Below are positions 1-64,000 of a stretch of DNA of 64,000 nucleotides, piece after piece. Made by a program: the position numbers and the translations under genes. The stretch is from NCBI RefSeq assembly GCF_029338555.1, contig NZ_CP119989.1:1240001-1304000 (forward strand). The letters are read 5' to 3'. Every line of letters starts with the position of its first letter. Position 1 is the first letter of the stretch. A model generated the notes under the pieces. That model worked only from the letters and a program-made list of their open reading frames with translations, had not been told where the DNA came from and searched no databases. The stretch is from Halobaculum marinum. Its GTDB lineage: Archaea; Halobacteriota; Halobacteria; Halobacteriales; Haloferacaceae.

Positions 1-1347
1 GCCGTCGGGCTGGCCGGAGCCCTCGCGGGGTGCGCGTTCGGCGGGAGCCAGCAGACCGATGAACCCGAACCGACTGCCACCGCCACCGATACCGCGACCG
101 CCACAACGTCCCCCGGCAACGGAGGCGGAGCACCCCCGGAACCGTACTTCGAACAGGGGGCGACCGTCGGAGTCAAGGAGGTCGCCACTGGCCTCTCCTC
201 CCCGAGCGCGCTCGTGACCGCCGACGAAGACCTCGACCGCAGGTTCATCGTCGATCAGACCGGATCGATCTACATCCACGACGCCGACGGGCTGCAGTCG
301 ACGCCGTTTCTGGATCTCAGCGACCGTCTCGTCGCATTGGGTGAGGGACTCCCCAACTGGATCGCCTACGACGAGCGTGGCCTGCTCGGACTGGCGTTCC
401 ACCCCGAATTCTCGGAGAACGGGCTGTTCTACGTCCGTTACAGCGCGCCTTCGGAGAGCGACCAAATCGATCACCACGAGATCCTCTCGGAGTTCAGCGT
501 CGCGGACGACGGCACGACTGCCGACCCCGACAGCGAGCGCATCCTCCTCGATATGCCGTGGGAGCGACCGATCCACCAGTCCGGGACCATCGAGTTCGGG
601 CCGGACGGTTACCTCTACGGCTCGTTGGGTGACGGGCTGAACCCGTACAACGCACAGGATCTCGACAACCTGATGGGGAGTATCATCCGGATCGATGTCG
701 ACAGTCGAACCGGCACCCGTCCGTACGGGATCCCGGCGGGCAACCCGCTGGTCGGCGAGGAGGGCATGGACGAACTGTACGCGTGGGGGCTTCGGAACCC
801 GTGGAAGATGGCCTTCAGCGGTGACCGACTCATCGCCGGCGACGTGGGGCAGGCGACGTGGGAGGAGGTCAACGTCATCGAAGGTGGCGCCAACTACGGG
901 TGGCCGCTCAAGGAAGGAACCCACTGCCACGACCCGCAACTGGGAACCAGCTCCGAGGAGCAGTGTGTCGTCGAATCGGAGCGTGGCGAGCCGCTTGTCG
1001 ACCCGGTCCTGGAGTTCCCGCACTTCGACGAAGAGGGCTACGCCGTCGGGTTCGCAGTCATCGGGGGGCACATCCACACGGGAGACGTCAGGGCCGTCGA
1101 AGGGGACTATCTGTTCGGCGCGTTCACCAGTTCGTTCACGACGGCCGCCGGCCGGCTCCTCGCCGCGAAGCCGCAGGAGTCGGGGACGTGGTCGGTCGAG
1201 GAACTCCAAGTCGAGGGTGGTCTCGACATCCAGGTGCTCTCGTTCGGACAGGACGGCGACGATTCGTACGTGCTCGGGACGCGGGCCGCACTCGCGGAGG
1301 ATCCGCTCAACCAGACAGAGGGCGTCGTCTACCGGCTGACGAGATAG
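1..1347 (+). CDS. PQQ-dependent sugar (glucose/sorbosone-type) dehydrogenase, lipoprotein, 5' truncated
   Basis: The reading frame is open from base 1, so the true start lies outside the window. The first codons give the end of a signal peptide with a lipobox, LAGC, whose Cys codon is bases 31-33. A Thr/Pro/Gly-rich linker follows to about base 150. The rest is a GSDH six-bladed propeller with GLLGLAFHPEF, GPDGYLYGSLGDG, RNPWKMAF and GDVGQATWEEVN followed by GGANYGWP, the usual family landmarks. It should be a lipid-anchored extracellular enzyme oxidising aldose sugars with PQQ. The in-frame GTG at 214 is internal, because the lipobox upstream is in the same frame. The acceptor and the source of PQQ are not visible here. 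Confidence 0.88.
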   Translation, partial: AVGLAGALAGCAFGGSQQTDEPEPTATATDTATATTSPGNGGGAPPEPYFEQGATVGVKEVATGLSSPSALVTADEDLDRRFIVDQTGSIYIHDADGLQSTPFLDLSDRLVALGEGLPNWIAYDERGLLGLAFHPEFSENGLFYVRYSAPSESDQIDHHEILSEFSVADDGTTADPDSERILLDMPWERPIHQSGTIEFGPDGYLYGSLGDGLNPYNAQDLDNLMGSIIRIDVDSRTGTRPYGIPAGNPLVGEEGMDELYAWGLRNPWKMAFSGDRLIAGDVGQATWEEVNVIEGGANYGWPLKEGTHCHDPQLGTSSEEQCVVESERGEPLVDPVLEFPHFDEEGYAVGFAVIGGHIHTGDVRAVEGDYLFGAFTSSFTTAAGRLLAAKPQESGTWSVEELQVEGGLDIQVLSFGQDGDDSYVLGTRAALAEDPLNQTEGVVYRLTR

Positions 1348-1421
1348 CCGGCTCGGGCGGGTTTGTTTCGACGGACTGTACGGACAACGCGGCGCGACAG
1401 TCGCCGTGTCGCCAGCGCCCG

Positions 1422-2333
1422 CTACAGCAGCCCCACCGAATCGTACCACTCGACAGTGTCCCGGATCGCCGTTTGCCACGAGCGTTGGCGGACCGGTGCC
1501 CGCTCGGTCAGGTCCTCGCGGACGGTGCCGTAGTCGCCCCGCTCGAGAAAGCCCTCGCCGGGCACGGGTGAGACGCCCACCCGATGGAGTACGTCCATCG
1601 CCGGCTTGACTCCCCAACGGATCACCCCGTATGGAACGTTCACCACGGTACAGTTGCCGGGCGTGTGCCGCGCGATCGTTTTCAACACCTGCTTGTTTGT
1701 GAGGTTCGGCCCGGTGACGAGCTGGCGGCCGGTCGTCCCGTCCAGACACCGGTCGATCGTGGCGACGACGTCGTCCACGTGGACGATATTGTACGTGTCG
1801 GCCGTGTACAGCGGCGGGACCAAGACGCGGTTGGTCGCGATCGGCCGGACGTGGTCGTACCGCGTCAACCGGTAGTCCCGCTGGCCGAAGATGTACGTCG
1901 GATATATCGCCGACACCTCGAAGGGGTGCTCGTGCCCGAACAGCAGTTCCTCAGACGCGACTTTCGATCGCTGATACGCTGAGTCCGCGTCGGCCGGTAC
2001 CTCGGGATGGGCACCGATCGTACTGGCGAAGACGAACCGCTCGACGCCGGCGGCGGCCGCTGCGTCGACCAGCCGCTCGGTGCCGGTGGCGTTGGTCCCG
2101 GCCATTCGTGGCTCGTCGTAGACGGCCGCCGCGAGGTGGACGACGCTGTCGACACCCTCCAGCGCTGCCGCCAGCGAATCGGGGTCCGAGAGGTCTGCCT
2201 CGACGGTGTCGACGCCGGGAGGGAGTCTACTCGTCGAGGACGACGGACGAACCATCGCCACCGCATCGCGGTCCAGCGAGTGAAGCAGGTTCAGGCCGAT
2301 GAACCCCGTCGAACCAGTCACGAGCACCGTCAT
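1422..2333 (-). CDS. NAD-dependent epimerase/dehydratase (extended SDR)
   Basis: This 303-residue protein starts with the Rossmann motif TGSTGFIG (residues 6-13) and has the SDR triad Ser104, Tyr120 and Lys124 in AYQRSK. Length and motifs fit sugar-nucleotide epimerases/dehydratases or hydroxysteroid-dehydrogenase-like extended SDRs; the substrate cannot be assigned. Its ATG overlaps the stop of the upstream Gfo/Idh gene by 4 bases (2330-2333), so the two are translationally coupled and probably act in one nucleotide-sugar or polyol pathway. Confidence 0.85.
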   Translation of the reverse strand: MTVLVTGSTGFIGLNLLHSLDRDAVAMVRPSSSTSRLPPGVDTVEADLSDPDSLAAALEGVDSVVHLAAAVYDEPRMAGTNATGTERLVDAAAAAGVERFVFASTIGAHPEVPADADSAYQRSKVASEELLFGHEHPFEVSAIYPTYIFGQRDYRLTRYDHVRPIATNRVLVPPLYTADTYNIVHVDDVVATIDRCLDGTTGRQLVTGPNLTNKQVLKTIARHTPGNCTVVNVPYGVIRWGVKPAMDVLHRVGVSPVPGEGFLERGDYGTVREDLTERAPVRQRSWQTAIRDTVEWYDSVGLL

Positions 2334-3340
2334 CGTTCCACCGCCCAGTCGACGTCACACCGATCGTACACCGAGTCGATGACCCTCGCGACGTCGACGC
2401 CGCGACTGGTGGGGGCTGCGGTGTCTCGGTCGCCCGACGCGGCGTGGTCCGCGAAGTCGTGGATGCGTGCGGTGTGGGCGTCCTCGTCGCTCGCCGGGAA
2501 CAGCGTCGCGACGCCGATATCCACCAGCGGGAGGTCGCCGTGCCGGAACTCGAACGGTCGGCCGTGGACGTCACCTTGGAGGGTCTCGGCATCCAACTCC
2601 AGCCACCCCTCGGTGCCGATGAAGAGCACGCGACTCACGCCGTCCGTCTGTGTCCACGTCGCCGACAGGTCCACCGGGGTCCCGTCGAAGTCGAGCGACA
2701 CGCTGGCGGCGTCCTCGACCGCCCGATCACCGAGATAGCGGACGGTCGCGTCGGTCACCTCGGGTGCGGCGTCGAACACGTCGAAGAGGACGTCCAACGT
2801 GTGGGGGAACAGGTCACGGGCGACACCACCACCGGAGAGACCGGGATTGTAGTACCAGCCGACGGAGGGTGGTGCCGAGTGGTGGGCGACGGTCACCTCG
2901 ACGACGTCGCCGATCAACTCGTTCGAGAGGAGCTTCAGTGCCCGCTCGTAGTTCCGATAGTAGCGATGGAGATACCCGACCTGTGTGACGACACCGGCAG
3001 CATCGGCGGCATCGGCCATCCGCTGGGCGCTCTCGACGCTCAACGCCAGCGGCTTCTCACAGAGGACGTGACAGCCGGCGTCGACGGCAGCGAGAAATAT
3101 TTCCTCGTGGGTGCTCGGCGGGGTGCAGATGCTGACGACGTCGAGGTCGTGGGCCGACAGCATCGACGCGACGTCGCCGTACCCCGGGAGGGACTGCTCG
3201 CTCTCGACGGTCTGTCGGCGCGCCTCGTCGCGTTCGGCGAAGGCGACCACCCGTGTGTTCGGGTGGCTGGTGAACGCCGGGATATGGTAGTCGGTGGCCA
3301 TCCAGCCTGCGCCGACCACACCGACGGTCAGTTTACTCAT
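2330..3340 (-). CDS. Gfo/Idh/MocA family oxidoreductase
   Basis: A 336-residue NAD(P)-dependent oxidoreductase. The start ATG at 3340 gives MSKLTVGVVGAGWMATDY with the Rossmann GAGWMA motif at the N-terminus. The frame opens further upstream, but a TATA-like box at 3364-3370 lies about 27 nt before this ATG and supports it as the start of a leaderless transcript. The family's EKP motif is present in CEKPLALS, with a Gfo/Idh C-terminal alpha/beta domain after it. It is first gene of a pair with the overlapping epimerase. The substrate is probably a sugar, inositol or sugar nucleotide; this is inferred from the family only. Confidence 0.87.
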   Translation of the reverse strand: MSKLTVGVVGAGWMATDYHIPAFTSHPNTRVVAFAERDEARRQTVESEQSLPGYGDVASMLSAHDLDVVSICTPPSTHEEIFLAAVDAGCHVLCEKPLALSVESAQRMADAADAAGVVTQVGYLHRYYRNYERALKLLSNELIGDVVEVTVAHHSAPPSVGWYYNPGLSGGGVARDLFPHTLDVLFDVFDAAPEVTDATVRYLGDRAVEDAASVSLDFDGTPVDLSATWTQTDGVSRVLFIGTEGWLELDAETLQGDVHGRPFEFRHGDLPLVDIGVATLFPASDEDAHTARIHDFADHAASGDRDTAAPTSRGVDVARVIDSVYDRCDVDWAVER

Positions 3341-3363
3341 ACGGCTCTTCTTGACAGTCGCGA

Positions 3364-3371
3364 GGATAAAC
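3364..3371 (-). promoter_or_regulatory. TATA-like box for the oxidoreductase-epimerase pair
   Basis: On the minus strand the sequence reads GTTTATCC, centred about 27 nt upstream of the ATG at 3340. That spacing is typical of haloarchaeal leaderless promoters. Confidence 0.5.
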
Positions 3372-3441
3372 CCACCTAGGCAGCACCGATCACGGAACCC
3401 GAACCATAGAGTTAGCACGCTGTTGGGCGAACGTCGACGAG

Positions 3442-4494
3442 ATGCCAGCGTACACGACCTCGGTTCACCAGTCCATCACCGAGGTCAATCCACGAGAATG
3501 GAACGCCGTCGTCGCGCAGCAGTCCGATACCGGATGTGTCTTCGAGCGCTACGAGTGGATCGAGGCGTACGAGACTGCGACCGACGCCGCGGCCCGTCAC
3601 GTCCAAGTCCGCAGCGACGGCACGCTCGTCGGGGTCCACCCGACGTTCGTCCGCCCGCTCTCGGGAACGCCGTTTCGTTTCCTCGGCCCGCCGAAACCAG
3701 GCACCAACAGCGTCATGGTCGCCACCGACGAAGCCGCCGTGTTCGCGGCCATCACCGACCGGATGGCCGACCTCACGTCGGGACGGACCATCGGACACCT
3801 GATCCGGCCAGCGACCGAACCCGCCGTCCGATACGCGAGTCGCCTCCGGGCGCGCAACTACGCACCCTCCGTACGCGACTGTCGATTCGTCCTCGACATC
3901 GACCGCCCGTGGGCGGAGGTCGCGACGGACCTCTCGGGCAAGAAGCGCAGGAACCTGCGGCGAGCCGACGAGGCCGGCGTCACCGCGACCGACATCGGGC
4001 TCACGCCCGGCACCGTAGATGCGTTCGCGAGGAACCACGCAGAGCACATGCGACGGCTCAGTGGAGACGGCGCGTCGCCAGCGTTGCTCCACGCGCTGCA
4101 CTCCACCGTCGGTGACCGATTGAAACTGTTCCAGGCAACGGACGAGGACGACGACCCGGTTGGGGAACTGTTGGCGGTCTGTGACGACGAGCACGATCGC
4201 CTCGTGCTGCTGTTTCCGGCGTACGATCCGACGAACTTCGACGTGTACCCGTCGGAGATACTCTACCGGGCAGCGATCCAGTGGGGCATCGACCACGGCT
4301 ACACGACGTGTGATTACGGCGAGACGACGCCCGACTTCGAGGACGGGACGTTCGCGTTCAAGACGGCCTTCGGCGGGCAAGCGCGGCCGATAGTCCGGTG
4401 GGAGCGGATCGGCTCCCGTCTGGGTCGTGTGCTCTACGCACTGGCGGGTGAACGGCTCGTTCCGCAGCCGGGAGGCGAGCAGACAGCGGACTGA
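3442..4494 (+). CDS. FemAB-like / GNAT-fold acyltransferase
   Basis: A 350-residue protein of the FemAB/BioF2-like double-GNAT acyltransferase family. It has the basic stretch SGKKRRNLRRADEAG around residues 160-175 and the CDYGETTPDFEDGTFAFKT C-terminal segment, where relatives have a conserved D-G-x-x-x-F-K. Such enzymes add amino acids or acyl groups to cell-envelope precursors or polysaccharide, but no acceptor can be deduced. It is divergent from the oxidoreductase/epimerase pair and shares a roughly 100-base intergenic region with it, which suggests a common role in surface glycan modification. Confidence 0.75.
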   Translation: MPAYTTSVHQSITEVNPREWNAVVAQQSDTGCVFERYEWIEAYETATDAAARHVQVRSDGTLVGVHPTFVRPLSGTPFRFLGPPKPGTNSVMVATDEAAVFAAITDRMADLTSGRTIGHLIRPATEPAVRYASRLRARNYAPSVRDCRFVLDIDRPWAEVATDLSGKKRRNLRRADEAGVTATDIGLTPGTVDAFARNHAEHMRRLSGDGASPALLHALHSTVGDRLKLFQATDEDDDPVGELLAVCDDEHDRLVLLFPAYDPTNFDVYPSEILYRAAIQWGIDHGYTTCDYGETTPDFEDGTFAFKTAFGGQARPIVRWERIGSRLGRVLYALAGERLVPQPGGEQTAD

Positions 4495-4497
4495 CAT

Positions 4498-4899
4498 TCA
4501 GTCGTCCGCTCTGACCGCCCGCGCGGTCGCCGTCGCCTGTGGATCGCTCAACCGGTCACAGGCGGGCCCGCTCGCGATCCACTCCGCGTCGGTGTGTTCG
4601 TCGCTCAGCGTGACGGGCGTTGTGTCGCTCGTACACCGGTAGTACACCGCGAACCGGTCACGGCCGGACCGGTTCTGCCACGCCGTCGCCTCGATCGGGT
4701 TGTGAACCGAGACGTCCAGTCCGGTCTCCTCGTCGATCTCCCGGGCGAGACAGTCTCGAACCGTCTCGTTCCTTCGGATGCGTCCACCTGGCAGTTCCCA
4801 GCCGTCGTCGCTGGCTCGACGGACGACGAGGACGGTCCCGTCGGGTCGACGGATCACGCCGCGGATACTGATCGTCGCTTCGAGGAACTGCTCGTCCAT
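4498..4899 (-). CDS. Nudix hydrolase
   Basis: A 133-residue Nudix protein. The complete Nudix box, G-x5-E-x7-REIDEETGL, begins in PGGRIRRNE and supplies the Mg-binding glutamates. I chose ATG 4899 over a GTG at 4917 because it gives a compact N-terminus (MDEQFLEATI). The likely substrate is a nucleoside diphosphate linked to another moiety, but motif evidence does not define it. It ends 3 bases after the convergent FemAB-like gene. Confidence 0.88.
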   Translation of the reverse strand: MDEQFLEATISIRGVIRRPDGTVLVVRRASDDGWELPGGRIRRNETVRDCLAREIDEETGLDVSVHNPIEATAWQNRSGRDRFAVYYRCTSDTTPVTLSDEHTDAEWIASGPACDRLSDPQATATARAVRADD

Positions 4900-4953
4900 A
4901 CACCACGCTGTGGGCACTGTAGGGTCAACCTACCGGTACTGCACTCCCGGCCG

Positions 4954-6138
4954 TCACCTGTCCCGGAGCACCGTCTCACCGGGGCCGACACGCGCGCCGC
5001 TCGACAGCGTGACGCCGGCGTTGATGGTGCAGTTGATGCCGGTTTTGACCCCGTCGCCGCAGACGATTCCGAACTTCCGCCGGCCGGTGCTGATCCGCTC
5101 GCCCTTGACGGTGAGTTCGACCGGCTCGTCGTCGTGTCTGAGGTTCGCGACGGCCGTCCCGGCCCCGAGGTTCACGTCCCGGCCGAGGATACTGTCGCCG
5201 AGGTAGGTGAGGTGGGGCACCGCCGAGTCGCGCATCACGACGCTGTTCTTCAGCTCCACCGCGTGGCCGGCCCGCGAATCGGGTCCGAGCGCCGTCGACC
5301 CACGGACGTAGGCGTTCGGCCCGACGTGTGCACCCTCGCCCACGTACGTCGGTCCCTCGATGACGACGCCGGGTTCGACGGTCGCGCCCGCCTCGACGAC
5401 GACGGTACCCCGCAGGTCCGCGTCGGGCGAGACGTCGCCGTCGATACGGCGGTCGAGTTCTGCGAGTTTCCATTCGTTCGCGGCCAGCAGTTCCCACGGC
5501 CGCCCCACGTCGAGCCAGCGGTCGAAGGGGACTGCGGTCACGTCGTCTGTCTCGCAGGTGCGCTGGAGGACGTCCGTGAGTTCCCGTTCGCCACGGTCGC
5601 TCTCGCCGACGGCGAGCCAGTCCAACGCCGCCGCGGGGAACACGTACGCTCCCGTGTTCACGAGGTTCGACTGGGGATCGGCCGGCTTCTCCTCGACCGC
5701 ACGGACCCGTCCATCCTCGATCCGCAACACGCCGTACGCGGACGGGTTGTCCACCCGGAACGAGCCGACGGCCGGTCCCGACGTGTACAGTTTCGCGAGG
5801 GAGGCTTCGTCGTAGAGGACGTCCCCGTTCAGGACGGCGAACGGCTCCGCGTCGAGTTCGGGCGCGGCGGTCCGGACGGCGTCGGCCGTCCCTCGAAGTT
5901 CGTCTTGGTCCACGGTCGTGACCGGAACGTCCCAGTCCCGGTCGGCGAGTGCGGTCCGGATCGAGTCGGCCTCGTGGCCGACGACCACGACGAGACGACT
6001 CGCACCCGCGGCGATCGCGTGTTCGAGACAGTGGACCACGAGGGGCTTGCCGGCGACCGGCAACATCGGCTTCGGGGCGTTATCGGTCAAGGGCCCCATT
6101 CGAGCTCCCTTGCCGGCTGCCAGCACAACGGTTTGCAC
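4954..6138 (-). CDS. glmU: GlmU-like bifunctional sugar-1-phosphate nucleotidylyltransferase/acetyltransferase
   Basis: A 394-residue protein starting with GTG. Residues 1 to about 225 form a nucleotidyltransferase domain with the signature LAAGKGARMGPLTDNAPKP. From about residue 235 to the end are left-handed beta-helix hexapeptide repeats (for example VVEAGATVEPGVVIEGPTY), as in archaeal GlmU-like enzymes that acetylate GlcN-1-P and form UDP-GlcNAc. It lies 30 bases downstream of glmM on the same strand, so the two catalyse consecutive steps from GlcN-6-P to UDP-GlcNAc for N-glycosylation or other surface glycans. A glucose-1-phosphate thymidylyltransferase-like activity cannot be excluded. 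Confidence 0.85.
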   Translation of the reverse strand: MQTVVLAAGKGARMGPLTDNAPKPMLPVAGKPLVVHCLEHAIAAGASRLVVVVGHEADSIRTALADRDWDVPVTTVDQDELRGTADAVRTAAPELDAEPFAVLNGDVLYDEASLAKLYTSGPAVGSFRVDNPSAYGVLRIEDGRVRAVEEKPADPQSNLVNTGAYVFPAAALDWLAVGESDRGERELTDVLQRTCETDDVTAVPFDRWLDVGRPWELLAANEWKLAELDRRIDGDVSPDADLRGTVVVEAGATVEPGVVIEGPTYVGEGAHVGPNAYVRGSTALGPDSRAGHAVELKNSVVMRDSAVPHLTYLGDSILGRDVNLGAGTAVANLRHDDEPVELTVKGERISTGRRKFGIVCGDGVKTGINCTINAGVTLSSGARVGPGETVLRDR

Positions 6139-6168
6139 GACCGATCGCTCCGGAGGAGTACTGAAAAA

Positions 6169-7518
6169 CTATTCCGTCGAGGCGGGGGCGGTCTCGGCTT
6201 CGACGAAGTCGAGCGCTCGGTCGAGGAGACGGTCGGTGGCGGCCGAATCGCGAGCCTCCGCTGTCACCCGGATCTTCGCCTCCGTACCCGACGGCCGGAT
6301 CAGGAACCACCCCTCGTCGGTGTCGACGCGCACGCCGTCGAGCGTCGACACGTCGTCGTAGGTCCGGCGAACGGCGGCGGCGATCCGCTCCATCGCTGCG
6401 TCCTTCTCGGCCGTCTCGACGACCGTGCGCCGGAGCGGATAGCGCTCGATGCGCCCCAGCCGGTCGGACAGCGGTTCCGCGGCGACGAGGGCGGCGAGTT
6501 TGACCGCCGCGAGCGGGCCGTCCGGACACAGCGTCTCCTCGGGAAAGATCCACGCACCCGACGGTTCGCCGCCGAAGACGACATCGTCGTCTCTGGCTCG
6601 GTCGGCGACGTACACGTCCCCGACCTTGGTGTGGACGAGCTCGATACCGACCTCAGCGAGCGCGTCCGTGACGGCGAGACTCGTGTCGACGGGTGCGGCA
6701 ACACGGTCGCCCGCGCTCCCCACCTCCAGTCCGAAGATCGCGAGGAGCATGTCGCCGGGGACGAACTCACCCTCGTCCGTGACCGCCATCATCCGGTCGG
6801 CGTCGCCGTCGTGTGCGATCCCGAGGTCCGCACCGACGGCGTCGACGGTGGCGGCGAGCGTCGTACACGTCTGTGCCGTGGGTTCGCTCGGCCGGCCGGG
6901 GAAGCGGCCGTCTTGCTGCGCGTTGATCGTCTCGACGTCAGCACCCAGTTCGAAGAGCGCGTCGGCGGCGACCCCGCCCATTCCGTTGCCCAGATCGACG
7001 ACGACGGACAGCGACGACAGCGACACGTCCGCGGCGGCGGCGTCGGTGCGCCCCGTCTCGACGAGCGTCTGTTCGTGGTGGTCGGTCGCGCCGGCCCACG
7101 ACTCGTGACTCCCCTGCCCCGTCCAGTCGGCGAGCGCGTACGCCTCGGATTCGATCGACTCCTCTATCTCGGTCTGCTGGTCGGGGGAGAAGGCCTGTCC
7201 CGAGGGGGTCCACAGTTTGAACCCGTTGTCCTGCGGGGGGTTGTGCGACGCCGTGACCACGACGCCGGCGTCGGCCGACCGGTCCGCGATCGATCGGGCG
7301 ACCGTCGGCGTGGCGGCGCGCCCGACGTCGACCACGTCCGCGCCGGTCTCCCGCAGGCCGGCCATCAGGGCTGCCTGTAGCGTCTCACCCGTCTCCCGGG
7401 CGTCGCGCCCGACGACCACACAGTCCGTATCAGCCCCGACCGCACGCCCGATGGACAGTGCGACGTCGGCAGTGACCGCGTGCCCGACGCGGCCCCGGAC
7501 CCCGCTCGTTCCAAACAT
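6169..7518 (-). CDS. glmM: Phosphoglucosamine mutase
   Basis: A 449-residue alpha-D-phosphohexomutase. The phosphoserine loop is TASHNPPQDNG with Ser91. The Mg loop is DGDADR, the sugar-binding loop GGEPSGAW, and the C-terminal phosphate-binding loop RPSGTEAKIRV. It starts with ATG at 7518 (MFGTSGVRG, the canonical N-terminus). With the GlmU-like gene 30 bases downstream it makes GlcN-1-P and then UDP-GlcNAc. Archaeal homologues can also act on mannose or glucose phosphates. Confidence 0.9.
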   Translation of the reverse strand: MFGTSGVRGRVGHAVTADVALSIGRAVGADTDCVVVGRDARETGETLQAALMAGLRETGADVVDVGRAATPTVARSIADRSADAGVVVTASHNPPQDNGFKLWTPSGQAFSPDQQTEIEESIESEAYALADWTGQGSHESWAGATDHHEQTLVETGRTDAAAADVSLSSLSVVVDLGNGMGGVAADALFELGADVETINAQQDGRFPGRPSEPTAQTCTTLAATVDAVGADLGIAHDGDADRMMAVTDEGEFVPGDMLLAIFGLEVGSAGDRVAAPVDTSLAVTDALAEVGIELVHTKVGDVYVADRARDDDVVFGGEPSGAWIFPEETLCPDGPLAAVKLAALVAAEPLSDRLGRIERYPLRRTVVETAEKDAAMERIAAAVRRTYDDVSTLDGVRVDTDEGWFLIRPSGTEAKIRVTAEARDSAATDRLLDRALDFVEAETAPASTE

Positions 7519-8194
7519 ACTGATACCATCGAACGGATGCTAATGGTTCCACCGGAGGGACCCGGCGCGCTCGGACACCGTCGGTCCAGAGACGACAGGG
7601 GTCCTGCAAGAAGAGCGCTACAGCCGGAGTTGTTGGACGGTCGTCTCGGCCGAACCCAACCTGTCTCCGTCCGCAGCGGCGACGAGGACCCGATTTTACC
7701 CCGTTCGATAGCGACTGTCTCCGTGTCGGTGCCGTCCTCGACGCCGAAGAGCATCCTGTCGACAGGCGCTCGGATCACGGCCCAGTTGCCCGTCGTCGAC
7801 CATGCTCGTGGTCTGTGAGATAGCGGTCGAGTGCTGATTCTGGGTCGAGTGGTTCCAGCGACATCGTCGGTTGGTTGCGACCCCTCGGAAACCTTCTCGT
7901 CTGGACCCACCAGATCGGCCGCCTCATACCCTCCAATAGGAACTATTCGACGATCGAACAGGAGCCTGCAGCGCCCATCGCTTCTCTCTGCGGTGTGCAT
8001 CGACCGGCTAGCGCGTACGTTGGCCCGAAGCCAAGCACACCACCCAGGCTGATTTGAACAATACAGGGCGCGTATCTCGCGCAGAATTCTCTCCCAATTC
8101 GATCAGATCGGATCGGTCAGTACAGAGGGTATAACCAACAAAGTACGGGGAAGGGGCATCGCCTGTCAGGCGACCGTCCTTGGGAGTGCGGCCG
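7519..8194. other. Gene-poor decayed region
   Basis: About 680 bases with no convincing intact gene. Frames on both strands are short or have arginine/serine-rich shadow composition. The only recognisable coding trace is the recombinase N-terminus at 7802-7864. The stretch separates core-type glmM from the monooxygenase and the accessory block, so it may be an old insertion boundary. Confidence 0.6.
7802..7864 (-). pseudogene. Tyrosine recombinase (XerC/D-like integrase) N-terminal remnant
   Basis: From the ATG at 7864 the minus strand encodes MSLEPLDPESALDRYLTDHE before the frame degenerates and stops within about 30 codons. Haloarchaeal phage-type integrases commonly open with a very similar stretch (M-S-L-E-P-[IL]-x-P-E-x-A-L-x-x-Y-L). 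No catalytic R-H-R-Y domain follows, so only a fragment survives. The match rests on memory of the family and is short. Confidence 0.45.
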
Positions 8195-10021
8195 CTAGAT
8201 CCCCTCGTGGTGGACCTCCTGCCTGTCGTACACTGGCGTGGGGATCTCCTCATAGCGTGCCTTCAGCTGCAGCGCCAGATACAGCGAGTAGTGGCGTGAC
8301 TGGTGCAGGTTGCCACCGTGGAACCACAGTTGTTCCACCTGCGTCGGCTTCCACATGTTGCGCTCCTCGCCCTCCCACGGTCCGGGGTCTTTGGGCGTGT
8401 CTGAGCCGAGCCCCCAGACCTTCCCCGCCTGCCGCGCCGTCTCCTCATCGATCAGGTCGGCCACCCAGTGGTTCATCGAGCCGTACCCCGTGGCGTACAC
8501 GACAAGGTCGGCGGGGAGTTCGGTGCCATCTTCCAGCAGGATCGCATCCTCGGTGAACTCGGTTACCTGCCCATTGGCCACATCGATCTCTCCGTCGATG
8601 ATGAGCTGGCTGGCGCCGGTGTCGATGTAGTAGCCCGAGCCACGGCGGAGGTACTTCATGAACAGCCCCGAGTCGTCGGGCCCAAAGTCGATCATGAAGC
8701 CGGCGTCCTCGAGCGCATCGTAAAAGTCGGCGTCGATCTCCCGCATCTTGTCGTATTTGGGTTTTTCGAACTCGTTCATGATGCGGTACGGGACGGATGC
8801 GAAGATCATGTCCGCCCGGTGGGTGTCGATGCCGTTCTCGACGGCCCGCTCGGAGTACAGATCACCGAGTCCGTGCTCCAGCAGTGTGTCCGTCTTGACG
8901 ACGTGCGTCGATGACCGCTGCACCATCGTCACGTCCGCGCCGACCTCCCAGAGCCCCTCACAGATGTCGTGGGCCGAGTTGTTCGAGCCCACCACTACCA
9001 CGGACTTGCCCTCGTACTTCTCGTCGGGGCCGGGGTGCTCGGATGAGTGGTGTATCTCGCCGTTGAAGCGCTCCTCGCCGGAGAGGTCGGGGACGTTGGG
9101 CTTGCCGCTCATGCCCGTCGCCATCACGAGCTCCTCTGGGCGCAGCACGAGATCCTCACCGTCGCGGTTGACCTCGACCTCCCAGGTGCCTGTCTCCTCG
9201 TCGTACTGTGCATTGGTGGCCTCGGTGTTCGACCAGTAGTTCAGCTCCATCACCTTCGTGTACATCTCCAGCCAATCGCCGAGCTTGTCCTTCGGTGAGA
9301 ACACCGGCCAGTTTTTGGGGAACTTGATGTACGGGAGGTGGTCGTACCAGACGGGGTCGTGCAGCGCGAGCCCCTTGTACCGGTTGCGCCAGGAGTCGCC
9401 CGGCCGGTCGTTCTTCTCGAGGATGATCGTGGGCACGCCGAGTTGGCGGAGCCGTGCACCGAGTGCGATGCCGCCCTGTCCCCCACCGACGATCACAGTG
9501 TGCGGCTGTTCGGTGTACCCCAGGTTCTCCAGCTCCTCCTCACGGCGCTCTGTCCACGTTTTGCGGTCTGCGTCCGCAACCGGCTCTGCGCCTATCGGTC
9601 GGTCTCTGCCCTTGGGCTCCTCATGCCCCTTCAGCTCCGTCAGTGCGGTCAGGAAGGTCCACGCACCGCCATCTTTCAGCCGGACGACACCCTCACCACG
9701 ACCCACCTCGGTCTCGAAGGTGAACCAGGCGGTGATGATCCCATCTTCCTCCTCCGCCGGCTCGCTCAGCTCGAAGTCCGACGGACCGGTGTGCGCGAGT
9801 GTCTCCTCGAGCATGTCCTCGACGCCGCTGGGATTCTCCACCGTCTTGATGTTCCAGGTAAACGCGACCAGGTCGCGCCAGTAGCTCTCCGCACAGAACA
9901 TCTCCGCCGCAGCGGCGGCATCCTCTCGGCGCATCGCATCCTCGAGATCCTCCAAGTACGCCTGTGCCGTCTCGGTCGCATGGTCGATGTCGCCATCGGA
10001 CAGCTGCTCTGGCGAGCTCAT
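8195..10021 (-). CDS. Flavin-containing monooxygenase with N-terminal NTF2/SnoaL-like domain
   Basis: A 608-residue protein in two parts. Residues 1 to about 130 look like an NTF2/SnoaL-type cone domain (AQAYLEDLEDAMRREDAAAA, then FTWNIKTVENPSGVEDML). From about residue 175 there is an FMO/Baeyer-Villiger-type flavoprotein with the FAD Rossmann motif VGGGQGGIALGARL, an FMO-like motif FNGEIHHSSEHPG, and a second dinucleotide site VVVGSNNSAHDICEG for NADPH. It should oxygenate a small organic substrate with NADPH and O2. The N-terminal domain may bind or shape the substrate site. The gene stands alone, with a palindrome over its putative TATA box at 10094-10109. Confidence 0.85.
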   Translation of the reverse strand: MSSPEQLSDGDIDHATETAQAYLEDLEDAMRREDAAAAAEMFCAESYWRDLVAFTWNIKTVENPSGVEDMLEETLAHTGPSDFELSEPAEEEDGIITAWFTFETEVGRGEGVVRLKDGGAWTFLTALTELKGHEEPKGRDRPIGAEPVADADRKTWTERREEELENLGYTEQPHTVIVGGGQGGIALGARLRQLGVPTIILEKNDRPGDSWRNRYKGLALHDPVWYDHLPYIKFPKNWPVFSPKDKLGDWLEMYTKVMELNYWSNTEATNAQYDEETGTWEVEVNRDGEDLVLRPEELVMATGMSGKPNVPDLSGEERFNGEIHHSSEHPGPDEKYEGKSVVVVGSNNSAHDICEGLWEVGADVTMVQRSSTHVVKTDTLLEHGLGDLYSERAVENGIDTHRADMIFASVPYRIMNEFEKPKYDKMREIDADFYDALEDAGFMIDFGPDDSGLFMKYLRRGSGYYIDTGASQLIIDGEIDVANGQVTEFTEDAILLEDGTELPADLVVYATGYGSMNHWVADLIDEETARQAGKVWGLGSDTPKDPGPWEGEERNMWKPTQVEQLWFHGGNLHQSRHYSLYLALQLKARYEEIPTPVYDRQEVHHEGI

Positions 10022-10422
10022 CGGCCCACCTCCTCCGCTGCGGTGGTCGCCACAGCGGGTGTCGGTACCGATTCTAGTTCAGGCTGACCGGTTTGATCAT
10101 AAAAGATCATCCTATTCTTGAAGTGTTGCTCCCTTTCCTTAATGATTATTCCTAATATTTGCCATCAACACCGGCTCAATTGCGGGGTTTGGACTGTGAC
10201 GGTGGAGATCGTACGAGCTTGAACCAGATCACGCCGTCGAAATCGTATTCGGTCGCGATGACCAGGGTCGACAGGCTATTTCAGCGGTTGTGGACCGTCC
10301 GGTATGACCAGCACAACCACACACCACTTCGTTCGTATTTGCCCGCTGTTGGTTCTCATTCGTCGGGAAGGGTCAGTTCGGCCTATTCTCTCAGTCAACG
10401 AATGTGTATCCGTGAACGGAAA
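10022..10422. other. Intergenic region with AT-rich promoter core
   Basis: About 400 bases between divergent genes. The 10090-10160 part is markedly AT-rich and includes the palindrome described separately and several TAAT/TATT runs. The rest shows no gene I can support: a long frame running into the DUF998 gene has no family-like residues before the ATG at 10423. Confidence 0.6.
10094..10109 (-). promoter_or_regulatory. TATA region with overlapping palindrome upstream of the monooxygenase
   Basis: TGATC-ATAAAA-GATCA is a perfect 5-bp inverted repeat. On the minus strand its centre reads TTTTAT, a plausible TATA element about 75-80 nt before the ATG at 10021. Overlap of a palindrome with the TATA box suggests repressor control. 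Confidence 0.4.
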
Positions 10423-11073
10423 ATGAGCCAACTCGAATCCACAGCAGAGCCGGTGTTCTCGATTCGCGGCGTGACGTTCGCGCCCCGAACACTGGCGGGT
10501 ATCTTCTTTTTCGCACTCGCTGCACAGTTCATGACTGTCATCATGCTCGCGGCCGCGATGGTGCCTGGATACGATTTCCGCGCGGCTGCGATCAGTGACC
10601 TCGGGGTATTCCCGGAGACGGCACTCTTGTTCAACGGCTCACTCGTCGTTGTCGGCGTGTTCAATCTCCTCGGTGGGTACTTCTTCTACCGAACCCACGG
10701 GAAGCGCTGGCTGCTGGCCATCTTCGCGTTGGCGGGCATCGGTGCCGTCGGTGCTGGCCTCTTCCCGCTGGACACCGGTGGACTGCACGGCCTCGCCGCG
10801 TTGCTCGCGTTCGTGTTCTTCAACGTGCAGGCCATCGGGAGCGCGACTCGCCTTGATGGCGTCATGCGGGCACTGGCGGTTCTCGCCGGCGGGCTGGGAC
10901 TCGTCTTCGTGGTGTTGATGGCCCTCGGTGATGGTGGGAACACCGCCGCATTCGGACCCATCGGTCACGGTGGGACTGAGCGGATGATCGTCTACCCGGT
11001 GATGCTCTGGCTGGTCGCCTTCGGCGGCTATTTACTCAGTGAGAGCGGCCACGGGACCGTCTCCACTCGGTAG
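10423..11073 (+). CDS. DUF998 family membrane protein
   Basis: A 216-residue polytopic membrane protein starting at ATG 10423 (MSQLESTAEPVFSIRG). It has about six hydrophobic segments. The DUF998-like sequence AAISDLGVFPETALLFNGSL follows the first membrane span, and a small loop contains LDTGGLHGLAA. The function of DUF998 is unknown. The stop is only 5 bases before the serine hydrolase start, so the two are probably co-transcribed, with two CPBP genes following on the same strand. Confidence 0.78.
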   Translation: MSQLESTAEPVFSIRGVTFAPRTLAGIFFFALAAQFMTVIMLAAAMVPGYDFRAAAISDLGVFPETALLFNGSLVVVGVFNLLGGYFFYRTHGKRWLLAIFALAGIGAVGAGLFPLDTGGLHGLAALLAFVFFNVQAIGSATRLDGVMRALAVLAGGLGLVFVVLMALGDGGNTAAFGPIGHGGTERMIVYPVMLWLVAFGGYLLSESGHGTVSTR

Positions 11074-11078
11074 GTCGA

Positions 11079-13055
11079 ATGTTCGACCAACGAATACGGC
11101 TCATCGGCTCAGTCGCACTCGTCGTCGCACTCTTGAGTGCGCCGCTCACCGTGACTGCCACCCCGACGACGGGCCCGACTGCGACTCCGTCAGCCTACGC
11201 GTCTACGTCGGTCGAACAGGTCGACCCGACTACTCTGACGGAGACGGAGGCGTGGTTCGACGAGACGATGGCCCGCCAGTTGGAGGACCACCGCGTCCCG
11301 GGTGCGGCCGTCGTCCTCGTCAGCGACGGCGAGGTGGTTCTCGCGAAGGGCTACGGGTACGCAGACGTCGAATCGCAGCGCCCTGTCGACGCAACCGAGA
11401 CGGTGTTCAGCATCGGCTCGACTGGGAAGCTCATCACGTGGACGGCCGTGATGCAGGGCGTCGAGGACGGTCGGCTCGAACTCGACCGCGACGTGAACGA
11501 CTACCTGACCGACTCGAGCGTCACGGTCCCTGACACCTACTCCGAGCCGGTCACACTCGAACACCTCGGCACCCATTCAGCCGGCTTCGAGGACAGCTTC
11601 GCGGGGATGGTCACTGACGACCCGAGCGAGATACGGCCGATGGAAGAGATTCTAGCCGAACACCGCCCCGCGCGCGTCCGCCCGCCGGGTGAGTTCGTCG
11701 CGTACTCGAACTACGGGACGGCGCTTGCGGGCCACGTCCTCGCCGAGCAGTCCGACACGACGTTCACCGAGTACGCCGACGAACGTATCTTCACGCCGCT
11801 GGAGATGGCCAACACCACCTACGCCCAGCCACTCCCTGACGAGTTGGAGCCCCGACGTGCAATCGGGTACACCTCCCAGGACGGCGAGTACCTGGCCCAC
11901 GACCCCGTGATTTGGACACTCCCGCCCGAGGGCGGGTCGCTCCGCACGACCGCGGGCGACATGGGGGCGTTCATGATCGCCCATCTCAACGAGGGGCGGT
12001 ACGGCTCCGAACGCGTCCTCGAGGCAGAGACGGTCCACGAGATGCACCGCAGACACTTCACGAAATCCGAGGCGGTGCCGGAGCTGAACGGGATGGCGTA
12101 CGGCTTCATCGAGATGGACCGCAACGGTGAGACCATCGTCGGCCACTGGGGTGACACGCCCCGGTTCAAGAGTGTGCTCGCGCTCTACCCCGAGCGTGAC
12201 ACCGGGTTGTTCGTCGTCTACAACGCTCCCGGCGGCCAGGCCGCCCGGTTCGAACTTCTCCAAGCGTTCACCGACCGGTACTACCCCGAATCGGACACAC
12301 CAGCTGTCGACCCGCCGAACGGTGCTGCCGAACGAGCGCGCGAACTGGCCGGTGACTACCGCTCCCTGACGGTTTCTGAATCGTCGTGGGAGCGTGTCCT
12401 CGGCGTGATGACGCGGACCTTCACTGTCGAGGCCACCGACGAGGGGTACCTGACGACTACCGCTGTGGCGGACGACACTCGTCGGTGGGTCGAACGCCGT
12501 CCAGGGGTGTACGACGAAGTCGGCGGGAGCGACATGCTGGTCTTCCGACTCGACGAGGACGGCGACGCGACCCACATGTTCCGACACTCCTTCGGCCCGA
12601 GCACGTACGAACGCGTGCCGTGGTACGAGCGACTCACCGTGATCCAAGCTGGCCTCGGTGTCGGTGTCGTGGCCTTCCTCTCTGGCTTACTACGCTGGCT
12701 CGGTGAGCCGGTGTGGCGACGATTGCGAGGTGGTAGCGTCGGGAGCGACCGTGAACGGGCTGCCCGCTGGCTCTTGGGAACGGTGAGTCTACTCTGGGTT
12801 ATCGTGCTGGTGATCTTCCTGATGGCCTGGATCAACTTCAACGCGGAGGCCGCCTCTCCATCGTTGGCACTGCGGGCAGGCAAGGTGCTCCGATACGTAG
12901 CGCTCGCTGGGACGGTCGGTGCTGTCGTCGTGACCGGAATCGCGTGGCGAGACGGCTTCTGGACTCGCTGGGGTCGGCTGCACTACTCGGTAGTGACCGC
13001 GCTCGCACTCCTGTTCGCTTGGCAGTTGTCCCTGCTCGGCATCCTACCCCTCTAG
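11079..13055 (+). CDS. Membrane-anchored serine beta-lactamase-like hydrolase (PBP-like)
   Basis: A 658-residue protein. Residues 8-28 form a signal peptide or anchor. The class C beta-lactamase/PBP-like domain has SxxK at Ser114-Lys117 (STGK), YxN at Tyr209-Asn211 (YSN), and HxG near residue 359 (GHWG). The last 130 or so residues hold about four membrane segments. The catalytic domain should face outside. Archaea lack murein, so a peptidase or esterase on another substrate is more likely than cell-wall work. It sits 5 bases after the DUF998 gene and 58 bases before a CPBP protease. Confidence 0.85.
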   Translation: MFDQRIRLIGSVALVVALLSAPLTVTATPTTGPTATPSAYASTSVEQVDPTTLTETEAWFDETMARQLEDHRVPGAAVVLVSDGEVVLAKGYGYADVESQRPVDATETVFSIGSTGKLITWTAVMQGVEDGRLELDRDVNDYLTDSSVTVPDTYSEPVTLEHLGTHSAGFEDSFAGMVTDDPSEIRPMEEILAEHRPARVRPPGEFVAYSNYGTALAGHVLAEQSDTTFTEYADERIFTPLEMANTTYAQPLPDELEPRRAIGYTSQDGEYLAHDPVIWTLPPEGGSLRTTAGDMGAFMIAHLNEGRYGSERVLEAETVHEMHRRHFTKSEAVPELNGMAYGFIEMDRNGETIVGHWGDTPRFKSVLALYPERDTGLFVVYNAPGGQAARFELLQAFTDRYYPESDTPAVDPPNGAAERARELAGDYRSLTVSESSWERVLGVMTRTFTVEATDEGYLTTTAVADDTRRWVERRPGVYDEVGGSDMLVFRLDEDGDATHMFRHSFGPSTYERVPWYERLTVIQAGLGVGVVAFLSGLLRWLGEPVWRRLRGGSVGSDRERAARWLLGTVSLLWVIVLVIFLMAWINFNAEAASPSLALRAGKVLRYVALAGTVGAVVVTGIAWRDGFWTRWGRLHYSVVTALALLFAWQLSLLGILPL

Positions 13056-13113
13056 CGATCGAGGCAAGACACATGATCTCAACACCAGCAATCGGCCGTC
13101 GGAGTCTCGAACG

Positions 13114-13998
13114 ATGAGACAGCAGGTCCGCAGGCTCATCGACGGCCATCCGGTCGCGGTGTTCTTCGCACTCGCCTACGCAATCTCCTGGCTGGCGTGG
13201 CTCGGCCCAATCCTCGGGCTGTCCGAGCCGATCAGCACCCTCGGGTTCGTCGTCGGAGGCTTCGGCCCAGCACTCGCGGCCCTCGTCGTCACGTGGCTCG
13301 GACGCGATTCGGTCCGGGCGTGGGCTCGCCAGATCGTCGACTGGCGCGTCGCACCACGGTGGTACGTCGCCGCGCTCACCATCCCGTTGGTGGTCGTCGC
13401 ACTCACGAGCGTCGGCCTCAGCGTCGCAGGCATGTCCGTCGACCCCGGACTCCTCCCCGACCGCGTCTCGCTCGTCCTCGTCTCGTTCGTCTCTATCGCG
13501 CTCGTCGGCGGCGGGAACGAAGAACCCGGCTGGCGGGGACTCGCGCTCCCGAAGCTCCAGGAACAGTACGCACCAGTGTCAGCGACCCTCATCCTCGGCG
13601 TCGTTTGGGCGCTGTGGCACCTTCCGCTGCTGGCGACCGGTCCCACGACGTTCCACGGACTCGCGGAGTTCGTCGACGTCGCGCCGTCGGTCGGCGTTCG
13701 CATCCTGAACATCGTCGGGGTCGCGTTCATCCTGACGTGGATCTACAACGAGACCGGAAGTGTCCTGCTCGCAATCCTGGCGCACACGGGGTTCAACACG
13801 GCCAACAGCACGCTCGTCCCGCTCCCAATCGACGTCATCAGTGCCGGCGACTCCACGACCATCCTCGTCGTCACGACAATCGCTCTCTGGACGGTTGTCG
13901 CCGTGCTGTTCGTCATCACCCGCGGTCAGTTCGGGTACGAGGCCGCGTCTCATGCAGCAACGACGCCGACGTCAGATCAGAGTTCGGAGGTCCACTAA
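13114..13998 (+). CDS. CPBP intramembrane metalloprotease
   Basis: A 294-residue polytopic protein with all CPBP (CAAX/Abi type) motifs: EEPGWRG (Glu136, Glu137, Arg141), VVWALWHLP (His169) and AHTGFN (His224, Asn228). This glutamyl membrane protease family cleaves within or near membranes; substrates in archaea are unknown. It follows the serine hydrolase by 58 bases and precedes a second CPBP gene by 55, consistent with one operon. Confidence 0.88.
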   Translation: MRQQVRRLIDGHPVAVFFALAYAISWLAWLGPILGLSEPISTLGFVVGGFGPALAALVVTWLGRDSVRAWARQIVDWRVAPRWYVAALTIPLVVVALTSVGLSVAGMSVDPGLLPDRVSLVLVSFVSIALVGGGNEEPGWRGLALPKLQEQYAPVSATLILGVVWALWHLPLLATGPTTFHGLAEFVDVAPSVGVRILNIVGVAFILTWIYNETGSVLLAILAHTGFNTANSTLVPLPIDVISAGDSTTILVVTTIALWTVVAVLFVITRGQFGYEAASHAATTPTSDQSSEVH

Positions 13999-14053
13999 TG
14001 GCGCAAGAAGACAGTTTCACAACTCCTTTGCCGACCGGTAGAGTCGACAGCCC

Positions 14054-14863
14054 ATGCCTCCGACTGCGAACGGCCGTTCCTTTGGCGACCGGTTCGGTGT
14101 GGCCCTGCTGTTGGGTCTGCCGGGAATCGTGGCGCTCGTCGGCTACATCTACTTCACGACGCCGGCAAGCGCCGTCCCCGCCGGCCTGTCGCTTCCACTT
14201 CTCGCCCTCGTTTCGGCTATCAATCCACTGTTGCTTCTCGTCGTCGCGTGTCTGCTCGGGGCCTACGCAGCGCCGCGAGTGGGCTTTCAGTCGTACATCG
14301 TCGACCAGCGGGTGAGTGGCAGTGAGATCTATCAACGGCTCCGGAACGATGTCAGAGTAGCTGTCGGAACCGGCATCGTCGGGGGCGTCCTGATCGTCGT
14401 CCTCGACGCGGTCATGATGCCCTTGGTCGCCCAAGACCTGCCGCAGTCAGTCATCGGAGCGACGAGGCCAACCGTGTTGAACGTCTTCGCGTACGTCCCC
14501 GTCCGGTTCCTCTACGGTGGACTCACCGAGGAGCTCATGCTCCGGTTCGGGCTCATGTCGGTGCTCGTGCTCGTCGGGTGGCGCATCACTGGCCGCCGGG
14601 CAGATGGCCCGCAACCGCCCGTCATCTGGGCCGCAATCGTCGTCGCAGCCGTGCTGTTCGGTCTGGGTCACCTCCCGGCGCTCGCTCAATCGGTCGCGCT
14701 CACCCCAGCACTGGTCGCGCGGACTGTCCTCCTGAACGCGGTCGCTGGTGTCATCTTCGGGTGGCTCTACTGGCGACGGAGCCTCGAGGCCGCGATGGTG
14801 GCACACGCCTCGTTTCACGTCCCCCTCGTCGCCCTCTCGCTCGTCCAGGTTACGCTGCTCTGA
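14054..14863 (+). CDS. CPBP intramembrane metalloprotease, second copy
   Basis: A 269-residue polytopic protein with TEELMLRFG (Glu159, Glu160, Arg164), FGLGHLPAL (His206) and VAHASFH (His251), the three CPBP motif sites. It differs strongly in sequence from the 13114 copy, so it is not a recent tandem duplicate. It is probably last gene of the run starting at 10423. Confidence 0.85.
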   Translation: MPPTANGRSFGDRFGVALLLGLPGIVALVGYIYFTTPASAVPAGLSLPLLALVSAINPLLLLVVACLLGAYAAPRVGFQSYIVDQRVSGSEIYQRLRNDVRVAVGTGIVGGVLIVVLDAVMMPLVAQDLPQSVIGATRPTVLNVFAYVPVRFLYGGLTEELMLRFGLMSVLVLVGWRITGRRADGPQPPVIWAAIVVAAVLFGLGHLPALAQSVALTPALVARTVLLNAVAGVIFGWLYWRRSLEAAMVAHASFHVPLVALSLVQVTLL

Positions 14864-15008
14864 CGGTCCCTCGCAGGAGGGAAAACCGAGACGGGGAGGC
14901 TCCCACACTCGCACGACGTTCGGGAGACGCCGTCGGAAGGACGAGTCCTCCTGCGTGCTGACGACGACGGTTCGACCTACCGTCGAATCGACGGCGACTG
15001 CTCGACAC

Positions 15009-15929
15009 CTATTCGTGCCCGTTGCCGTCGGTGTTACTCGCCGAGAGGAAACGGAGGATGTGCTCGCGGAGTCGATCTGTCGCGAGCGACCCAGTGACGT
15101 GGCCGTTGTCTAGGACGGACAGCGACATCCCGTCGTAGGACGGACGCTGGCGGTCGAACTCGATGATGCGGTCGTACCGGGCGAGCAGCGGGGCACAGTT
15201 GTCCGCCTCGACGGCCCTGAACGCTTCCTCGAAGTCGAGTACGTCACGGAGGTGATCCGGCTGTCGCTGCGCAGTTCCGGCGGTCATCTTCCGATAGACG
15301 GACGAGAGGAACAGCTCCCCCAGCGCGGCCCCGGCGAAGATCGGGATGTACTGGTCGACGGTGTCGAAGCAGGCACGGTGGAGGTTGACAGCCCAGCCAC
15401 CGAGGCTGATGCCCGATGCGAGAACCGGGCTACTCGTTCGCTCGCTCGCCTCCTCCGCGAGTGCGTCGATGAGGCCCACCGAGGCGGCAAGCATCCCGAC
15501 GAATGATTCGAGATCACCCATCGCCCGGGCGTAGTCCATGTTCGACCCGTCGTGGAACGGTGCCCTGACGACCACGAGGTTGGCCGGAATCGCCTCGTCG
15601 CTCGCGACGAACAGCCGTCGAAACGAGTTCGAACTGAACCGGCCGAAGTCGAACGGTCGCTCGCCGCTCCCGTGGTGATAGATGAGCGTCGGATAGTCCG
15701 GGCCACGCCACTGCCAGGGCATGTACGCCGCCTCGAACGCGCCGACCGGTGTGTCGACGGTGACGGTGCGCTCTCCAGCGCGACCGAGGTCGTCGACGCT
15801 GGCATCCGTCTCGCTCGCCACCTCCACGAGCGGGCGCGAGTCGAGCGACCGGGAGAAGAACGTTGCATCACGCAGGAGGAGTGCACTCAGTTGGACTGTC
15901 CCAACGTCGAGGAGTTCGTGAACATTCAT
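15009..15929 (-). CDS. Alpha/beta hydrolase
   Basis: A 306-residue alpha/beta hydrolase. The start at ATG 15929 (MNVHELLDVG) removes a poorly conserved upstream extension. The oxyanion region is IYHHGSG, the nucleophile elbow GISLGGW with Ser175, and the probable catalytic His lies in DNGHVTGS near the C-terminus. It is likely a cytoplasmic esterase or peptidase; no signal peptide is visible. It is divergent from the CPBP gene at 16135 across about 205 bases, with a palindrome just before its start codon. Confidence 0.82.
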   Translation of the reverse strand: MNVHELLDVGTVQLSALLLRDATFFSRSLDSRPLVEVASETDASVDDLGRAGERTVTVDTPVGAFEAAYMPWQWRGPDYPTLIYHHGSGERPFDFGRFSSNSFRRLFVASDEAIPANLVVVRAPFHDGSNMDYARAMGDLESFVGMLAASVGLIDALAEEASERTSSPVLASGISLGGWAVNLHRACFDTVDQYIPIFAGAALGELFLSSVYRKMTAGTAQRQPDHLRDVLDFEEAFRAVEADNCAPLLARYDRIIEFDRQRPSYDGMSLSVLDNGHVTGSLATDRLREHILRFLSASNTDGNGHE

Positions 15930-15933
15930 TTTC

Positions 15934-15946
15934 GAGTCTTCGACTC
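15934..15946 (-). promoter_or_regulatory. Palindrome immediately upstream of the alpha/beta hydrolase
   Basis: GAGTC-TTC-GACTC is a perfect 5-bp inverted repeat ending 5 bases from the ATG at 15929, between the start and a weak TATA-like stretch near 15952-15961. It could be an operator or a short stem in the leader. Confidence 0.35.
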
Positions 15947-16090
15947 TCTGTTCTTGTAGTTCCCCCTCCCTACGTCGAGTTCTCCCCTGAGGCAGTCGAC
16001 CGGATGACGACGGGCACACCACTGGTGTCGTGGTCGGGAGGGGGTGAGGGCACTGTCTCCCGTTAACCAGGTCTTGCTTCGGTGCGGTGA

Positions 16091-16117
16091 GAACTATCCT
16101 CCGAGGTTACGCCTCGG
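16091..16117 (+). promoter_or_regulatory. TATA-like box and palindrome upstream of the third CPBP gene
   Basis: A TATA-like AACTATCC at about 16092-16099 is followed directly by CCGAGG-TTACG-CCTCGG (16101-16117), a perfect 6-bp inverted repeat. The gene starts at 16135, so the repeat falls between TATA box and expected transcription start, a usual repressor position in archaea. Confidence 0.42.
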
Positions 16118-16134
16118 CTCATCGTACGGTACAC

Positions 16135-17022
16135 ATGAGCACATCAACCCCACAAGTACGTGCGGACGATGCTATCGAAACCTCCGCTGGTGGTTTCGGA
16201 CGTTGGTGGGTGTACCTCGCCGTCGCAGTGGGGGGGACGTGGGCGTTCTGGCTGCCAGCGATCGCTCTCGGCGTTCGGTTCGACAGCGCCGTCGGGCTCG
16301 TGTTGCTCCTCGTCGGTCTCGCCGTCCCCGGCGTGGCCGGTATCGTCTTCGTCTACCTCGTCTACGACGAACGCGGACGGGCCGACTTCTGGAACCGCGT
16401 CGTCAATCCCCGACGCGTTGGCCTTCGATGGCTCGCCGTGATTCTGCTGGTCCCCCTCGGTGTCGCCGTTCTCGCTGGCGTCGTGGATCTGCTCCTCGGC
16501 GGAACCGGTCCAACGTGGGGAGCGGGCGTAACCCAGTTCAGCGTGAACCCTCTCGCCATCCTCCCTGCGTTGTTCTTCGCGACCCTTCCCCCCATCCTCG
16601 AAGAGTTAGGGTGGCGAGGGTACGCACTCGACCGACTACAGCTGAAGTGGTCGGCGTTGAGCGCGAGCCTGGTCCTCGGCGTCGTCTGGGCGCTCTGGCA
16701 CTTGCCCCTGTTCTTCGTCGAGGGGACGTACCAACACGATTCGGTTGGGTTTGCGACGACGAGCTTCTGGTTGTTCATGGCCGGAATCGTCGCGCTCTCG
16801 TTGGCGTTCACGTGGATCTACAACAACACGGAACGCAGCATCCTCGGCATCGTCGTCCTGCACGGTTGGGTAAACTCCACCGCCGAATTCATCGTGGTCC
16901 CGGACCCGGCCTACTACGGGCTCTGGTTCGTGCTCGCTGCGGCAATCGTCGCGATCTGGGGAGCCAAGACCATGACGGCCGCCGACGAAGTGCCTCACCC
17001 GCCACTTCCGACCGACACGTAG
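16135..17022 (+). CDS. CPBP intramembrane metalloprotease, third copy
   Basis: A 295-residue polytopic protein. ATG 16135 (MSTSTPQVRA) is preferred over an upstream in-frame start because the promoter elements lie between them. CPBP motifs are EELGWRG (Glu156, Glu157, Arg161), VVWALWHLP (His189) and LHGWVN. It shares the GVVWALWH block with the 13114 and 22845 copies and probably forms one subfamily with them. It is divergent from the hydrolase at 15009. Confidence 0.87.
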   Translation: MSTSTPQVRADDAIETSAGGFGRWWVYLAVAVGGTWAFWLPAIALGVRFDSAVGLVLLLVGLAVPGVAGIVFVYLVYDERGRADFWNRVVNPRRVGLRWLAVILLVPLGVAVLAGVVDLLLGGTGPTWGAGVTQFSVNPLAILPALFFATLPPILEELGWRGYALDRLQLKWSALSASLVLGVVWALWHLPLFFVEGTYQHDSVGFATTSFWLFMAGIVALSLAFTWIYNNTERSILGIVVLHGWVNSTAEFIVVPDPAYYGLWFVLAAAIVAIWGAKTMTAADEVPHPPLPTDT

Positions 17023-17270
17023 CCCAGTCGTCGTGGTGCTGGACGGACTCACACTGTGTCACCAGTCGGCGCTCCACCCCACTACTCGCGGGGTCCGGCC
17101 GCTCGTAGCTGGTTCGTTTGGGTATCCCTCGGAGCCACAGGAAGCGATTCGAGCGATCACTGTCGGTACTGGTACTTCCTGTGAGCCACTATCTGGAGAC
17201 GCTCACCCACCTGCTATCGTGATGTTTGAAGGTGCGCAGGAACAGGGTATCCGACTGTCTTCGACGCCGT

Positions 17271-17277
17271 AATTAAT
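17271..17277 (+). promoter_or_regulatory. Candidate TATA box for the MFS/bactofilin-like pair
   Basis: AATTAAT stands out in a GC-rich spacer about 40 bases before the ATG at 17314. The rest of the 17023-17313 spacer shows nothing else I can support. Confidence 0.35.
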
Positions 17278-17313
17278 GGCCGTTCGTGAGTACATCAGGT
17301 CAGGACGACCCAC

Positions 17314-18621
17314 ATGGAGTTGACTGCACACATTCGAGAGCGCCGATGGCTACCGGTGGCGGGGTACGGTCTCTTCGTCGCCCTGATGGTCGCCGGGTAC
17401 TACTACAACATCACGTTCGTCCAATTGGGCCTCATCGACCTCGGGACGCGTCTCGTCGGAATGTCCGAGACTGCCGTCTCGATGTGGATGGCGGCGTTGG
17501 CGCTCGTGACACTCGTCGTCGCAGTCGTGACTGGCGTGACGATGGACCGACGCGGGTGGAGTACGGACCTCCGAACGAAGCTCCGACTCCTGTTCGGCGT
17601 CGTCTGTCTCCAGTTCGCGCTCACGTTCGTCGCCCCAATGATCCGGACCGTCCCCGCGTTCGGCGCGTGGATCGTCCTCGCGTCGATCGGCCTTGGTGTC
17701 GGATTTCCCGTCTCGTTCTCTCTCGCTATCGACCTCGTGCCGGTTCCGGACCGAGGGTACGTCGCCGCGGCGATCACAGCGATTGCGTACTTTTTCGCGA
17801 ATGCGATCCCACTCGACTGGTCAGTCGACGTCTTCAGTCAGGTAATGGTCGCCGCGATGGTCCCAGGGATCGTCGTGCTGGCCGGCGTCTCGTTTGTCCG
17901 CGTTGACAGTCTCGATGCGATCCTCGACGCCCTCGGGGAGCAACACGAGAGGTACGGTACTGGGCGGTTCTGTCACAGCGAGCAGATTCGGGCACGAAGT
18001 GTCGCGTTCGTCGTTCCGGTCGTCCTGATGTTCGGCGTGTTCTTCATCGACAGCCTCGGGTTTCTCCGGATAATCGACACACCATCGCTCCTCCTGAGTT
18101 CCTGGCAGTCGCCGGAGTTCTCGACGCGCCTGTTCATCGCCGTGGCACACGTCGTCGGCGCGGTGATGGCTGGCGTCATCTACGCGAACTACTCGATCTC
18201 TCGGATCTTCCTCTGGACGTTCGCGCTGTTCGCCCTGACACACGTCATGTACACGTCGGACCTGCGAATCGCCCAACTGTTCCCCGCAGTTGCGAGCGGC
18301 GGCACTTCACCCCTGAATCCCGCCCTGTACGCGGTGGCAGTGAGCTTCTACACGACGCTGAACTTCGCGCTCTGGCCTGACCTCTCCACGCCCGAAACGA
18401 TCGGCACCCACTCTGCAATCGGGGTCGGCGTCGCCGGGTGGCTCGCCACGTTCTCGAGCACCGCGCTCGCACTGTACTTCCAGGAGTCAGAACTCACGCT
18501 CCTCTCTCACCTGAACGTGGTACAGGCGCTCTCGCTCCTCCTTTTGTTCGGACTCGCCGTCGGTCTGTACGCGAAACGGATGGTCACACTCGCGCGCGAG
18601 AACAGCGGGGCAGGCGTATGA
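17314..18621 (+). CDS. MFS-type multi-spanning membrane transporter
   Basis: A 435-residue protein with about twelve hydrophobic segments. It begins MELTAHIRERRWLPVAGYGL with the first span at about residues 15-32. The loop TMDRRGW after the third or fourth span resembles the MFS A-type motif region. The substrate is unknown, and the sequence is divergent enough that general MFS is the most I can say. Its stop overlaps the ATG of the next gene (18618-18621), giving translational coupling. Confidence 0.7.
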   Translation: MELTAHIRERRWLPVAGYGLFVALMVAGYYYNITFVQLGLIDLGTRLVGMSETAVSMWMAALALVTLVVAVVTGVTMDRRGWSTDLRTKLRLLFGVVCLQFALTFVAPMIRTVPAFGAWIVLASIGLGVGFPVSFSLAIDLVPVPDRGYVAAAITAIAYFFANAIPLDWSVDVFSQVMVAAMVPGIVVLAGVSFVRVDSLDAILDALGEQHERYGTGRFCHSEQIRARSVAFVVPVVLMFGVFFIDSLGFLRIIDTPSLLLSSWQSPEFSTRLFIAVAHVVGAVMAGVIYANYSISRIFLWTFALFALTHVMYTSDLRIAQLFPAVASGGTSPLNPALYAVAVSFYTTLNFALWPDLSTPETIGTHSAIGVGVAGWLATFSSTALALYFQESELTLLSHLNVVQALSLLLLFGLAVGLYAKRMVTLARENSGAGV

Positions 18622-19490
18622 GCCCGACGGAAGCCATCCCGCTGCTCATCGTCGTGCTGCTGCTGGCCTCTATCGGAGGGGGCGACGTCGGGGAGATGTC
18701 CGTGACGTTCCAGGGCGAGCACGACGTGGATTCGCTCTCGGACGTCCACGTGGTCGCCGGTGGAACGACTACCGTCCCCGTGAACGAGACCGTCGACGGC
18801 GACGTCTACGTGATCGGCGGGACTGCAGCAATCGACGGCACCATCGACGGGGACGTGACGCTCCTCAACGGGAATCTCTCGGTCCGTGACGGCGCGACTG
18901 TGACAGGGACGCTCCAGACATTCTCGGGGTCCGCGACGATCAGTTCCGACGCGTCGGTCGGTCGGGTCTCGCAGTTCGAGCCCCCGACCCCGTCGGAGTC
19001 TCCCACTCGGCAGGTCGTGGGAGTGCTCCTCCAGTTCCTCGTCCTCGGCGCGTTCGGGTTGTGGCTCGTCGTGCGACACCCACTCGCCATCGAGAACGTC
19101 GGCGCGGCCATCACCGAGCACACAGTGGTCAGCGGTGTCGTCGGGAGCCTCGGCGCGACGACTCTTCTCGTTCTGTTCGTCTATATGGCGTTCACCCTCA
19201 TCCTGATCCCAGTCGCCCTCGTCGGACTCGTGGCCGAGTTTCTCGTCATTCTCTACGGCCAGGCCGTATTCGGGTACATCGTCGGGACACGACTCCCGAT
19301 CGAGCGCGACGACATCGCGACGGTCGTTGGTGTCGCCGTGTTCCTCCTCGCCTTCGAACTCCTCGGGTTCGTGCCGTACCTCGGGGGGATTGCACAGCTC
19401 ACAGTCGCAGCGGTCGGCTTCGGTGCCGTCCTGAACACGTACTTCGGTCTGCAGCGGTTCGACCCCGTCACGATCCCGGGGGGGAACTAA
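18618..19490 (+). CDS. Bactofilin-like polymer-forming domain fused to membrane domain
   Basis: A 290-residue protein. There is an N-terminal membrane segment (residues 7-22). At about residues 40-120 are short beta-helix repeats of the polymer-forming/bactofilin type, with the pattern VDGDVYVIGG, IDGTIDGDVTLLNG, VTGTLQTFSG. After a Pro/Ser linker come four or five membrane spans. The beta-helix probably lies outside the membrane. Such proteins are common in haloarchaea but uncharacterised. It overlaps the upstream transporter by 4 bases. Confidence 0.75.
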   Translation: MSPTEAIPLLIVVLLLASIGGGDVGEMSVTFQGEHDVDSLSDVHVVAGGTTTVPVNETVDGDVYVIGGTAAIDGTIDGDVTLLNGNLSVRDGATVTGTLQTFSGSATISSDASVGRVSQFEPPTPSESPTRQVVGVLLQFLVLGAFGLWLVVRHPLAIENVGAAITEHTVVSGVVGSLGATTLLVLFVYMAFTLILIPVALVGLVAEFLVILYGQAVFGYIVGTRLPIERDDIATVVGVAVFLLAFELLGFVPYLGGIAQLTVAAVGFGAVLNTYFGLQRFDPVTIPGGN

Positions 19491-19586
19491 GCGTATCCAC
19501 AGCGCTCCAAGACACACTTCGGTCGGGGGTCGTACTCTTACAGAACGTCTCGAAATCGGCGTATCAGCGGACCCGACGGATCGGTC

Positions 19587-20984
19587 TCACTGACCGGTCT
19601 CCAGAGCACCCTTCACGAACTCCTGGAACTCGTCGGTTCGCATCGCCCGGAGTGTGACGCCGAAGTGGCCACAGTCCCACTCCAGTCGGTTCGACTCGGG
19701 GACGCCCCACCGATCGAGCGTGTCACTCGTCGTCGAATACTGGGTCATCTCGTCGACGAGCCCACCGACGGCGAAGATCCGATCGGCAGGAATTCCCGGC
19801 GTTTCAGGCGCGTTGAGCAGGGGATCGAGCTCCGACAGCAGCGCCGGTGTCCACCCCTCGTCTCGGAGCGCGCCGCTCACTCCCAAAATCTCGGTTAGTG
19901 AACTCTCGAAGAGGAGCTCGCCGATATCTGCAGAGGCGGCAACCGGAATGGCGACGTCGGGTCGCATGTGCTCGGGCCACGTCCCCGCGTGTGCCGCGAC
20001 GAACATCGCGACGATGCCGCCGAGACTGAGGCCGCCGACGCCGACCGTCGGTGCCCCGCGGGAGCGAGCCCAGTCGATGACGACGGCTGTCTCTATCGCT
20101 TGAGTCGCGTACAACTCGATTGCGCTCACCGGCATCCTGGCGAGGTACGGTTCTCCCGTGTACCAGCCTGGTATCTCGCGTCGACCGTGCCACGGCGGAA
20201 TCGGGAGCACGACGCGATACCCGGACGGCGCGAGTTCTCGCCCAACGTACTCCTCTTCGGTCCAGTACTCGATGGAGTCACAGGCCATCGCCAGTCCGGT
20301 TCCGTAGACGAGTGTCGGCAAGGGCGCGTCCGGTGGTGCGTCGGACGGTTCGTACACTCGCGCGTACGCCGTGTCGTCCACGTACGGCGATGGCGACGGG
20401 AACCGAACGAGGTACTCTCGGGTGTCTGGGCCTCGCATGGTCGCCGACTGCGCTATCTCGGGAACCTCCTCTGGCGGTGCGTAGACTTCCGCGGGGGTCA
20501 GCGACCCCCACTCTGCGATCGTCGTCTCCGGGTCGGGGACGTCGAAGTCCACGATGTCGACGAGGTCGTTCTTCGACGCGAACTTGAACGTCTTCTGCGG
20601 CGACACCCACGCGGCGCCAGCCGCACGTCGCTCCTTCTCGAGCCTCGTTCGTTCGTCGATCGATCGCTGTCGGTCTCCCCAGAACACGTCGTCCCACTCG
20701 GCAGTAACCGACTCGTATCGAGACTTCGCGTCGTCGTGTTTCTCGAGTGCGCGGGCGATCTTCGACGTGAGGGAGTCGTCGATCGGGTTGGTCACGCCGA
20801 GTTCTTCCAGGAACCGGTCTACGTCGGTTCCGGCGACATCGGCGGCGGCGCGGGCTCGCAACACGCCGAACTCCCGGTCGACGGTCGCTATCTTCACTCG
20901 CTCGAACAATCGAGACTGGAACAGGACTCCGAGTGGCGACGCGATCACTTGGTGTGTGAGTGGTGTAGAAAGTTGCTCTGTCAT
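19587..20984 (-). CDS. Alpha/beta hydrolase with long helical N-terminal extension
   Basis: A 465-residue protein. The hydrolase domain starts around residue 190 (YLVRFPSPSP), with oxyanion region LVYGTGLAM, IPPWHGRRE, nucleophile elbow GGLSLGGI (Ser320) and a likely catalytic His in CGHFGVTL near residue 446. Residues 1-180 are charged, mostly helical, and match nothing I recognise. There is no signal peptide. It is divergent from a TetR gene and has paired palindromes in the shared region, so TetR probably controls it. Confidence 0.78.
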   Translation of the reverse strand: MTEQLSTPLTHQVIASPLGVLFQSRLFERVKIATVDREFGVLRARAAADVAGTDVDRFLEELGVTNPIDDSLTSKIARALEKHDDAKSRYESVTAEWDDVFWGDRQRSIDERTRLEKERRAAGAAWVSPQKTFKFASKNDLVDIVDFDVPDPETTIAEWGSLTPAEVYAPPEEVPEIAQSATMRGPDTREYLVRFPSPSPYVDDTAYARVYEPSDAPPDAPLPTLVYGTGLAMACDSIEYWTEEEYVGRELAPSGYRVVLPIPPWHGRREIPGWYTGEPYLARMPVSAIELYATQAIETAVVIDWARSRGAPTVGVGGLSLGGIVAMFVAAHAGTWPEHMRPDVAIPVAASADIGELLFESSLTEILGVSGALRDEGWTPALLSELDPLLNAPETPGIPADRIFAVGGLVDEMTQYSTTSDTLDRWGVPESNRLEWDCGHFGVTLRAMRTDEFQEFVKGALETGQ

Positions 20985-21006
20985 ATCCAGCGATTCGGAA
21001 GCCGAT

Positions 21007-21038
21007 TATATGAATCTTCTCTTGATTCTATTCATATA
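21007..21038. promoter_or_regulatory. Operator-like inverted repeat over the hydrolase TATA box
   Basis: TATATGAAT (21007-21015) and ATTCATATA (21030-21038) are perfect 9-bp inverted arms with a 14-base spacer. Read on the minus strand, the arm nearest the hydrolase gives a TATA box about 25 nt before its ATG at 20984. Protein bound here would block TBP. Confidence 0.6.
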
Positions 21039-21115
21039 GGGGTCGTACTCTGATTTGGATAGTTCCTATTACTCGGCCACTGAGGCATCTGGAAGCCCTC
21101 AAAACAGGAAAGAAT

Positions 21116-21144
21116 TATATGAATAGTCTTCCACCCTATTCACA
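21116..21144. promoter_or_regulatory. Second operator-like repeat near the tetR promoter
   Basis: TATATGAATAG (21116-21126), a 9-base spacer, then CTATTCACA (21136-21144). The core TGAATAG/CTATTCA is a perfect 7-bp inverted repeat. The TATATGAAT arm is the same as in the 21007-21038 site, and it supplies a TATA box for the rightward tetR transcript. Confidence 0.58.
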
Positions 21145-21238
21145 GCAGTCTGTGTGATGATCGTGACGAACGACACTCTCCGAATTGTCGTGGAACCGTC
21201 TTGGGAACTATCGGCCGTCAGCAGAGGTGGGTGACAGC

Positions 21239-21835
21239 GTGCCAAAATTCACCGACGAACGACGCAGTGAGATCAGACGAACGCTTCTCGACGTCGGCGC
21301 AGAACAGTTTGCAGACCGCGGACTCGAGGAGACAGCAATCGCTGATCTCACGGGAGAGGCTGGGATAGCGACCGGCACCTTCTACTCGTTTTTCGACTCG
21401 AAAGAGGAGTTGCTCGCCGCGATACTTCGGCGAGAAGCCGAGCACGTCTATGCAGACCTCCGGGTCGTGTTGAAAGAAAACGAGGACGACCCCGAAACTG
21501 CGCTCCGGCAGTTCGTGCGTGTCGCCGGGGATGCGCTCGTGACCACTCCGCTCTTCAGGAAGACGATTTCCCGGGAGGACCGTGCTCGATTGGTAGAGGA
21601 ACTGCCCGACACAGACATCCTCGAGAGTCACCGAGAGAAACGAGACATTCTGGTTCCGTACATCGAGCAGTGGCAGCAAGCGGGGCGCATCACCGACGGG
21701 GACGTCGATACGATCGCTTCGGGTATCCTCTACATCGCAACTCTCGCTCTTCGTCGCGACGAGATTGGGGACGCTCGCTATCCCACTGTTAGGGACTGTT
21801 TGATCGACTGGATGGTTGCTGGGCTGTGTACGTAG
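21239..21835 (+). CDS. TetR/AcrR family transcriptional regulator
   Basis: A 198-residue regulator. The GTG at 21239 is preceded by GAGGTG (21224-21229) at good spacing, so I prefer it to the in-frame GTG at 21227 and TTG at 21185. The N-terminal HTH reads FADRGLEETAIADLTGEAG then TGTFYSFFDSKEEL, the typical TetR pattern. The C-terminal ligand domain is helical. It is divergent from the hydrolase at 19587 and flanked by two related palindromes, so it is probably an autoregulated repressor of both genes. Confidence 0.88.
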   Translation: MPKFTDERRSEIRRTLLDVGAEQFADRGLEETAIADLTGEAGIATGTFYSFFDSKEELLAAILRREAEHVYADLRVVLKENEDDPETALRQFVRVAGDALVTTPLFRKTISREDRARLVEELPDTDILESHREKRDILVPYIEQWQQAGRITDGDVDTIASGILYIATLALRRDEIGDARYPTVRDCLIDWMVAGLCT

Positions 21836-21856
21836 TGGAGAGGACGTAGCAGGAAG

Positions 21857-22630
21857 TTACGCTCCGTTCTGTTCGCAGCAGGTCTCGGCGAACCGTCGAA
21901 CGTGTTCTGTGTAGGCTCGCGGTCGTTCGAGATTGACAGTGTGCCCAGCGTCGGCGACCACCTCCGTGCTGACCCGCGGGACGTCGTCGCGTCGGTCGCT
22001 GGCAGCCGGACGATTGAGACGGTCGTCGGCACCGTTCAACAGCAGCACCGGTCCCGGATACGTCGAGAGGCGATCGCTGAGCGAAAACCCGACGAGCGCT
22101 CGACCGGATTGCCCCCACGCGTCGAGCGAGATGCCGGCGTCTACGATCGCAGTAGCTTGCTGGTCAGTTATCGGGCGCGACTGCAACCGGTCATGCATGG
22201 AAGCTACGAACCGATTGCGAATCCACCGACTCCGGGCCCCAAGTCTGAACAGGAGACTGCTGACGGCTGTTTTCAATCCGAGCCACCCGTGGTATTCAGC
22301 ACTACTCCCCGAGAGGACGAGACCGCTCACTCGATCCGGGTTACGGGCTGCGACCTCGCTTGCCACGTATCCCCCCAACGACTGACCGACGAGGACGACA
22401 CACTCTGCGTCCGTTTCGGCGAGGTGGCGTTCGACGGTTTCGACAGCGACAGGAAAATCGAACCGTTCGCTCACTCGTCCCCCGTGACCGGGGAGGTCGG
22501 GTGCGACTACTCGAAAGTCGTCCGAGAGGGCTTCGAGTTGGGGCTGCCAGAGTTTCCGGGAGATACCGGCGCCGTGGATGAACACGATCATCGGCGCGCC
22601 CGGCGGCCCCATCCTATCGACACTGTCCAT
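21857..22630 (-). CDS. Alpha/beta hydrolase
   Basis: A 257-residue canonical alpha/beta hydrolase with FIHGAG oxyanion strand, VGQSLGGY elbow (Ser84), acid in NGADDRLN and His in DAGHTVNLERP. It resembles the esterase / 3-oxoadipate enol-lactonase group, but no pathway partner is nearby. It is cytoplasmic. It converges on the tetR gene and is divergent from the fourth CPBP protease. A near-perfect palindrome lies between its TATA box and start codon. Confidence 0.86.
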   Translation of the reverse strand: MDSVDRMGPPGAPMIVFIHGAGISRKLWQPQLEALSDDFRVVAPDLPGHGGRVSERFDFPVAVETVERHLAETDAECVVLVGQSLGGYVASEVAARNPDRVSGLVLSGSSAEYHGWLGLKTAVSSLLFRLGARSRWIRNRFVASMHDRLQSRPITDQQATAIVDAGISLDAWGQSGRALVGFSLSDRLSTYPGPVLLLNGADDRLNRPAASDRRDDVPRVSTEVVADAGHTVNLERPRAYTEHVRRFAETCCEQNGA

Positions 22631-22635
22631 TCGTC

Positions 22636-22653
22636 AGACGGTTGCAGCCGTCT
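22636..22653 (-). promoter_or_regulatory. Palindrome between TATA box and start of the hydrolase
   Basis: AGACGG-TTGCAG-CCGTCT is symmetric at 16 of 18 positions. A TATA-like AATATAATT on the minus strand (about 22656-22664) lies just upstream and about 30 nt before the ATG at 22630. The layout is that of an archaeal repressor operator. Confidence 0.5.
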
Positions 22654-22803
22654 ACAATTATATTCTCTGATACGTTCGCCGAGAGACGGCTACCATCTGT
22701 GGTTTCCCGCATCTCGCTCCTTGTTCACACGCACGTTCGGTCTCGACAGAATCCCAAGCGTGGTCACTCCGTCGTTCTCGGAGCATCGGACCGAGGTCGC
22801 GTG

Positions 22804-22809
22804 TTTATC
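22804..22809 (+). promoter_or_regulatory. Candidate TATA box of the fourth CPBP gene
   Basis: TTTATC lies 36-41 bases before the GTG at 22845, in a spacer that is otherwise GC-rich. Confidence 0.35.
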
Positions 22810-22844
22810 ATGTCGACAGGAAATCGTGTGCTGGGTATTCAACC

Positions 22845-23732
22845 GTGTCCTCGATTCAGTCGTTCGTCCGTCGACACCGCTTCTCCACGTTCGTCACGCT
22901 CACGTTCGTCCTGACGTGGCTCCCGTGGCTGACAGTCGCGTGGATGCTGCAGACGGGGCGACCGCCAGTCGTGACGGCGCTCGTCCTGTTCGGCGGCTTC
23001 GGGCCATTTCTTGCGGCCGTCCTCGTGGCCGCGGCTGGCGGCGATCTCCGGTCGTGGCTCCAGAATCTCGTCGACGTCGGCGCGCCAGTCGGTGTCTGGG
23101 TAGCCGCCATCCTCGTTCCCGTCGGCCTCTACGTGGTCGCTCTCGAAGTGTTTCTGCTCGCCGGTGGCGGCTTCGACCGTGCGAGCGTACTTCCGGCAGC
23201 CGCAGTTCCGGCGGTCGTCTTCGCGACGTTCATCAGAGGGGGACTCGAGGAGCCCGGCTGGCGCGGGATGGCGCTCCCAGTCCTCCAGCGGTCGATCGGT
23301 GCGTTCTGGGCGAGCGTCGCCATCGGGGTCGTCTGGGCCCTCTGGCACGTCCCACTGTTCTTGATGCCAGGCAGTTCACAGGCGGGGACGTCGTTCTGGC
23401 TGTATGCACCGGTCGTCGTCGGGATCAGCGTCATCGCGACGTGGCTCTACAACGCCGCCGGTGGGCGTGTGCTTCTCCCAGTCGTCTTCCACACGCTCTC
23501 GAACGCCGTGTCCGTCACGACGGCTACCGGCGTGGTCGGTGACGAATTCGTCTCTCAGATCGGGCTTCTGATCGTCGTCTGGGCAGTCGTCGCGATTCTC
23601 GTCTGGCAGTACGGGACTGATCGGCTCTCCTCGAAGCCCCTCCCCACCGGCGGGCTCGAATTCGCGAGCCTCGGCGAGTCGAGCCGGTCGGAGATCCGGT
23701 TCGAGGACGTGCCCGGGGAGGAGCGAGCCTGA
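22845..23732 (+). CDS. CPBP intramembrane metalloprotease, fourth copy
   Basis: A 295-residue polytopic protein with a GTG start. Motifs are LEEPGWRG (Glu135, Glu136, Arg140), GVVWALWHVP (His168) and VFHTLSN, all intact. It is closest in appearance to the 13114 and 16135 copies. It lies divergent to an alpha/beta hydrolase, the same arrangement as at 15009/16135. It is the last gene of the less GC-rich block; the DNA after 23.76 kb is clearly GC-richer. Confidence 0.87.
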   Translation: MSSIQSFVRRHRFSTFVTLTFVLTWLPWLTVAWMLQTGRPPVVTALVLFGGFGPFLAAVLVAAAGGDLRSWLQNLVDVGAPVGVWVAAILVPVGLYVVALEVFLLAGGGFDRASVLPAAAVPAVVFATFIRGGLEEPGWRGMALPVLQRSIGAFWASVAIGVVWALWHVPLFLMPGSSQAGTSFWLYAPVVVGISVIATWLYNAAGGRVLLPVVFHTLSNAVSVTTATGVVGDEFVSQIGLLIVVWAVVAILVWQYGTDRLSSKPLPTGGLEFASLGESSRSEIRFEDVPGEERA

Positions 23733-23792
23733 CGAATCACAACTGCTGACTCACACGGGCACCTTCCGAACCGGCCTCCGGCTACCCACCGG

Positions 23793-25454
23793 CTACTCCT
23801 CGCCCTCCGTTGTCCGATCTCGCAGTTCGGTCCGTCGGATCTTCCCCGTCACCGTCTTCGGTAACTCGTCGACGAACTCGATCTCTCGGGGGTACTCGTG
23901 GGCCGCGAGTTCGGTCCGCACGTGCTGTTGGATGTCGGTCTTCAGCGACTCCGTGGGCTCGGACTCCGCGGTGAGGACGACGTACGCCTTCACTACGTTC
24001 CCGCGCTCGTCGTCCGGCTTGGGGACGACCGCGGCCTCCGCGACCGCCGGGTGCTCGCCGAGGGCGCTCTCGACCTCGAACGGGCCGATGCGGTAGCCCG
24101 AGGAGATGATCACGTCGTCCGCGCGGCCCTCGAACCAGAAGTAGCCGTCCTCGTCGACGTAGCCCAGATCCCCAGAGAGATACCAGTCGTTCACGAAGCA
24201 GTCGGCGGTCTGCTCTGGCTTGTTCCAGTACTCCGCGAAGAAGCACGGGAAGTCGCCGCGCTCGGCGATCACGCCCGTCTCGCCGGGGTCGAGCGGCTCC
24301 CCGGTGTCGGGGTCGACCACCGCCGCGGTGACGCCGGGGAGCGGCTTGCCCATGCTCCCCGGGCGCACCTCCATCGCGGGGTAGTTGTTGATCACCATGT
24401 TCCCCGTCTCCGTCTGCCCGTAGGTGTCGTGGATCGTCACGCCGAGGCGGTCGCGCCCCCACTCGACGACGCCCCCGCCGAGCGGTTCGCCGATGGAGAG
24501 GGCGTGCCGGAGGTCGAGCGACACGTCGTCGAACACCGCCTCGTTCGCACGGAACAGCCGGTACACCGTCGGCACCGAGAAGAAGACGCTGATCGGGTAC
24601 TCGTCGAGGAGGCCGGCCCACGTCTCGGGGTCGAACTCCCCCTCGTAGGTGAACAGCGTCGCCCCCCAGAACCACGCCCCGAGCGTGTTGATCGGGCCGG
24701 TGAGCCAGCCGAGGTCGCCAGTGCTCCAGTAGCAGTCGCCCTCCTGGAGGTCGACGCTGTACGCCTGGGTCGCGGCGACCCCGGCGACCCACCGGTGTTT
24801 GTGGAGGACGCCCTTCGCGAGGCCGGTCGTCCCGCTGGTGTAGTAGAGGAGGGCGTCGTCCTCGCCGCCCGTCTCGGCCACCTCGTACTCCCGAGCGGCG
24901 TCGGCGACGGCGGCGTGGTAGCTCACGTCGCCGCGGCGAATCCCGGTCCCGTCGTCGCTGACGACGACGACGTGCTCGACCGACGGGGCGTCTTCGACGG
25001 CGCGAGCGACCGTCTCGCGGTTCTCCGGCGTCGTGAACACGAGTTTCGCGCTGCAGTCGTCGAGACGGTAGGAGATGCCGTCCGGGCCGAACCGCTCGTT
25101 GACGCTCCCCCACACGGCGCCGCGCTTCAGCGCCCCGACCATCGCCACGTAGTGCTCGGGAACCCGCGGCATGTACGAGAACACCCGGTCGCCGGCGTCG
25201 ACGAGGTCGTCGAGCACGTTCGCGACGCGGTTCGACCGCTCGGCCAACTCCCAGTACGTGAGCGTCTCGCGCTCGCCGTCGACGCCGGCGTAGTACAGCG
25301 CGACCTTCGAGCGGTCGCCCGCGTGGCGGTCGACGGTCTCGTGGGCGATGTTCAGGCGCTCGGGCGCGTCCCAGTCGGCCTCCGCGTAGATGTCGTCCCA
25401 CTCGAAGGAGTCGTAGGCGTCCTCGTACTCCGAGAGGTTGTGCTCCGTCACCAT
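23793..25454 (-). CDS. AMP-forming acyl-CoA / acetyl-CoA-type synthetase
   Basis: A 553-residue ANL-superfamily ligase. ATG 25454 (MVTEHNLSEYEDAY) is preferred over an upstream GTG extension. Motifs are the phosphate loop YYTSGTTGLAKGV, TYGQTETGN, SGDLGYVDEDGYFWFEGRAD, and the catalytic Lys in KTVTGKIRRTELR. It resembles medium-chain acyl-CoA or acetate-CoA ligases. Its substrate is probably a short or medium carboxylate activated with ATP and CoA. The gene lies 79 bases downstream of the HerA-like ATPase on the same strand, but a functional link is unlikely. Confidence 0.87.
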   Translation of the reverse strand: MVTEHNLSEYEDAYDSFEWDDIYAEADWDAPERLNIAHETVDRHAGDRSKVALYYAGVDGERETLTYWELAERSNRVANVLDDLVDAGDRVFSYMPRVPEHYVAMVGALKRGAVWGSVNERFGPDGISYRLDDCSAKLVFTTPENRETVARAVEDAPSVEHVVVVSDDGTGIRRGDVSYHAAVADAAREYEVAETGGEDDALLYYTSGTTGLAKGVLHKHRWVAGVAATQAYSVDLQEGDCYWSTGDLGWLTGPINTLGAWFWGATLFTYEGEFDPETWAGLLDEYPISVFFSVPTVYRLFRANEAVFDDVSLDLRHALSIGEPLGGGVVEWGRDRLGVTIHDTYGQTETGNMVINNYPAMEVRPGSMGKPLPGVTAAVVDPDTGEPLDPGETGVIAERGDFPCFFAEYWNKPEQTADCFVNDWYLSGDLGYVDEDGYFWFEGRADDVIISSGYRIGPFEVESALGEHPAVAEAAVVPKPDDERGNVVKAYVVLTAESEPTESLKTDIQQHVRTELAAHEYPREIEFVDELPKTVTGKIRRTELRDRTTEGEE

Positions 25455-25533
25455 GGCACACGAGTCGTCGGCGCCCGGTATCACGTTTGAGGAGATTCCA
25501 ACGCGCCGGAAGTTCCGGACGCTCGAGGCCGAA

Positions 25534-27210
25534 TCACTCGTGGGGTCGGGCCCACGTCGCCGGCACGTCGCTGCCGCCCTCCACCGAGAGCCGCCCGTCG
25601 AAGCGCGCGAACGTCGGGTTCTGGACGAATCGACCGCCGAGCACCGCCTCCCCGAGGCCGAAGCCGGTCGCCTCCTCGAGGAGGCCCGTCGGGACGTGCG
25701 AGAAGATGCCCGCCAGCGTGGCGAGATCCGACCGCGAGTGCATTCGCATCAAGATCAGGTTCTCACACTGCGAGAGCGTGTTCTCCGCGAGTTTCGTCGG
25801 GCGCTGAGTCGACAACAGGAGGTACTGACCGTACTTGCGTCCCTCCGCGGCGATCCGGTTCACCGCCTCCGTCGAGATGGCGACCAACTCGTCGGCCGGG
25901 TCGCGTGGGCAGACGTTGTGTGCCTCGTCGACGACGACGAGCGTCGGCTCGCGCTCGGCGCGCCTGCTCCACAGGTCCGTCAAGACGGCGTTGGAGACGA
26001 CGGCGCGCTCGGACGGGGTTCCGAGCGTCCCCACGTCGAGGACGAGACAGCGCCAGTCGTCGCCCGCGAGCGTGTCGAGCAGCGACGACTCGCCGCGCGA
26101 ACACCACGTCTCCCAGTCGGCGATGCCGAGGTTCTCGATCCGCAGGCCGAGTTGCCGAGCCGCCTCGCTGTAGTCGCGTGCGATCGCCTGCCGGACCTCG
26201 TCCCACGAGTAGTCGCGGCCACCGAGTTGGTCGAGGATGTGCCAGAACGTGTTGAACTCCGCGCGGTCGGCAAGCGGGTGGAGCCCCACGGCGGTCGCCT
26301 GCTCCGTCCGGCTGAGGTCGCCGAAGCGCAGGCGCAACACCTCGTCGTCGTCGCCGGCGACGGCCGCCGGGCGGAACACTCGCAGTCCGGCCGTCGCCTC
26401 CCGGTAGCGCTCGGCGAGTCGGTCGTACGCGTCCGGCGAGAGGGGGTCGCGCCGGACGCGGTTGACCTCCTCGAGCGAGCGGAGTTGCCCGAGCGACGTG
26501 AAGTCGGAGTTGGGGTCGACGACGACGATCCGGAGGTCGGTCTCCAAGAGGAGTTGTTCGAGCACGATGCCGAGCGAGAACGTCTTTCCCGACCCAGACT
26601 GCCCACAGAGGAACGTGTGGCGGCTGAAGCCGGGCGCGTCGAGGCGGACGGTCGCCTCGCCGTCGACGTACAGCGCCCGGCCGATCGGGAGTCGCGCGTG
26701 TCGCTCCGACCCGGCGAGGTAGCGGTCGACCAGCGCCGCGTCGGCCCGTTCGATCGTCGCTCGGTGGAAGGTGTCTCCAGCGCCGGGTCGCTGGAAGCCG
26801 TCGGTCTCGACACGACCCAACAGCGTGCCGGTGCCCTCGAGCGCGGGGGCCTGGAGGCGGTCGCTGACCCCCGAGAGGTTCACCCCTTCGGGGACACCCG
26901 GGAGGTCGGCTACGTCGAGGTCGAGGCCGAGTTGGGCGCCCTCGCGGTGCACCACGGACTTCGTGACGACCTGTCCGAGGTAGGTGCGTTCGTCGGGCGT
27001 GTTCAGCGTTACGTACCCACCGACTGGCAGCGAGGCGGTGAGCGGCGCCTCGTACGCGAACGTCCGCCCGTCGACCGAGTACGCGATCTGTGCGACGTTC
27101 TGTGCTGCTTGGGCTTCCAAGGAGTCCCAGAACGCCCGTACGTCACCTCTGACGCTCGCGATCGTCCGTTCGTCCAGCCAGTCGTCCGCGCCGTCACCGC
27201 CGTCGTCCAT
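25534..27210 (-). CDS. HerA/VirB4-like ATPase (DUF87 type)
   Basis: A 558-residue P-loop ATPase. ATG 27210 (MDDGGDGADDWL) was chosen because the upstream extension has no family-like residues. The N-terminal 200 residues contain a small beta-barrel-like part (GGYVTLNTPDERTYLGQVV). Walker A is CGQSGSGKTFSLG and Walker B LVVVDEAHNVCP, followed by the arginine-containing STQRPTKLAENTL sensor region, all HerA/FtsK-like. It is a likely hexameric DNA-translocating ATPase. Its usual nuclease partner NurA is not adjacent, so the role (repair, conjugation or partition) is open. Confidence 0.82.
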   Translation of the reverse strand: MDDGGDGADDWLDERTIASVRGDVRAFWDSLEAQAAQNVAQIAYSVDGRTFAYEAPLTASLPVGGYVTLNTPDERTYLGQVVTKSVVHREGAQLGLDLDVADLPGVPEGVNLSGVSDRLQAPALEGTGTLLGRVETDGFQRPGAGDTFHRATIERADAALVDRYLAGSERHARLPIGRALYVDGEATVRLDAPGFSRHTFLCGQSGSGKTFSLGIVLEQLLLETDLRIVVVDPNSDFTSLGQLRSLEEVNRVRRDPLSPDAYDRLAERYREATAGLRVFRPAAVAGDDDEVLRLRFGDLSRTEQATAVGLHPLADRAEFNTFWHILDQLGGRDYSWDEVRQAIARDYSEAARQLGLRIENLGIADWETWCSRGESSLLDTLAGDDWRCLVLDVGTLGTPSERAVVSNAVLTDLWSRRAEREPTLVVVDEAHNVCPRDPADELVAISTEAVNRIAAEGRKYGQYLLLSTQRPTKLAENTLSQCENLILMRMHSRSDLATLAGIFSHVPTGLLEEATGFGLGEAVLGGRFVQNPTFARFDGRLSVEGGSDVPATWARPHE

Positions 27211-27465
27211 GTGTTGGTCGTCTCCCCACAGCGACCGAGCGCGTCCTCCGCTCGCCGATGTAGAGTAGCAATTGACGTGGCCGGGACGGTTTGTTAGCGA
27301 GGCCGAATCCGTCTCGAAGGCCCCGGTAACCTCGGTCGCGTGTGTGGCCGCGGCGACTAGTACGCGGTCACTCGACACTCGCCGTCGACCCGACGGTCTC
27401 GACCTCGGGCTTTTGGACGATCACCACGCCCTGATCTCGCACCCCCGGTGGTGCGCGCGCACTCG

Positions 27466-28311
27466 TCACGGAGCGTCGTCCCGGACGACGAGTCGCTCGG
27501 TCGCCACGAACACTGCCAGCGCGACCACACCGGTCACGAGGACGGGGACGACGGGGCGACCGTAGCTGGCGAGTCGCTCACTCGCCGCGAGCGAGGCGAC
27601 GACGCCGTAGAGGGCGAGCGCGTTGTGAAACGCGAGTGCGCCGTACACCGACCCACTCGCGGCGTACACGACGCTCGTGGCGACGCCGACGACCGTGAGG
27701 AGGACGACCATCTCGAGCGTGTCGAACGGTGGGCTGTGGGCGAAGTGGTAGGCGCCGAAGCAGACACTCGCGACGCCGAGTGACGCGACCCGCGCGACGG
27801 TGTCGGAGCCGCCGCTGCGACGGATCACCGCGGCGACGGTCCCGCCGACGACCACCCAGCACACGGTCACCTCTGCGATGGAGACGGGGAGTACCTGTGC
27901 GTAGACGTTCACCAGCACGACCGGGTCCGTCGTCGCCGGTCCTTGGAGGGTGAACACCCCGAGTCCGAGCGCGCCACCGACGAGGGCGGCGGCGACCGAC
28001 CGCCGCCACCCGGGGAACCCGAGGTCGCGGCGGGAGACCGTCCCGGTGGCGACCGTCGCGCCGACGACGAGCGCGCCCGCGACGACCAGCGCGAGGACCG
28101 TCCCGACGAGGACGTTCGCGACGAGCGTGTACACGAGTCGGTCGAGCGTCGCGTCCGGGCGGAGCAGGGTCCGGATCCGTCCCTCGAGGAGCCACGTGAG
28201 CAGCGTCCACGCGGCGTACGTGCCGAGCGCAAGGCCGATCATACCGAGTGACGAGCGACCGGTAGCAAGCCGCCGCCGGAGCGAACCGGGGGCCCGAGAG
28301 CTGTCCGACAC
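27466..28311 (-). CDS. CPBP-like membrane protein with degenerate catalytic motif
   Basis: A 281-residue polytopic protein with GTG start (ATG 28242 is an alternative). The membrane topology and the downstream motifs FGAYHFAHSP (His189) and LAFHNALA (His229) are those of the CPBP family. At the EExxxR site, however, the sequence is SIAEVTVCWVVVG, with a single Glu and no Arg. It may be an inactive CPBP paralogue acting as a scaffold, or a divergent family. It sits in core-type GC-rich DNA, apart from the four intact copies. Confidence 0.65.
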   Translation of the reverse strand: MSDSSRAPGSLRRRLATGRSSLGMIGLALGTYAAWTLLTWLLEGRIRTLLRPDATLDRLVYTLVANVLVGTVLALVVAGALVVGATVATGTVSRRDLGFPGWRRSVAAALVGGALGLGVFTLQGPATTDPVVLVNVYAQVLPVSIAEVTVCWVVVGGTVAAVIRRSGGSDTVARVASLGVASVCFGAYHFAHSPPFDTLEMVVLLTVVGVATSVVYAASGSVYGALAFHNALALYGVVASLAASERLASYGRPVVPVLVTGVVALAVFVATERLVVRDDAP

Positions 28312-28673
28312 CGTACGCCCCGATTACCGTGAAGTGGAATCACACACCACCTCGACTCTCACCGGGTGGGAATCGCGAGGGTCGCGGGTAGCGACCGCAG
28401 AGACGTCGAGAGTGATGCGCACCGGGGACCCCCGCGCCGACGTGGCACTCCCCGACAGTCACCGTACCCGGGCCGACACGTCCACCCGTCGATGACGACC
28501 GAGTCGCGAGCAGGCTGCGGGTCGATCAACCGCTGTCGTGGTGTCTATCGGGAAACCGTTCCGAGCGTGGGGCCGACCGTACCGAAATCCCTCACGATTC
28601 ATAACAAAGCCGGCGCGTCGCGTACGCTCTCACGGGTGACGGGGAGTCCCGTCACACACTGGAGGAACAACGC
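28312..28673. other. Intergenic region upstream of the AhpD-like gene
   Basis: About 360 bases with no gene I can support. The last 80 bases hold a TATA-like box, an 8-bp inverted repeat and a ribosome binding site, listed separately. Confidence 0.6.
28598..28666 (+). promoter_or_regulatory. Promoter, hairpin leader and ribosome binding site of the AhpD-like gene
   Basis: A TATA-like TTCATAACA spans 28598-28606. GTGACGGG (28636-28643), GAGT, CCCGTCAC (28648-28655) form a perfect 8-bp inverted repeat that would begin just after the expected transcription start. GGAGG at 28662-28666 sits 7 bases before the ATG. A leadered, possibly regulated transcript is implied. Confidence 0.5.
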
Positions 28674-29090
28674 ATGGCAACAACATCGGCGACAGACGCG
28701 TACGACCAGACGGTCGACGAGATAGAGGAGACGCTGGGTATCGTCCCGGGCTTCTTCGGCGACCTGAACCAAGACGACCTCGTGGACGAGTGGCCGACGT
28801 TCAAGCGGATGGCCCTCGCCGAGACGGAGATTCCGGCGAAGTACAAGGAGCTGATCAACCTCGCGGTCGCTGCCAACCTGAAGTGCCCCTACTGCATCCA
28901 CTTCCACCGCGAGGCGGCGAAACTCCACGGCGCGACCGAGGGTGAACTGGCAGAGGTGTCGTTCCTGGCGGGGTACACACCGCGCTACAGCAGCATGATC
29001 CACGCCCAGGAGTACGACCTCGGCACCTTCAAGAACGAGTTCGGGCAGATCGCCGCCCACCTGCAGTCGCAGATGCCCGCGGACGACTAG
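28674..29090 (+). CDS. Carboxymuconolactone decarboxylase / AhpD-like protein
   Basis: A 138-residue protein of the CMD/AhpD fold. The redox motif CPYCIHFH has Cys71 and Cys74 with the downstream His expected for AhpD-type alkylhydroperoxidases. Residues 12-50 resemble LGIVPGFFGDLNQ and the start of the helical core. It probably reduces peroxides or acts as a thiol reductant; true decarboxylase activity is less likely because the CxxC is intact. A hairpin in the leader suggests regulation. Confidence 0.83.
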   Translation: MATTSATDAYDQTVDEIEETLGIVPGFFGDLNQDDLVDEWPTFKRMALAETEIPAKYKELINLAVAANLKCPYCIHFHREAAKLHGATEGELAEVSFLAGYTPRYSSMIHAQEYDLGTFKNEFGQIAAHLQSQMPADD

Positions 29091-29119
29091 ACACCACCCA
29101 CTCGTCGCCGCTGGCGGTC

Positions 29120-29124
29120 TTTTT
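29120..29124 (+). terminator. T-run downstream of the AhpD-like gene
   Basis: TTTTT about 30 bases after the stop codon at 29090, in GC-rich DNA. This is a plausible archaeal termination signal. Confidence 0.3.
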
Positions 29125-29290
29125 CGATGGGCGCTCGACACGAGCCGACGGTCTCCCGCTTTCGCTCGCCACCCGACCGTCCCCCACCACTCAAGTCGCT
29201 CACGACGGCACGTCCTCGTGTGTCTGCACAGCACGTCGCCCATCGTTCCCGCATCGCCCATCGCCCTCGCCCCCTCCGGCCACAGTAACC

Positions 29291-30301
29291 GTGTTCGCCA
29301 GATCCGCCCTCGTCGACGCCGTCGAACGCGTCGTCTCGACAACGGTCACGGTCGTCGACCCTATCCGCGACGGGAAGAACCACAGCTACCGCGTCGCCGG
29401 CGTCGACGGGGACGAGTTCTTCCTCAAGGTCGGCACGCGCTTCCCCGACGCGTTCCCCGCCGAACCCGCCGCAGTCGACCTCGTTCGCGCCCGCACCGAC
29501 GTGCCACTCCCGACCGTCCGCGGCACCGGTCGCGACCCGCTCGGCGTCCCCTACGCCGTGTTCGACTACGTCCCGGGCGTCGACGCGGACGGAGTCGCGT
29601 CGCTCCCGGATCGCGCGGCACGGCGACTCTGCCGGGAGGCCGGCGAACACCTCGCCGCGATACACCGGATCCGGTTCGACGCCGTCGGCGGCCTCGGCGT
29701 CGTCGACGGCGCGGTGGCCGTGACTCGCGAGCGTGACTACCGCACCTTGCTCGGCGCCTCGCTGGAGCGACAAGTGGAGGACCTTCGCGGCAGTCGGTTC
29801 GCTGACGTCTGCGACCGTGTCGCCGAAGCGGGCGCGGCGCTCGTCGACGACCTCGACCTCTCGGGCGTGTCGCCGGCGCTCGTCCACGGTGACTACCGAC
29901 TCGACAATCTCCGGGTGGACCCAACCGCCGACCGCGTCACGGTCGCCGTCGTCGACTGGGAACTCCCGAGCACGGCAGACCCGCTGTGGGATGCCGTGAT
30001 GGCCCTCGCCCTACTCACAGAGGGACACGACCTCTCGCCGACGCGCCGCCGCACCCTCCGAGCGGCGTTCCGCGACGGCTACGAGCACGACGGATCCGAG
30101 ACCGAAAGCGCCGGGGCGTTTCCGACCGACGCCGCGGATCGACTGCTGGCGTACGAACTCCTCGCGCGAGCGCGACTGATGCGTCACCTCGACGCGGAAC
30201 TCCCCGAGGCGAGCGAGCGCGTGCGAGACGCCCGGGCGCGCGAACACCGCGCGCTTCTGGACGACCTCCTCGACGGACACAGACGCCTCACCGGCGAGTG
30301 A
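29291..30301 (+). CDS. APH-family phosphotransferase (aminoglycoside/choline/homoserine kinase-like)
   Basis: A 336-residue kinase-fold protein with GTG start. Motifs are the catalytic loop [13 protein letters not shown] (HGDxxxxN) and the metal-binding Asp in VAVVDWELP. The N-lobe reads [17 protein letters not shown]. Family members phosphorylate small hydroxyl compounds such as aminoglycosides, choline, homoserine or fructosamine; the substrate is not predictable here. The first 30 codons resemble the EKAxERVxGTxV type N-terminus of haloarchaeal APH proteins. It converges on a small zinc-finger-like gene. Confidence 0.82.
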
Positions 30302-30310
30302 CTCCGCCGC

Positions 30311-30526
30311 CTACTCCTCGTCGAGCAGCCCCATGTCCTCGACGACGAGGTCCGCGATCTGGTCGGCGATCGCGGGCGCCACCTGCGCGACGTCCTCGCC
30401 GTCGTGGCGCGTCTCGTTGTGTCGCTCCAGTTGGTCAGCGAGGTCCGCCAGCGGCACCCGAGTCCGGGTGTCGCACTCCTCGCAGACGATCGGCACCGTC
30501 GGGTCGTCGTCCCCCTCGGTAGTCAT
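30311..30526 (-). CDS. Small C2H2-like zinc-binding protein
   Basis: A 71-residue acidic protein, [20 protein letters not shown] at the N-terminus. Cys15 and Cys18 (CEEC), with two histidines in RHNETRH, would form a C2H2 site. The C-terminus is an acidic helix. Haloarchaeal genomes hold many such short zinc-finger proteins, most without assigned function. It lies between the APH kinase and the CetZ/FtsZ-like gene. Confidence 0.7.
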
Positions 30527-30551
30527 GTCGCTGGCTCGTGAGCGGACGAGC

Positions 30552-31733
30552 CTAAACGAGTCGGTTCGCCCCGACCGTCTGCTCCAACGCCGTGAGGCGG
30601 TCGCTGTCGTCGACTCCCGAGAGCAGGACCGTCACGCGGAACGACTCGGCGTGCGGGTCCGGGTGGTCCCCCCAGCGGATCTCCGGCACGCCGGTCTCCT
30701 CGGCGACCAGCGACCGTGCGCGTTCGAGGCCGCGTCGGCTGAGCCACCCCGGCGGCGCGTGGAACGCGATCGCAGCACGCGAGGCGCTCGTGAGGTCACA
30801 CGGCAGCGAGAGCCGGTGTGTGACCGCCTTTCGCGCGGTGTTGACGGCGACCGACACCGCCTCTCCCTCGTCGACGTCCGGTTCGGCGCCGCCACCGAGT
30901 TTGTCGAGCAGGCCGCCGACGACGCCGTCGCGGCGCCCGTTCTCGACCGCCGTGCTCGCTGCACCGACCACCGAGACGCCGTCGGCGCCGAACGTGTTGG
31001 TCAACTCGCTCGCGTCGAGGACGCGCTCTGGAGTCGGCTCGGTCGCCTCCCCCGCCGCGAACAGCGCCCCCAGTCGCTCGGCGAGCGCAGCGTCCTGTCG
31101 CGGCCACGTCGCCTCGTAGCTAGCGCCGCTGGCGCGCCACACGTCCGGGTCGACGAGCACGAGGTCGTCGGCGCTCGCCGTCAGCGTCCCCACGGCGTCG
31201 GCCGCGTTCGACGCGAGCGGGCGGTCGGGGCCGTCGGTGTCGGCCTCCTCGTCGGCCCGCTTCGGGCCGTCCGAGGTCGCGTCCGCGGCGGCGCCGTCGC
31301 CACCGACCTCGGCGACGCCCGGGAGCGCACCCGCGACGTACACGGGCGTCCCGGTCACCTGGCCGAGCACGTCCACGACCGCCGGGGCGACGCCGGCGCC
31401 GGTGCCACCGCCGAGAGCGGCACACACGACCGTCGCATCGATACTCCCGACCGGGAGCGAGTCGACCGCCGCCTGCAGTTCCGGTCGCTCTTCGCGGGCG
31501 ATCCGGGCCGCCTCGCCGGCGTCGCCCGCCGTCCCGTTCCCGTCGGTGTGGACCGCTCCGAGGAGGTGCCTGTCGTCGTCTGCGATGCCGTCGAGCGCCT
31601 CCAGCGCGGCGGCGTCGGTGTCGACGGCGACCGCGTCGACGAGGAACGGCGCGCTGCTGTCCGCGTCGGCCGCGACGAGGGCGTCCGCCAACGCGGTCCC
31701 GCCTCCGCCGACGCCGACGACTCCGATCTTCAT
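30552..31733 (-). CDS. Tubulin/FtsZ superfamily protein (CetZ/FtsZ-like, noncanonical)
   Basis: A 393-residue protein starting at ATG 31733 ([19 protein letters not shown]). The N-terminal nucleotide loop is GVGGGGTA. The tubulin signature (T4 loop) is GGGTGAG at residues 108-114. Residues 143-172 are an acidic insertion. The T7 region, around 238-243, reads VLDASEL: one Asp is kept, the second is Glu, and the preceding Asn is absent. That suggests altered GTP hydrolysis or polymer contacts compared with FtsZ. It is likely cytoplasmic, in cell shape or division. It is divergent from folA across 129 bases. Confidence 0.75.
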
Positions 31734-31862
31734 ACCGTGAGGGACTCCCCTGGGCGCATAACCGTGACGGCGCGGGGACGCGGTGACCGCCTGGCGACGG
31801 CCACCCGGCTGGCGGTCGCCGCTCGGGGAAAGCGGTTTGCCCCGTCCGACCGTCCAGCGTGT

Positions 31863-32378
31863 ATGGTCGAACTCGTGTCCGTCGCGGCGGTCGCCGACAA
31901 CGGCGTCCTCGGCGACGACGGCGAACTCCCGTGGCCCTCCATCCCCGCCGACAAGCAGCAGTACCGCTCGCGCATCGCGAACGACCCGGTGATCCTCGGA
32001 CGCAAGACGTTCGACTCGATGCGCGACGACCTCCCGGGGTCGGCGCAGATCGTCCTCTCGCGGAGCGTCGACTCGTTCGACGTCGACACCGCCCACCACG
32101 CCGCCGACGTCGAGGAGGCGGTCGCAGTCGCGGCGTCGCTCGGCGCCGATACCGCGTACGTCATCGGCGGCGGGGCGATCTACGACCTGTTCCAGCCGCA
32201 CCTCGACCGGATGGCACTGAGCCGCGTCCACGGCGAGTACGAGGGCGACACGCACTACCCCGAGTGGGACGAGGCCGACTGGGAGTTGGTCGAGTCGACT
32301 GAGTACGACCGCTTCACGTTGGAGGAATGGGTCCGCGTCGACGACGCGGGCGCCGTCGACGACACGGGCGGCGCGTAG
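31863..32378 (+). CDS. folA: Dihydrofolate reductase
   Basis: A 171-residue DHFR reducing dihydrofolate with NADPH. ATG 31863 gives [20 protein letters not shown]; the long upstream frame is spurious. Landmarks are [16 protein letters not shown] (Asp is the catalytic acid), [16 protein letters not shown] and [13 protein letters not shown]. The sequence is very like haloferacean HdrA as I recall it. It is acidic and halophile-adapted. It lies upstream of two small membrane-protein genes on the same strand, with 50-base or shorter spacers. Confidence 0.93.
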
Positions 32379-32427
32379 CGACCGCCGCGGCGAAAACCGA
32401 TAGGTAACTCGCGCCCGTGATCCGTCT

Positions 32428-32907
32428 GTGTTCACGACTCCGCTGCTCGCGTCGGTACCGCCGTCGCTCCCGCTGCTGTTCCTCGTCGGCGTCGTCGGGG
32501 GCGGCCTCGCGACGTTGGCGATGGACCGGGCGATGAACCGCCTCGACGAGGGGTGGACGCCCCCGAGCGTTGCCAGCGGCGTCCTCACCGACACCCACCC
32601 CGACCAGGCGCCGGAGCGACTCGCCTCGGTCGTCCACTACGTCGCCGGCCTCCTCTCGGGGGCGCTGTACGTCTGGCTCCTGCTCGCGGTCGGGAGCGTC
32701 CTCGGTACAGGCGTCGTCGCGACGGTCGTCGCGGGCGTCCTCATGTACCCGCTGATGGTCGGCTTCTTCGCGCTGGTCGTGCTCCCGCGGTCGACCGGCC
32801 TCCCACGCCAGCGCCTTCGCGCGACTCGCCGGGCGTGGGCGGTCGAGGCAGTCGTCTACCTGCTCGTGCTCGTCCCGGTCGTCGGCGTCGCCGCGGCGCT
32901 GCTGTAG
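32428..32907 (+). CDS. Integral membrane protein, unknown function
   Basis: A 159-residue protein with GTG start and four hydrophobic segments: residues about 12-30, 65-88, 92-115 and 135-158. The loop between the first two spans (DRAMNRLDEGWTPPSVASGV) is conserved-looking. I do not recognise a named family. It follows folA by 49 bases and may be co-transcribed. Confidence 0.65.
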   Translation: MFTTPLLASVPPSLPLLFLVGVVGGGLATLAMDRAMNRLDEGWTPPSVASGVLTDTHPDQAPERLASVVHYVAGLLSGALYVWLLLAVGSVLGTGVVATVVAGVLMYPLMVGFFALVVLPRSTGLPRQRLRATRRAWAVEAVVYLLVLVPVVGVAAALL

Positions 32908-32949
32908 GTTCGGGGGAACGGTTTTCACCGCCACCCGCGTCTCGTCGCC

Positions 32950-33477
32950 GTGTTCAGACGCATCCGCGAGACGGCGCCCGCGGGGCTCGTCCCGCTGGCG
33001 TGGACGTTCACGACCGCCGCCCACCTTGGGTTCGTCGGCGACCGCCCCGTCCTGATCGCCCACCTCGTGATGGACATGCTGCTCGTCCTGTTCGTCGTCC
33101 TCTCGTGGCACGACATGCGCGAGGGGGTGCTCCGCGCGTGGCGGACCGTGATCCTCGCGGGCATCCCCGTCACCCTCGCTGGGACGCTCGGGCTGTCGGT
33201 CGTCTCCGGCCCGCTGGCACCGACGCTGCTGACCGTCTCGGTCGTCGGGTGGACGATACTCCCGGCACCCGCGCTCTTCTATACCGGTACGGAGTCCGAG
33301 GACACCGCCCGGACGGTGAACTACGCCGCGGGGACGCTCTCAATCGCGGGTGCCGCGACGTACCTCGCGGGGGTGTTCGGGGGCGCCGCGCCGAGTGCGC
33401 CCGTCCTCCTCGTCGGACTCGCACTCGTCGGCGTCGGCCAGACGGCCGGCATCGTCGACGCGGTCGTGCGGTACTGA
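32950..33477 (+). CDS. Integral membrane protein, unknown function
   Basis: A 175-residue protein with GTG start and about six hydrophobic segments with almost no loops, beginning MFRRIRETAPAGLVPLAWTF. HLGFVGDRPVLIAHLVMDM contains His residues that could bind heme or metal, but that is speculation. It lies 42 bases after another membrane protein gene on the same strand. Confidence 0.65.
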   Translation: MFRRIRETAPAGLVPLAWTFTTAAHLGFVGDRPVLIAHLVMDMLLVLFVVLSWHDMREGVLRAWRTVILAGIPVTLAGTLGLSVVSGPLAPTLLTVSVVGWTILPAPALFYTGTESEDTARTVNYAAGTLSIAGAATYLAGVFGGAAPSAPVLLVGLALVGVGQTAGIVDAVVRY

Positions 33478-33505
33478 GGCTGGATCCGGTCGCCAGACGC
33501 GACTC

Positions 33506-34342
33506 CTACCGACCCTCCCACTCCGGGTCGCGGTCCTCGAAGAACGCGTCCATCCCCTCGTTCTTGTCGTCGGTCGCGAACAGTCCGACGAACAGTTCCG
33601 ACTCGTAGTCGATCCCTTCGTCGAGGCCCATCCGGGAGGCGGCCTGGACGGCGGTCTTGGCGTACTCCAGCGCGACGGGGCTCTTGTCGGCCATCGCCGC
33701 CGCCAACTCGTACACGCGGTCGTCGAACTGCTCGTCGCCGTACACCTCGTCGACGAGGCCGATGTCCGCCGCCTCGTCGGCGTCGACTAGTTCTCCCGAG
33801 AGGATCAGCTTCATCGCCTGCCCCTCACCGACGAGGCGGACGAGCCGCTGGGTGCCGCCGCCGCCGGGGATGATTCCGAGGTTGATCTCAGGCTGGCCCA
33901 GTTTCGCTCGTTCGTGGGCGATGCGCACGTCGCACGCCTGCGCCAACTCGCAGCCGCCGCCGAGCGCGTGGCCGTTGAGCCGAGCGATCACCGGCTGCCG
34001 GAGGTCGGCGACACGTTCGTACACCCGCGGGCGTTCGCTCGCCCGGCGCTGCTCGACCATGTCGCGCTCGCGGAGTTCGCCCACGTCGGCGCCGGCGACG
34101 AACGCCTTCGCCTCGTCGGCGCCGGTGAGCACCACCACACGAACGCCGCTGTCCGGCTGTTCGATGGCGTCCAACACCGCCGTCAACTCCTCGCGGACCT
34201 GTGCGTTCAAGGCGTTGCGCGCCTCCGGTCGGTTCAGCGTCACCGTGGCGACGCCGGCGACGCGGTCGCCGACCGTGCAGTCGACGTACTCCAGTTCCGT
34301 TGCGACCGCCGTGGGATCGGTCGCCCCGTCCGGATCACTCAT
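33506..34342 (-). CDS. Enoyl-CoA hydratase / crotonase
   Basis: A 278-residue crotonase. The NRPEARNALNAQ N-terminus and the GHALGGGCELAQACDVRIA block are typical. Both catalytic glutamates are present (in GGCEL and in QPEINLGIIPGGGGTQRL), so hydratase activity is expected. The gene overlaps the upstream 3-hydroxyacyl-CoA dehydrogenase by 8 bases (34335-34342). Together they carry out two consecutive steps of fatty acid beta-oxidation. Confidence 0.9.
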   Translation of the reverse strand: MSDPDGATDPTAVATELEYVDCTVGDRVAGVATVTLNRPEARNALNAQVREELTAVLDAIEQPDSGVRVVVLTGADEAKAFVAGADVGELRERDMVEQRRASERPRVYERVADLRQPVIARLNGHALGGGCELAQACDVRIAHERAKLGQPEINLGIIPGGGGTQRLVRLVGEGQAMKLILSGELVDADEAADIGLVDEVYGDEQFDDRVYELAAAMADKSPVALEYAKTAVQAASRMGLDEGIDYESELFVGLFATDDKNEGMDAFFEDRDPEWEGR

Positions 34343-35240
34343 CGTCGACTCCCTCCGATCCAGTCGCGGAGTCGTCTGCCGGTCGCACCGCCTCGCCGTC
34401 CTCCCAGACGTAGAACCCCTCGCCCGTCTTCTTGCCCAGCTTCCCGGCCCGGACCTTCCGTTTGAGCGCCTGTGGCGGGCGGAATCGCTCGCCCAACTCC
34501 TCGCGGAGGTGTTCGAGGATGTCGAGACGCACGTCCAGGCCGACCACGTCCGTCAACTCCAGCGGTCCCATCGGGTGGTTGTACCCGAGTTCCATCGCGG
34601 CGTCGATGTCCGCGACGCTCGCGACGCCCGTCTCGTACATCCGGATCGCCTCGACGCCGAGCGCGACGCCGAGCCGCGAGGAGGCGAACCCCGGCGAGTC
34701 GCGCACCTCGACGGTCTCCTTGCCGATGCTGTCGACGAACGCCCGAGCGGTCGCGAGCGTCGCCTCGTCGGTCCGCTCGGCCACGACGACCTCGACCAGC
34801 CCCATCAGGTGGACGGGGTTGAAGAAGTGCAGTCCGACCAGCCGTTCGGGGTGGTCGAGTGCGTCCGCCAACGCCGTCACCGACAGCGCGGAGGTGTTCG
34901 ACGCCAGCACCGCGTCGTCAGCGACGTGCGTCTCGGCGTCCGCGAGCGTCTCCCGCTTCAGGTCCATATCTTCCGGCACCGCTTCGATCACGAGGTCCGC
35001 ACCCGTCGCCGCCGCCGCGAGGTCAGTGGTGCCCGTGATCCGGTCGAGCGCCGCCGTACGCTCGGCCTCGGTCACCTTCCCCCGCTCCACGCCGCCGGCG
35101 AGCGTCGCGTCGACCGACTCGATGCCGTCCTCGACGTACGACGACTCGATGTCTCGCAACGCCACCTCGTGACCGGCGGTCGCGGCCGCGTGTGCGATGC
35201 CGCTCCCCATCGTGCCCGCGCCGAGTACCGTGATACGCAT
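34335..35240 (-). CDS. 3-hydroxyacyl-CoA dehydrogenase
   Basis: A 301-residue NAD-dependent enzyme. ATG 35240 opens with MRITVLGAGTMGSGIAHAA, the Rossmann fold; frame extension upstream is noise. SNTSALSVTAL, LHFFNPVHLMGLVEVV (catalytic His) and GYNHPMGPLELTD with the KLGKKTGEGFYVW C-terminal domain match the single-domain bacterial/archaeal form, not the fused FadB. It overlaps the enoyl-CoA hydratase gene, so the pair is translationally coupled. Confidence 0.92.
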   Translation of the reverse strand: MRITVLGAGTMGSGIAHAAATAGHEVALRDIESSYVEDGIESVDATLAGGVERGKVTEAERTAALDRITGTTDLAAAATGADLVIEAVPEDMDLKRETLADAETHVADDAVLASNTSALSVTALADALDHPERLVGLHFFNPVHLMGLVEVVVAERTDEATLATARAFVDSIGKETVEVRDSPGFASSRLGVALGVEAIRMYETGVASVADIDAAMELGYNHPMGPLELTDVVGLDVRLDILEHLREELGERFRPPQALKRKVRAGKLGKKTGEGFYVWEDGEAVRPADDSATGSEGVDDE

Positions 35241-35413
35241 GCGGTGTCCCTGCCGCCCGTCGACATAAGGGTGGGTGGTGCGGTCGTCGCTCCACGCGCT
35301 CGGTGGCTCCGTCGCTCCCCGTCGTCGCCGTCGTCGTCGCCGTGTCGCGACCTCCGCACACAGCAGATCGTACACTAACGCCGAACCATCGTGTGGACAA
35401 CTGATTGAATCAC

Positions 35414-35420
35414 CTATACC
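35414..35420 (+). promoter_or_regulatory. TATA-like box for the DUF7344-type regulator
   Basis: CTATACC centred about 28 nt before the ATG at 35445, consistent with a leaderless transcript. Confidence 0.45.
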
Positions 35421-35444
35421 GGAGGGTCGTGGTGTGTCCCTACG

Positions 35445-35771
35445 ATGACCGGGCACGACCTCACCGTCGACGGCCTCTATGAGGTGTTGAGTGACGGGAC
35501 GCGTCGACGACTGTTGTGGACGATGCTCGACTCCGGCCCGCCGATGCGCCTCAGGATTCCGGAGGACCTCCCGAGAGACGTCGCCGACCATCGGCCGCGG
35601 CGCATCCAGTTGCACCACGTCCACCTGCCGAAACTCGTCGACGCCGGGCTCGTCAGCTGGGACGACGACCGCGGTGAGGTGACCGGGGGACCGACGTTCG
35701 ACCGCGCCAAACCCCTGCTCGCCGTGGCGCGCGACGGCGAGCGTGTGACCCCACTGCCGGGGGCGGTGTGA
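35445..35771 (+). CDS. DUF7344-type winged-helix protein
   Basis: A 108-residue protein. LYEVLSDGTRRRLLWTMLDS is the first helix pair of the ArsR-like winged helix in haloarchaeal DUF7344 proteins. IQLHHVHLPKLVDAGLVSWD is the recognition helix and start of the wing. It is a probable DNA-binding regulator with no obvious sensor domain. A HalOD1 gene follows 52 bases downstream on the same strand, suggesting a two-gene regulatory unit. Confidence 0.78.
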   Translation: MTGHDLTVDGLYEVLSDGTRRRLLWTMLDSGPPMRLRIPEDLPRDVADHRPRRIQLHHVHLPKLVDAGLVSWDDDRGEVTGGPTFDRAKPLLAVARDGERVTPLPGAV

Positions 35772-35823
35772 TCGTGCAGCGTCGCCGATCCGCTTGCATC
35801 CCGGCGGCCCGGAGGTGGGGTCG

Positions 35824-36078
35824 ATGGTAGCCGAGACGGCGATTCCGCTGGCGGTCGTCGAGGCAATCGCCACCTCTCGCGGCGTCGAACCGCTCGAGTT
35901 GGAGTTCAGCCTCCACGACTGGATCGACGGCGACGTGTTGAACGCGCTGTCGTCGCTCGCGGGCGAGGACTGGCACTTCGAGTTCGTCGTCGACGGCCAG
36001 CGCGTGGCGCTCGACGGGGGCGGCGACATCCTCGTCGACGGCGAACGAGTCGCGGTGCTCCCGGAGTACCAACGGTGA
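35824..36078 (+). CDS. HalOD1 output domain protein
   Basis: An 84-residue protein from ATG 35824 (MVAETAIPLAVVEAIATSRG). The pattern VVEAIA..GVEPLELEF..LHDWIDGDVLNALSS, ending in a beta-rich half with FVVDGQRVALDG, fits stand-alone HalOD1 domains that occur at outputs of haloarchaeal signalling proteins. Its ligand or partner is unknown. It probably works with the preceding winged-helix protein. Confidence 0.8.
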   Translation: MVAETAIPLAVVEAIATSRGVEPLELEFSLHDWIDGDVLNALSSLAGEDWHFEFVVDGQRVALDGGGDILVDGERVAVLPEYQR

Positions 36079-36148
36079 GCGCCCAGTTCGGGGTGGACGG
36101 GTCTGGGAGTTGGTCGTTCTCCGAGAGTGAGTCAGTCGTCCCTGAGAG

Positions 36149-37573
36149 TCAGTCCGCCGCGTCCGGGCGGTAGTCCCTGCTGACGGCCTTCCACCGATTC
36201 GAGCGGAACCGACGGAGGTTCACCGCGAGCGGCACCGCCGTCTCCGCGACGAGCGCGACCAGCAGGCCACCGACGCCGAGCAATGGCACCACCGTGCCCG
36301 CCCACGCCAGCGGCAGCGCGGCGAGGTACGCGCCCGCCAGCGTGGCGACGAACGGCACCCGGGTGTCGCCGGCGCCCCGGAGCGTCCCCGTGATCGACCC
36401 GTCGACGCCCAGCGCCACCACGCTCACCGCTGCGGCGCGGACGAAGTCCGCCGACAGCGCACGATTCGCGGGGTCGTCGACGAACACGCCCGCGATGGGG
36501 TCCGCGAGCGCGACGACGACCGCGGCCGCGAGGAGGTACACGAGCAGCGACAGGCGGACGATGCCCCGACCGTACGCCTCCGCTTCCGCCTCCTCCCCAT
36601 TGCCGAGCGCCTGTCCGACGAGCGTCGACGCGGCGATGCCGAACCCCCACGAGAAACTCCCCACGAGCGCGCGCACCTGTCGCCCGACGCCGACGGCGGC
36701 GACCGCTACCGGGCCGAACGTCGCCGCGATGGCGAGCAGCGGGAACACCACCAACCCCTGGGCGGCCCGCCGGGCCACCAGCGGGGCGGAGACGCGACCG
36801 ATCTGCGCGAGCAGTTCCCGGTCGTCGTCGGAGCCGCGCAGGCGGAGCGGGACGGGACTGGCGCCGCGACCACGCACGTAGTCGCGCCCGGTCATCCCCC
36901 ACGCGAACACGACGGTGACGAGCCCCGTCGCCAGCGCGGTGCCGAGCGCGGCGCCCTCGACGCCCATCTCGAACCCGAGGACGAACGCCGCAGAGAGGGC
37001 GATGTTCGCGACTGCGCCGCCGGCGCGCACGACCATCGGCGTGAGCGTGTCGCCGACGCCGGCGTACGTCCGACTGGCGACGAGGTTGAGGAACTCGAAC
37101 AGGAGGCCGGGCGCGACGACCGCGAGGTAGGCCGCGCCGTACCGGACGCTGTCGGCGTCTTCGCCGAGCAGGTCCACGAGCGGTTCGGCGCCGAGGCCGA
37201 AGCCGAGCACCGCCGGTACGGCCAACACGACCGACAGGAGCACGCTGAGGCGGACGACCGCGGCGGCGCGGTCGCCGTCGCCGCCACCGTAGTTCTGCGA
37301 GACGAGCGACACCGTCCCGCCGGCGAGGCCGATGGCGACGAACTTCGCGAGCATCCAGAACGCGTTCGCGAGCGTCAGGCCGGCGACCGCCGCCGGCCCG
37401 ACGACGAGGCCGACGAGCGCGAGGTCCACCGTCCGCTTGGACATGATGGCGAACCCGGTGACGATGCGGGGCCACGCGAGGTCCGTCGTCGCGCGCAGGC
37501 GCCGCTCGTCGATGACGCCCGCGTCGGCCAGCGCGCGAGCCAGCGCCGACCCTGCGCGACGGAGCCGTGACAC
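36149..37573 (-). CDS. MATE family multidrug/metabolite efflux transporter
   Basis: A 474-residue protein with GTG start, twelve hydrophobic segments and two homologous halves. SLVSQNYGGGDGDRAA (first half) and STLVGQALGNGEEAEAEAYG (second half) are the paired MATE signatures. It is likely a Na+ or H+ coupled exporter of organic cations; the substrate is not deducible. The gene is convergent with HalOD1 and followed upstream by a gene for a small membrane metallopeptidase-like protein. Confidence 0.88.
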   Translation of the reverse strand: MSRLRRAGSALARALADAGVIDERRLRATTDLAWPRIVTGFAIMSKRTVDLALVGLVVGPAAVAGLTLANAFWMLAKFVAIGLAGGTVSLVSQNYGGGDGDRAAAVVRLSVLLSVVLAVPAVLGFGLGAEPLVDLLGEDADSVRYGAAYLAVVAPGLLFEFLNLVASRTYAGVGDTLTPMVVRAGGAVANIALSAAFVLGFEMGVEGAALGTALATGLVTVVFAWGMTGRDYVRGRGASPVPLRLRGSDDDRELLAQIGRVSAPLVARRAAQGLVVFPLLAIAATFGPVAVAAVGVGRQVRALVGSFSWGFGIAASTLVGQALGNGEEAEAEAYGRGIVRLSLLVYLLAAAVVVALADPIAGVFVDDPANRALSADFVRAAAVSVVALGVDGSITGTLRGAGDTRVPFVATLAGAYLAALPLAWAGTVVPLLGVGGLLVALVAETAVPLAVNLRRFRSNRWKAVSRDYRPDAAD

Positions 37574-37644
37574 GGGTCGGGCGAGGCGGGCGCGAGGCTA
37601 ATCGGTTCCGTTCGTCCGGCGACCGCGCGGCGTGTTCACGTCGC

Positions 37645-38103
37645 TCACGCCAGCAACAGCCCCGCGACCGCGCCGGTCGTGAGCACCGTGAGCGCGTCGG
37701 CGGTCGGGCCGCTCCACCCCTCGTCGGCGACGAGGAACCGCCCGCGCTCGCGGACCCCCTCCGGGTCGGCGGCGACCGCGAGGTCGCCGTTCGACAGCGC
37801 CGCCCAGTACGCCAGCGGCGCGATGGCGAGGAACCGCAGGTCCGAGCCGCCGGGGAGGAGGACGTCGAGCAGGGCCGCCGCCGCGATGTACAGCAGCGGC
37901 GCGAGCGCGACCGCTCGGATCACCGCCGACGGGGTCGCCTCCGGGACCGTGGCGTCGAACCGCCCGAGCGGTCGACCGGCCCCCTCCCACGCGGGCAGCA
38001 CCTCCACCTCCGCGTCGAGGCCGAACAGGCGCGCGACCGCGGCGTGGGCTGCCTCGTGCGGGAGGACGGCGACCGCGACGAGGAGGCGACCGATGCGAGA
38101 CAC
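37645..38103 (-). CDS. Small membrane zinc metalloprotease-like protein (HExxH, DUF3267/M50-like)
   Basis: A 152-residue protein with GTG start (VSRIGRLLVAVAVLPHEAAH). The HEAAH motif (residues 16-20) lies at the first membrane segment. A later ALSNGDLAVA motif matches the second site seen in DUF3267/M50-like proteins. About three or four membrane spans are present. It is short, with only one clear zinc motif, so protease activity is plausible but not certain. Confidence 0.65.
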   Translation of the reverse strand: MSRIGRLLVAVAVLPHEAAHAAVARLFGLDAEVEVLPAWEGAGRPLGRFDATVPEATPSAVIRAVALAPLLYIAAAALLDVLLPGGSDLRFLAIAPLAYWAALSNGDLAVAADPEGVRERGRFLVADEGWSGPTADALTVLTTGAVAGLLLA

Positions 38104-38190
38104 GACAGACGTAGCCGTCGGACGGGGAAAAGTCGTCGCCCGCGGGCTGCGATGTCGGGGTTGAAGTGCGGCGACGGCGTTCGCTCGGGT

Positions 38191-39102
38191 ATGCAGATCG
38201 GCTCGCGCCGCTGTCTCCTCAACCCCCACAGCGGCACCGCCGACCACGCCGAGCGGGTCCGCAAGGCGATGGAGGCGCGCGGGTTCGCCGTCACCGAGAC
38301 CGACAGCGCCGCCCACACCGTCGAGTTGGCCACCGAAGCCGGTCGCGAGGGGGTCTCCACGCTCGCCGTGTGCGGGGGTGACGGCACGATCAACGACGCG
38401 CTCTGCGGTCTCCACCGCGCGGACGCGCTCGACGACGTGACGCTGGCGGTACTCCCGGCCGGGACGGCGAACCTCCTCGCGGGCACGCTTGGTATCGAGT
38501 CGCTCGACCACGGGATCGAACTGTCCGACACCGGCGAGGCCCGGGCGCTCGACGTGGGCGTCGCCGAGGGGGCCGCCGGCGAGTCGACGGCGCCGTTCCT
38601 CGTGTCGTGTATCGCGGGCCTGCCGGCCAACGCCTCCACCGACACCTCCGACGAGTTGAAGGAGCGCTTCGGCACGCTGGCGTTCCTCGTCACCGGTGCC
38701 CGAGAGACGGTGGCGTTCGACGGCCTGGACGTGCGCGTCGAGTCGCCCGCCGAGTCGTGGGCCGGCGAGGCGCTGTGCGTGCTCGTCGGCAACGCCCGGA
38801 AGTTCGTCGGCGAGGGTGGACAGGCGGACATGGAAGACGGCCAGTTCGACGTGGTCGTCGCCGAGCAGATGCCCGCTCGGGGGATGGCGGTCGAGGCGGC
38901 CATCCACCGACTGCTCGGCGAGGAGACGCCCGGCGTGACCCACTTCCGCGCGGCGGAGTTGCACGTCGCCAGCGACGACGGCGCCCCGATCACGTTCAGC
39001 CGCGACGGCGAGGTCGCCACGCACGACCGCCTCGACTTCCGCGTGCTCCCGAGCGCGCTCTCCGTGCGCGTCGGCGACTCGTACGTCCCCCACCCCGAGT
39101 AG
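38191..39102 (+). CDS. Diacylglycerol kinase-family lipid kinase (YegS-like)
   Basis: A 303-residue protein from ATG 38191 (MQIGSRRCLLNPHSGTADH). It has the catalytic GGDGT motif at residues 62-66 (CGGDGTINDAL) and LPAGTANLLAGTLGI, which place it in the DAGKc/YegS/sphingosine-kinase fold. The C-terminal beta-sandwich follows. It probably phosphorylates a lipid alcohol with ATP, perhaps in archaeal lipid turnover. It is divergent from the small metalloprotease-like gene. Confidence 0.85.
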   Translation: MQIGSRRCLLNPHSGTADHAERVRKAMEARGFAVTETDSAAHTVELATEAGREGVSTLAVCGGDGTINDALCGLHRADALDDVTLAVLPAGTANLLAGTLGIESLDHGIELSDTGEARALDVGVAEGAAGESTAPFLVSCIAGLPANASTDTSDELKERFGTLAFLVTGARETVAFDGLDVRVESPAESWAGEALCVLVGNARKFVGEGGQADMEDGQFDVVVAEQMPARGMAVEAAIHRLLGEETPGVTHFRAAELHVASDDGAPITFSRDGEVATHDRLDFRVLPSALSVRVGDSYVPHPE

Positions 39103-39169
39103 TCGGGAAACCGACGGGAATCGACGCGCTCCGCCGGGCTTTTCTCTGGCTCGCGACACCGCCGATCCG

Positions 39170-40774
39170 ATGGCACCGGGCGAGGACACCGGCGACCGCG
39201 ACGACGACGAGGCCGCGCCGAGAGGCCGGTTCGCCGAAGCCGCGTCGCCGGACGAGCGCCTCGCGACCGCGCTCGAACGGGTCGCCCACGGCGCGGTCGT
39301 GTCGACGCCGAGCATCCTCGCCCAACGCGGGCTGACGCTCGCGTTCACCGCCCTGCTCACCAACACCTTCGCCGCCGGCCCGTACGGCCTGTTCGCGCTT
39401 GCCCGGCGGCTCCAACGGTTCCTCCGTCGCCTCGCGTTGGGGTTCGGCGGCGGACTCAGCCGCTTCCTGCCGACGACCGAGACCGACGCCGAGCGCGACG
39501 CCATCGCGACGTTCGCCGTCGCGCTCGTCGTCGGCGTCTCGGTGCTGTTCGGCGCGCTCCTGTACCTCGCGGCTCCAGCCGTCGTGACGATGACCGGAGA
39601 GGAGCCGCGGTTCGGGCTGTACCTCCGAGTGTTCGCCTTAGGGCTCCCACCGACGGTCGCGATGTTCGCGGTCGCGCGGGTACTGCGAGCGACCGAGGAG
39701 GTGACCGCGTTGAACCTCCTCCAGCGAGTCGCGTTCCCCCTCGCGCAGGTGGCCGTCGGCGTGGTCGGTGCGCTCGTCCTCGGCGACCTCGCGGGCGTCG
39801 CCGTCGGCGTCCCGCTGGCGATGGGGGCCGTCGCGGTCGGCGGCGCGGCGTGGCTCGCCCGCTCGCGAGGGTTCCGCCCTCGACTGCGCGTCCCCGACGG
39901 CGCGGCGATCCGGCAGCGCTACGTCGACTACACGTTCCCGCTGTTCCTCAGCGGCTTCGCGACGACGACCCAGCGACTCGGCTTCTACCCGCTCATCGCG
40001 GTGTTCCTCTCGGGGACCGCCGGCGGCGTCTTCGCCGTCGGCGTGCTCGTCGGGAGCCTCGTGCGCCTGCCGCTGATGGCGATCAACCAGTTCGTCCCGC
40101 CGGTCGCCGCCGCGCTCAACGACGAGGGGCACGGCGAGGCGCTCGCTCGCCTGTACCACGTCACGAGTCGGATCGTCCTCGTCGGCGTGCTCGCCCTCTC
40201 TGTCCCGGTGGTCGTGTACCGCGAGTCGGTGATGGCCCTGTTCGGGCCGACGTTCGTCGCGTACGCCCCGTTGCTCCCGGGGTTCGTCTTCGCGCAGGTG
40301 CTCGCATGTGCCGCCGGGAGCGTCGGCATCCTCCTGCGGATGACCGACCACCAGCGCGCGCTCCTCGTCGTCAACACCGCCATCACGCTGTTTCTCGCGG
40401 TCACGGCGATTCCGCTGACGGTCGAGTTCGGCCTCGCCGGATTGGTGGTCGCCTACCTCCTCATGCTCGGTGTGAACAACGGCCTGGAGGTTGCGGTGCT
40501 GTACCGCGTCGAGGGGCTCCAGCCGTTCACCCGCGCACACCTGAAGCCGCTGGGCGCGGCGCTCCCGTTCGTGGCCGTCGCGCTGGCGGCGCGGGCCGCA
40601 CTCCCCGGCGCCCTCGGTGCGGTCGTCGGCACGCTCGGCGGCCTCGCGGTGTACGCCGGCGTGTTGCGGGTGCTGGGGTTCTCGCCCGCCGAGCGCCGAC
40701 TGCTGGCGACGCTCGTCGAGCGATACGCCGCGGCGGTCACCCGTCTCCGCCGGTGGGTCGGCGAGGCCGTTTGA
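39170..40774 (+). CDS. MOP-superfamily flippase (polysaccharide exporter-like)
   Basis: A 534-residue membrane protein with about fourteen hydrophobic segments after an acidic, unstructured N-terminus of about 45 residues. ILAQRGLTLAFTALLTNTFA at the first span and GPYGLFALARRLQRFLRRLALG nearby fit Wzx/MurJ-like flippases. It probably flips a lipid-linked glycan or similar across the membrane. The gene follows the lipid kinase by 67 bases on the same strand, so they may belong together. Confidence 0.82.
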   Translation: MAPGEDTGDRDDDEAAPRGRFAEAASPDERLATALERVAHGAVVSTPSILAQRGLTLAFTALLTNTFAAGPYGLFALARRLQRFLRRLALGFGGGLSRFLPTTETDAERDAIATFAVALVVGVSVLFGALLYLAAPAVVTMTGEEPRFGLYLRVFALGLPPTVAMFAVARVLRATEEVTALNLLQRVAFPLAQVAVGVVGALVLGDLAGVAVGVPLAMGAVAVGGAAWLARSRGFRPRLRVPDGAAIRQRYVDYTFPLFLSGFATTTQRLGFYPLIAVFLSGTAGGVFAVGVLVGSLVRLPLMAINQFVPPVAAALNDEGHGEALARLYHVTSRIVLVGVLALSVPVVVYRESVMALFGPTFVAYAPLLPGFVFAQVLACAAGSVGILLRMTDHQRALLVVNTAITLFLAVTAIPLTVEFGLAGLVVAYLLMLGVNNGLEVAVLYRVEGLQPFTRAHLKPLGAALPFVAVALAARAALPGALGAVVGTLGGLAVYAGVLRVLGFSPAERRLLATLVERYAAAVTRLRRWVGEAV

Positions 40775-40891
40775 GGGGTCGCCCACGTTCGACCCAGTCG
40801 CTCGCCGACCCACCGCGCACCGTTCAACTGCGTCCAACTCGTGTCACGCTGTCGTCGGTAGCTACAGGAACCCCCCGGACACACGCCCTGT

Positions 40892-41803
40892 ATGGCCGAC
40901 GCAGACCCCGACGCCGACGAGGCGATGCCCGCCGGACCGGACCGAGCCGACCCGCCGTTCGAGGGCCCCGACCTCTCCGGGTCGACGGCGTTCGTCACCG
41001 GCACCACCCGCGGCATCGGCAAGCGCATCGCGCTGACGCTCGCCGAGCACGGCTGTAACATCGTCTCGACGGGCAAGACCGCCGAACCCGGCGGCGACCT
41101 CCCCGGAACGATCCACAAGACCGCAGAGCAGTGTGAGGCCCGAGGCGTCGACGCGCACGCCATCCAACTGAACGTGCGCGACGAGGACGCCGTCGAGGCC
41201 GCCGTCGAGGAGGCCATCGACGAGTTCGGCACGATAGACATCGTGATCAACAACGCCAGCGCGATCCAGTTGGCGAACGTCGCGGACCTCCCCGCGAACC
41301 GCTTCGACCTGCTGACGGACGTGAACGTGCGCGGCACCTACCTCGTCTCGCGGGCGTTCATCCCGCACCTCCGCGAGCAAGAGGGCGGGTGGATCCTCAC
41401 GAACGCGCCGCCGATCACGATCGACCGCGCCCCCGGCAAGGCTCCCTACGCGTGGTCGAAACTCGGGATGTCGTTCGTCACGCTGTCGCTGGCACAGGAA
41501 CTCGCCAGCGACGACATCGGCTGTAACACGTTCTGGCCGGTGACCGCCGTCGACACCCGCGCGACGCGCTACTTCGGCCTCGGAACCGAGGACGACTGGC
41601 GCACCCCGCACGTGCTGGCCGACGCCGTGCTCTCCATCCTCGACAACGACCCCGCGGAGTACACCGGCCACGCCGCCTACGACGAGGACCTCCTCCGGGC
41701 GGCCGGTGCGAGCGCCGCCGACCTCTCGGCGTACAACTGCACCGAGGGTGACCCCGCACCCACCTCAGCGCAGATGTTCGACCCCGAGTACGTCCGCGAG
41801 TAA
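40892..41803 (+). CDS. Short-chain dehydrogenase/reductase (HSDL2-like)
   Basis: A 303-residue SDR. Its cofactor motif is TGTTRGIGKRIA, the NNAS motif is present, and the catalytic site is YAWSK (Tyr-x-x-x-Lys). The 25 or so N-terminal residues are acidic and halophile-type. It has the long loop and C-terminal CHAAYDEDLLRAAG-like tail common in HSDL2-type SDRs. The substrate is unknown, possibly a fatty or acyl compound. Confidence 0.85.
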   Translation: MADADPDADEAMPAGPDRADPPFEGPDLSGSTAFVTGTTRGIGKRIALTLAEHGCNIVSTGKTAEPGGDLPGTIHKTAEQCEARGVDAHAIQLNVRDEDAVEAAVEEAIDEFGTIDIVINNASAIQLANVADLPANRFDLLTDVNVRGTYLVSRAFIPHLREQEGGWILTNAPPITIDRAPGKAPYAWSKLGMSFVTLSLAQELASDDIGCNTFWPVTAVDTRATRYFGLGTEDDWRTPHVLADAVLSILDNDPAEYTGHAAYDEDLLRAAGASAADLSAYNCTEGDPAPTSAQMFDPEYVRE

Positions 41804-41889
41804 GCCGAGTCGACCCACCTCACGCGTTCGGTTCCGGCGCCGCCGGAACTGCCACCGAGCACTTCCGACTGGCGCGACGACTCGATTGC

Positions 41890-42015
41890 GTGCGCCTCTC
41901 CACCATCGTGTTGCTGGTCGGTCTCGGACTGTTCGTGCTCCCGCTCCCGGGAACGTTCATCCTCGGCGGACTGACGCTGTTGGTCGGCGGAGGCCTGCGC
42001 TTCCTGGGGGAGTGA
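41890..42015 (+). CDS. 41-residue predicted membrane protein
   Basis: GTG at 41890 opens VRLSTIVLLVGLGLFVLPLP and ends LRFLGE, with two hydrophobic stretches around a Pro-Gly turn (PLPGTFILGG). Short proteins of this shape with a central Pro-x-Pro-Gly-T are frequent in haloarchaeal genomes. The reading frame has GC-skewed codon positions like the genes around it. Function unknown. Confidence 0.55.
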   Translation: MRLSTIVLLVGLGLFVLPLPGTFILGGLTLLVGGGLRFLGE

Positions 42016-42045
42016 GCCGCCTCCTCGCGGTTCGGGGACCGCGCC

Positions 42046-43383
42046 TCAGGTGACGCCGCCGCCGCGCGGGTCGTACTCCAAGTGGGCGTCCGACTCGACG
42101 ACCTCGCGGATCGTCTCGACGACGCGGAACACGTCCTCGAAGCGAGTGTACATCGGCGCCGGACAGACGCGGACGACGTTCGGCGGGCGGAAGTCGACGA
42201 TCACGCCACGGTCGCGTAGCGCCTCGCTCACCCGGTACCCCTCCGGGTGTTCGATCGCGACGTGACCGCCGCGACGGGCGTGCTCGCGCGGCGTCCCCAC
42301 CGAGAACGCGTCGCCGAGGCGTTCGTCCACCAACGCGATCAGGTAGTCGGTGAGTGCCAGCGACTTCTCGCGCACGCGGTCGATACCAGCCTCGCGGATC
42401 AACTCGGTCGCACCCTCAATGGGCGCCGACGACAGCATCGGCACGGTTCCGATCTGCCAGGCGCCGGCGGTGCCGGCGTGGTCGTACGTGTGGCGCATCT
42501 CGAACTGCGTCGTCTTGTCGTTGCCCCACCACCCGGCCAGCGCGGGCGTGGCGTCGTGGTGTCGCTCGTGGACGTACAGCCCCGCGGTCGCGCCGGGGCC
42601 GCCGTTGAGGTACTTGTACGAGCACCACACAGCGAAGTCCGCCCCCTCGTCGTCGGCGCCGGCGTCGCCGAGCGCGTGCGGCACCGCGCCGACCGAGTGG
42701 GCGCAGTCGAACCCCGCGAGCGCGCCGTGTTCGTGGGCGGCGGCGGTGATCCGGTCGATGTCGAGGAGTTGGCCCGAGCGGTACAGCACCGAGGGCATGA
42801 ACACGATGCCCACGTCGTCGCGTTCCGCCAGCGTCGCCTCGATGTCCGCCTCGTCGACGGTGCGCCCGTCGCGCGACTCGACGGCGACCAACTGCTCGTC
42901 GGGGTCGATCCCGCGCTGGCGGAACTGCGCGCGGATCGCGTAGTGGTCGGTCGGGAAGTCGAGGTCGTTCACGAGCACCGCGGGCGGGTCGGCGCTCGGG
43001 TCGGGGCCGGCGGGCGTCCCGGGGAGCGTGTCGAGGAACGTTCCGATCAGCGTGTGGATGTTGACGGTCGTGGAGTTGGCGACGACGACTTCGTCGCCGT
43101 CGGCGCCGACCAGCGGCGCGAGCAGGTCGCCGAGGTGTTCGCCGTAGTGGAACCAGTCGGGGTCGGCCGCCTCCCACCCGCGGATGGCGAGTTCTTTCCA
43201 CTCGTCGGTGACGCGCTCCAACGTCGCGACCGCCGTGTCGGGCGCCAGGCCGAGCGAGTTCCCGTCCATGTAGCGCTCGCCGTCGGGCACCGCGAAGTGG
43301 TCGCGGTAGGCGGCCAGCGGGTCCGCGTCGTCGCGCTCGCGCGCGTCGGCGAGGGAGTACCTCGCGGTGTCCGTGTCGCTCAT
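42046..43383 (-). CDS. kynU: Kynureninase
   Basis: A 445-residue fold-type I PLP enzyme. YMDGNSLGLAP and the EVVVANSTTVNIHTLIGTF block, DCAHSVGAVPHAL and the PLP-lysine site CSYKYLNGGPGA are kynureninase signatures; length is typical. It converts L-kynurenine (or 3-hydroxykynurenine) to anthranilate and alanine in tryptophan breakdown. No other kynurenine-pathway gene is within the window. Confidence 0.9.
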   Translation of the reverse strand: MSDTDTARYSLADARERDDADPLAAYRDHFAVPDGERYMDGNSLGLAPDTAVATLERVTDEWKELAIRGWEAADPDWFHYGEHLGDLLAPLVGADGDEVVVANSTTVNIHTLIGTFLDTLPGTPAGPDPSADPPAVLVNDLDFPTDHYAIRAQFRQRGIDPDEQLVAVESRDGRTVDEADIEATLAERDDVGIVFMPSVLYRSGQLLDIDRITAAAHEHGALAGFDCAHSVGAVPHALGDAGADDEGADFAVWCSYKYLNGGPGATAGLYVHERHHDATPALAGWWGNDKTTQFEMRHTYDHAGTAGAWQIGTVPMLSSAPIEGATELIREAGIDRVREKSLALTDYLIALVDERLGDAFSVGTPREHARRGGHVAIEHPEGYRVSEALRDRGVIVDFRPPNVVRVCPAPMYTRFEDVFRVVETIREVVESDAHLEYDPRGGGVT

Positions 43384-43555
43384 GGCTCCGACTACGGGGC
43401 GCGACAGTTAGCGTTGGCGTCGTCGGACGATGCTCACGGGGCGAGGGCTCCGGTGGTCGGCGGAATCGGACCGGTAGCCGACCGACAGTGTCGGTGACCG
43501 CGAACGGCGCGAAGTGGACGTGACACGCCACGAATAACAATGCGGACAGTCGCGC

Positions 43556-43562
43556 GGAGGTG
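43556..43562 (+). promoter_or_regulatory. Strong ribosome binding site deciding the start of the Cu-A-like gene
   Basis: GGAGGTG ends 4 bases before the ATG at 43567. It supports that start over the in-frame ATG at 43540 and indicates a leadered transcript. Confidence 0.45.
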
Positions 43563-43566
43563 GGGT

Positions 43567-44391
43567 ATGAGCGACGAGTCCGTACCCGTGACGCGGCGAG
43601 GGGCGACCGCCCTGATCGTCGGGATGGCGCTGGCCGGCTGTGCCAGCGGGTCGCCCACGAACCGACCGACGGCAGCCCTCCAAGAGGAGGCGGACGGCGA
43701 GACCGTCCGCGGGTACGTCGGGTCGTACCACTGGGGCTTCTTCCTACTCGACGGCGACGGCGCCGAGGTCGACCGACTGACGCTCGCTCCGGGGGACGAA
43801 CTCCGGCTCACGCTGTTCAACGTGGAGGCAGAGGCCGCGGTCGAGGCGCTCCCGAGCGGGGTCCGCGACGGCATTCCCGACGAGGAGGAGCGCGCGCGGC
43901 GCAACGTGGCGGCGCTCCCCGACCCGCGCGGGACCGACTTGGAGACGCTCCACGAGGCCGCGGAAGCCTCCTACCCGGACCACGGACTCGCGATCGTCGA
44001 CGACGAGTCCCTCCGAACTGGAGCGGTCGGTCCAGGCCACGGTCCCGGAGGGGGGCACCACGGTCCGCACGGAGGGTGGGGACCGGGTGGTGCAGGACCG
44101 GGTGGTCCGGGATCGGGCGGGCCCGGCGGACCGGGCGGCGGTGGATCACCGTCGACACCTCGCGGCCCCGGGCCGTCGGGGATGGGGGGACCGGGTGGCT
44201 GCTGGGGCGCCGGCGCCGGGTGGACGCTCGCGCCGCCGACGTACCTGTGGCACCATGCGACCGTCCCAGCCGAGGTGGGGTTCGTCGTCGACACGACCGG
44301 CTCCTTCGGCTTCGTGTGCACCGTCTACTGCGGCTACGGTCACCCCTACATGGTCGAACCCGGCCGGATCGTCGTTGGCGACGGGAGCTAA
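43567..44391 (+). CDS. Cu-A-type cupredoxin lipoprotein with His/Gly-rich insertion
   Basis: A 274-residue protein. The N-terminus carries a twin-arginine and lipobox signal, PVTRRGATALIVGMALAGC (Cys25), so export by Tat and lipid anchoring are likely. The rest looks like a cupredoxin. The C-terminal C251-x3-C255-x3-H259-x2-M262 (CTVYCGYGHPYM) is the Cu-A loop of cytochrome oxidase subunit II and nitrous oxide reductase. DHGLAI (His139) is a candidate for the other His ligand. Between them, residues 151-218 are a Gly/Pro/His insertion including HHGPHGGWGPGG. It has no TM hairpin or oxidase neighbours. Electron transfer or copper handling outside the cell is inferred. Confidence 0.75.
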   Translation: MSDESVPVTRRGATALIVGMALAGCASGSPTNRPTAALQEEADGETVRGYVGSYHWGFFLLDGDGAEVDRLTLAPGDELRLTLFNVEAEAAVEALPSGVRDGIPDEEERARRNVAALPDPRGTDLETLHEAAEASYPDHGLAIVDDESLRTGAVGPGHGPGGGHHGPHGGWGPGGAGPGGPGSGGPGGPGGGGSPSTPRGPGPSGMGGPGGCWGAGAGWTLAPPTYLWHHATVPAEVGFVVDTTGSFGFVCTVYCGYGHPYMVEPGRIVVGDGS

Positions 44392-44444
44392 CCGAGGAGG
44401 TCGAGGGTTCGACGAGCGACCGCCGCACGCGGTGCAGCCGGCGG

Positions 44445-45722
44445 TCAGTCGTCGCTCGCGGTCGCCCCCGCCTCTCGCCCGTCGTCGGCGCCGTGGTCGC
44501 CGACGACCAGCAGCGCGCCACCGACGACGACGACGCCGACGGCGACCGCGAGCGAGACACCGCGGACGGCGCCCGCGTAGCCCAGCGAGTCGGTGAGGAG
44601 GGTGACGACCGCCCCCATCGCGACCGGTGCGCCGGTCGACCCGACGCGCCCGACCGACTCCCCGAGGCTGACGAGGCCGCCGCGAAGGTCGTCGCTCGCG
44701 AGGCCAGTGATCGCCGAGCGGTACAGCGTGAGCGCGACCGAGAAGCCCGCGCCGACCGGGACACCTGCGAGGAGTGCGGCCGGCACGGATGGCGCCAGCG
44801 CGAGCCCCGCCAGCCCGACCGCCCCGACGACGAGCGAGGCGAACGTCGGCGCGGTCCGCCCGAACCGAGCGGTGATCCGCCCGGTTTGGGTCGTCGCGAC
44901 GGCACTCGTGACCGAGGCGACGGCGACGAGCGCGCCCGCCGCGCCGGGGGTTCCGCCGAGCAGGCGCACGACGACGATGGAGTTGTAGGTGAGGAAGGCG
45001 AACCAGAGGAACCCCGGCGTCGCCCGTCCGACCAGCGTCGCGGCCACCGCGGGGCGCGTCGCGAGCGACAGGAGGGCGCGGACGCCGCTCGTGTCGTCGT
45101 CAGTCGACGCGTCGTCGTCCCCGCCGCCGAGGTCTGCGGACTCGTCGAACAGAAGCCAGACGGCGGCGGCGACGGGGAGCGCGGCGGCGTAGAGCGCGAA
45201 CGGGAACCACCACGCCACAGCGACCAGCACACCAGACAGCAGGGGGAACACGGTGAGCGACGCGCCGACGGCGGTGAAGCGGACGCCCTGCGCGGCGGAC
45301 TCGCGAGCGCCCGAGAACAGGTCGCCAGTCGCGGTGATCAGGATCGGGCCGATGCCGGTGTAGCCGACGCCCTGCAGGAGGCGGAGACCGAGTGCGACCC
45401 GGAAGTCGGTCGTCAGCGTCAACGCGACGCCGGCGAGGCCGAACAGCGCGAGGCCGGCGGCCAGCACCGGCTTGCGCCCGTAGCGGTCGGCGAGGACGCC
45501 AGACAGCGGGATACAGACGATGCCGGGTGCGGTGAACGCCGACAGGAGGAGCGCGACCTCGGCGGGCGGGACGCCGTACGGCCCCGCGAGCGTCTCGACG
45601 ACCGGCGAGACGACCGACGCGCCCATCGGCGAGATGAGCGACGCCAGTAGCAACAGCCGGAAGTCCTGGTCGGCGAGCACGTCGGCGTCGTCGCCGACGA
45701 CCCGACTGAGCGAGAGCGGCAC
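44445..45722 (-). CDS. MFS transporter
   Basis: A 425-residue protein with twelve hydrophobic spans. The GTG at 45722 starts VPLSLSRVVGDDADVLADQD, and VLADRYGRKPVLAAGL after span 2 is the MFS motif. It resembles drug exporter-type MFS proteins, with a gap of about 35 charged residues in the middle loop. Substrate unknown. It is divergent from an esterase gene over about 155 bases and converges on the Cu-A-like lipoprotein gene. Confidence 0.84.
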   Translation of the reverse strand: MPLSLSRVVGDDADVLADQDFRLLLLASLISPMGASVVSPVVETLAGPYGVPPAEVALLLSAFTAPGIVCIPLSGVLADRYGRKPVLAAGLALFGLAGVALTLTTDFRVALGLRLLQGVGYTGIGPILITATGDLFSGARESAAQGVRFTAVGASLTVFPLLSGVLVAVAWWFPFALYAAALPVAAAVWLLFDESADLGGGDDDASTDDDTSGVRALLSLATRPAVAATLVGRATPGFLWFAFLTYNSIVVVRLLGGTPGAAGALVAVASVTSAVATTQTGRITARFGRTAPTFASLVVGAVGLAGLALAPSVPAALLAGVPVGAGFSVALTLYRSAITGLASDDLRGGLVSLGESVGRVGSTGAPVAMGAVVTLLTDSLGYAGAVRGVSLAVAVGVVVVGGALLVVGDHGADDGREAGATASDD

Positions 45723-45878
45723 ACCGGGTGTCCGCGGTGCCCGCGCAAGAGCGGCACGGTCGCGGCGGTGGTCGCCGGAGCGCCACGCGACCCGACCCAC
45801 GCGACCCGACCCATGCGCCCGCCGCCGCAGGCCGTCCGATCCCGTGCGGTTCTTGTCCGACTCGCCCGTGTCGCTTGC

Positions 45879-46898
45879 ATGACCGACGCCGACCCGGCCG
45901 CGGACGCCGCGGGCGACGCCGACACGCAGGCTGCGCCACCCACAGACTCTCCCCCCCACCTCGACGACGACCTGGCGACTGTCGTCGCCGACATCGAGGC
46001 GCTCGGGGTGCCCCCGTGGCACGCCCTCTCTGTCGAGAGCGCCCGCCGGATCGAAGACGACCTGTTCGGCGGCGACGGCGATCCGGACGCCGCGCTCCCG
46101 GGCGCCGCGACGCTCGACCTCGCCGTCGACGGCCCGGACGGCGACGACCTGCCGGTGCGGGTGTACCGGCCCGAGGAGACGCCGGCGCCGACGCTCGTGT
46201 TCTTCCACGGCGGCGGCTGGTGTCTCGGCACGCTCGACTCTGCAGACGACCTCGCGCGCCGCCTGTGCCGCCGGGTCGGCGCAGTCGTCGTCTCCGTCGA
46301 CTACCGACTCGCGCCCGAACACCCGTTCCCCGCCCCCGTCGACGACGCGATCCGAGCGCTGGAGTGGACCCGCGAGCACGACGCCGAGTTCGGCGGCAAC
46401 GGTGTCGTCGGGGTCGCCGGCTCCTCGGCTGGGGCGAACCTCGCGGCGGCGGCGTCGCTGGCGACGCCCGAGGGGAATCTCCCAGCGGTCCAGACGCTGC
46501 TGTACCCGATCACCGACCGGGCGTTCACCACGGACTCCTACGAGGCGAACGCCGACGGCCCGCTCCTCACTCGCGAGGACATGCGCTACTTCTGGCAGAC
46601 GTACCTCCGGTCGGACGTGGACGCGGCCAACCCCTACGCCGCACCACTGCGCGCCGCCGACCTCGGGCACACCGCGCCCGCGGTCGTCGTCACCGGCGAG
46701 TGCGACCCGTTGCGCGACGACGGCGCCGCCTTCGCCGCCCGCCTCGACGACGCCGGCGTCGACGTGGCGCACCTCGACTACGAGGGGATGTGCCACGGCT
46801 TCCTGTCGTTCGCCGACGAGGTGGCCGCGGCCGACGCCGCGTTCGACGACCTCGCGGCGGCGACGCGCGAGCGGTTGGCGGCGGCCGACGGCGAGTGA
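45879..46898 (+). CDS. HSL-type alpha/beta hydrolase (esterase/lipase)
   Basis: A 339-residue esterase from ATG 45879 (MTDADPAADAAG). It has the HGGGW oxyanion motif at residues 110-114, DYRLAPEHPFPA, the GSSAG elbow with Ser183, GECDPLRDD (acid) and MCHGFL (His), the full hormone-sensitive-lipase (family IV) set. It is likely a cytoplasmic esterase for short acyl esters. Confidence 0.9.
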   Translation: MTDADPAADAAGDADTQAAPPTDSPPHLDDDLATVVADIEALGVPPWHALSVESARRIEDDLFGGDGDPDAALPGAATLDLAVDGPDGDDLPVRVYRPEETPAPTLVFFHGGGWCLGTLDSADDLARRLCRRVGAVVVSVDYRLAPEHPFPAPVDDAIRALEWTREHDAEFGGNGVVGVAGSSAGANLAAAASLATPEGNLPAVQTLLYPITDRAFTTDSYEANADGPLLTREDMRYFWQTYLRSDVDAANPYAAPLRAADLGHTAPAVVVTGECDPLRDDGAAFAARLDDAGVDVAHLDYEGMCHGFLSFADEVAAADAAFDDLAAATRERLAAADGE

Positions 46899-46946
46899 GC
46901 CTCGGCCGGCGACCGCAGTCGCCTCGGCGCAGGGGCCGCGCTCCCC

Positions 46947-47960
46947 TCACTCGTCGTCGTCGATGCGGAGCGCGGCGACCAGCCGAGCGGTGACGACCGC
47001 CGCGACCACGTCGAGCGCTCCCGCCTCGTCGGCGGACTCGTCGCCGAAGATGCCGAGCGGAATCGTGCCGCCGGCGACGTCGTAGTGACCGCCACAGCTC
47101 CCCACGTCGCTGAACGCCCGTCTGAGCACCTCGCCGATGTGGATCCGCGCGTCCGGCGAGCGCGCGCTCAGGTGGATCTTGTCGTGGACGACGCCGAAGA
47201 CGATGGCCGTCTCGACGCCCTCCAGCGTGGCGAGGTAGTCGGCCGCCTGCGGGAGCGCGTCGCGCTCGCCCGTCCGACCGACACCCGAGACGAGCACCGA
47301 GCGCTCGATCCGTCGGTTCGAGATGGCGGTGGCGATGGTGTCGAGCGTCTCCCCCGTGACCGACGGCGTGGACAGCTTCCGGAGCAGTTCTCGGTCGGCG
47401 TCGTCGTGGAGGAACGCCGCGGCCTCGTACTCTGCACGTGTCACGCCGCGGAGAAACTCCAGCGTCTCGCGACGGATCGCGAACAACAGCGCCGTCGCGA
47501 GCGTCGCGTCGAGGGGGACGTCGAGGCTGCGGACGTACTCCGTCAGGATCGTCGCCGCGGCGCCCGTCCCCTCGCGGTGGTCGACGAACCGCGCGTCGAT
47601 CGACTCCGTAGGGTGGTGGTCGATGACGATGTCGACCGGCGTGCCCGGCGGCACGTCGTTGTTCTCCCCGGGGTGTGAGTGATCGACGAACGCGAGCAAC
47701 GTGTCTCCGGGCCTGTCGACGACGATTTCCGGGTCGAACGGCACGAGGTCGATGTCGAGCAGGTTCACGAACGCGCGATTCTGCTGGTGGGAGATGTCGC
47801 CGCTGTAGAGGATCCGCCGCTCGTCGATGCCGGCGGCGGCGGCGATCCGGCCGAGCGCCATCGCGCTCGCCAGACAGTCCGGGTCGGGGTTGTTGTGGCA
47901 GACGATGTTGATCTCGTTCGCCCCCGCGAGCAGGTCGTGGAGCCGGTGGGGCGCGTCCAT
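46947..47960 (-). CDS. DHH/DHHA1 phosphoesterase (NrnA/RecJ-like)
   Basis: A 337-residue enzyme. ATG 47960 (MDAPHRLHDLLAG) is favoured; an upstream ATG at 48008 is possible. DHH motifs are HNNPDPDCLAS, the Asp of VDHSHPG, and VIDHHPTES. The DHHA1 domain ends with GSCGGHYDVAGG. Such enzymes hydrolyse oligonucleotides, pAp or cyclic dinucleotide products using Mn; the exact substrate is open. Confidence 0.86.
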   Translation of the reverse strand: MDAPHRLHDLLAGANEINIVCHNNPDPDCLASAMALGRIAAAAGIDERRILYSGDISHQQNRAFVNLLDIDLVPFDPEIVVDRPGDTLLAFVDHSHPGENNDVPPGTPVDIVIDHHPTESIDARFVDHREGTGAAATILTEYVRSLDVPLDATLATALLFAIRRETLEFLRGVTRAEYEAAAFLHDDADRELLRKLSTPSVTGETLDTIATAISNRRIERSVLVSGVGRTGERDALPQAADYLATLEGVETAIVFGVVHDKIHLSARSPDARIHIGEVLRRAFSDVGSCGGHYDVAGGTIPLGIFGDESADEAGALDVVAAVVTARLVAALRIDDDE

Positions 47961-48045
47961 CTGTCGACCTACGCCGCGAACTCTGTTAGGTGTGGTGACA
48001 ATTCGCATGCCTCGCGTGTCGCTCACGACGGAGCCACGTCGCCCC

Positions 48046-48780
48046 TCACGCGTCGAGTGCGGTCGCGACCGCTTTGACTACTGTCGGGTCGTCCGTCCAG
48101 AAGCCGGTGTAGGCGTCGCCAGTCTCGCGGGCGACGAGGCCGCACGCACGCTCCTCGTGGCCGCCGCCGTCGAACGCCAGCACCCAGAAGCGGGCGAGCG
48201 GGTCGTCCTCGCCCTCCTCGAGCGCGTGGTAAGTGATGCCGGGGACGGCCGGTGGCTCCCAGTCGGCGGCGCCGTAGACGTGGACGTCGAGCGCGGTGTC
48301 GTCGACGAGCACGCGGTACACCGGCAACTGCGTGCGGAACGTCGAGAGCGACTGGAAGCAGACGCGCAGCGTCCCGTGGCCGACGCGGTAGGCGCGGTCT
48401 TCGATCTCGCGGCTGACCGCGAGCAGTTCCCGTCTGCGTATCGACGTGAACACGGTGTCGTCGAGCGCGTCGAAGAACACCCGGTACCCCTCCGAGACGC
48501 CGTCGCGCTCGCCCGGGCGAGCGATCGGCGGTTCGAGCAGACTGTCCACGTCGGCGAGGCTCACCATCCCGGCGAAGGTGCCGTCCTCCTCGACGACGAG
48601 AAACGGGTCGGGACCGTCCGGTGGGAGCGTCTCCGTGGCGACCTCGACGTTCCGGTTCGGGAACCGGTCGAGCACGTCGTCGTCGCCCTCGCGACGGTAC
48701 ACGGTGAACCGACGCCCGCGGTCGGTCAGACCGCGGAGCAGGGAGTCGAGGGTGTCGCCCGACTGGTCGGGGGTCGTCAC
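48046..48780 (-). CDS. DICT domain sensory protein
   Basis: A 244-residue protein with GTG start. The DICT sensory domain reads VYRREGDDDVLDRFPNRNVE then LAVSREIEDRAYRVGHGTL and ALDVHVYG. DICT domains are linked with diguanylate-cyclase and two-component signalling or light/redox responses. Its start overlaps the stop of the winged-helix gene at 48777 by 4 bases, so the two proteins are made together and likely act as a sensor/regulator pair. Confidence 0.82.
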   Translation of the reverse strand: MTTPDQSGDTLDSLLRGLTDRGRRFTVYRREGDDDVLDRFPNRNVEVATETLPPDGPDPFLVVEEDGTFAGMVSLADVDSLLEPPIARPGERDGVSEGYRVFFDALDDTVFTSIRRRELLAVSREIEDRAYRVGHGTLRVCFQSLSTFRTQLPVYRVLVDDTALDVHVYGAADWEPPAVPGITYHALEEGEDDPLARFWVLAFDGGGHEERACGLVARETGDAYTGFWTDDPTVVKAVATALDA

Positions 48781-49172
48781 CGTCGGTGCGCAGACTCTGC
48801 GGCGATGCTCCGCCGGACGAGGTCGGCGACGTCTGGCGGGACCTCGGTCGGGGCGACTACCCTCGACTCAGGGTCGTACGCGATCAGCCCCACGTCAGCG
48901 AGCACCGGAAGGTCCACGTGGTGGAGTCTGACGGCGATCCGGTCGCGCTCGGCGGGCGATCCAACACCGTTCGACTCGCTGACCTCCCAGCCGAGAAGCA
49001 CCGTCGCGATGTCGTCAACGTGACGCACGCCGCTGTCGAGGAGGATTGCCATCGTTCGCCGCCGCCCCCGCCCGGCTAACGCCCGGTACAGGTCGTCTTC
49101 CGCCAGCAACTGGGACACCTCTGCGGCCGGCCCGGGCGACGACTGTTCCGTCCAATCTACGTCGTCTCCCAT
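48777..49172 (-). CDS. DUF7344-type winged-helix regulator
   Basis: A 131-residue protein. LYRALAGRGRRRTMAILLDS and IAVRLHHVDLPVLADVGLIAYD are the helix and wing parts of the haloarchaeal DUF7344 domain (the 35445 gene has the same LHHVxLPxLxDxGL pattern). It is coupled to the DICT protein by a 4-base overlap and probably transduces its signal to transcription. The upstream 109-base spacer (49173-49281) holds its promoter but no clear TATA box. Confidence 0.8.
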   Translation of the reverse strand: MGDDVDWTEQSSPGPAAEVSQLLAEDDLYRALAGRGRRRTMAILLDSGVRHVDDIATVLLGWEVSESNGVGSPAERDRIAVRLHHVDLPVLADVGLIAYDPESRVVAPTEVPPDVADLVRRSIAAESAHRR

Positions 49173-49281
49173 ACTGTGTGGCTAGAAGCACCGCTGTTAG
49201 TTAACGAATCGTACAGATTTCTGACCTGTTAGCTGTCCTCGGAGCCGACTGTCCGCCGAGGGGACACCGGCGGCTCGTGAC

Positions 49282-50349
49282 TCACCGACCGGCGGACAGG
49301 CGCTCGTAGACCCCCCACGAGGCGTCCTCGGTCGGCGGGTCGACGCGCTCGCCGTCGACGAACACACCGCTGCCCGCAGTCACGTCGCCCACGACGCCGA
49401 CGGGCGTCCCTCGCGCCTGCAACGCCGCGACCACGCGGTCGACGGCGTCGGGGTCGACGGCGAGCAACAGCGTCCCCGACGTGGTGCACGCCCACGGGTC
49501 GATGTCGAGCGCGCGGCAGGTCGCCAGCGCCGCGTCGACCGTCGGGACTGACGCGCGGTCCACGTCGATCCGGACGCCTGCCGCCGCGGCTGTCTCGCAC
49601 AGCGCGCCGCGCAAGCCGCCCTCCGTCGCGTCGTGCATCGCCGTGACCCCTGCCGCGGCGTCGCCCGACCGGGCCGCCTCGCGCCCCGCCGTCGCGGCCG
49701 CGAGCGCGTCGCGGACGACGCTCGTCTCGTCGATTAAGGCGGCCGCCTCGGCGAGTGTCGACTCGTCGAGGCCGCGGTCGGCCAGCGCGTCGGGGAACAC
49801 CGACGCGAACAGGCCGGCGGTCTCCACAGCGGGCCCCTTCGTGACGAGCAGGCGGTCGCCCGGGCGAGCGCCGTCGGGTCGGATCACGTCGTCGTGGTCG
49901 CCGACGCCGAGCACCGTGGCCGCCCCCACCCACGGGAGCGACGCGCCGGGGTAGCGGGCGGTGTGGCCCGTCGGGACGGCGACGCCGAGCGCCTCGCACT
50001 CGGCGGTCATCGCCGCCCAGAAGGCGGCGAACTCGTCGTCGGACACCTCCTGCGGGAGCGCGAACGACGGGCACAGGTGGGTCGGCGCGACCCCCGACAC
50101 CGCCACGTCGCCGAGGGCGAACGACAGCGCGAACCGGCCCGCCCGCTCGTACCCCAACTCGGGGAGCAGCGAGATGGGGTCGGTTGCACAGACGACCGCC
50201 CGGTCGGCCACGTCGAGCACGCCGAAGTCGACGCCGTGGGCGGGGCCGACGCGCACGTCGTCGCGGTCGGCGCCCAGCGCGGGACGCACCACCGACTCGA
50301 ACGTGTCGCGGTCGACCTTCCCCCGACGGGGGGTGCGGTCGTCGGTCAT
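49282..50349 (-). CDS. AIR synthase-related protein (HypE/ThiL/SelD-like)
   Basis: A 355-residue protein from ATG 50349. DFGVLDVADRAVVCATDPISL and SFALGDVAVSGVAPTHLC match the N-domain of PurM/HypE/ThiL-family ATP-grasp-like enzymes, and MHDATEGGLRGALCETA is the glycine-rich C-domain signature. It should bind ATP and a small molecule. No hyp genes are near, so thiamine-phosphate kinase-like or a novel role is possible. Confidence 0.83.
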   Translation of the reverse strand: MTDDRTPRRGKVDRDTFESVVRPALGADRDDVRVGPAHGVDFGVLDVADRAVVCATDPISLLPELGYERAGRFALSFALGDVAVSGVAPTHLCPSFALPQEVSDDEFAAFWAAMTAECEALGVAVPTGHTARYPGASLPWVGAATVLGVGDHDDVIRPDGARPGDRLLVTKGPAVETAGLFASVFPDALADRGLDESTLAEAAALIDETSVVRDALAAATAGREAARSGDAAAGVTAMHDATEGGLRGALCETAAAAGVRIDVDRASVPTVDAALATCRALDIDPWACTTSGTLLLAVDPDAVDRVVAALQARGTPVGVVGDVTAGSGVFVDGERVDPPTEDASWGVYERLSAGR

Positions 50350-50398
50350 GTGTCGACGTGCCGGGCGCCGCCTCAAAGCGGTTCCGTCACGGTGTCGC

Positions 50399-51886
50399 TC
50401 AAAAGCGCGGCGCCATCGGGTGCGCCACCTCGTGTTCGGTCCTCGGGTCCGGTCGGTCCAGCGTCGCCTCGTGGCCGTCGGGCCAGCGGACGGTGACGCG
50501 TTCGGGGCGCTCCTCGCCCAAGCCGACGTGCGCCACCGGTTCCATCTGGCACAGGTAGCCAGAGCCCGCACAGACGACCTTCCGGGTGGTTCGGGAGGCG
50601 GTCTCGACGGTGACGGTCGCTCCGCGAGCGGGCGCGCCGTACTGGGTGGTCGGGCGGACGCGCAGCCAGTCGTTCTCCGTCGCCTCCGGGACGGTGTACA
50701 GGGTGAGCGGCTGGGCGGCGAGTTCGCCGTGGACCACCAACAACTCCAGCGCGCCGTCGCCGTCGAAGTCCGCGACGGCGGCGCCGGTGCCGAGTCCTCT
50801 CGGCTCGGTCGCCGCGCCGGCGCCGAGTGTCGTCCACCCGTCGTCGGTCTTGCGGAACAGCCGGTTCTCGCCGCCCATCACGTTGCAGAACAGCTCCTCG
50901 CGACCGTCGTTGTCGAAGTCGGCGGCGACGAGCGTCCGCACCCGCGTCGTTGACGCGAGGTCGGCTGGGGCGGCGTCGATGAACGTATCGAGGCCGCCGT
51001 CCGGGCGGGTCCCCTCCGGCGGGCGCGGCGTGTCGTCGAGGTTGGGACGGTCGGCGTCGCGCACTCCGTCCGTCGCGTCCGGCCCGCCGCCGGGGCGTGC
51101 GGTCCCGTCCGGGTCCGTCGTGAACAGCCGACTCGGCGTCTCCCACCCGCCGACCGCGAGGTCGCCGTCGGCGACCGTGACCCCGCGGGCGTTCGTCCCC
51201 GGGTCGGCCACCCCCACCGCCTCGGCGACGTCGCGGAAGTGGCCCGTCTCGTTGCGGAACAGGCGGTTTCGACCCCGGTCGACGCCGACGAACAGGTCCA
51301 TCCGGTCGGAGACGAGCGGGCCGGCGTACAGCGAGCGCGCGCCGGCCTCGACGTCGAGGCCGACTGCGCCTGCCATGTCAGAGAGTTCGCCGTCGTCGCC
51401 CAGTTCGTAGAAGCGCGAGGGGAGCCCGTAACAGGCGACGAACACGCCGTAGCGGCCGGTGCCGTAGCGGTCGATTGCGGCGACCGAGCGGCCGGCGCGG
51501 AAGTTGCCTCGACTGGCGTTGACCGCGAGGCCGAACAGGTCGCGCCAGCGCACGTCGGGGTGGTCCGGGCGCACGTCGACCGGGTCGAGGAGGAGGTCGG
51601 TGTCGCGCGTGCGCCCCTCGTAGGCGTTCGTGTTGTGGACGTACACTTCCTCGGCGCCGTCGGCGTCGAGGTCGGCGGCGACGACGCCGATGGCGTGGCG
51701 CCCCTCGTCGGCGACGGCGGGCGTCGCCACGTCGTGGAGGGCACCATCTCGCCACGTGAGGAGTCGGTTGGCCGGCCCGTGCCCGGTGACGAGCGCGCAG
51801 GGTCCGCTCACACCGGGAGTGACGGCGACCCCGTAGCCGCGGTGGGGCGTGTCGTCGGCGACGTCCTCGGACCGGTCCGCGAACAC
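50399..51886 (-). CDS. FG-GAP/VCBS repeat protein with ASPIC/UnbV domain (CRTAC1-like)
   Basis: A 495-residue protein with GTG start. Ca-binding-like FG-GAP repeats include VVAADLDADGAEEVYVHNTN, LVAADFDNDGREELFCNV and AVADFDGDGALELLVV. The C-terminus has the ASPIC/UnbV motif VTVRWPDGHEATLDRP. Relatives are usually exported, but I see no signal peptide or membrane segment here. The product could be cytoplasmic or exported by another route. It precedes the HypE-like gene by about 50 bases. Confidence 0.82.
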   Translation of the reverse strand: MFADRSEDVADDTPHRGYGVAVTPGVSGPCALVTGHGPANRLLTWRDGALHDVATPAVADEGRHAIGVVAADLDADGAEEVYVHNTNAYEGRTRDTDLLLDPVDVRPDHPDVRWRDLFGLAVNASRGNFRAGRSVAAIDRYGTGRYGVFVACYGLPSRFYELGDDGELSDMAGAVGLDVEAGARSLYAGPLVSDRMDLFVGVDRGRNRLFRNETGHFRDVAEAVGVADPGTNARGVTVADGDLAVGGWETPSRLFTTDPDGTARPGGGPDATDGVRDADRPNLDDTPRPPEGTRPDGGLDTFIDAAPADLASTTRVRTLVAADFDNDGREELFCNVMGGENRLFRKTDDGWTTLGAGAATEPRGLGTGAAVADFDGDGALELLVVHGELAAQPLTLYTVPEATENDWLRVRPTTQYGAPARGATVTVETASRTTRKVVCAGSGYLCQMEPVAHVGLGEERPERVTVRWPDGHEATLDRPDPRTEHEVAHPMAPRF

Positions 51887-51975
51887 GCGCGGTGCTCAGA
51901 GGCCGTTGCACAAGAGCGCTCCGTTCCGCCCCCCGAGGAACAACGCTTTTCGGACGCCGGACCGAACGCCGGCGT

Positions 51976-52371
51976 ATGGCAGACGACGACCCGACGGACG
52001 CAGGCGAGGGCGACGAGGGAGAGGCAGAGGAGAAGTCCTTCCGCGAGCGGGTCGAAGAGATCCGCGAGCGACGCGAACAAGAGCGCGAGGAGGGCGAGGG
52101 CGGCGCGCCCTCCCCCGAGGAGATGATGGGCGGCGGCGGCCCCGGCGGCATGGGCGGCGGCAACCCGTTCGCGCAGATGATGGGCGGCATGATGGGCGGC
52201 GGCGGCCCCGGCGGCATGGGCGGCGGACAGCCCGGGATGGGCGGCCCCGGCGCCCGCGAGGAGGAGTCGGTCGGTAACGAGGAACTGGTGCGCGAGGTGC
52301 GCCAGCTCCGCGACGAGGTGCGCGACGCGACGCGGCAGCTCCAGCGGATCGCACAGGCACTGGAAGACTAA
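51976..52371 (+). CDS. Acidic protein with Met/Gly-rich repeats, unknown function
   Basis: A 131-residue protein from ATG 51976 (MADDDPTDAGEGDEG). It has three parts: an acidic helix with coiled-coil character (RERVEEIRERREQEREEG), a Met/Gly repeat region with two copies of a GGGGPGGMGGG-like unit joined by FAQMMGGMMG, and a C-terminal coiled coil (EELVREVRQLRDEVRDATRQ). I recall similar Gly/Met-rich haloarchaeal proteins but no function. Met-rich repeats could bind Cu(I) or form flexible linkers. Confidence 0.72.
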   Translation: MADDDPTDAGEGDEGEAEEKSFRERVEEIRERREQEREEGEGGAPSPEEMMGGGGPGGMGGGNPFAQMMGGMMGGGGPGGMGGGQPGMGGPGAREEESVGNEELVREVRQLRDEVRDATRQLQRIAQALED

Positions 52372-52458
52372 CGCGAGACGCGAGCGGAGCGAGCGTTTCA
52401 GCACTCGACGACATTCTTGCGATGACGCGTCACGCGACCCGACAGCGCTGGCGCCGAG

Positions 52459-53586
52459 CTACTCCGTCACCGCCTCGTACACTTCCTCCAGACGGTCGAC
52501 CGCGTGCTCGACGCTCGTCTGCTCGCGGCGGTCGAGACACGCCGCCGACAAGGCGTCGCGCTCCGCGAGCGTCCGGTCGAGCGCGGCGGCGAACGCCGCC
52601 GTGTCGCCGTGGGGGTAGTGGTGGCCTGTCTCGCCGTCGACGACGGTGTCGGCGAGCGCACCCGCGTCGACGCCGACGACGGGCGTGCCGCAGGCGTTCG
52701 CCTCCAAGGCGACGAGGCCCTGCGTCTCGACGGGCGAGGGGAACAGGAACGCGTCGAGGCAGGCGTAGAAGGCGGGCAACTCCTCGCGCGGGAGGAACCC
52801 GAGGAAGCGTGCGTCGACGCCGGCCGCCTCGCAGGCGTCCCGGACGGCGTCGCGTGCGGGCCCGTCGCCGCCGAACACGAGCGTCGCGTCGGCGTCGGCG
52901 GCGGCGACGGCGGGCGGTATCTCCTCCAGTTCCTTCTCGAACCCGTGGCGGCCGGTGTAGCCGACGACCGGGCCGTCGCCGCGGAGCGGGAGGTCGTACT
53001 CGGCGCGGAAGGCGTCGACGGCGTCGTCGTCCGGGCGCGCGAAGAAGTCGGTGTCGACGCCGTTGGGGACGACCTCGACGCGCGTGTCGACGCCGATGTC
53101 GCGGAGGTGGTCGCCGGCGGGTTCGCTCGGGACGACCACGGCGTCGGCGGCGTTCATGTACCGGCGCTCGTAGCGGCGGGCCGCCCCCTCGACGAGGACC
53201 TGCGCGGGGCCGGCGGCGAGGTAGTCGGCGTACTCGGCGGTCGGGGTGTGGTAGGAGGCGACCAGCGGTGCGTCCGCCCTGCGCGCGAGGTACAGTCCCG
53301 AGAGGCCGAGCGCGAACGGCGTGTGGGCGTGGATCACGTCCGCGTCGCGGACGGCGTCGGGGACGCCCGGGAGCCCCATCCTGAAGCCGTCGTAGAACGG
53401 GAAGCCGACGCTGCGGGTGGTGTACTCCCCGTCCCCGGGTTCGTAGTCGGGCGCGCCGGGGAACACGACGTCCATGCGACCGCCGCGCTCGCGCCAGCGC
53501 CGGCGCCACGACTCCAACGTGTAGGTGACGCCGTTCACCGTCGGCAGGTACGTGTCGGTGAACGCGGCGACGGTTCGAGGGGTCAC
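52459..53586 (-). CDS. Glycosyltransferase family 4
   Basis: A 375-residue GT4 enzyme with GTG start (VTPRTVAAFTDTYLPTVNGV). The first Rossmann half has the acceptor region HAHTPFALG and VVVPNGVDTDFFARP. The second half has VGYTGRHGFEKEL and the EXE-like donor motif PSPVETQGLVALEANACG. Enzymes with this N-terminus transfer hexoses to diacylglycerol-type lipids or to glycans. It ends with the CDS at 53639 just upstream, and the two GT4 genes are adjacent on the same strand. Confidence 0.88.
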   Translation of the reverse strand: MTPRTVAAFTDTYLPTVNGVTYTLESWRRRWRERGGRMDVVFPGAPDYEPGDGEYTTRSVGFPFYDGFRMGLPGVPDAVRDADVIHAHTPFALGLSGLYLARRADAPLVASYHTPTAEYADYLAAGPAQVLVEGAARRYERRYMNAADAVVVPSEPAGDHLRDIGVDTRVEVVPNGVDTDFFARPDDDAVDAFRAEYDLPLRGDGPVVGYTGRHGFEKELEEIPPAVAAADADATLVFGGDGPARDAVRDACEAAGVDARFLGFLPREELPAFYACLDAFLFPSPVETQGLVALEANACGTPVVGVDAGALADTVVDGETGHHYPHGDTAAFAAALDRTLAERDALSAACLDRREQTSVEHAVDRLEEVYEAVTE

Positions 53587-53638
53587 TGGCCGGAGCCTTC
53601 TCCGGGTCGCGTGAAACCGGTTTCGTCTCGCGGCCGAC

Positions 53639-54703
53639 TCACGAGAGGAGGCCCTCGTACGTCGCGACGAGTTCCTCGCCGACGCGCTCCAGCGAGTGCT
53701 CGGCGGCGGTCTCGCGGGCGTTCTCGGCGAGGCGCTCGCGCAGGTCGGGGTCGTCGGCGAGGCGGTGCAGCGCCTCGACCATCTCCTCGCGCGTCTCACA
53801 CAGCAGGCAATCGTGCCCGTCCTCGAAGTACTCGCGGAACACGGGGATGTCGCGGAGGACGCACGGCTTGCCGCACGCCATCGCCTCCAGCACGACGATA
53901 CCCTGGTTCTCCTCTTTCGTCGGGAAGAAGAACACGTCGCCGGCGCCGAACGCGCCGGGCTTGTCGTCGACCCAGCCGGAGAAGGTGACGTTCTCCGGGG
54001 GGTGCTGCGTCCACTTCCTGACCGTCGGCGACGCCTGGGGCCCGGAGTCGACCGTCCCGAACCACGCGAAGTCGTACGGCGTACGCTCGGCGACCTCACA
54101 GAAGTCGGTGAGTCCCTTGCGCTCGAACACGGAGCCGACGGCGAACATCACGACGCCGTCGAGGTTGAACCGCTCGCGGTACTCGTCGCGGTAGTCGGCG
54201 TGGTCGGCGACGGAGCCGAAGTCGATGCCGTTCGACATCGCACGGATCGGTGCGGTGACGGGGTACGCTTCGAGGCGGCGCTTGGTGTACTCGGAGGGCG
54301 TGATCACCAGATCCGCCTGCGAGTAGAACCACCGGAGGTACCGACGCAGGGCGGGCGCGATGGTGGTCGACCCGCGGAAGCTCTCGCGGAAGTCCTCGCT
54401 GGTCACGTGGCAGTGGAGCACCAACGGCGTGTCCGTGCGCTTGGCGTGGCGCGCGAGCGCGAGGCTTGCGGGGCCGATGAGGTTCAGGTGGACCACGTCC
54501 ACGTCCGCGAGGAACCCGCGGCCGCGGAGGCCGTTGGTGAGTCCCTCGACGGGGTCGCCGTCGGGCCACGGCGAGGTGACGACTTCCACGTCGGCGCCGG
54601 CGTCGCGGGCGCGTTCGATCGCCTCGACCTGCTGGTCGTGGGCGGTGCCGATACCGGCGCGGTGGAGTTGCGACGACAGTTCGAGGTAGTCGAGGACGCG
54701 CAC
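53639..54703 (-). CDS. Glycosyltransferase family 4
   Basis: A 354-residue GT4 enzyme with GTG start (VRVLDYLELSSQLHRAGIG). LVITPSEYTKRRLEAYPV, MSNGIDFGSV and the donor motif FPTKEENQGIVVLEAMACG with two Glu are family landmarks. It lies 52 bases upstream of the other GT4, so both likely build one glycolipid or glycan, and the MFS gene at 54847 is divergent from it. The exact sugar and acceptor are not deducible. Confidence 0.88.
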   Translation of the reverse strand: MRVLDYLELSSQLHRAGIGTAHDQQVEAIERARDAGADVEVVTSPWPDGDPVEGLTNGLRGRGFLADVDVVHLNLIGPASLALARHAKRTDTPLVLHCHVTSEDFRESFRGSTTIAPALRRYLRWFYSQADLVITPSEYTKRRLEAYPVTAPIRAMSNGIDFGSVADHADYRDEYRERFNLDGVVMFAVGSVFERKGLTDFCEVAERTPYDFAWFGTVDSGPQASPTVRKWTQHPPENVTFSGWVDDKPGAFGAGDVFFFPTKEENQGIVVLEAMACGKPCVLRDIPVFREYFEDGHDCLLCETREEMVEALHRLADDPDLRERLAENARETAAEHSLERVGEELVATYEGLLS

Positions 54704-54846
54704 GGTCTGTTGGCGTCGCTTCTCCGCGGTGGGGTTTGAGCGTGCTGGATCAGATCCGCGCCGGTCGCCGCGCCGCCTCGTCCTGTGAACGCGGGTTGCG
54801 ATCCACAACGCTTGACCTCCGCACCGCCAACGACACACCCGATCAC

Positions 54847-56061
54847 GTGACCAAACGCCTGTTCACCACGCTGTGTGGCCTCGTGTTCCTCGTCAACCTG
54901 GGCCGCGTCGCGTTCGCCCCACTCGTCCCCGAGTTCCAGCAGAACCTGGGCATCTCGGCTGCTGCCGTCGGCTCGGTCACGTCGCTCGTGTGGATCGGCA
55001 CCGCCGCGCCGCGCATCCCGGTCGGGTGGGTGCTGACGCGGGTCGCGCGCGAGCGGGTCGTCCTCGCGACCGGCGTCGCGCTGTCGGTTGCTTCGGCGCT
55101 CACGGCGACCGCCGACACCCTCCTCGCGCTCCAGACAGGCGCCTTCGCCGTCGGCCTCGCCACCGGCGGCTACTTCGTCGCCGCCATTCCGCTCATCGGC
55201 AAACTGTACCCCGAGGCGACCGGGCGGGCGGTCGGCGTCCACGGCACCGCCAGTCAGGTCGCGAGCGTCGTCGCCCCGGCGCTCGTGCTCGCGGTGATCG
55301 CGCGACTCGGCGACTGGCGCGTCGTGTTCTCGCTGCTCGCCGTCGGCGCCGCCGTGCTCACCGTCGTGCTGTTCGTCGTGGTCCGTCTCGGCGGCCCCGA
55401 CGGTGGCTCCGTCACCGACGGCCCGGCGACCGACGCCGCCCCGGAGTCGCGGAACTTCCGCGCGGCGCTGTCGCACTGGCGGATCGTGCTCGCGGGGATG
55501 TCGCTCGTCGCGGTGGCGGGCTTCGCGTGGCAGGGCGTGTTCAACTTCTACGTGAGCTACCTGCTCTCGGAGGGGCTGAGCGACGCGAACGCGAACCTCC
55601 TCCTCACCGTCGCGTTCGCCGCCGGCGTCCCCGCGTTCTGGCTCGGCGGTCGTCTCGCCGACCGACTCCCGAAGGTGCCGTACCTGCTCGCACTCAACGC
55701 CGCGTTCCTCGTGTCGTTGGTCGCGCTCACGTACGCACGGTCGCTGGTGGCGTTCGCCGCCGTCTCGGTCGCGCTCGGCTACGCCGCCCACGCGCTGTTT
55801 CCCGCGGTCGACACGTACATGCTGTCGACGCTCCCGGCACCCGACCGCGCGAGCGCCTACGCCGTCTTCTCGGGGGCGTCGCTGCTGTTCGAGGCGAACG
55901 GCTCCGGCGTCCTCGGCGCACTCACGGACTCGGGAGTCGCCTTCGACTGGGTGTTCCGCCTGTTCGCCGCCGGCGTAGCCCTGTTGTTGGTCGTCGCGGG
56001 CGCGCTGTACCTCGCCGGTCGGTTCCCGACGCCCATCGACGAGTCGCCAGGCGGGGGGTGA
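54847..56061 (+). CDS. MFS transporter
   Basis: A 404-residue, twelve-span MFS protein with GTG start at 54847 (VTKRLFTTLCGLVFLVNLGR). The RIPVGWVLTRVARERVV loop after span 2 is the MFS A-motif region, and LGGRLADRLPKVPYLLAL repeats it in the second half. It is divergent from the GT4 pair. Substrate unknown; no clear tie to the glycosyltransferases beyond position. Confidence 0.84.
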   Translation: MTKRLFTTLCGLVFLVNLGRVAFAPLVPEFQQNLGISAAAVGSVTSLVWIGTAAPRIPVGWVLTRVARERVVLATGVALSVASALTATADTLLALQTGAFAVGLATGGYFVAAIPLIGKLYPEATGRAVGVHGTASQVASVVAPALVLAVIARLGDWRVVFSLLAVGAAVLTVVLFVVVRLGGPDGGSVTDGPATDAAPESRNFRAALSHWRIVLAGMSLVAVAGFAWQGVFNFYVSYLLSEGLSDANANLLLTVAFAAGVPAFWLGGRLADRLPKVPYLLALNAAFLVSLVALTYARSLVAFAAVSVALGYAAHALFPAVDTYMLSTLPAPDRASAYAVFSGASLLFEANGSGVLGALTDSGVAFDWVFRLFAAGVALLLVVAGALYLAGRFPTPIDESPGGG

Positions 56062-56174
56062 CCAAGGTCACGGAGCGCGTGGGGGGTGCCGGGACTCGCT
56101 GGATCCACACCGTGGGTATCGGAACCAAGTGACGGACCGTTATTGTTAGATACTCGCACTCCGCGACTCGAGCC

Positions 56175-56564
56175 ATGCCGACCGAGCGCCACGCGACGAT
56201 CGCCGACCGCGTCGAGGAGTACTGGGCGTGGGCCGCGGGGGCGCTGTTCCTGCTGGTGACGGTCGACCTGCTGACGACGATGTACGCCGCCGCCGCCGTC
56301 GGGCGTGCTGCCGAGGCGAACCCGCTGGTCCGGTGGGCGTTGGGCCACCCGCTTCCGGTGCTCGTCGCGCTCAACCTCGCGGCGGTCGTGCTCGCGGCGG
56401 TCGTGTTCCACGGCGTGTTCGAGACGTACCGCGTCACCTCGCCACGCGTCCGGCCGTACTACGGTCTCGTGATCGAGACGTGGCTCGGCCTCCTCCTCGC
56501 CGCCGGCCTCGCCATCTACGCCAACAACCTCACCGTGATCGTCCTCGGCGCGAGCCTGCTGTAG
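56175..56564 (+). CDS. Small integral membrane protein, unknown function
   Basis: A 129-residue protein with three or four hydrophobic segments. The motif DLLTTMYAA then AEANPLVRWALG is conserved-looking (an E-x-N-P-L-V pattern like that in DUF5658-type membrane proteins). Function unknown. It follows the MFS gene by about 110 bases. Confidence 0.65.
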   Translation: MPTERHATIADRVEEYWAWAAGALFLLVTVDLLTTMYAAAAVGRAAEANPLVRWALGHPLPVLVALNLAAVVLAAVVFHGVFETYRVTSPRVRPYYGLVIETWLGLLLAAGLAIYANNLTVIVLGASLL

Positions 56565-56629
56565 CTGGGAGTTGGCGCCGTCGTCCCCGTCTGGCTCACG
56601 CCGACCCTCCTTCCGACTGACTGCGAACG

Positions 56630-56638
56630 TTCATATCC
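56630..56638 (+). promoter_or_regulatory. TATA-like box of the helicase gene
   Basis: TTCATATCC lies 31-39 bases before the GTG at 56669. Spacing predicts transcription start near 56660, so the start codon is either the GTG with an 8-9 nt leader or the in-frame TTG at 56660. Confidence 0.45.
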
Positions 56639-56668
56639 GAGAGCGGCGCCATCGACGGATTGAACCCC

Positions 56669-59068
56669 GTGGCTACCCCCGATTCCACCGTGACCGAGGC
56701 GACGGACGAGGCGTGGCGCAGCGTGTTCGGACACGACGAGCCGTACCCCAAGCAAGCCGACGGCATCGAAGCCGCGCGCACCGTCGCCGCCGCCGACGGC
56801 TTCCTGACGCTGGAGGGCGCCTGCGGCACCGGGAAGACGATGCTGGCGCTGACCGCCGGCATCGACCTGGTGCGCGACCCCGACAGCGACTACGAGCGCG
56901 TACTCGTCCTCACCAGCGTCAAGCAACAACTCCGCCAGTTCGAGGCGGACCTCCGAACGATCAACGAGGGGCTGCCCGACGACTGGCGCCCCGTCTCCGG
57001 GATGACGCTCGTCGGCAAGGCCGACGTGTGTCCGTACGCCCGCGAGAACCGCGGCGGCGTCGACACGACCAACGTGTACGAGCGCTGTGAGGGCCTCCGC
57101 GAGCGCACCCGGAACCTCGTCGGCGACGCCGACGGCGGCGAGACCACCGCGGGCGCGCTCGTCGAGCAGGCTCGTCGCGCCCAGACCGGCTTCGCCGACA
57201 CCGGCGACGACGGCGTCGACTACCTCGAGACCGCCGGCGAGCCGACGCCGTACCTCCCGTCGATGCCCGAACACGGCGGGAGCGCCACCCGCGACGGCGT
57301 GGAGTTCTGTCCGTTCTACGCGCGCTACCTCGACGACCTGCCGGAGGACGGCGACGCCGCCGAGGCCGTCCCGTTCGACTTCACCGACCGTGGGCTCATC
57401 GACGCCGAGGAGTTGGTCCGGCTGTCGGCGGGCCACGGCACCTGCCCGCACTCGATGATGGGCGCCATCCTCCCGCAGGTGGAGGTCGTCGTCGGCAACT
57501 ACTACCACGCGTTCGACCCGACCACCGTCGGCGGCTTCACGGGCGCGCTCGTCGACGACTCGACGTTCGTCGTCTGCGACGAGGCGCACATGCTCGAACC
57601 GCGCGTCCGCGACCTCGTCTCGGACGGCGTCGCCGACACGAGCCTGCGCGACGCAGAGAACGAGTTGACCCGCGTGATCCAGCCCGTCCAGTTCGAGGAC
57701 GCCGGCCAGCGCGCGCAGGGGACGACGGACGCAGACCTCGTGCGCGGCGAACTCGCCGACGCCGAGGTGAGTCTGGACGAGGTGAAACTGCTCCGGGAGT
57801 TCGTCACCGACCTCCGCGAGGAACTCGACCGCCGCGTGACGGGCTTCCTCGACGCCGAGCGCGTCGGCTGGCGCGAGAACCTCACCGACCTCGACGACGA
57901 GGAACTCCCCCTCCGCGACCCGGAGGAGCCGGCGGTCGACGAGATTACCGAGTGGGCCCGCGACGCCGGCTACGGCGAGGACGTGTGGGCGCGCGCCGAG
58001 CAGGTCGGCGCGGTCGCCGCCCGCATCCTCGACGAGGCCGAAGACGAGGACCGCCAGCGTGCGGCCCCCGGAGTCGGGCGGACGCTGAACGCGTGGTACC
58101 GCTGCGACCACGAGTCGTACTTCCGCGAGTTGGAACTGAACCGGACGTGGGACGAGACGGCGCCGCCGGACTCGTGGCGCCGGGCGTACTCGGCCCGTCT
58201 CGCACTGCACAACTGCGTGCCCGCCGACGCCATCGGCGAGCGCCTCGCCGAGTTCGGCGGCGGCGTCCTCATGTCGGCGACGCTCGCGCCGCTGGACGTG
58301 TTCGAAGAGGTGACGGGGCTCAACTACCTCGAATCGGAGGGTCGCCCCGTCGAAGAGCGAACGTACGGGCTCGGCTTCCCCGAGGAGAACCGCGAGTCGT
58401 TCGCGCTCGACGTGCCGAAGTTCACGTACTCCAACCGCGGCCCCACGGGCGAGGACAACGAGACGCGCCGGGCGCACGTCGACGCCGCCGCGGAGGTGGC
58501 GAGCACGACGCCCGGGAACGTGCTCGTCGGGATGCCCAGTTACGGCGAGGCGGAGTGGATGGCGGGCGCGTTGGACGCAGACGCCCGGGTCGACAAGCCG
58601 GTCCTGCTCGACGAGTCGAGCGACGACACCGCCACCGAGTCACTGAAGGCGGACTTCTTCGCCGGCGACGCGAAGGTGCTCGTCACCAGCATCCGCGGCA
58701 CCCTCACCGAGGGCGTGGACTACGAGGGCGACCGCCTCGCGGCGGCGGTCGTCTGCGGCGTTCCCATCATCAACACGTCGTCGCCGCGGACGCGCGCGGT
58801 GAAGACGGCGTACGACCGCGAGTTCGGCGACGGCTTCGAGACAGCACTGACGGTTCCGGCGGTCCGGAAGGCGCGGCAGGCCATCGGGCGAGTGATCCGC
58901 GGCACCGACGAGGTCGGTGTCCGCTGTCTCGTCGACGCGCGGTACGCTCGCGAGTCGTGGAACGGGGTCCGAGAGTACCTCCCCGAGTACGAACGCGAGG
59001 AGTTCCGCCCTGTGAGTTCGGACATGCTCCGCTTCGGGTTGGAGCGGTTCTGGGACGGCCACCGGTAG
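56669..59068 (+). CDS. Rad3/XPD-type DNA helicase with iron-sulfur cluster
   Basis: A 799-residue SF2 helicase from GTG 56669. Walker A is GACGTGKT (residues 50-57) and the DEAH box is CDEAH (304-307). Cys121 (VCPYA), Cys140 (YERCE), Cys214 (FCPFY) and Cys259 (TCPHS) are the four ligands of the Fe-S domain. RNPDGT-like C-domain motifs include VLVTSIRGTLTEGVDYEGD and QAIGRVIRG. It is a 5'-3' DNA helicase, likely in repair. Archaeal XPD homologues are usually shorter, but this length is normal for haloarchaeal ones. Confidence 0.9.
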   Translation: MATPDSTVTEATDEAWRSVFGHDEPYPKQADGIEAARTVAAADGFLTLEGACGTGKTMLALTAGIDLVRDPDSDYERVLVLTSVKQQLRQFEADLRTINEGLPDDWRPVSGMTLVGKADVCPYARENRGGVDTTNVYERCEGLRERTRNLVGDADGGETTAGALVEQARRAQTGFADTGDDGVDYLETAGEPTPYLPSMPEHGGSATRDGVEFCPFYARYLDDLPEDGDAAEAVPFDFTDRGLIDAEELVRLSAGHGTCPHSMMGAILPQVEVVVGNYYHAFDPTTVGGFTGALVDDSTFVVCDEAHMLEPRVRDLVSDGVADTSLRDAENELTRVIQPVQFEDAGQRAQGTTDADLVRGELADAEVSLDEVKLLREFVTDLREELDRRVTGFLDAERVGWRENLTDLDDEELPLRDPEEPAVDEITEWARDAGYGEDVWARAEQVGAVAARILDEAEDEDRQRAAPGVGRTLNAWYRCDHESYFRELELNRTWDETAPPDSWRRAYSARLALHNCVPADAIGERLAEFGGGVLMSATLAPLDVFEEVTGLNYLESEGRPVEERTYGLGFPEENRESFALDVPKFTYSNRGPTGEDNETRRAHVDAAAEVASTTPGNVLVGMPSYGEAEWMAGALDADARVDKPVLLDESSDDTATESLKADFFAGDAKVLVTSIRGTLTEGVDYEGDRLAAAVVCGVPIINTSSPRTRAVKTAYDREFGDGFETALTVPAVRKARQAIGRVIRGTDEVGVRCLVDARYARESWNGVREYLPEYEREEFRPVSSDMLRFGLERFWDGHR

Positions 59069-59095
59069 CCGGGTGCCGTCTTCTCGTCAGCCTCC

Positions 59096-59650
59096 TCAGC
59101 GGCGAGCGACGCAGACGAACGTCTCGCGGCGCGTCTCGGCGCGCTCGACGGTGAACCCGGCCTCCTCGAAGGCGCTCGCACAGTCGCCGACGCCGAACCG
59201 TTCGTCGGTCGGCGGTCCCGCGTCGCCGGGACCGTCGCGGGTCCAGTCGACCGTGACCACACGGCCGCCGGGGCGGACGACACGCGCGAGTTCCGCCAGC
59301 GACTCGTCGGTCGCGTACTCGTGGTACGTCATCGTCGAGAACGCCGCGTCGAGCGCGTCGTCGGCGAACGGGAGGTCCGCGACGCCCGCGGTCACCGTCT
59401 CGACCGTCTCCGGCAGCCCTTTCTCGGCGTACAGGTCGTGCATCTCCGCCTGCACGTCGACGGCGTAGCAGGCGCCGACGTGGGGCGCGACGACGTCCGT
59501 GTAGAAGCCGGTCCCCGACCCCAGGTCGGCGACGGCGTCGTCGTCGCCGAGCGCGAGCATCGCGAGCAGTTCTTCGCCGGAGCAGTAGCGGAAGCGACTC
59601 GGATCCTCCAGCGCGTCGGCGCGGTCGACGTCGAACGTGTGGAATCCCAT
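59096..59650 (-). CDS. Class I SAM-dependent methyltransferase
   Basis: A 184-residue methyltransferase. Motif I is VADLGSGTGFYTDVV, motif II region CYAVDVQAEMH, then LPFADDALDAAFSTMTYHEY and VVRPGGRVVTVDW. Substrate unknown; the family includes arsenite, ubiquinone-like and other small-molecule methylases. It converges on the helicase gene with a 27-base gap. Confidence 0.87.
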   Translation of the reverse strand: MGFHTFDVDRADALEDPSRFRYCSGEELLAMLALGDDDAVADLGSGTGFYTDVVAPHVGACYAVDVQAEMHDLYAEKGLPETVETVTAGVADLPFADDALDAAFSTMTYHEYATDESLAELARVVRPGGRVVTVDWTRDGPGDAGPPTDERFGVGDCASAFEEAGFTVERAETRRETFVCVARR

Positions 59651-59717
59651 CGTCCGCCGTTCGACGGGGACCGGCTAAACATCCCCGGGACGCCGGCGGC
59701 AGTCACCCCCGGCAGGG

Positions 59718-59723
59718 TTTAAG
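59718..59723 (+). promoter_or_regulatory. TATA-like box of the HEWD zinc-binding protein
   Basis: TTTAAG is 25-30 bases before the ATG at 59748, the classical haloarchaeal leaderless spacing. The same transcript may read into cutA, whose start follows the first stop by 7 bases. Confidence 0.55.
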
Positions 59724-59747
59724 TCCGATCGCGGACCACAGTCGAGT

Positions 59748-59942
59748 ATGTCAGTCCGTATCCGACGCCCACGCGAGCGCGTCTGCGAGCGGTGCGGTCG
59801 CGAGGAGCGGTTCGACGACGCGACCGAGAGTTGGGTCGTCGCCGACGACGCCGCGGGCGAGGTGTACTGCGTCCACGAGTGGGACATCAACGGCACGTTC
59901 GTCCCGTTCGAGGAGGTCGACGACGGCGCCGCCGGCGCGTAA
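59748..59942 (+). CDS. Small haloarchaeal zinc-binding protein with HEWDING motif
   Basis: A 64-residue protein. CERCGREERF (Cys13, Cys16) and YCVHEWDINGTF (Cys41, His43) are the likely zinc ligands. I recall similar haloarchaeal proteins sharing the HEWDING block, but no function. It has a strong leaderless promoter and is followed closely by cutA. Confidence 0.75.
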   Translation: MSVRIRRPRERVCERCGREERFDDATESWVVADDAAGEVYCVHEWDINGTFVPFEEVDDGAAGA

Positions 59943-59949
59943 GCCGGTC

Positions 59950-60261
59950 GTGCCGACGCTGTACGTCACCGCCCCGCCGGGCGCCGCCGCCGACCTGGCG
60001 AAGACGCTCGTCGACGAGCGCCTCGCCGCCTGCGTCAACCGCGTCCCGTGCCGCTCCACCTACCGCTGGGACGGAGCGGTCGTCGCCGACGACCCCGAGG
60101 AGGTACTGTTCGTGAAGACCACCGCCGACCGCGTCGCCGAGACGGAGGCGCGCATCGCCGAGGCGCACCCGTACGACACGCCGTGTGTCGAGCGCTTCGA
60201 GGAAGACGCGGTCGCAGAGCCGTTCGCCGCGTGGGTCGCCGACGCGACCACGCCGGAGTAG
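59950..60261 (+). CDS. cutA: CutA divalent-cation tolerance protein
   Basis: A 103-residue protein with GTG start. MPTLYVTAPPGAAADLAKTL, the VDERLAACVNRVP block, STYRWDGAVVADDPEEVLFVK and EAHPYDTPC are the CutA signatures. CutA is a trimer with a ferredoxin-like fold, linked to copper/divalent ion tolerance and signalling in several organisms; its precise role is unsettled. It lies 7 bases after the HEWDING protein. Confidence 0.92.
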   Translation: MPTLYVTAPPGAAADLAKTLVDERLAACVNRVPCRSTYRWDGAVVADDPEEVLFVKTTADRVAETEARIAEAHPYDTPCVERFEEDAVAEPFAAWVADATTPE

Positions 60262-60320
60262 TCGGCACGGCGGCCCGTCTCCGCGCCCCTCTCGTCGCAC
60301 CCGGGATCCGGGCCCGTGAG

Positions 60321-61052
60321 TCAGACCCGCCTGTCGGCCCGCTCGATCACCGCCGCCAGCGCCGCGAGCGTGCCGTCCATGTACCCCTCGTCGAGCACGG
60401 TGTCGGCGGCCTCACGCGCCGTCGCGTCGGCGTTCGCGACCGCGTAGCTGTCGCCCGCGACGCGGAACGTCGAGGCGTCGTTCATCGAGTCGCCGACGGC
60501 GACGAACTCGCCGGGGTCGCGGTCGAGCACCGCCGCCGCCTCCTCCAGCGCCGCGCCCTTGCTCACGTCGGGGTCGGTGAGGTGGTACGCGTAGCCGGTG
60601 TCGAGGAACGTCAGGTCGAACTCGTCGGCGACCGCCCGGAGCAGGTCCTCGTCGGCGTTGAGGCGCGCCGCGACCTCCGTCTCGCGCCAGCGGTTCGCCG
60701 TGTCTGCGTCGCCCCACCCGAGGTCGCCGCCGCGCTCGCGGAACGCCGCCACCGCGCGAGCCACCCGGTCGGCGTCGCCCGTGACGCGCACCGTCTCGTC
60801 GACGCAGACGATGCCGCCGTTCTCCGCGACGACGCGCTCGGGGATGCCCGCGAAGTGACACAGCGCGACCGGGTACGGGAACGACTTCCCCGTCGCGAGG
60901 ACGACCGGCGCGGGCCAATCGGGGAGCACGCGGAACACCCGCGGGTCGACGGTGTGGTCGGGCGTCGTCAGCGTGCCGTCGATGTCGAGCGCCAGCGGCG
61001 GGAGGTCGGCGTCCGGCGGCACGTCGAGACACGGCGGCGACTGCTCGGTCAT
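60321..61052 (-). CDS. HAD-IIB phosphatase (phosphoglycolate phosphatase-like)
   Basis: A 243-residue HAD-IIB enzyme from ATG 61052. LALDIDGTLTTPDHTVD is motif I (DxDGT). The Thr/Lys motif region is VVLATGKSFPYPVALC, VVAENGGIVCVDE is typical of archaeal phosphoglycolate phosphatases (TA0175 type), and VGDSMNDASTFRVAG is motif IV. It likely removes phosphate from phosphoglycolate or another small sugar phosphate. Confidence 0.86.
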   Translation of the reverse strand: MTEQSPPCLDVPPDADLPPLALDIDGTLTTPDHTVDPRVFRVLPDWPAPVVLATGKSFPYPVALCHFAGIPERVVAENGGIVCVDETVRVTGDADRVARAVAAFRERGGDLGWGDADTANRWRETEVAARLNADEDLLRAVADEFDLTFLDTGYAYHLTDPDVSKGAALEEAAAVLDRDPGEFVAVGDSMNDASTFRVAGDSYAVANADATAREAADTVLDEGYMDGTLAALAAVIERADRRV

Positions 61053-61137
61053 GGGCGTGGACAAGAGACGAGGGCGGATAAGCGGCGACCTTCGGAGCGA
61101 CGGCGAGCGGCGGCGCCCCGCGGTCGGACTGTCGCGG

Positions 61138-61953
61138 CTATCGCATCCCCGGCGGCGGGCCGTCGTCGCCGAGGTCGTCGTCGCCGGTGTCGACGTCGAG
61201 GCCCATCTCCTCGCGCTGTTCGCGCAGCGCCTCGATCTGGCGGCGGTAGTAGAGGAGGCCGCCGGCGCCGACGACGGTGAACACGGCGAACACCGCGCCG
61301 AAGATCTGCACGTCCTGCGGGAGGTAGAACTGGACGATCACCGAGCGCGACTGCACGTCGTCCCAGCGGATGTGGAGGCGACTCTCGTCGTCGATGCTGG
61401 TGGTCGCACCACCGGGGCTGGCGTCGCCAAACACCGGCAGCGACGTGCGGCGGTTCGGCGGGAGGACGACCTCGTAGGAGCCCGTCACGTACGTCGGGAG
61501 CGCGAACCGCTTCGGCGTCGACCCCGCGGTGAACGCGAGGCGGTCGCCGTCGACGTCGCCCTCGCCGGGGAGGTCGATGCGGACCACGTCGCGCGTCTGA
61601 TCGACGGCGCCGCGCCGGTGGAGTTCGGTGCCGTTGATCACCGTCCCGTTGGGGTAGCGGTACCGAACCGCGCGCACGTCGAGCGGGTTCGTCCCGCCGA
61701 GTCCGTCGCGGCGGAACAGTTCGATCTCGCTCCCGTTGACGGCGTACACCGCCGAGAACGTCGCGTCCTCGTTGATCGTGATGTGGGCGTCGAGGTCGTC
61801 GTCGACACTCTCGTTCCAGGCGTACGACCCGCCGGGCGGCGCCGCGTCGAGTCGCTCGGCGGGGACGGAGCCGCCGCCGAGCAGGCCGAGACAGCCCGAC
61901 AGCGACAGCATCGCGACCAGCGCGACCACCGGGAGGAGCCGACTCCGATCCAT
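61138..61953 (-). CDS. DUF5803-type membrane lipoprotein
   Basis: A 271-residue lipoprotein with signal LVAMLSLSGC (Cys at about position 21). A soluble extracellular domain follows with FAVYAVNGSEIELFRRDG and GSYEVVLPPNRR, then a membrane span near residues 213-236 (IFGAVFAVFTVVGAGGLLYY) and an acidic cytoplasmic tail. I recall this arrangement for haloarchaeal DUF5803. Function unknown. It is the last gene of the tfe run, 3 bases after DUF2110. Confidence 0.75.
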   Translation of the reverse strand: MDRSRLLPVVALVAMLSLSGCLGLLGGGSVPAERLDAAPPGGSYAWNESVDDDLDAHITINEDATFSAVYAVNGSEIELFRRDGLGGTNPLDVRAVRYRYPNGTVINGTELHRRGAVDQTRDVVRIDLPGEGDVDGDRLAFTAGSTPKRFALPTYVTGSYEVVLPPNRRTSLPVFGDASPGGATTSIDDESRLHIRWDDVQSRSVIVQFYLPQDVQIFGAVFAVFTVVGAGGLLYYRRQIEALREQREEMGLDVDTGDDDLGDDGPPPGMR

Positions 61954-61956
61954 CTG

Positions 61957-62631
61957 TTACTGGGGGACGACCGCCTTCAGTTCGGAGGGCAGGTAGCCGC
62001 CGATCGACGCGAGGAGTCCGGGGGCGTCGGTGTTCTCCCGGCAGATGATGCTCTGTTCGAGCAGGCCGAGGCGCTCGACGGTGACGATGTCGTTGGCGTG
62101 GCCGGCGCGGTTCACCGTCGCGCGCGTCTCCGCGCGGGTCGCGGAGTTGACGTTCACGCGGCCCTGGCCGCGCGTCCAGTCGTACAGGCGGTCGCGCTCG
62201 GCGTCGGCCAACTCGTGGTCGCCGTCCTCGTCGTACACGAACTGGAGGGTGGTGTGCTGGACGATGCCGAACCGGTCGCGGATCTGCTCGGGGGTCCCGG
62301 CGCCGAGGCCGAGGCCGTCGGCGGGGATGCGGACCTCCGTGCCGGCGTCGAGGACGAACCCGTCCTCGTCCCACCCCTCTAGCGTGCCGGCGTACGTCTC
62401 GCCGTCGCTGAAGTGGTCGGTGATCTCCCCCCACTCCTCGCGGAGGACGTTGCGAGCGACGGTCTCGTCGTCGCCGGAGACGGTGACGGACACGAAGTCG
62501 TCGTGGCGCACGCCGACGTCGAACTCGACGTCGAGGTCGCCCAACTCGTTGCCCACCAGCGAGGTCATCCCGTCGAGTGCGCGGTCGCGAGCCTCACCGG
62601 AGACGTAGCACTTGGTCGCGAGGACAACCAT
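61957..62631 (-). CDS. DUF2110 family protein
   Basis: A 224-residue protein. MVVLATKCYVSGEARDRALD and WGEITDHFSDGETYAGTLEG are the conserved parts of this archaeal family of unknown function. Its start is immediately adjacent to the tfe stop at 62632, a linkage seen in other haloarchaea as far as I recall. A possible role with RNA or transcription rests only on that neighbourhood. Confidence 0.8.
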   Translation of the reverse strand: MVVLATKCYVSGEARDRALDGMTSLVGNELGDLDVEFDVGVRHDDFVSVTVSGDDETVARNVLREEWGEITDHFSDGETYAGTLEGWDEDGFVLDAGTEVRIPADGLGLGAGTPEQIRDRFGIVQHTTLQFVYDEDGDHELADAERDRLYDWTRGQGRVNVNSATRAETRATVNRAGHANDIVTVERLGLLEQSIICRENTDAPGLLASIGGYLPSELKAVVPQ

Positions 62632-63171
62632 CTACGCTTCCGCCTCGGCTTCGTCGCGGTCGACGTTCAACTCGTCGCGGAGCTGGTCGATGCGCCACTC
62701 CATCGCCTCGACGAGGCGGGAGTTCTCCATCGACTCCAGCGGCGACCCGCACTCGGGGCACTCGAAGCCGAACTCCATCGCCTCCTCAAACTCGAAGCGG
62801 ATGGAGTCGACCTCACACAGGTAGAACTGGTGGTCGGACTCGTAGGAACGGCGCTTCTCCAGCCCCTCCAGGAGCCGGTGCATCTCCTCGTCGAGGTTCT
62901 CCGGGATGTTCTCGTAGTGGAACGTCCACAGGTACGTGAGCCACCCGGAGTCCTCGTCGCGGACGCGACGGTAGGAGGCCAGGTCGTTCTCGTACAGGAT
63001 GAACAGCGCGCGGCGGACGTCGTTCAACTCCAGTCCCATGTCCTCGGCGAGCTCCTCGTCGGTGACCTCGCCATCCGGCGGGGCCGCCGCGACGGGCATC
63101 CCCGTCGGGCCGACGAGCTCGTGGAGGTACTTCTGGATGACAGGGTCTCCAAGGAGGTCCTCAAAAGCCAT
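62632..63171 (-). CDS. tfe: Transcription factor E (TFE, TFIIE-alpha homologue)
   Basis: A 179-residue factor. ATG 63171 (MAFEDLLGDPVIQ) is favoured because the TATA box at 63198-63202 falls inside any longer reading. The extended winged helix (to about residue 95) includes GEVTDEELAEDMGLELNDVR. The zinc ribbon has Cys119, then Asp122 where a Cys is expected, then Cys138 and Cys141. It helps open promoter DNA with RNA polymerase, TBP and TFB. The DUF2110 and DUF5803 genes follow on the same strand. Confidence 0.9.
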   Translation of the reverse strand: MAFEDLLGDPVIQKYLHELVGPTGMPVAAAPPDGEVTDEELAEDMGLELNDVRRALFILYENDLASYRRVRDEDSGWLTYLWTFHYENIPENLDEEMHRLLEGLEKRRSYESDHQFYLCEVDSIRFEFEEAMEFGFECPECGSPLESMENSRLVEAMEWRIDQLRDELNVDRDEAEAEA

Positions 63172-63196
63172 TTGTCGAAACTGCGGGCGGATGTCG

Positions 63197-63204
63197 GTTA
63201 AAGT
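63197..63204 (-). promoter_or_regulatory. TATA-like box of the tfe operon
   Basis: On the minus strand CTTTAACC lies 27-33 bases before the ATG at 63171, a leaderless-type spacing. It drives tfe and probably DUF2110 and DUF5803. Confidence 0.5.
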
Positions 63205-63280
63205 CACCGACTCGTCGGGTCCACTCGCCCGCTAGCGGCGGTTGCGCGACGGATCGACCCCGGCGACAACGGGCGGACAG

Positions 63281-63286
63281 TTATGC
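63281..63286 (+). promoter_or_regulatory. Weak TATA-like box for the 63316 gene
   Basis: TTATGC lies about 30 bases before the ATG at 63316; weaker than the tfe box. Confidence 0.3.
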
Positions 63287-63315
63287 CGTGTGAACCCGAC
63301 ACGCCGAACCGACGT

Positions 63316-63912
63316 ATGTCGGTGTTTCCCACGCTCCCGACGGCGACGCTCGACGCCGGGGGCTGGCGCGAGCGCGAGCGACGCGAGACGCGCGCGTTCG
63401 ACGCCAAGGTGGTCACCGTCGACGCCGCGACCGTCGTCTACGAAGACGTCGACCTCCGCGAGCGCCTCCGCGAGGCGACTGGCCTCGACCGCCTGTGGCG
63501 CTTCTTCGTCGCGAGTCGACTGACGCTGACGCCGTCAGCGACGCCCTCACCGCCGCTCACGCGGATCATCGCCAATCGCGCCCACGCGGGCTTCGCCGAC
63601 ACGCTCGGCGAAAGGGGGTTCGACGGTGTCCGTCGCGCCCCCGACGCCACAGCCGACGCCAGCGAGTCGCTCGACCCGGCCGACCGGCTGGCGGGCTACG
63701 AGGCACTGTGTCGTCTCGACGGCGTCGGCGTCCGGGCGCGTGGGTGGGCGGCCGTCCGCCCAGCCGACGACGCCTACCTCCTCGTCGGGGGCGCGTACCC
63801 GACGGCGGTCCGCGAGGCGCCCGACGCCGCGACCGCCGACGCGGTGACGGCGGCGCTGGACCCCGAGCGGTTCCGCGAGGACCTGTTCGCGCTGATGCGC
63901 GACACGGCGTGA
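63316..63912 (+). CDS. Hypothetical soluble protein
   Basis: A 198-residue acidic protein (ATG 63316, MSVFPTLPTATLDAGGWRER). It is alpha/beta-like with no membrane segment or cofactor motif I recognise. PDDAYLLVGGAYP-like and FREDLFALMRDTA stretches suggest a folded core. It diverges from tfe and is followed by an oppositely directed truncated gene. Confidence 0.55.
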   Translation: MSVFPTLPTATLDAGGWRERERRETRAFDAKVVTVDAATVVYEDVDLRERLREATGLDRLWRFFVASRLTLTPSATPSPPLTRIIANRAHAGFADTLGERGFDGVRRAPDATADASESLDPADRLAGYEALCRLDGVGVRARGWAAVRPADDAYLLVGGAYPTAVREAPDAATADAVTAALDPERFREDLFALMRDTA

Positions 63913-63940
63913 CCCCGACCTGCGTTGGGTGGCGGTGGCC

Positions 63941-64000
63941 TCACCGCTCGCGTCGCTCCCGGACGAGCGCGCGGACCACGCCGCGCAGGTCGACGCTGGC
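63941..64000 (-). CDS. C-terminal end of an unidentified minus-strand gene, truncated
   Basis: The minus strand is open from base 64000 to a TGA at 63941-63943. It encodes ASVDLRGVVRALVRERRER as the last residues of a protein whose body lies outside the window. It is too short to identify, and the frame could be a shadow. Confidence 0.35.
   Translation of the reverse strand, partial: ASVDLRGVVRALVRERRER

Follow-up and report, generated by a model that had tools for sequence, protein, structure and literature searches.

In cytochrome oxidase and N2O reductase, CuA is the site through which electrons enter; PmoD is a recent exception (PMC6189053). The gene at positions 43567 to 44391 of the window (the whole 64,000-nucleotide stretch of Halobaculum marinum DNA that was analyzed) raises the question of whether a CuA-type domain can exist as a secreted protein of its own and, if so, what such a protein would do. 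The original prediction, made from the letters alone, described a lipoprotein with the exact CuA ligand spacing, split by a His/Gly insertion reminiscent of the prion-protein octarepeat.

The gene product and its export signal

Every element of that description, namely, the 274-residue open reading frame, the loop C251-x3-C255-x3-H259-x2-M262, His139, the RR...LAGC24 signal, and the Gly/Pro/His stretch, was found in the sequence where it had been placed (Table 1). If translation began instead at an in-frame ATG at 43540, the protein would be 9 residues longer. The protein carries both the twin-arginine motif (R10-R11) and the lipobox cysteine (LAGC24) expected of a Tat lipoprotein, and this putative copper protein is predicted to be secreted and probably lipid anchored. 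The RR pair is shared by 90% or more of the homologues, and the G23/G24 region is nearly invariant across the 39 aligned proteins; the lipobox Cys is missing from two of the homologues (L068 and L079).

Table 1. Coordinates of the gene, its sequence features, and its immediate neighbors in the window
Feature	Positions	Strand	Basis
Upstream neighbor, kynureninase-like; unrelated	42046..43383	-	Neighbor survey
CDS, stand-alone CuA-type cupredoxin lipoprotein (group A), 274 aa	43567..44391	+	Sequence, alignment, predicted structure, profile comparison
Export signal with twin arginine (R10-R11) and LAGC lipobox (C24)	43567..43638	+	Direct sequence
Cupredoxin N-terminal beta strands, residues 45-85, with the HWG motif (invariant)	43699..43821	+	Alignment, predicted structure, profile
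Folded helical insertion ahead of the first His ligand, residues 86-137	43822..43977	+	Predicted structure; gapped out in profile alignment
His139, first CuA ligand	43981..43983	+	Alignment; paired with the His of DVxH in COX2-type domains
Gly/Pro/His insertion, about residues 147-220	44005..44226	+	Low pLDDT; variable length in group A
HHGPH core of the Gly/Pro/His insertion, residues 164-168	44056..44070	+	Group-A comparison
WHH motif after the Gly/Pro/His insertion, residues 228-230	44248..44256	+	Kept in 10/10 group-A proteins
CuA loop C251-x3-C255-x3-H259-x2-M262	44317..44352	+	Sequence, alignment, profile searches
Downstream neighbor, MFS transporter; unrelated	44445..45722	-	Neighbor survey

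A haloarchaeal protein family

A genome scan retrieved 17 related haloarchaeal loci, and of 391 Halobacteria genomes searched with a profile, 33 had a match, in some cases to a truncated copy. Among 393 genomes drawn from the phylum, no full-length member was found outside Halobacteriales, the order to which the window belongs; the matches outside this order were CuA loops in COX2-size and d1-fused proteins only. No encoded relative was found on viral contigs. The working alignment consists of 39 proteins, including 10 from group A (the group of the window's protein). In the core tree, groups B, C, and D each form one side of a branch, as does group A except for L079, the placement of which is weakly supported. 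On annotated plasmids, family members are labeled "hypothetical protein," and no description of the family was found in the literature searched, which lay mostly outside subscription journals. In our assessment, this is a real, conserved haloarchaeal family of stand-alone CuA-type cupredoxins, undescribed in the sources searched.

Several incomplete or rearranged genes accompany the intact members. Four genome stretches contain near-identical truncated group-B genes (L087, L089, L090, and L091; 100-residue open reading frames) whose similarity to the family is limited to its first ∼50 residues. In a 118-residue open reading frame in a reverse-strand frame of L092, the family's C-terminal half, C-x3-C-x3-H-x2-M included, is joined to a membrane-like segment with a Met-rich stretch; this is either a fusion or a decayed gene.

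A single cupredoxin domain with the CuA ligand set

Scans against Pfam assigned no significant family to the 274-residue protein and none to the 39 homologues, and a PDB search with the single sequence returned chance matches only. When the family profile was compared to PDB sequences, the top match was Thermus CuA (E = 0.0014), followed mostly by other COX2, CuA-azurin, and CuA chains. A comparison to COX2 models had been proposed as a check. The Pfam COX2 model (PF00116) had no match to the protein, and the NCBIfam CoxB model (TIGR02866) scored 13.1 bits against a cutoff of 147.7, covering residues 237 to 263 only. Profile-profile comparison to haloarchaeal CuA domains (COX2 types and d1-fused CuA) aligned the whole domain with an E value of 8e-13. 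In this alignment, YVGSYHWGF, the LTLAPGDELRL strand, H139, and the Cys loop are all paired with their counterparts. Because a match of this significance pairs H139 with the CuA His, the CuA likeness is not due to chance, and the ligand spacing originally recognized is genuine.

Four ligand residues (H139, C251, C255, and H259) are invariant in 39 of 39 aligned sequences, as are H55, W56, G57, and G256. The ligand Met is present in 36 of the 39, with Gln in its place in three group-D members, and groups A, B, and C retain the complete set including Met without exception. In known CuA sites, the ligands are a bridging pair of Cys, two His, one Met, and a backbone carbonyl (PMC6696091), the same set that is kept in this family; by analogy, the carbonyl of residue 253 would complete it. 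His139, proposed from the outset as the first ligand, is supported by its invariance and by its pairing with the CuA His of COX2-type domains.

Structure prediction placed 146 of the 274 residues at a pLDDT of 90 or more, with the core above 90, and gave a single cupredoxin in which the segments flanking the Gly/Pro/His insertion close together, as had been anticipated. The nearest solved structures are mostly CuA domains (COX2, N2O reductase, and CuA azurin; Z scores of 8 to 9 and root mean square deviations of 1.7 to 2.9 Å over 92 to 116 residues). In both Foldseek and VIA-align comparisons, the aligned range spans the insertion, running from residue 45 to about 274. The predicted structure of an insertion-free relative, L008, has the same order of elements and gives stronger Foldseek matches, the best of which is Thermus CuA (E = 4e-5). 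From the alignment and the fold match, we infer that H139 and the Cys loop adopt the CuA ligand geometry and that the domain would hold a dinuclear copper center. Neither a His139 remote from the Cys loop nor a set of homologues without the Cys pair and His stretch was found, and the original prediction of a free-standing CuA-type cupredoxin is borne out by the predicted fold, the PDB matches, and the profile comparison. Taken on sequence and modeled structure, the case for the CuA fold and ligands is strong.

One family-wide insertion and three types of loop

The profile-profile alignment gaps out two insertions, one from after approximately residue 85 to just before H139 and the other from approximately residue 147 to 220. 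The first, of ∼50 residues, is common to every member of all groups and is lacking in COX2. In the predicted structure, it forms helices at residues 89 to 93, 97 to 101, 106 to 116, and 125 to 135 (pLDDT of >90) and appears to pack near the copper end of the domain. This insertion (about residues 86 to 137) and the existence of three loop types in the family had both been missed in the original prediction.

The second insertion is confined to group A within the family. Its pLDDT ranges from 39 to 57 per 10-residue block between residues 151 and 220, and it is probably disordered. The stretch contains HHGPHGGWGPGG and, at the DNA level, short GC-rich tandem repeats; replication slippage was considered as its origin, but the HHG core is retained in all group-A proteins (10/10), so the insertion is not merely noise. 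The longer HHGPH core is present in 8 of the 10, the exceptions being L003 (HHGQGPH) and L079 (HHGPGWGHH). Resemblance to the prion-protein octarepeat did not survive the comparison: the window's protein has one PHGGWG-like unit and no tandem repeat, and the likeness is incidental because HGGW occurs in only 1 and PHGG in only 6 of the 10 group-A proteins, the conserved core being HHGPH.

In groups B and C, a short Met-rich loop, e.g., MPSGQVHMGGGMMMHP, takes the place of the group-A insertion. Most of these proteins have ∼5 Met residues in this short loop after the ligand His, compared to 1 to 3 elsewhere in the mature protein. Group-D proteins carry HDDDG-type His/Asp repeats directly before the ligand His (H185 in L016), with the canonical gap of 34 to 36 residues between this His and the first Cys. 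The expectation that homologues would conserve both the Cys pair and the His-rich stretch held in full for the former and within group A alone for the latter. Since two other loop types exist besides the His-rich one, a copper-gathering loop of that kind is not a constant of the family. The strongest sequence argument for metal capture is that three different loops of metal-binding type flank one and the same ligand strand.

Gene neighborhoods

Apart from the two adjoining genes (Table 1), the neighbors of the window's gene are of housekeeping type. The 79 neighbors of group-A genes include one E1-E2 ATPase and no copper cluster among the Pfam families listed. Many group-B and group-C members, by comparison, sit in islands with copper-related genes, and each of the 23 intact genes in these groups is immediately preceded by one encoding a SHOCT membrane protein, so named for its SHOCT domain (assigned by Pfam); these membrane proteins are small and have a Met-rich segment. 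By motif, this partner was recognized in 21 of 23 cases in groups B and C versus 0 of 16 in groups A and D (P = 4e-9, for sequences that are related to one another); in the other two cases, L014 and L070, it was recognized by cluster membership. In Halorussus halophilus, the SHOCT gene and the CuA-type gene overlap by 4 bases.

Among the 150 neighbors of group-B, -C, and -D genes, the Pfam families counted include SHOCT (21), DUF302 (6), YHS (6), E1-E2 ATPase (5), copper-bind (5), HMA (4), thioredoxin (3), and multicopper oxidase (2). A run shared by Haloprofundus and Halorussus consists of SHOCT, DUF302, SHOCT, thioredoxin, plastocyanin/azurin-type, SHOCT, and CuA-type genes. Two genes in group-B islands (L059:6595-7347 and the gene upstream of L064) encode a plastocyanin-type cupredoxin joined via a Met-rich segment to a SHOCT domain. 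As group A lacks such a copper context, a copper-handling role for the window's protein is extrapolated from its relatives in groups B, C, and D.

Proposed role and competing explanations

Copper handling is our best guess at the function, with electron transfer as the main rival. On balance, we think it likely, with some reserve, that the protein is a stand-alone CuA-type cupredoxin for extracytoplasmic copper handling. Following Tat export, most members would be lipid anchored outside the cell membrane, where a loop beside the site (His-rich in group A, Met-rich in groups B and C, and His/Asp-rich in group D) would collect copper, and the protein may contribute to capturing or transferring copper outside the cytoplasm. 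Candidate partners in groups B and C are the upstream Met-rich SHOCT membrane protein, nearby cupredoxins, and Cu-type P-type ATPases. A broader proposal, which we advance only tentatively, is that the free-standing CuA centers of this family capture copper and pass it on instead of carrying electrons and that interchangeable His-, Met-, or His/Asp-rich loops next to the first ligand load the site, in concert with the Met-rich SHOCT partner. A haloarchaeal family that combines canonical ligands with a new folded insertion and copper-island neighbors, and that has no enzyme attached, would widen the known uses of CuA, and it offers small soluble proteins for testing CuA assembly by a built-in loop.

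Alternatively, the protein could be a free electron carrier that accepts electrons from membrane donors or halocyanins and delivers them to a reductase or oxidase outside the cytoplasm, with the His-rich loop as a spacer or docking tail. CuA centers with known function carry electrons, as in cytochrome oxidase and N2O reductase (PMC6696091), cupredoxin genes occur in the group-B islands, and the genome encodes four COX1/COX2-type oxidases and two additional COX1-family proteins. We nevertheless regard this explanation as rather unlikely: no redox enzyme is consistently adjacent, and loops that are His-, Met-, or His/Asp-rich depending on the group suggest metal binding over docking.

It is improbable, in our estimation, that the domain is a relic that has kept the CuA loop while binding a single Cu(I) or another metal and acting purely as a Cys/His metallochaperone, by analogy with Sco. 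The replacement of Met by Gln in three group-D proteins would fit such a relic, and the thioredoxin genes of the group-B islands might relate to reduced Cys pairs, but the full ligand set including Met is present in every group-A, -B, and -C sequence.

Finally, a role as subunit II of an oxidase or NO reductase with its subunit I elsewhere in the genome is very improbable and was rejected on anatomy and genome content: despite the fold and ligands of CuA, the protein has no membrane hairpin, scores far below the CoxB cutoff, and belongs to a family found in a small minority of haloarchaeal genomes (33/391), in a genome that already has four COX2 genes, three of them adjoining a COX1 gene. Both the lack of a hairpin (sequence and structure prediction reveal the signal segment only) and the lack of an oxidase gene among the 10 nearest neighbors agree with what had been noted at first reading. 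The four COX2 and six COX1-family genes all lie away from the locus, the nearest COX1 gene being several hundred kilobases off. Two COX1-family open reading frames (G000:C2:4305-5645 and G000:C2:217103-218443) lie on one contig, each 795 residues long with identical scores, and probably represent a duplication of at least 3 kb.

Comparison with known cupredoxins

The COX2 CuA domain (PF00116; Thermus ba3 CuA, PDB entry 2cua) shares the cupredoxin fold and the ligand order H...C-x3-C-x3-H-x2-M; the family differs from it in having no hairpin or partner subunit and in having a Tat/lipobox signal and two insertions. The CuA domain of NosZ, likewise soluble and extracytoplasmic, is among the top structural matches, but the 274-residue protein is a free-standing single domain without a beta-propeller or CuZ domain. 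Halocyanins, blue copper proteins of the plastocyanin/azurin family, are also Tat-exported haloarchaeal cupredoxins, and such genes occur in the group-B islands. They have a one-copper type 1 site, whereas the ligand loop of the window's protein contains two Cys residues. PmoD/AmoD is another stand-alone extracytoplasmic cupredoxin that forms CuA and is tied to copper use (PMC6189053). In PmoD, which has a membrane helix at its C terminus, CuA forms at a homodimer interface through a Cx7MxHxnC motif (PMC6189053); the window's protein, in contrast, has the canonical ligands within one domain, and the sequence that follows its CuA loop contains no helix and ends in GRIVVGDGS.

A further arrangement of the CuA-type domain is seen in L094:988-2841 (+ strand), in which an N-terminal CuA-type cupredoxin and a cytochrome d1 domain (PF02239; E = 1.4e-76) form one fusion protein. 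L093, L095, L096, and L103 resemble L094 in CuA-domain sequence and length, and proteins of this type are haloarchaeal Tat-signal proteins of about 620 to 660 residues with an N-terminal CuA-type cupredoxin.
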